Shown here: positions 1 through 6,645 of the stretch, piece after piece
Layout of the letters: the number at the start of each line of letters is the position of its first letter
Numbering within the stretch: position 1 is the first letter of the stretch
Assembly (NCBI GenBank): GCA_948560485.1
Contig: CAOXUF010000119.1
Coordinates: 1 to 6,645, forward strand
Direction of reading: 5' to 3'
Source: an uncultured Eubacterium sp.
GTDB taxonomy: Bacteria; Bacillota_A; Clostridia; Lachnospirales; Lachnospiraceae
Length of the DNA stretch: 6,645 nucleotides
The notes under the pieces: model-generated
Seen by the model: only the letters and a program-made list of their open reading frames with translations
Databases searched by the model: none
What the model was told of the DNA's origin: nothing
Position numbers and translations under genes: made by a program

Positions 1-390
1 CATACAATTGCCGATCCTTACTTCCGCTTCCGGTCCATTCATGACCTTCATGCCGTCTTTCAGGCCTTCTGGTGCGATAATATAGGCTTTCTCTCCATCA
101 GCATAACAGATGAGAGCGATGTTAGCCGATCTGTTCGGATCATATTCAATACCGATTACCGTTGCCGGGATACCGTCTTTATTTCTCTTAAAATCTATAA
201 TTCTATATTTTCTTCTGCTGCCGCCTCCACGATGTCTGACCGTAATCTTACCTTGATTATTACGTCCTGCATTCTTTTTCAGGGAAACAAGAAGACTCTT
301 TTCAGGAGTATTCTTCGTTATTTCCGCGAAATCAGAACCGGTCATATTTCTTCTGGAAGGTGTATATGGGTTATATGTCTTGATTCCCAT
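1..390 (-). CDS. rplB: 50S ribosomal protein L2, N-terminal part (cut by window edge)
   Basis: This is the N-terminal 130 codons of ribosomal protein L2, a primary 23S rRNA-binding protein needed for subunit association and peptidyl-transferase centre assembly. The translation starts [17 protein letters not shown] and continues through the family-typical stretch [20 protein letters not shown] and later [20 protein letters not shown]2 is normally about 275 aa, so roughly half lies beyond the left window edge; the frame is open to base 1. The start is fixed by an AAAGGAG-type ribosome binding site (AGGAG at 399-403, 8 bases before the ATG). It is the fifth gene of the S10 operon here, but an unusual 252-nt spacer separates it from rplW instead of the usual short gap. 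Identity is certain; only the 3' part is missing. Confidence 0.97.
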
Positions 391-463
391 TTTTATTTCT
401 CCTTTCGATTCTCGATTTATTATCGCACTTTTCTGTGCTTAGGTGGTTAAGATCTATTAGGAA

Positions 464-635
464 GTTCTCTTCGCCATGCTCAGAGAACGGCTTTCACACC
501 AGATTCGACAATACCTCATCAGGTGTTCAATACCTCGTTAAGTGTCGGGTATGTTCCGCTCGCTAGGCTCGAAAACACCTCGCCAAGCTCCCGGAACGGC
601 TTTGCACTAAACTCGTGAAATACCTCGTTAAGTGC
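464..635 (-). repeat. Duplicated hairpin element in the rplW-rplB spacer
   Basis: The 252-nt spacer holds no convincing gene but contains an imperfect two-unit repeat. Each unit has one smaller hairpin, then the shared minus-strand string AAAGCCGTTC, then a second hairpin. Unit 1 has stems 604-615/624-635 and 553-571/579-597. Unit 2 has stems 496-507/515-526 and 464-470/482-488. A 16-base string, AATACCTCGTTAAGTG on the plus strand, occurs exactly at 529-544 and 619-634, with diverged copies at 510-525 and 574-589. Three of the four hairpins share the same pattern: paired bases, a conserved A-A mismatch, three pairs, two pyrimidine mismatches, then a G-C pair closing a 7-8 base loop. Several pairs differ between copies but stay complementary. 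Whether it acts as RNA in the transcript or as a mobile DNA palindrome is unknown. Confidence 0.75.
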
Positions 636-642
636 TTCCAGC

Positions 643-942
643 CTATAGCCCCGTAAAGATCTCGATCTCTTTGCTGTCTTCTGTGAGCCAAACGATTGCC
701 TTTTTGGTCTTGGCCGTTCTTCCCACGGTAGTCCCCCGTCTTTTTTTCTTACCGGGCACATTGATCGTATTTACTTTCTTTACTTTTGTTCCTTCGAACA
801 TCTTTTCCACAGCTTCTTTAATCTGTGCTTTGTTTGCCTCTGTATGAACAAAAAATGTATATTTCTTGTCACTCATTCCGGCCATACTTTTCTCTGTAAT
901 AACCGGCTTAAGGATTACGTCATAATACTGTAAAACTGCCAT
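643..942 (-). CDS. rplW: 50S ribosomal protein L23
   Basis: L23 binds domain III of 23S rRNA at the polypeptide exit tunnel and is the docking site for trigger factor and signal recognition particle. The 99-residue product has the usual length. It begins [20 protein letters not shown], where KPVITEKS is the family hallmark, and has the basic loop [20 protein letters not shown] near residues 64-83 followed by a hydrophobic C-terminal strand. Its ATG shares one base with the rplD stop codon (TAATG), and its ribosome binding site AGGAGGT (952-958) lies inside the last codons of rplD, so translation is coupled. The stop codon is followed almost at once by the hairpin repeat element, which puts that element in the transcript between L23 and L2. 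Confidence 0.98.
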
Positions 943-1562
943 TATGCATACACCTCCTCGATTTTCTTTACGGCATCCTTCGTCAGAACGAGTGTGTCTG
1001 ATTTCAGAATGTCATAAACATTGATCGTATTTGTAAGTGCGGTGTTGATGCCGCTCAAATTCCTTGCGGATCTTTCCACTTTGTCGTCATTCTCAGCCAG
1101 AACTACGAGACCTTTCTTCACATTCAGATTTTCCATCACTTTTTTGAACTGCTTTGTCTTGTACTCGTCCATTTTCAGTTCATCGAGTACGATCAGCTTG
1201 TTCTCCAAAACTCTGCTTGTCAGCACTGACTTCAGTGCCAGTCTCTTTTCTTTTTTATTCATCTTGAAAGAATAATCCCTCGGTACCGGAGCGAATACAA
1301 CGCCTCCTCCTGTCCACTGAGGTGCTCTCGTGGAACCCTGTCTTGCATGCCCTGTCCCTTTTTGTCTCCAGGGTTTTCTTCCGCCGCCGGAAACTTCAGA
1401 ACGTGTCTTTGCTTTCTGTGTTCCCTGACGTTTATTTGCAAGCTGGTTAACAACTGCCATGTGTACCAGATGTTCGTTTACCTCAACACCAAATACCGCA
1501 TCGCTTAAATCGATTGTACCAACTTCATTGCCTTCGATATTATAAACAGATACGTTTGCCAT
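942..1562 (-). CDS. rplD: 50S ribosomal protein L4
   Basis: L4 is an early 23S rRNA-binding protein whose extended loop lines the exit tunnel. In E. coli it also represses its own S10 operon through the leader RNA. The 206-aa product has standard length and begins [20 protein letters not shown]. The extended basic loop is clear at about residues 44-90, with [20 protein letters not shown], then [18 protein letters not shown] and [14 protein letters not shown]. The start is supported by AGGAGG (1573-1578) 10 bases upstream. It follows rplC after 29 nt and overlaps rplW by one base. The long structured leader upstream of rpsJ makes L4 autoregulation worth considering here, but that is an inference from other bacteria. 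Confidence 0.98.
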
Positions 1563-1591
1563 CTTAAGTCTTCCTCCTTCCTCTAAAAAAC

Positions 1592-2266
1592 CTAGTTAGC
1601 TTTTACTGCTTCTTTAATGGTTACTAAAGACTTCTTCGGTCCCGGTACGGAGCCCTTAACAAGGAGCAGATTGTTCTCTGCGTCTACGCGTACAACTTCC
1701 AGGTTCTGGATGGTGATTCTCTTATTTCCCATCTGTCCGGGCATCTTCTTTCCTTTGAATACCTTGCTCGGATCGGAAGCCGCGCCGTTAGATCCTGCAT
1801 GGCGGTGGAACTTGGAACCGTGTGTCATAGGTCCTCTGTGCTGGTTGTGTCTCTTAATCGCACCCTGGAATCCTTTTCCCTTTGAAATAGCAGTTGCGTC
1901 TATCTTGTCTCCTGCAGCGAATACGCTGACCGTGATCTCCTGTCCCGGCTCATACTCGCCCTCAAGCTTAAATTCTCTTACAAATCTCTTTCCGGATACG
2001 CCGGCCTTTGCAAAATGTCCCTGCTCTGCCTTCGTAACGCCGTGACGGTGTGCGATCTCTTTCTTACCGCTCTTGTCCTTATTTACAATCTTTTCCTTCT
2101 TGTCAGCGAAGCCCACCTGCACTGCGCTGTACCCGTCGTTCTCTACGGTCTTGATCTGTGTTACTACACAAGGACCTGCCTGAAGAACTGTTACTGGCGT
2201 GAGAGTGCCGTCTTCACTGAATACCTGGGTCATTCCGACCTTTGTAGCTAAGATAGCTTTCTTCAT
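1592..2266 (-). CDS. rplC: 50S ribosomal protein L3
   Basis: L3 is an assembly-initiating 23S rRNA-binding protein that reaches the peptidyl-transferase centre. The 224-aa product begins [20 protein letters not shown]. It carries the diagnostic central segment [20 protein letters not shown], then [20 protein letters not shown] and [20 protein letters not shown]. It is somewhat longer than the E. coli protein (209 aa), apparently because of extra residues near 60-90. The stretch that contains the PrmB-methylated glutamine in E. coli (GQNQ) reads GAAS here, so that modification site is absent. A strong AGGAGGT (2274-2280) precedes the ATG by 7 bases. The gene lies 73 nt after rpsJ, and that gap contains a perfect 8-bp hairpin. 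Confidence 0.98.
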
Positions 2267-2293
2267 TATAATTACCTCCTGTGATTTACAGCG

Positions 2294-2315
2294 GAACGCA
2301 TGCTTTTATGCGTTC
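2294..2315 (-). other. Perfect hairpin between rpsJ and rplC
   Basis: An 8-bp perfect inverted repeat (GAACGCAT and ATGCGTTC) with a 6-base loop sits in the 73-nt rpsJ-rplC gap. On the transcribed strand it is followed by CGCTGTAAATCACAGGAGG, so there is no U-run and it is not an intrinsic terminator. A second small palindrome, CCTAAATATTAGG, lies at 2318-2330. The hairpin could influence mRNA processing or stability, or the relative expression of rpsJ and rplC. No function can be assigned from sequence alone. Confidence 0.55.
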
Positions 2316-2339
2316 ATCCTAAATATTAGGAATTACTGT

Positions 2340-2660
2340 TTACTTTTTGCTTTTCATCTTAATATCAATATAAACACCGGCTGGCATCTCCAGTCTTGAC
2401 AGTGCGTCTACTGTCTTCTGGGTCGGTGTAATGATATCAATGAGTCTCTTATGAGTCCTCTGCTCGAACTGCTCCCTGGAGTCCTTATACTTGTGAACTG
2501 CCCTCAAGATGGTTACTACTTCCTTCTTGGTCGGAAGCGGTACCGGTCCGCTCACCTGTGCCCCATTCTTCTTTACAGTTTCGATGATTTTTTTTGCGGA
2601 TGCATCTACCAGCTGGTGATCATACGCCTTCAAAGTGATTCTCATTACTTGACTTGCCAT
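2340..2660 (-). CDS. rpsJ: 30S ribosomal protein S10 (transcription factor NusE)
   Basis: S10 is a head-domain protein of the small subunit; as NusE it also joins NusB in transcription antitermination complexes. The 106-aa product begins [20 protein letters not shown] and contains the family segments [19 protein letters not shown] and [20 protein letters not shown], ending [21 protein letters not shown]. Length is typical (about 102-106 aa). It is the first gene of the operon, after a leader of about 257 nt. The start is supported by AAAAGGAGG (2672-2680), whose GGAGG ends 11 bases before the ATG, a rather long spacing. A 5-bp hairpin at 2682-2700 sits just upstream of this ribosome binding site. 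Confidence 0.98.
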
Positions 2661-2681
2661 AAAAAAAGTCGCCTCCTTTTC

Positions 2682-2700
2682 GTACTTTTCAACTCAGTAC
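2682..2700 (-). promoter_or_regulatory. Small hairpin just upstream of the rpsJ ribosome binding site
   Basis: GTACT (2682-2686) pairs with AGTAC (2696-2700) across a 9-base loop, on the 5' side of the rpsJ Shine-Dalgarno sequence. It abuts the closing stem of the larger leader domain. It could help present or mask the ribosome binding site; that is inference. Confidence 0.4.
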
Positions 2701-2830
2701 GACAAGCGGTGACTGTACACTCTCCCGTGTGTGTCGTGAGAACCTCACACGTTGTTACCCGCCGCAGCTGCCTATCTTCTCCTGAGCCGCATATCCAACG
2801 GGCTGTTGTGATACGTACAGTGACTTGTCG
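2700..2830 (-). promoter_or_regulatory. Structured S10-operon leader domain with long-range closing stem
   Basis: In the untranslated leader of rpsJ, GACAAG at 2701-2706 is complementary to CTTGTC at 2824-2829, with C2700-G2830 extending the pairing. CTGTAC at 2713-2718 is complementary to GTACAG at 2815-2820. The two helices are separated by an internal loop of 6 and 3 bases, and together they close a domain of about 96 nt. Inside are a hairpin at 2726-2751 (CGTGTG/CACACG, or alternatively GTGAG/CTCAC) and one at 2785-2804 (AGCC/GGCT). Such a compact structure upstream of a ribosomal operon suggests autoregulation by an operon product; L4 does this in E. coli. I do not recognise a named RNA family. 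Confidence 0.5.
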
Positions 2831-2861
2831 CCAGTTTCCTAACTTGACATTCGCTCCACGG

Positions 2862-2904
2862 AAAAACCTGCCACATTAAGGCAGCAACCTCTCGCTTCAT
2901 TGCT
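2862..2904 (-). promoter_or_regulatory. Possible attenuator: weak terminator-like hairpin overlapping an alternative hairpin
   Basis: On the transcribed strand CTGCC (2884-2880) pairs with GGCAG (2872-2868) across a 7-base loop. One G and then five T follow (2866-2862), a short intrinsic-terminator shape. An alternative hairpin, AGCAA (2904-2900) with TTGCT (2887-2883), shares two bases with the terminator stem, so the two cannot both form fully. The stem is only 5 bp and the T-run short, so this is tentative. It would lie about 15-55 nt into the leader. Confidence 0.3.
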
Positions 2905-2923
2905 ATCATGTCACAGCTTTTTA

Positions 2924-2952
2924 AGTATATATGACAGAAAAATATTTTTCAA
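2924..2952 (-). promoter_or_regulatory. Sigma-A type promoter of the S10 operon
   Basis: On the minus strand TTGAAA (-35, 2952-2947) is separated by exactly 17 bases from TATACT (-10, 2929-2924). The surrounding DNA is A/T-rich. Transcription would start near 2917, giving an untranslated leader of about 257 nt before rpsJ. The promoter lies about 65 bases downstream of the stop codon of the preceding cassette gene, so the S10 operon has its own transcription start and need not rely on read-through. Confidence 0.72.
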
Positions 2953-3015
2953 GTCTTTTCTGTGAAATATTGTATTTTTTTTCGTACAATAATTGTCGTT
3001 TTGCTGCTTTTATCA

Positions 3016-3969
3016 TCATATGGTAGAGAATTTACCTGTTGGTAAGTGTTTTCCTATGTATCCCACAATACCAACTCCATGTTCTGCATCAGGGAGGAAA
3101 TGGATTCTTCCTGGAAAATTACCCGCAAAACTAATATGCCAGCCAAAAAATTCTTCTTTTCCATATGGAGTTTTAAAGACTCTTAATCTTCGCAATTCAT
3201 CATTTGTTTCTACCGTTTCCGATTCACCACGACATCCATATCCCACTTCATTCTTGTTAAATCGACCATCAAATTTCCCAAAGTAGTCTTCCAATACTTG
3301 AAGTCTCTTCATAATCATCTGAATATGCAGTGAAATTCTTGCTTCTTCCAACTGCTTCTGAACAGTATCGCAAAAGCACAAATGTGGGTAAAGCAGCTTT
3401 CTTTTCTCCCATAATTCTTTCCCAGACGATACCATCAACCTGGCTCTATCCTTCTGCTTTTTCTCTAATAAATGCACCTGTTCTTCGAAACAGCAATTTT
3501 CTACAGCTACATACCTGTCATCCTGCTCTAATGTCACATAAGTTCCAACAATTTCCTCTGTCTGCCATATGCTGGAGGTATTCATACTGACAACATAACT
3601 TTCCAACTCGTAGGCGGCCAGACAACCAACAGCACGATTCTTTTCACCATCATCAGATTCAATGATCAGTTCACTCCCCGGAAAGTCTTTCTCTTCGATC
3701 AACTGCTTCCTGTTGATAATAGTCCGAAAAAAAGCTTTCTCTTGTTGCGGAATCCCAGAATCCTGAAGCCAGTCATAAATTTTATAGCCTGATACCAGAT
3801 CCTCTGTCAACAACTCCGTGGTATAATAAAAATCCCGGTCGCCTTTTTCATGAAACAATTTTTGACAGACTTTTAACATCTGACTAATGGCATGATTAAC
3901 ATCTGCATGGTTCATGTCATTTCCACGAATTGATAATTCATTCAATATCATATGTATTATATCTCCCAT
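3016..3969 (-). CDS. Uncharacterised protein, third gene of a DUF262/DUF3696 cassette
   Basis: I do not recognise this 317-aa protein. It has no signal peptide or membrane segment, so it is probably cytosolic. The N-terminal half (about 20-175) is mixed and acidic. A helical stretch (about 160-230) contains LYPHLCFC at 193-200. The C-terminal part is the most motif-like: RGESETVE at 247-254, RVFKTPYG at 263-270, then short probable beta-strands with H278, GRIHF (287-291) and GYIGKHLPT (303-311). This His/Arg/His pattern recalls small nuclease or RelE-like folds only loosely; that is inference. The ATG directly abuts the stop of the ATPase gene. An alternative start at codon 7 (ATG 3949-3951) has GGGAG 11 bases upstream and may be the real one. 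Close linkage suggests it works with the ATPase, perhaps as an effector. A run of three small genes instead of one is excluded by the single long open frame. Confidence 0.85.
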   Translation of the reverse strand: MGDIIHMILNELSIRGNDMNHADVNHAISQMLKVCQKLFHEKGDRDFYYTTELLTEDLVSGYKIYDWLQDSGIPQQEKAFFRTIINRKQLIEEKDFPGSELIIESDDGEKNRAVGCLAAYELESYVVSMNTSSIWQTEEIVGTYVTLEQDDRYVAVENCCFEEQVHLLEKKQKDRARLMVSSGKELWEKRKLLYPHLCFCDTVQKQLEEARISLHIQMIMKRLQVLEDYFGKFDGRFNKNEVGYGCRGESETVETNDELRRLRVFKTPYGKEEFFGWHISFAGNFPGRIHFLPDAEHGVGIVGYIGKHLPTGKFSTI

Positions 3970-5073
3970 TCAAAATAATGAATCTACCGCTTTATCCCAC
4001 TCATCAAAGAAACCCTCCGGCCAATTAGACAGACTTCCGTCCGAAAGTATTTCTGGCGATGTCATATCATGTTTTATCATTCCGCCGTCATCCTCATATA
4101 CATAGAAATAATTCAGTTTTACCTGTTCTTGCCGAATCAGTTTATGCTTAACAGAAATTCTAATTCCATTTAATATATGATCACTATGCGTTTCCATGAT
4201 AATCTGAACACCATTGGCCGCCGCCCGCGCAACTAGTTCCCCTATTTGTCTCTGCCCTTTCGGATGAATATGTGCTTCAGGATTTTCAAGTATTAGCAAA
4301 TCGCCTCTCCTTGCTTTAAGCAAAGCAAGGATAACAGGCAATGCATAAGATACGCCAAATCCCGTATTTATCGCATTTGTTGATTCCTCACCCATAATGC
4401 TCGGCTGGGCATACCGCAGACCCATCACATCAGAATCTAAATTAGGGATTGCTTTTACTCTAATACCTGGGGAAATTTCAGACATCCATGCATTAACTTG
4501 CAGTTCCAGCCTCTCACTGCTCTCACTAAAATTTTTCATATTCCTATATACCTTAAAATCTGAATCACTCCCCAAAGCATAAAGACTTGAAACGGCATAT
4601 TCCCCCTTATTTCCTATCTGTGTAGGGGCAAAACGTTCCTCCCCCAGATCATCATAATATCTTCTAGGGCCAAGCCTTTCTGCCGAAATATACTCAAACC
4701 CATTTCCCGCCAACCCACCTCTGCCAAAACTTAATTCATTATATTTCATTGATAATGCCTGTTCCGTCTCACTATAATGGCATTCCCAGATTCCTTTCCC
4801 CTCTTCTTTTACTGACAACCTGATATCCTCATCCTTTTTATACCAATATGATATATCCTTTATCTTGCCCAAACTTACATAACGTCCATTCAAGACTATA
4901 TGATTATCCAGACCAGACTGGTTCCTCTCATATGTCTGTCGGAACAAGAGTAATACCTGTATCAAAGTAGATTTCCCCATACCGTTAACGCCTGTAAGCA
5001 GATTTAACTCTCTGCACTCTATAGAAATTTCTTCAAAACACTTAAAATTCTTCACCTCAATCTTCTTTATCAT
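3970..5073 (-). CDS. AAA/ABC-type ATPase, DUF3696 family
   Basis: This 367-aa protein is an SMC/ABC-like ATPase. The N-terminal strand MIKKIEVKNFKCFEE leads into the Walker A motif GVNGMGKST (28-36). YISAERLGPRR (128-138) is typical of this family. NTGFGVSYALPVILALL (236-252) occupies the signature-motif region. Walker B is LLILENPEAHIHP (259-271), with E263 or E266 as candidate catalytic acid, and THSDHILNGIR (295-305) supplies the switch histidine. The C-terminal WPEGFFDEWD (351-360) is the mark of the DUF3696 tail. Relatives act as nucleotide-driven sensors or regulators in defence and DNA-repair modules, generally with a partner nuclease; no nuclease domain is visible here. The start is supported by GGAGG (5083-5087), 9 bases upstream and inside the preceding gene, which it overlaps by 17 bases. 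It abuts the next gene with no gap. All ATPase motifs look intact. Confidence 0.93.
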   Translation of the reverse strand: MIKKIEVKNFKCFEEISIECRELNLLTGVNGMGKSTLIQVLLLFRQTYERNQSGLDNHIVLNGRYVSLGKIKDISYWYKKDEDIRLSVKEEGKGIWECHYSETEQALSMKYNELSFGRGGLAGNGFEYISAERLGPRRYYDDLGEERFAPTQIGNKGEYAVSSLYALGSDSDFKVYRNMKNFSESSERLELQVNAWMSEISPGIRVKAIPNLDSDVMGLRYAQPSIMGEESTNAINTGFGVSYALPVILALLKARRGDLLILENPEAHIHPKGQRQIGELVARAAANGVQIIMETHSDHILNGIRISVKHKLIRQEQVKLNYFYVYEDDGGMIKHDMTSPEILSDGSLSNWPEGFFDEWDKAVDSLF

Positions 5074-6343
5074 TCTCCATAACCTCCAACACTTTTTTTA
5101 CAAGAGCCTCTACACAGCCAATCCGCAAATATACTGATTTTTTTTCTGTCGATTTCAGCAAATACAAGTAATCCGTGCTTTCACAGAGTTCCATATATTC
5201 CCTTTGTACCTCATCCTTACAAAGAATCAATCTGTCTACGTCATCCTGCGACAATTTCTTTATTACATAACACCATGACTCAAAAATCACCTTATTGACA
5301 GGGCGTCTCCGTCCATCATAACATATTTTTCTGAAAGCATTTCTTCCCATCAGTTTATACATATTATCCATCACACATCTAAATTCCTGCCTTATATGAT
5401 CTAATTCTGCCTCTGACGCACAGTTCAAATACTTCATTCCTTCATTCAAAAACTCATCAATATTCCCCGAATACTGATTCAAGTCCAGGTAACAAAATGA
5501 AACATACCGAAGTACAAACTCCCGGTCAAGCATTCGTTCGCTCTTCACGCTCCCGCCTGTAGCAGACACAAAACATCTCATTCCGGCACAATTTTTCAAA
5601 AATTGAGTGGACTTTCCTTGAAACAATGCATTTCTGATTTCCTGGGCCTCCAATGCGAGTCCCCCTGTATTAATCCGCTTAAAAATATTGTATTTTACAT
5701 TATCCGGAGTGGACGGATTCACCAGGTAAACATTAATTACTGTCTCATCAATTCTCCTTTGAAATGCTCTGGGAAGCTGATCGTAAGCACATCTATTCAA
5801 TTCAGGAAAAAATTCCATTTCCTGTAATCTTAAAGTTTTATCTACTACAAACTGTTTCAAGGCTGTCACCCGCTGTAATCCGTCTATAACAAGCCATTTG
5901 TCTTCATCCGAGGCATCAAAATAAAACGCCGGCAATGGAATCCGCAGGAAAATAGACTCAATTAACTGGCTTTTTTGTTTTCTATCCCACAAGCCGGCCT
6001 TCCTCTGGAAAGATGAATCAAATTCAATTTCTCCTTTTTGTATACGCTTCAGCAAAGAATCTAACGTCAGTGGCTTCATAGTAATATCAATCTTGGAAGG
6101 ATCAAAGGGCCTGACCTTCTCCCCTTCACAGGAATATGCAGTTACATCTGGTTCAACATCATCTTGAATCATTGAGATCCCACGCTCCATGAAATAATTT
6201 ATAATCTCATCATAATTTTCGTCTGTCAATTTCATAGTCATATAGACCAGATTGAAATTGATGGAATTATTTTGCTCTTTTGCAATATTATATAACTTCT
6301 CTAAATCTTCCTGTTCGCTTACTTTCAATGTATATTCACCCAT
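5057..6343 (-). CDS. DUF262-family protein (ParB/GmrS-like N-terminal module, no HNH domain)
   Basis: The 428-aa product carries a DUF262 domain from about residue 90 to 240. Signs are FQRKAGLWD (112-120), QSQLIESIF-like helix KSQLIESIF (124-132), LRIPLP (133-138), the hallmark DGLQRVTAL (154-162), FKRINTGG (222-229 region) and LEAQEIRNAL (231-240). This ParB/sulfiredoxin-like fold binds or hydrolyses nucleotides in GmrSD type IV restriction enzymes and SspE. Those proteins usually carry a C-terminal DUF1524 HNH nuclease; I see no HNH-type histidine motif in residues 250-428, so nuclease activity, if any, must come from elsewhere. Residues 36-62 (MTMKLTDENYDEIINYFMER and following) recall the sigma-70 region 1.1 pattern, a weak resemblance. 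AGGAG (6353-6357) lies 9 bases before the ATG. It is the first gene of the cassette and overlaps the ATPase gene by 17 bases. Confidence 0.92.
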   Translation of the reverse strand: MGEYTLKVSEQEDLEKLYNIAKEQNNSINFNLVYMTMKLTDENYDEIINYFMERGISMIQDDVEPDVTAYSCEGEKVRPFDPSKIDITMKPLTLDSLLKRIQKGEIEFDSSFQRKAGLWDRKQKSQLIESIFLRIPLPAFYFDASDEDKWLVIDGLQRVTALKQFVVDKTLRLQEMEFFPELNRCAYDQLPRAFQRRIDETVINVYLVNPSTPDNVKYNIFKRINTGGLALEAQEIRNALFQGKSTQFLKNCAGMRCFVSATGGSVKSERMLDREFVLRYVSFCYLDLNQYSGNIDEFLNEGMKYLNCASEAELDHIRQEFRCVMDNMYKLMGRNAFRKICYDGRRRPVNKVIFESWCYVIKKLSQDDVDRLILCKDEVQREYMELCESTDYLYLLKSTEKKSVYLRIGCVEALVKKVLEVMENDKED

Positions 6344-6376
6344 TTTATCCTACTCCTAATATTATTTCCTTTTCGT

Positions 6377-6405
6377 ATACAATAATACAGTTTTTAGTCT
6401 GTAAA
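6377..6405 (-). promoter_or_regulatory. Possible promoter of the DUF262/DUF3696 cassette
   Basis: The A/T-rich region upstream of the first cassette gene contains TTTACA (6405-6400). A poor -10 candidate, TTGTAT (6382-6377), lies 17 bases on; TATTAT at 6387-6382 is a better hexamer but only 12 bases from TTTACA. No single arrangement is convincing. A promoter is expected here because the cassette's first gene follows 122 nt of non-coding DNA after the nearest hairpin. Confidence 0.3.
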
Positions 6406-6464
6406 TTCACCCAATCCAATTACCTTGAGAACAAGTACAGCAAAATCATTTCATCAAAGCAATC

Positions 6465-6495
6465 GTTACAGTTCAGCCTTCGGCAGAACTGTAAC
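6465..6495. repeat. Inverted repeat 1 of a three-hairpin cluster
   Basis: GTTACAGTTC (6465-6474) and GAACTGTAAC (6486-6495) form a perfect 10-bp stem. Inside, after an A-A mismatch, GCC and GGC pair around a TTC triloop. No T-run follows on either strand, so it is not a standard intrinsic terminator. Confidence 0.7.
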
Positions 6496-6540
6496 TGAAT
6501 CCGGCTCATTTAAAGTTCGCTTCGCGAAGAGCCGGATTCA
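6496..6540. repeat. Inverted repeat 2 of a three-hairpin cluster
   Basis: TGAATCCGGCTC (6496-6507) and GAGCCGGATTCA (6529-6540) form a perfect 12-bp stem. Between them is an 8-base bulge and an inner 5-bp stem TTCGC/GCGAA (6516-6520, 6524-6528) with a TTC triloop, as in repeat 1. It begins at the base after repeat 1 ends, so the two form one composite element. Confidence 0.7.
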
Positions 6541-6567
6541 CTCTTGGTACAATTTATGCTTTCTTAC

Positions 6568-6593
6568 GGACTTTGCAGCGGAGTGCAAAGTCC
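6568..6593. repeat. Inverted repeat 3 of a three-hairpin cluster
   Basis: GGACTTTGCA (6568-6577) and TGCAAAGTCC (6584-6593) form a perfect 10-bp stem with a 6-base loop. It lies 27 bases beyond repeat 2. No T-run follows on either strand. The rest of the right edge (6594-6645) shows no gene, only a short palindrome CACAAATTGTG at 6633-6643. Confidence 0.65.
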
Positions 6594-6645
6594 TAGAGCG
6601 TGTTTGAAAATTGCTTTCTGCCAAATGTGCGTCACAAATTGTGGG

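Follow-up and report, generated by a model that had tools for sequence, protein, structure and literature searches.

The window, a stretch of 6,645 nucleotides, holds a Lachnospiraceae S10 operon on its minus strand, in the order rpsJ, rplC, rplD, rplW, spacer and rplB (Table 1; genes were named from their ORF sequences, gene order and relatives). A sequence-only reading of the window had singled out the spacer between rplW and rplB for its length, 252 nt, which the ORF limits confirm, and for two related units of two hairpins each. Is this spacer usually short, as that reading assumed? Only in part. Among the spacers of 79 relatives (80 loci, L001-L080, one of them without rplB) the length ranges from 13 to 344 nt, and several of the long ones carry other palindromes; the median, recounted on 76 spacers, is 78 nt.

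Table 1. Features of the window and the basis on which each was placed
Feature	Position	Strand	Basis
rplW (L23), gene upstream of the spacer	643..942	-	ORF; served as query for relatives
rplW-rplB intercistronic spacer, 252 nt	391..642	-	ORF limits; compared with 79 relatives' spacers
Hairpin H1, unit 1	604..635	-	Model R1, 46.4 bits (sequence in R1 training set); pairs checked
Hairpin H2, unit 1	553..597 (model match 560-590)	-	Model R1, 45.3 bits (in training set); pairs checked
Half-hairpin remnant between the two units, consisting of a 5' arm and a loop	about 527-546	-	Read from sequence
Hairpin H3, equivalent to H1, unit 2	496..526	-	Model R1, 44.4 bits (in training set); pairs checked
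Hairpin H4, equivalent to H2, unit 2	464..488	-	Pairs checked; read from sequence
rplB-proximal hairpin, slightly changed (TAA for TAT)	420-441	-	
rplB (L2), gene downstream of the spacer, truncated by the window edge	1..390	-	ORF; tblastn partner
S10-Clostridia leader (RF03136)	2825-2908	-	Rfam match

In the mRNA sense the spacer runs through H1, H2, the remnant, H3 and H4, and ends in a tail toward the rplB ribosome-binding site. H1 starts 7 nt past the rplW stop codon and consists of five base pairs, a U·U mismatch, three pairs, a tandem G·A mismatch, a G-C pair and an 8-nt loop. H2, which lies about 45 nt away in the same orientation, has a 6-bp outer stem and a 3x3 internal loop with a second tandem G·A, followed by a core of the H1 type. 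H1-H2 and H3-H4 repeat one two-hairpin unit in a tandem duplication that has partly decayed: H4 is reduced to the outer stem, one tandem G·A and two pairs, having lost its inner core, and in the half-hairpin remnant positions 529-544 are a direct repeat of 619-634. Base by base, the pairs quoted earlier for 604-635, 496-526 and 562-588 are all present, together with the A-A mismatch, the T-C/C-T double mismatch and the closing G-C pair, and the outer stems (553-558 with 592-597, 464-470 with 482-488) are fully paired. The mismatches had been quoted from the plus strand, however; with the operon on the minus strand, they become U·U and tandem G·A in the transcript.

Is any of this a known RNA? 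The S10-Clostridia leader in the window is also a structured RNA of the S10 operon, but it differs from the spacer element in place and in structure. For the element itself, no Rfam family was found at gathering score in the window and eight loci, nor in permissive searches of the spacer and eight element-bearing loci. GA-cis was dropped as an identity, as it matched L034 but, in the permissive search, gave no match in the eight loci that bear the element. The GA-cis RNA of L034 (RF02987, 54.4 bits, positions 6988-7116) lies downstream in the ribosomal locus of another Lachnospiraceae genome.

Conservation of the hairpin fold

The spacer folds well on the transcribed strand. Its sense strand has a minimum free energy of -73.2 kcal/mol (z = -2.86), equalled by 1 of 200 shuffles, against z = -1.46 and 15 of 200 shuffles for the antisense strand. 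Orthologous copies allow a closer look at the stems. The closely related genome G001, whose RplW is 91% identical, carries H1 and H2 at the same spacer position (L002), and in its H2 three pairs have changed on both sides relative to the window with pairing kept; in G019 the same holds for one pair of H1.

How far does this extend to copies elsewhere? A set of 29 sequences (A1) also speaks against chance pairing, but it is biased, since the scanner that collected its sequences required three inner pairs and thereby preselected them for pairing. Free of this bias is a stem-blind search of 200 family genomes, in which the letters of the tip were fixed and every stem position was N. It returned 256 matches in total, and among the matches listed all three inner pairs are formed, G-U allowed, in 123 of 150. 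Fully Watson-Crick inner triplets come in ten types among these listed matches, seven of them found at least three times, and distinct genome-triplet combinations are fully paired in 50 of 77 cases (again among matches listed), compared with a shuffled mean of 22.3 and a shuffled maximum of 33. A control with the reversed pattern gave 135 matches, in 98 of the 200 genomes as opposed to 74 with the true pattern. With a background this large, many isolated unpaired matches of the pattern are due to chance; this background does not account for those that are paired and recur, and only these count as evidence. Chance complementarity without selection, the least probable of all readings by a long way and close to nil in our estimate, is thus refuted by the stem-blind search, and rejected by the shuffle z-score and the orthologous compensatory changes as well. 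The earlier claim that folding has been selected therefore stands: where stem-breaking substitutions in relatives and a lack of covariation in wider copies were looked for, pairing was found to be kept in the former and covariation present in the latter.

What is conserved is the hairpin tip, made of the U·U mismatch, three pairs, the tandem G·A, a G-C pair and a loop of 7-8 nt that starts with GU, on stems that covary. The two strands are not equivalent. Of 98 distinct copies, 94 fold more stably on the strand that carries G·A when RNA energies are used, and 91 when DNA energies are.

Dispersal in Lachnospiraceae and placement in ribosomal operons

There is good support for a family of dispersed hairpins in Lachnospiraceae to which the unit belongs, and the suspicion of a dispersed palindromic repeat was borne out by many copies across genomes. 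R1, a covariance model of the hairpin tip trained partly on ribosomal copies, matches in 93 of 299 family genomes (E 0.01 or better) and in 6 of 10 genus genomes (E 1 or better), the other four having no match at that cut-off. At class level, with a different cut-off from the family tally (E 1e-4 or better), it matches in 11 of 391 genomes, six of which are also in the family sample. The family search scored 24 candidates per genome and lists the best-scoring matches only; at least 24 matches were obtained in nine of the 299 genomes, and G002 has 22, of which 21 are strong. Among open-licence PMC papers we found no earlier description of such a repeat in Lachnospiraceae.

The hairpin occurs in three settings, and tandem expansions are seen in the family. 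In the R form two hairpins of the same orientation lie close behind a stop codon. In the P form the hairpin comes directly after TGRTATAATATGA, often in tandem (G002, G278 and one site in G019), and a foot of this type is present in 19 of 194 contexts. We take TGRTATAATATGA to resemble an extended -10 promoter; as the hairpin follows such a sequence and in several cases precedes a gene, a promoter-plus-5'-hairpin cassette is possible. The P-form tandem arrays of G278 (L238-L248) have a period of about 91 nt, and further hairpins behind such a sequence were observed in G002 (L280-L286) and at position 5543 of L150. In the M form the hairpin is part of long palindromes. In G207 it sits in the middle of a MITE-like palindrome of about 135 bp, whose terminal repeat has 106 matches and none in a reversed-pattern control. 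The palindromes of G287 (L233-L236; also L160 and L168) are long and near-perfect with outer arms that vary by site, as if the element entered existing palindromes or made them.

Which genes host the copies? Outside ribosomal operons they lie between pgk and tpi (L182, and weakly L151 at 25.5 bits), between V-type ATPase subunits F and A (L159) and in a uronate-degradation pair, 5-dehydro-4-deoxyglucuronate isomerase and gluconate 5-dehydrogenase (L187), while the tip is also found in many unrelated intergenic regions. Core operons recur as hosts, and R-type copies are not confined to them. The gene before the L183 copy, read by eye as GAPDH, matches no NCBIfam family and was dropped. A simple ORF caller gave 109 contexts, or 92 after removal of 17 duplicates (overlapping loci or identical copies). 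Over all forms, copies with codirectional neighbours are 33 sense and 26 antisense, without a clear strand bias. Within 45 nt of the gene end on the 5' side (17 of the 92 distinct contexts) the count is 14 sense against 3 antisense, and 10 against 1 when ORFs of at least 100 codons are required, both with this crude ORF caller.

Candidate carriers of the repeat were also considered. A phage or plasmid origin was rejected, with no blastn match in phage and plasmid collections at E 1 and no viral contig containing the 25-letter core; a 16-nt piece of the element was found in four viral contigs. An autonomous transposon bracketed by two copies was rejected too. The members of the best such pair (G182, inverted, 2.4 kb apart) turned out to belong to two different ribosomal spacers as separate copies; the genes enclosed by two further pairs did not, by eye, resemble transposases.

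The sequence-only reading had called the location in an essential transcript odd, and this proved to be the main surprise, as the family is enriched in ribosomal operons. In the genus and its neighbours, copies lie between rplW and rplB (window, G001, G019), rpsN and rpsH (G018, G019, G004), rpsH and rplF (G001, G004, G005), infA and rpmJ (G018, G019, and in G001 behind infA at a contig end) and rpsM and rpsK (G019). The same spacers are shorter and free of the hairpin in relatives, so that filled and empty orthologous spacers can be set side by side. The scan of filled and empty spacers covered the sense strand; separate two-strand searches place these ribosomal copies on the operon's own strand, and an inverted copy between rplW and rplB of L023 is the sole exception among the 80 loci (E 0.01 or better). 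In 9 of 11 filled ribosomal spacers the first canonical hairpin starts 0-8 nt past the stop codon; in the remaining two, a variant with a further hairpin as its loop begins at the stop. Tandem copies inside one spacer of G019 are nearly identical, and therefore point to local expansion.

The hairpin is dispensable, given the four genus genomes without a match and the fetched ribosomal stretches, some of them partial, of five of the eight genus genomes with a located rplW (G002, G013, G014, G015 and G017), which lack it. At E 0.01 or better it is found around rplW in 6 of 81 sources, the window among them; at the same threshold the rplW-rplB spacer itself is filled in three of the 81 (window, L002, L023), to which G019 is added.

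Enrichment was assessed for the S10-spc-alpha cluster, taken as 19 kb from -8 to +11 kb of rpsH, with sites within 300 nt merged. The sample comprised 49 family genomes less four without rpsH (G189, G151, G084, G296), hence 45. With kinship left in, 17 of 170 listed sites fall in the cluster, where 1.04 would be expected from genome size, and they come from 12 of the 45 genomes. Among the sites listed, 15 of the 17 are sense and two antisense (two-sided binomial 0.0023). Because R1 was trained partly on ribosomal copies, the count was repeated with pattern matches alone: 13 of 93 listed sites lie in the cluster versus 0.51 expected, in 9 of 21 genomes, all 13 being sense. Both counts exclude stem-blind pattern rows with an unpaired inner stem. 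By offset, seven of the 17 sites belong to the rpsH-rplF spacer, the assignment of most of the 17 to a spacer being read from their distance to rpsH. G226 has a further copy 168 nt upstream of rpsH that is outside the lists counted, which makes the cluster count a lower bound.

Likeness to REPs and possible roles of the hairpins

What kind of repeat is this? REPs are short imperfect palindromes, dispersed through genomes, paired and in tandem, that lie next to the 3' end of the ORF before them and in some cases provide its stop codon; tagged REPs are reported mainly from Proteobacteria, and the text that describes them names no Firmicutes, Clostridia or Lachnospiraceae (PMC3733652). The Lachnospiraceae repeat, a short imperfect palindrome with many intergenic copies, paired and in tandem, resembles REPs and BIMEs in these respects, and it too lies close behind the 3' ends of ORFs. 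It differs in its foot. A GTAG or CGTC tag defines the two REP superfamilies, and tagged REPs are tied to RAYT transposases; here, of 194 distinct contexts, no more than 7 have GT[AG]G and 3 have CGTC at most 2 nt from the 5' foot, while the foot ends in GA in 86. In many REP families neighbouring units are in opposite orientation, which is typical though not strictly defining, whereas the two hairpins of the Lachnospiraceae unit point the same way. One tip is common to many species, and the hosts are Lachnospiraceae. With no tag, units of one orientation and no RAYT link found, the repeat is a REP-like variant and not a member of the GTAG or CGTC superfamily. Terminal inverted repeats, a trait of MITEs, are seen in the G207 form; the ribosomal form is without such a terminal repeat, and no autonomous partner has come to notice.

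Folded single-strand hairpins have been considered as possible substrates of RAYT/TnpA-REP and IS200/IS605 systems (PMC6006769, PMC2817692), and the Lachnospiraceae hairpin could serve as one. The sequence-only reading had suggested a search for a REP-associated Y1 transposase in the host. The search gave no link: PF01797 has no match in G001 or in G002 with its many strong copies, it is present in 12 of 18 copy-rich genomes and gives no match in the other 6 (draft assemblies, in which a gene may be missed), and R1 finds no copy within 2.3-2.4 kb around five long Y1 genes. IS200 end hairpins were rejected as a source, the IS200-like element of L108 having, by eye, other hairpins. Of the original proposal, a folded element that is either selected for its fold or a mobile palindrome, the selected fold and the dispersed palindrome have held up and the tie to a REP-type Y1 transposase was not recovered. 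A gut-Clostridia family with neither tag nor a found transposase link thus raises the question of what moves the repeat.

The account that we favour, and consider somewhat probable, is a REP-like repeat whose spacer copies are transcribed and act as intercistronic RNA hairpins. Its two halves deserve different trust: we are fairly sure of the REP-like dispersed repeat, and about evenly divided over an RNA role between cistrons. Copies would spread as folded single-stranded DNA with the help of some enzyme, and those surviving in ribosomal operons would be the ones that leave transcription and translation intact. Once transcribed, the hairpins downstream of the stop codon could do what has been suggested for REPs: they could block 3'-5' exonucleases or mark segment boundaries, so that the mRNA of the upstream cistron would persist apart from its neighbour's. 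As the tip stays constant while its surroundings change, something probably recognises it: an enzyme that moves it as single-stranded DNA, a nuclease or RNA-binding protein, or the two kinds together. The copies in ribosomal spacers probably fold in mRNA.

Could the hairpin be nothing but a selfish mobile palindrome, its fold kept solely as the DNA substrate of a mobilising enzyme, with no part to play as RNA, and its ribosomal enrichment a consequence of heavily transcribed DNA being accessible or single-stranded? We regard this as possible though rather unlikely. The absence of a clear strand bias over all forms, which means that the family as a whole does not look RNA-only, speaks for spread at the DNA level, and the MITE-like palindromes of G207 and the tandem expansions fit the same picture. 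The orientation of the copies argues against it, both in the ribosomal cluster and, as far as the crude ORF caller can tell, close behind gene ends, and the tandem G·A makes the mRNA-sense strand of the ribosomal copies the better folder. The sense bias and stop-codon position of the R form speak for tolerance or use as RNA.

Does the hairpin instead bind a ribosomal protein that regulates the operon from within? Recurrence in ribosomal operons and a conserved tip would suit such internal autoregulation, but the tip also turns up in operons for pgk-tpi, uronate degradation and V-type ATPase, as well as in numerous unrelated intergenic regions, and is absent from the rplW surroundings of most relatives, which makes such a role improbable; a further difference from ribosomal-protein leaders is that the hairpin is not conserved across relatives at the same operon position. 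An intrinsic terminator or attenuator inside the operon is less probable again, very much so in our view. Strong hairpins just past a stop codon might suggest one, yet no U-run follows any of the four window hairpins, as read from their sequence, and the essential rplB downstream depends on readthrough.

Returning to the REP-like repeat with transcribed spacer copies, a bolder version can be put forward tentatively, although as a whole it is doubtful. In it, a folded repeat found across the family, with a tip (U·U plus tandem G·A) that serves for recognition, would be gained and kept preferentially in ribosomal-protein and other operons of Lachnospiraceae, would be handled by some protein or nuclease, and would now be an intercistronic regulator of ribosomal-protein stoichiometry, that is, a mobile RNA/DNA hairpin domesticated repeatedly at the same spacers. 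Do such repeats serve their host? That copies are enriched in so conserved an operon cluster, for the most part in sense orientation and directly after stop codons, makes the question testable on natural pairs of filled and empty spacers. The copies are also a warning that ribosomal spacers in Lachnospiraceae genomes are not inert.

Other elements around rplW, rplB and the operon

An unrelated conserved hairpin lies toward the rplB end of the rplW-rplB spacers of relatives, with the plan TAT-stem-loop-stem-G[AC]NA. Defined as a stem of 4 bp or more followed by GATAA or GCAAA, it is present in 44 of the 71 spacers of at least 30 nt in L001-L080, with 16 stem types; shuffled spacers give a mean of 0.6 (maximum 4) and reversed sequences give 0. 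When TAT and GATAA are required and pairing is left free, 18 of 26 places are paired. No Rfam match to this hairpin was obtained in the loci searched, and it may be a candidate uncharacterised cis-regulatory RNA of rplB.

Other palindromes were observed nearby. The rplW-rplB spacers of L025, L052, L055, L066 and L072 contain, by eye, a palindrome that has CTTAG...CTTAG arms as seen on one strand and another loop, and that a GAATCG...CGATTC hairpin follows in several cases; these are possibly a sister family. At the end of the window (6465-6540) two adjacent inverted repeats of another palindrome type have arms of 14 nt (93% complementary) and 12 nt (100%). In G001 (L155) the spacer between a KOW-domain gene and infA is 296 nt of tandem repeats of about 100 nt, compared with about 10 nt in relatives. 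Adjoining the S10 operon, three minus-strand genes at 3016-6343 match NsnA, NsnB and NsnC of PADLOC-DB (E 1e-122, 8e-109 and 2e-58), presumably the Menshen anti-phage system.
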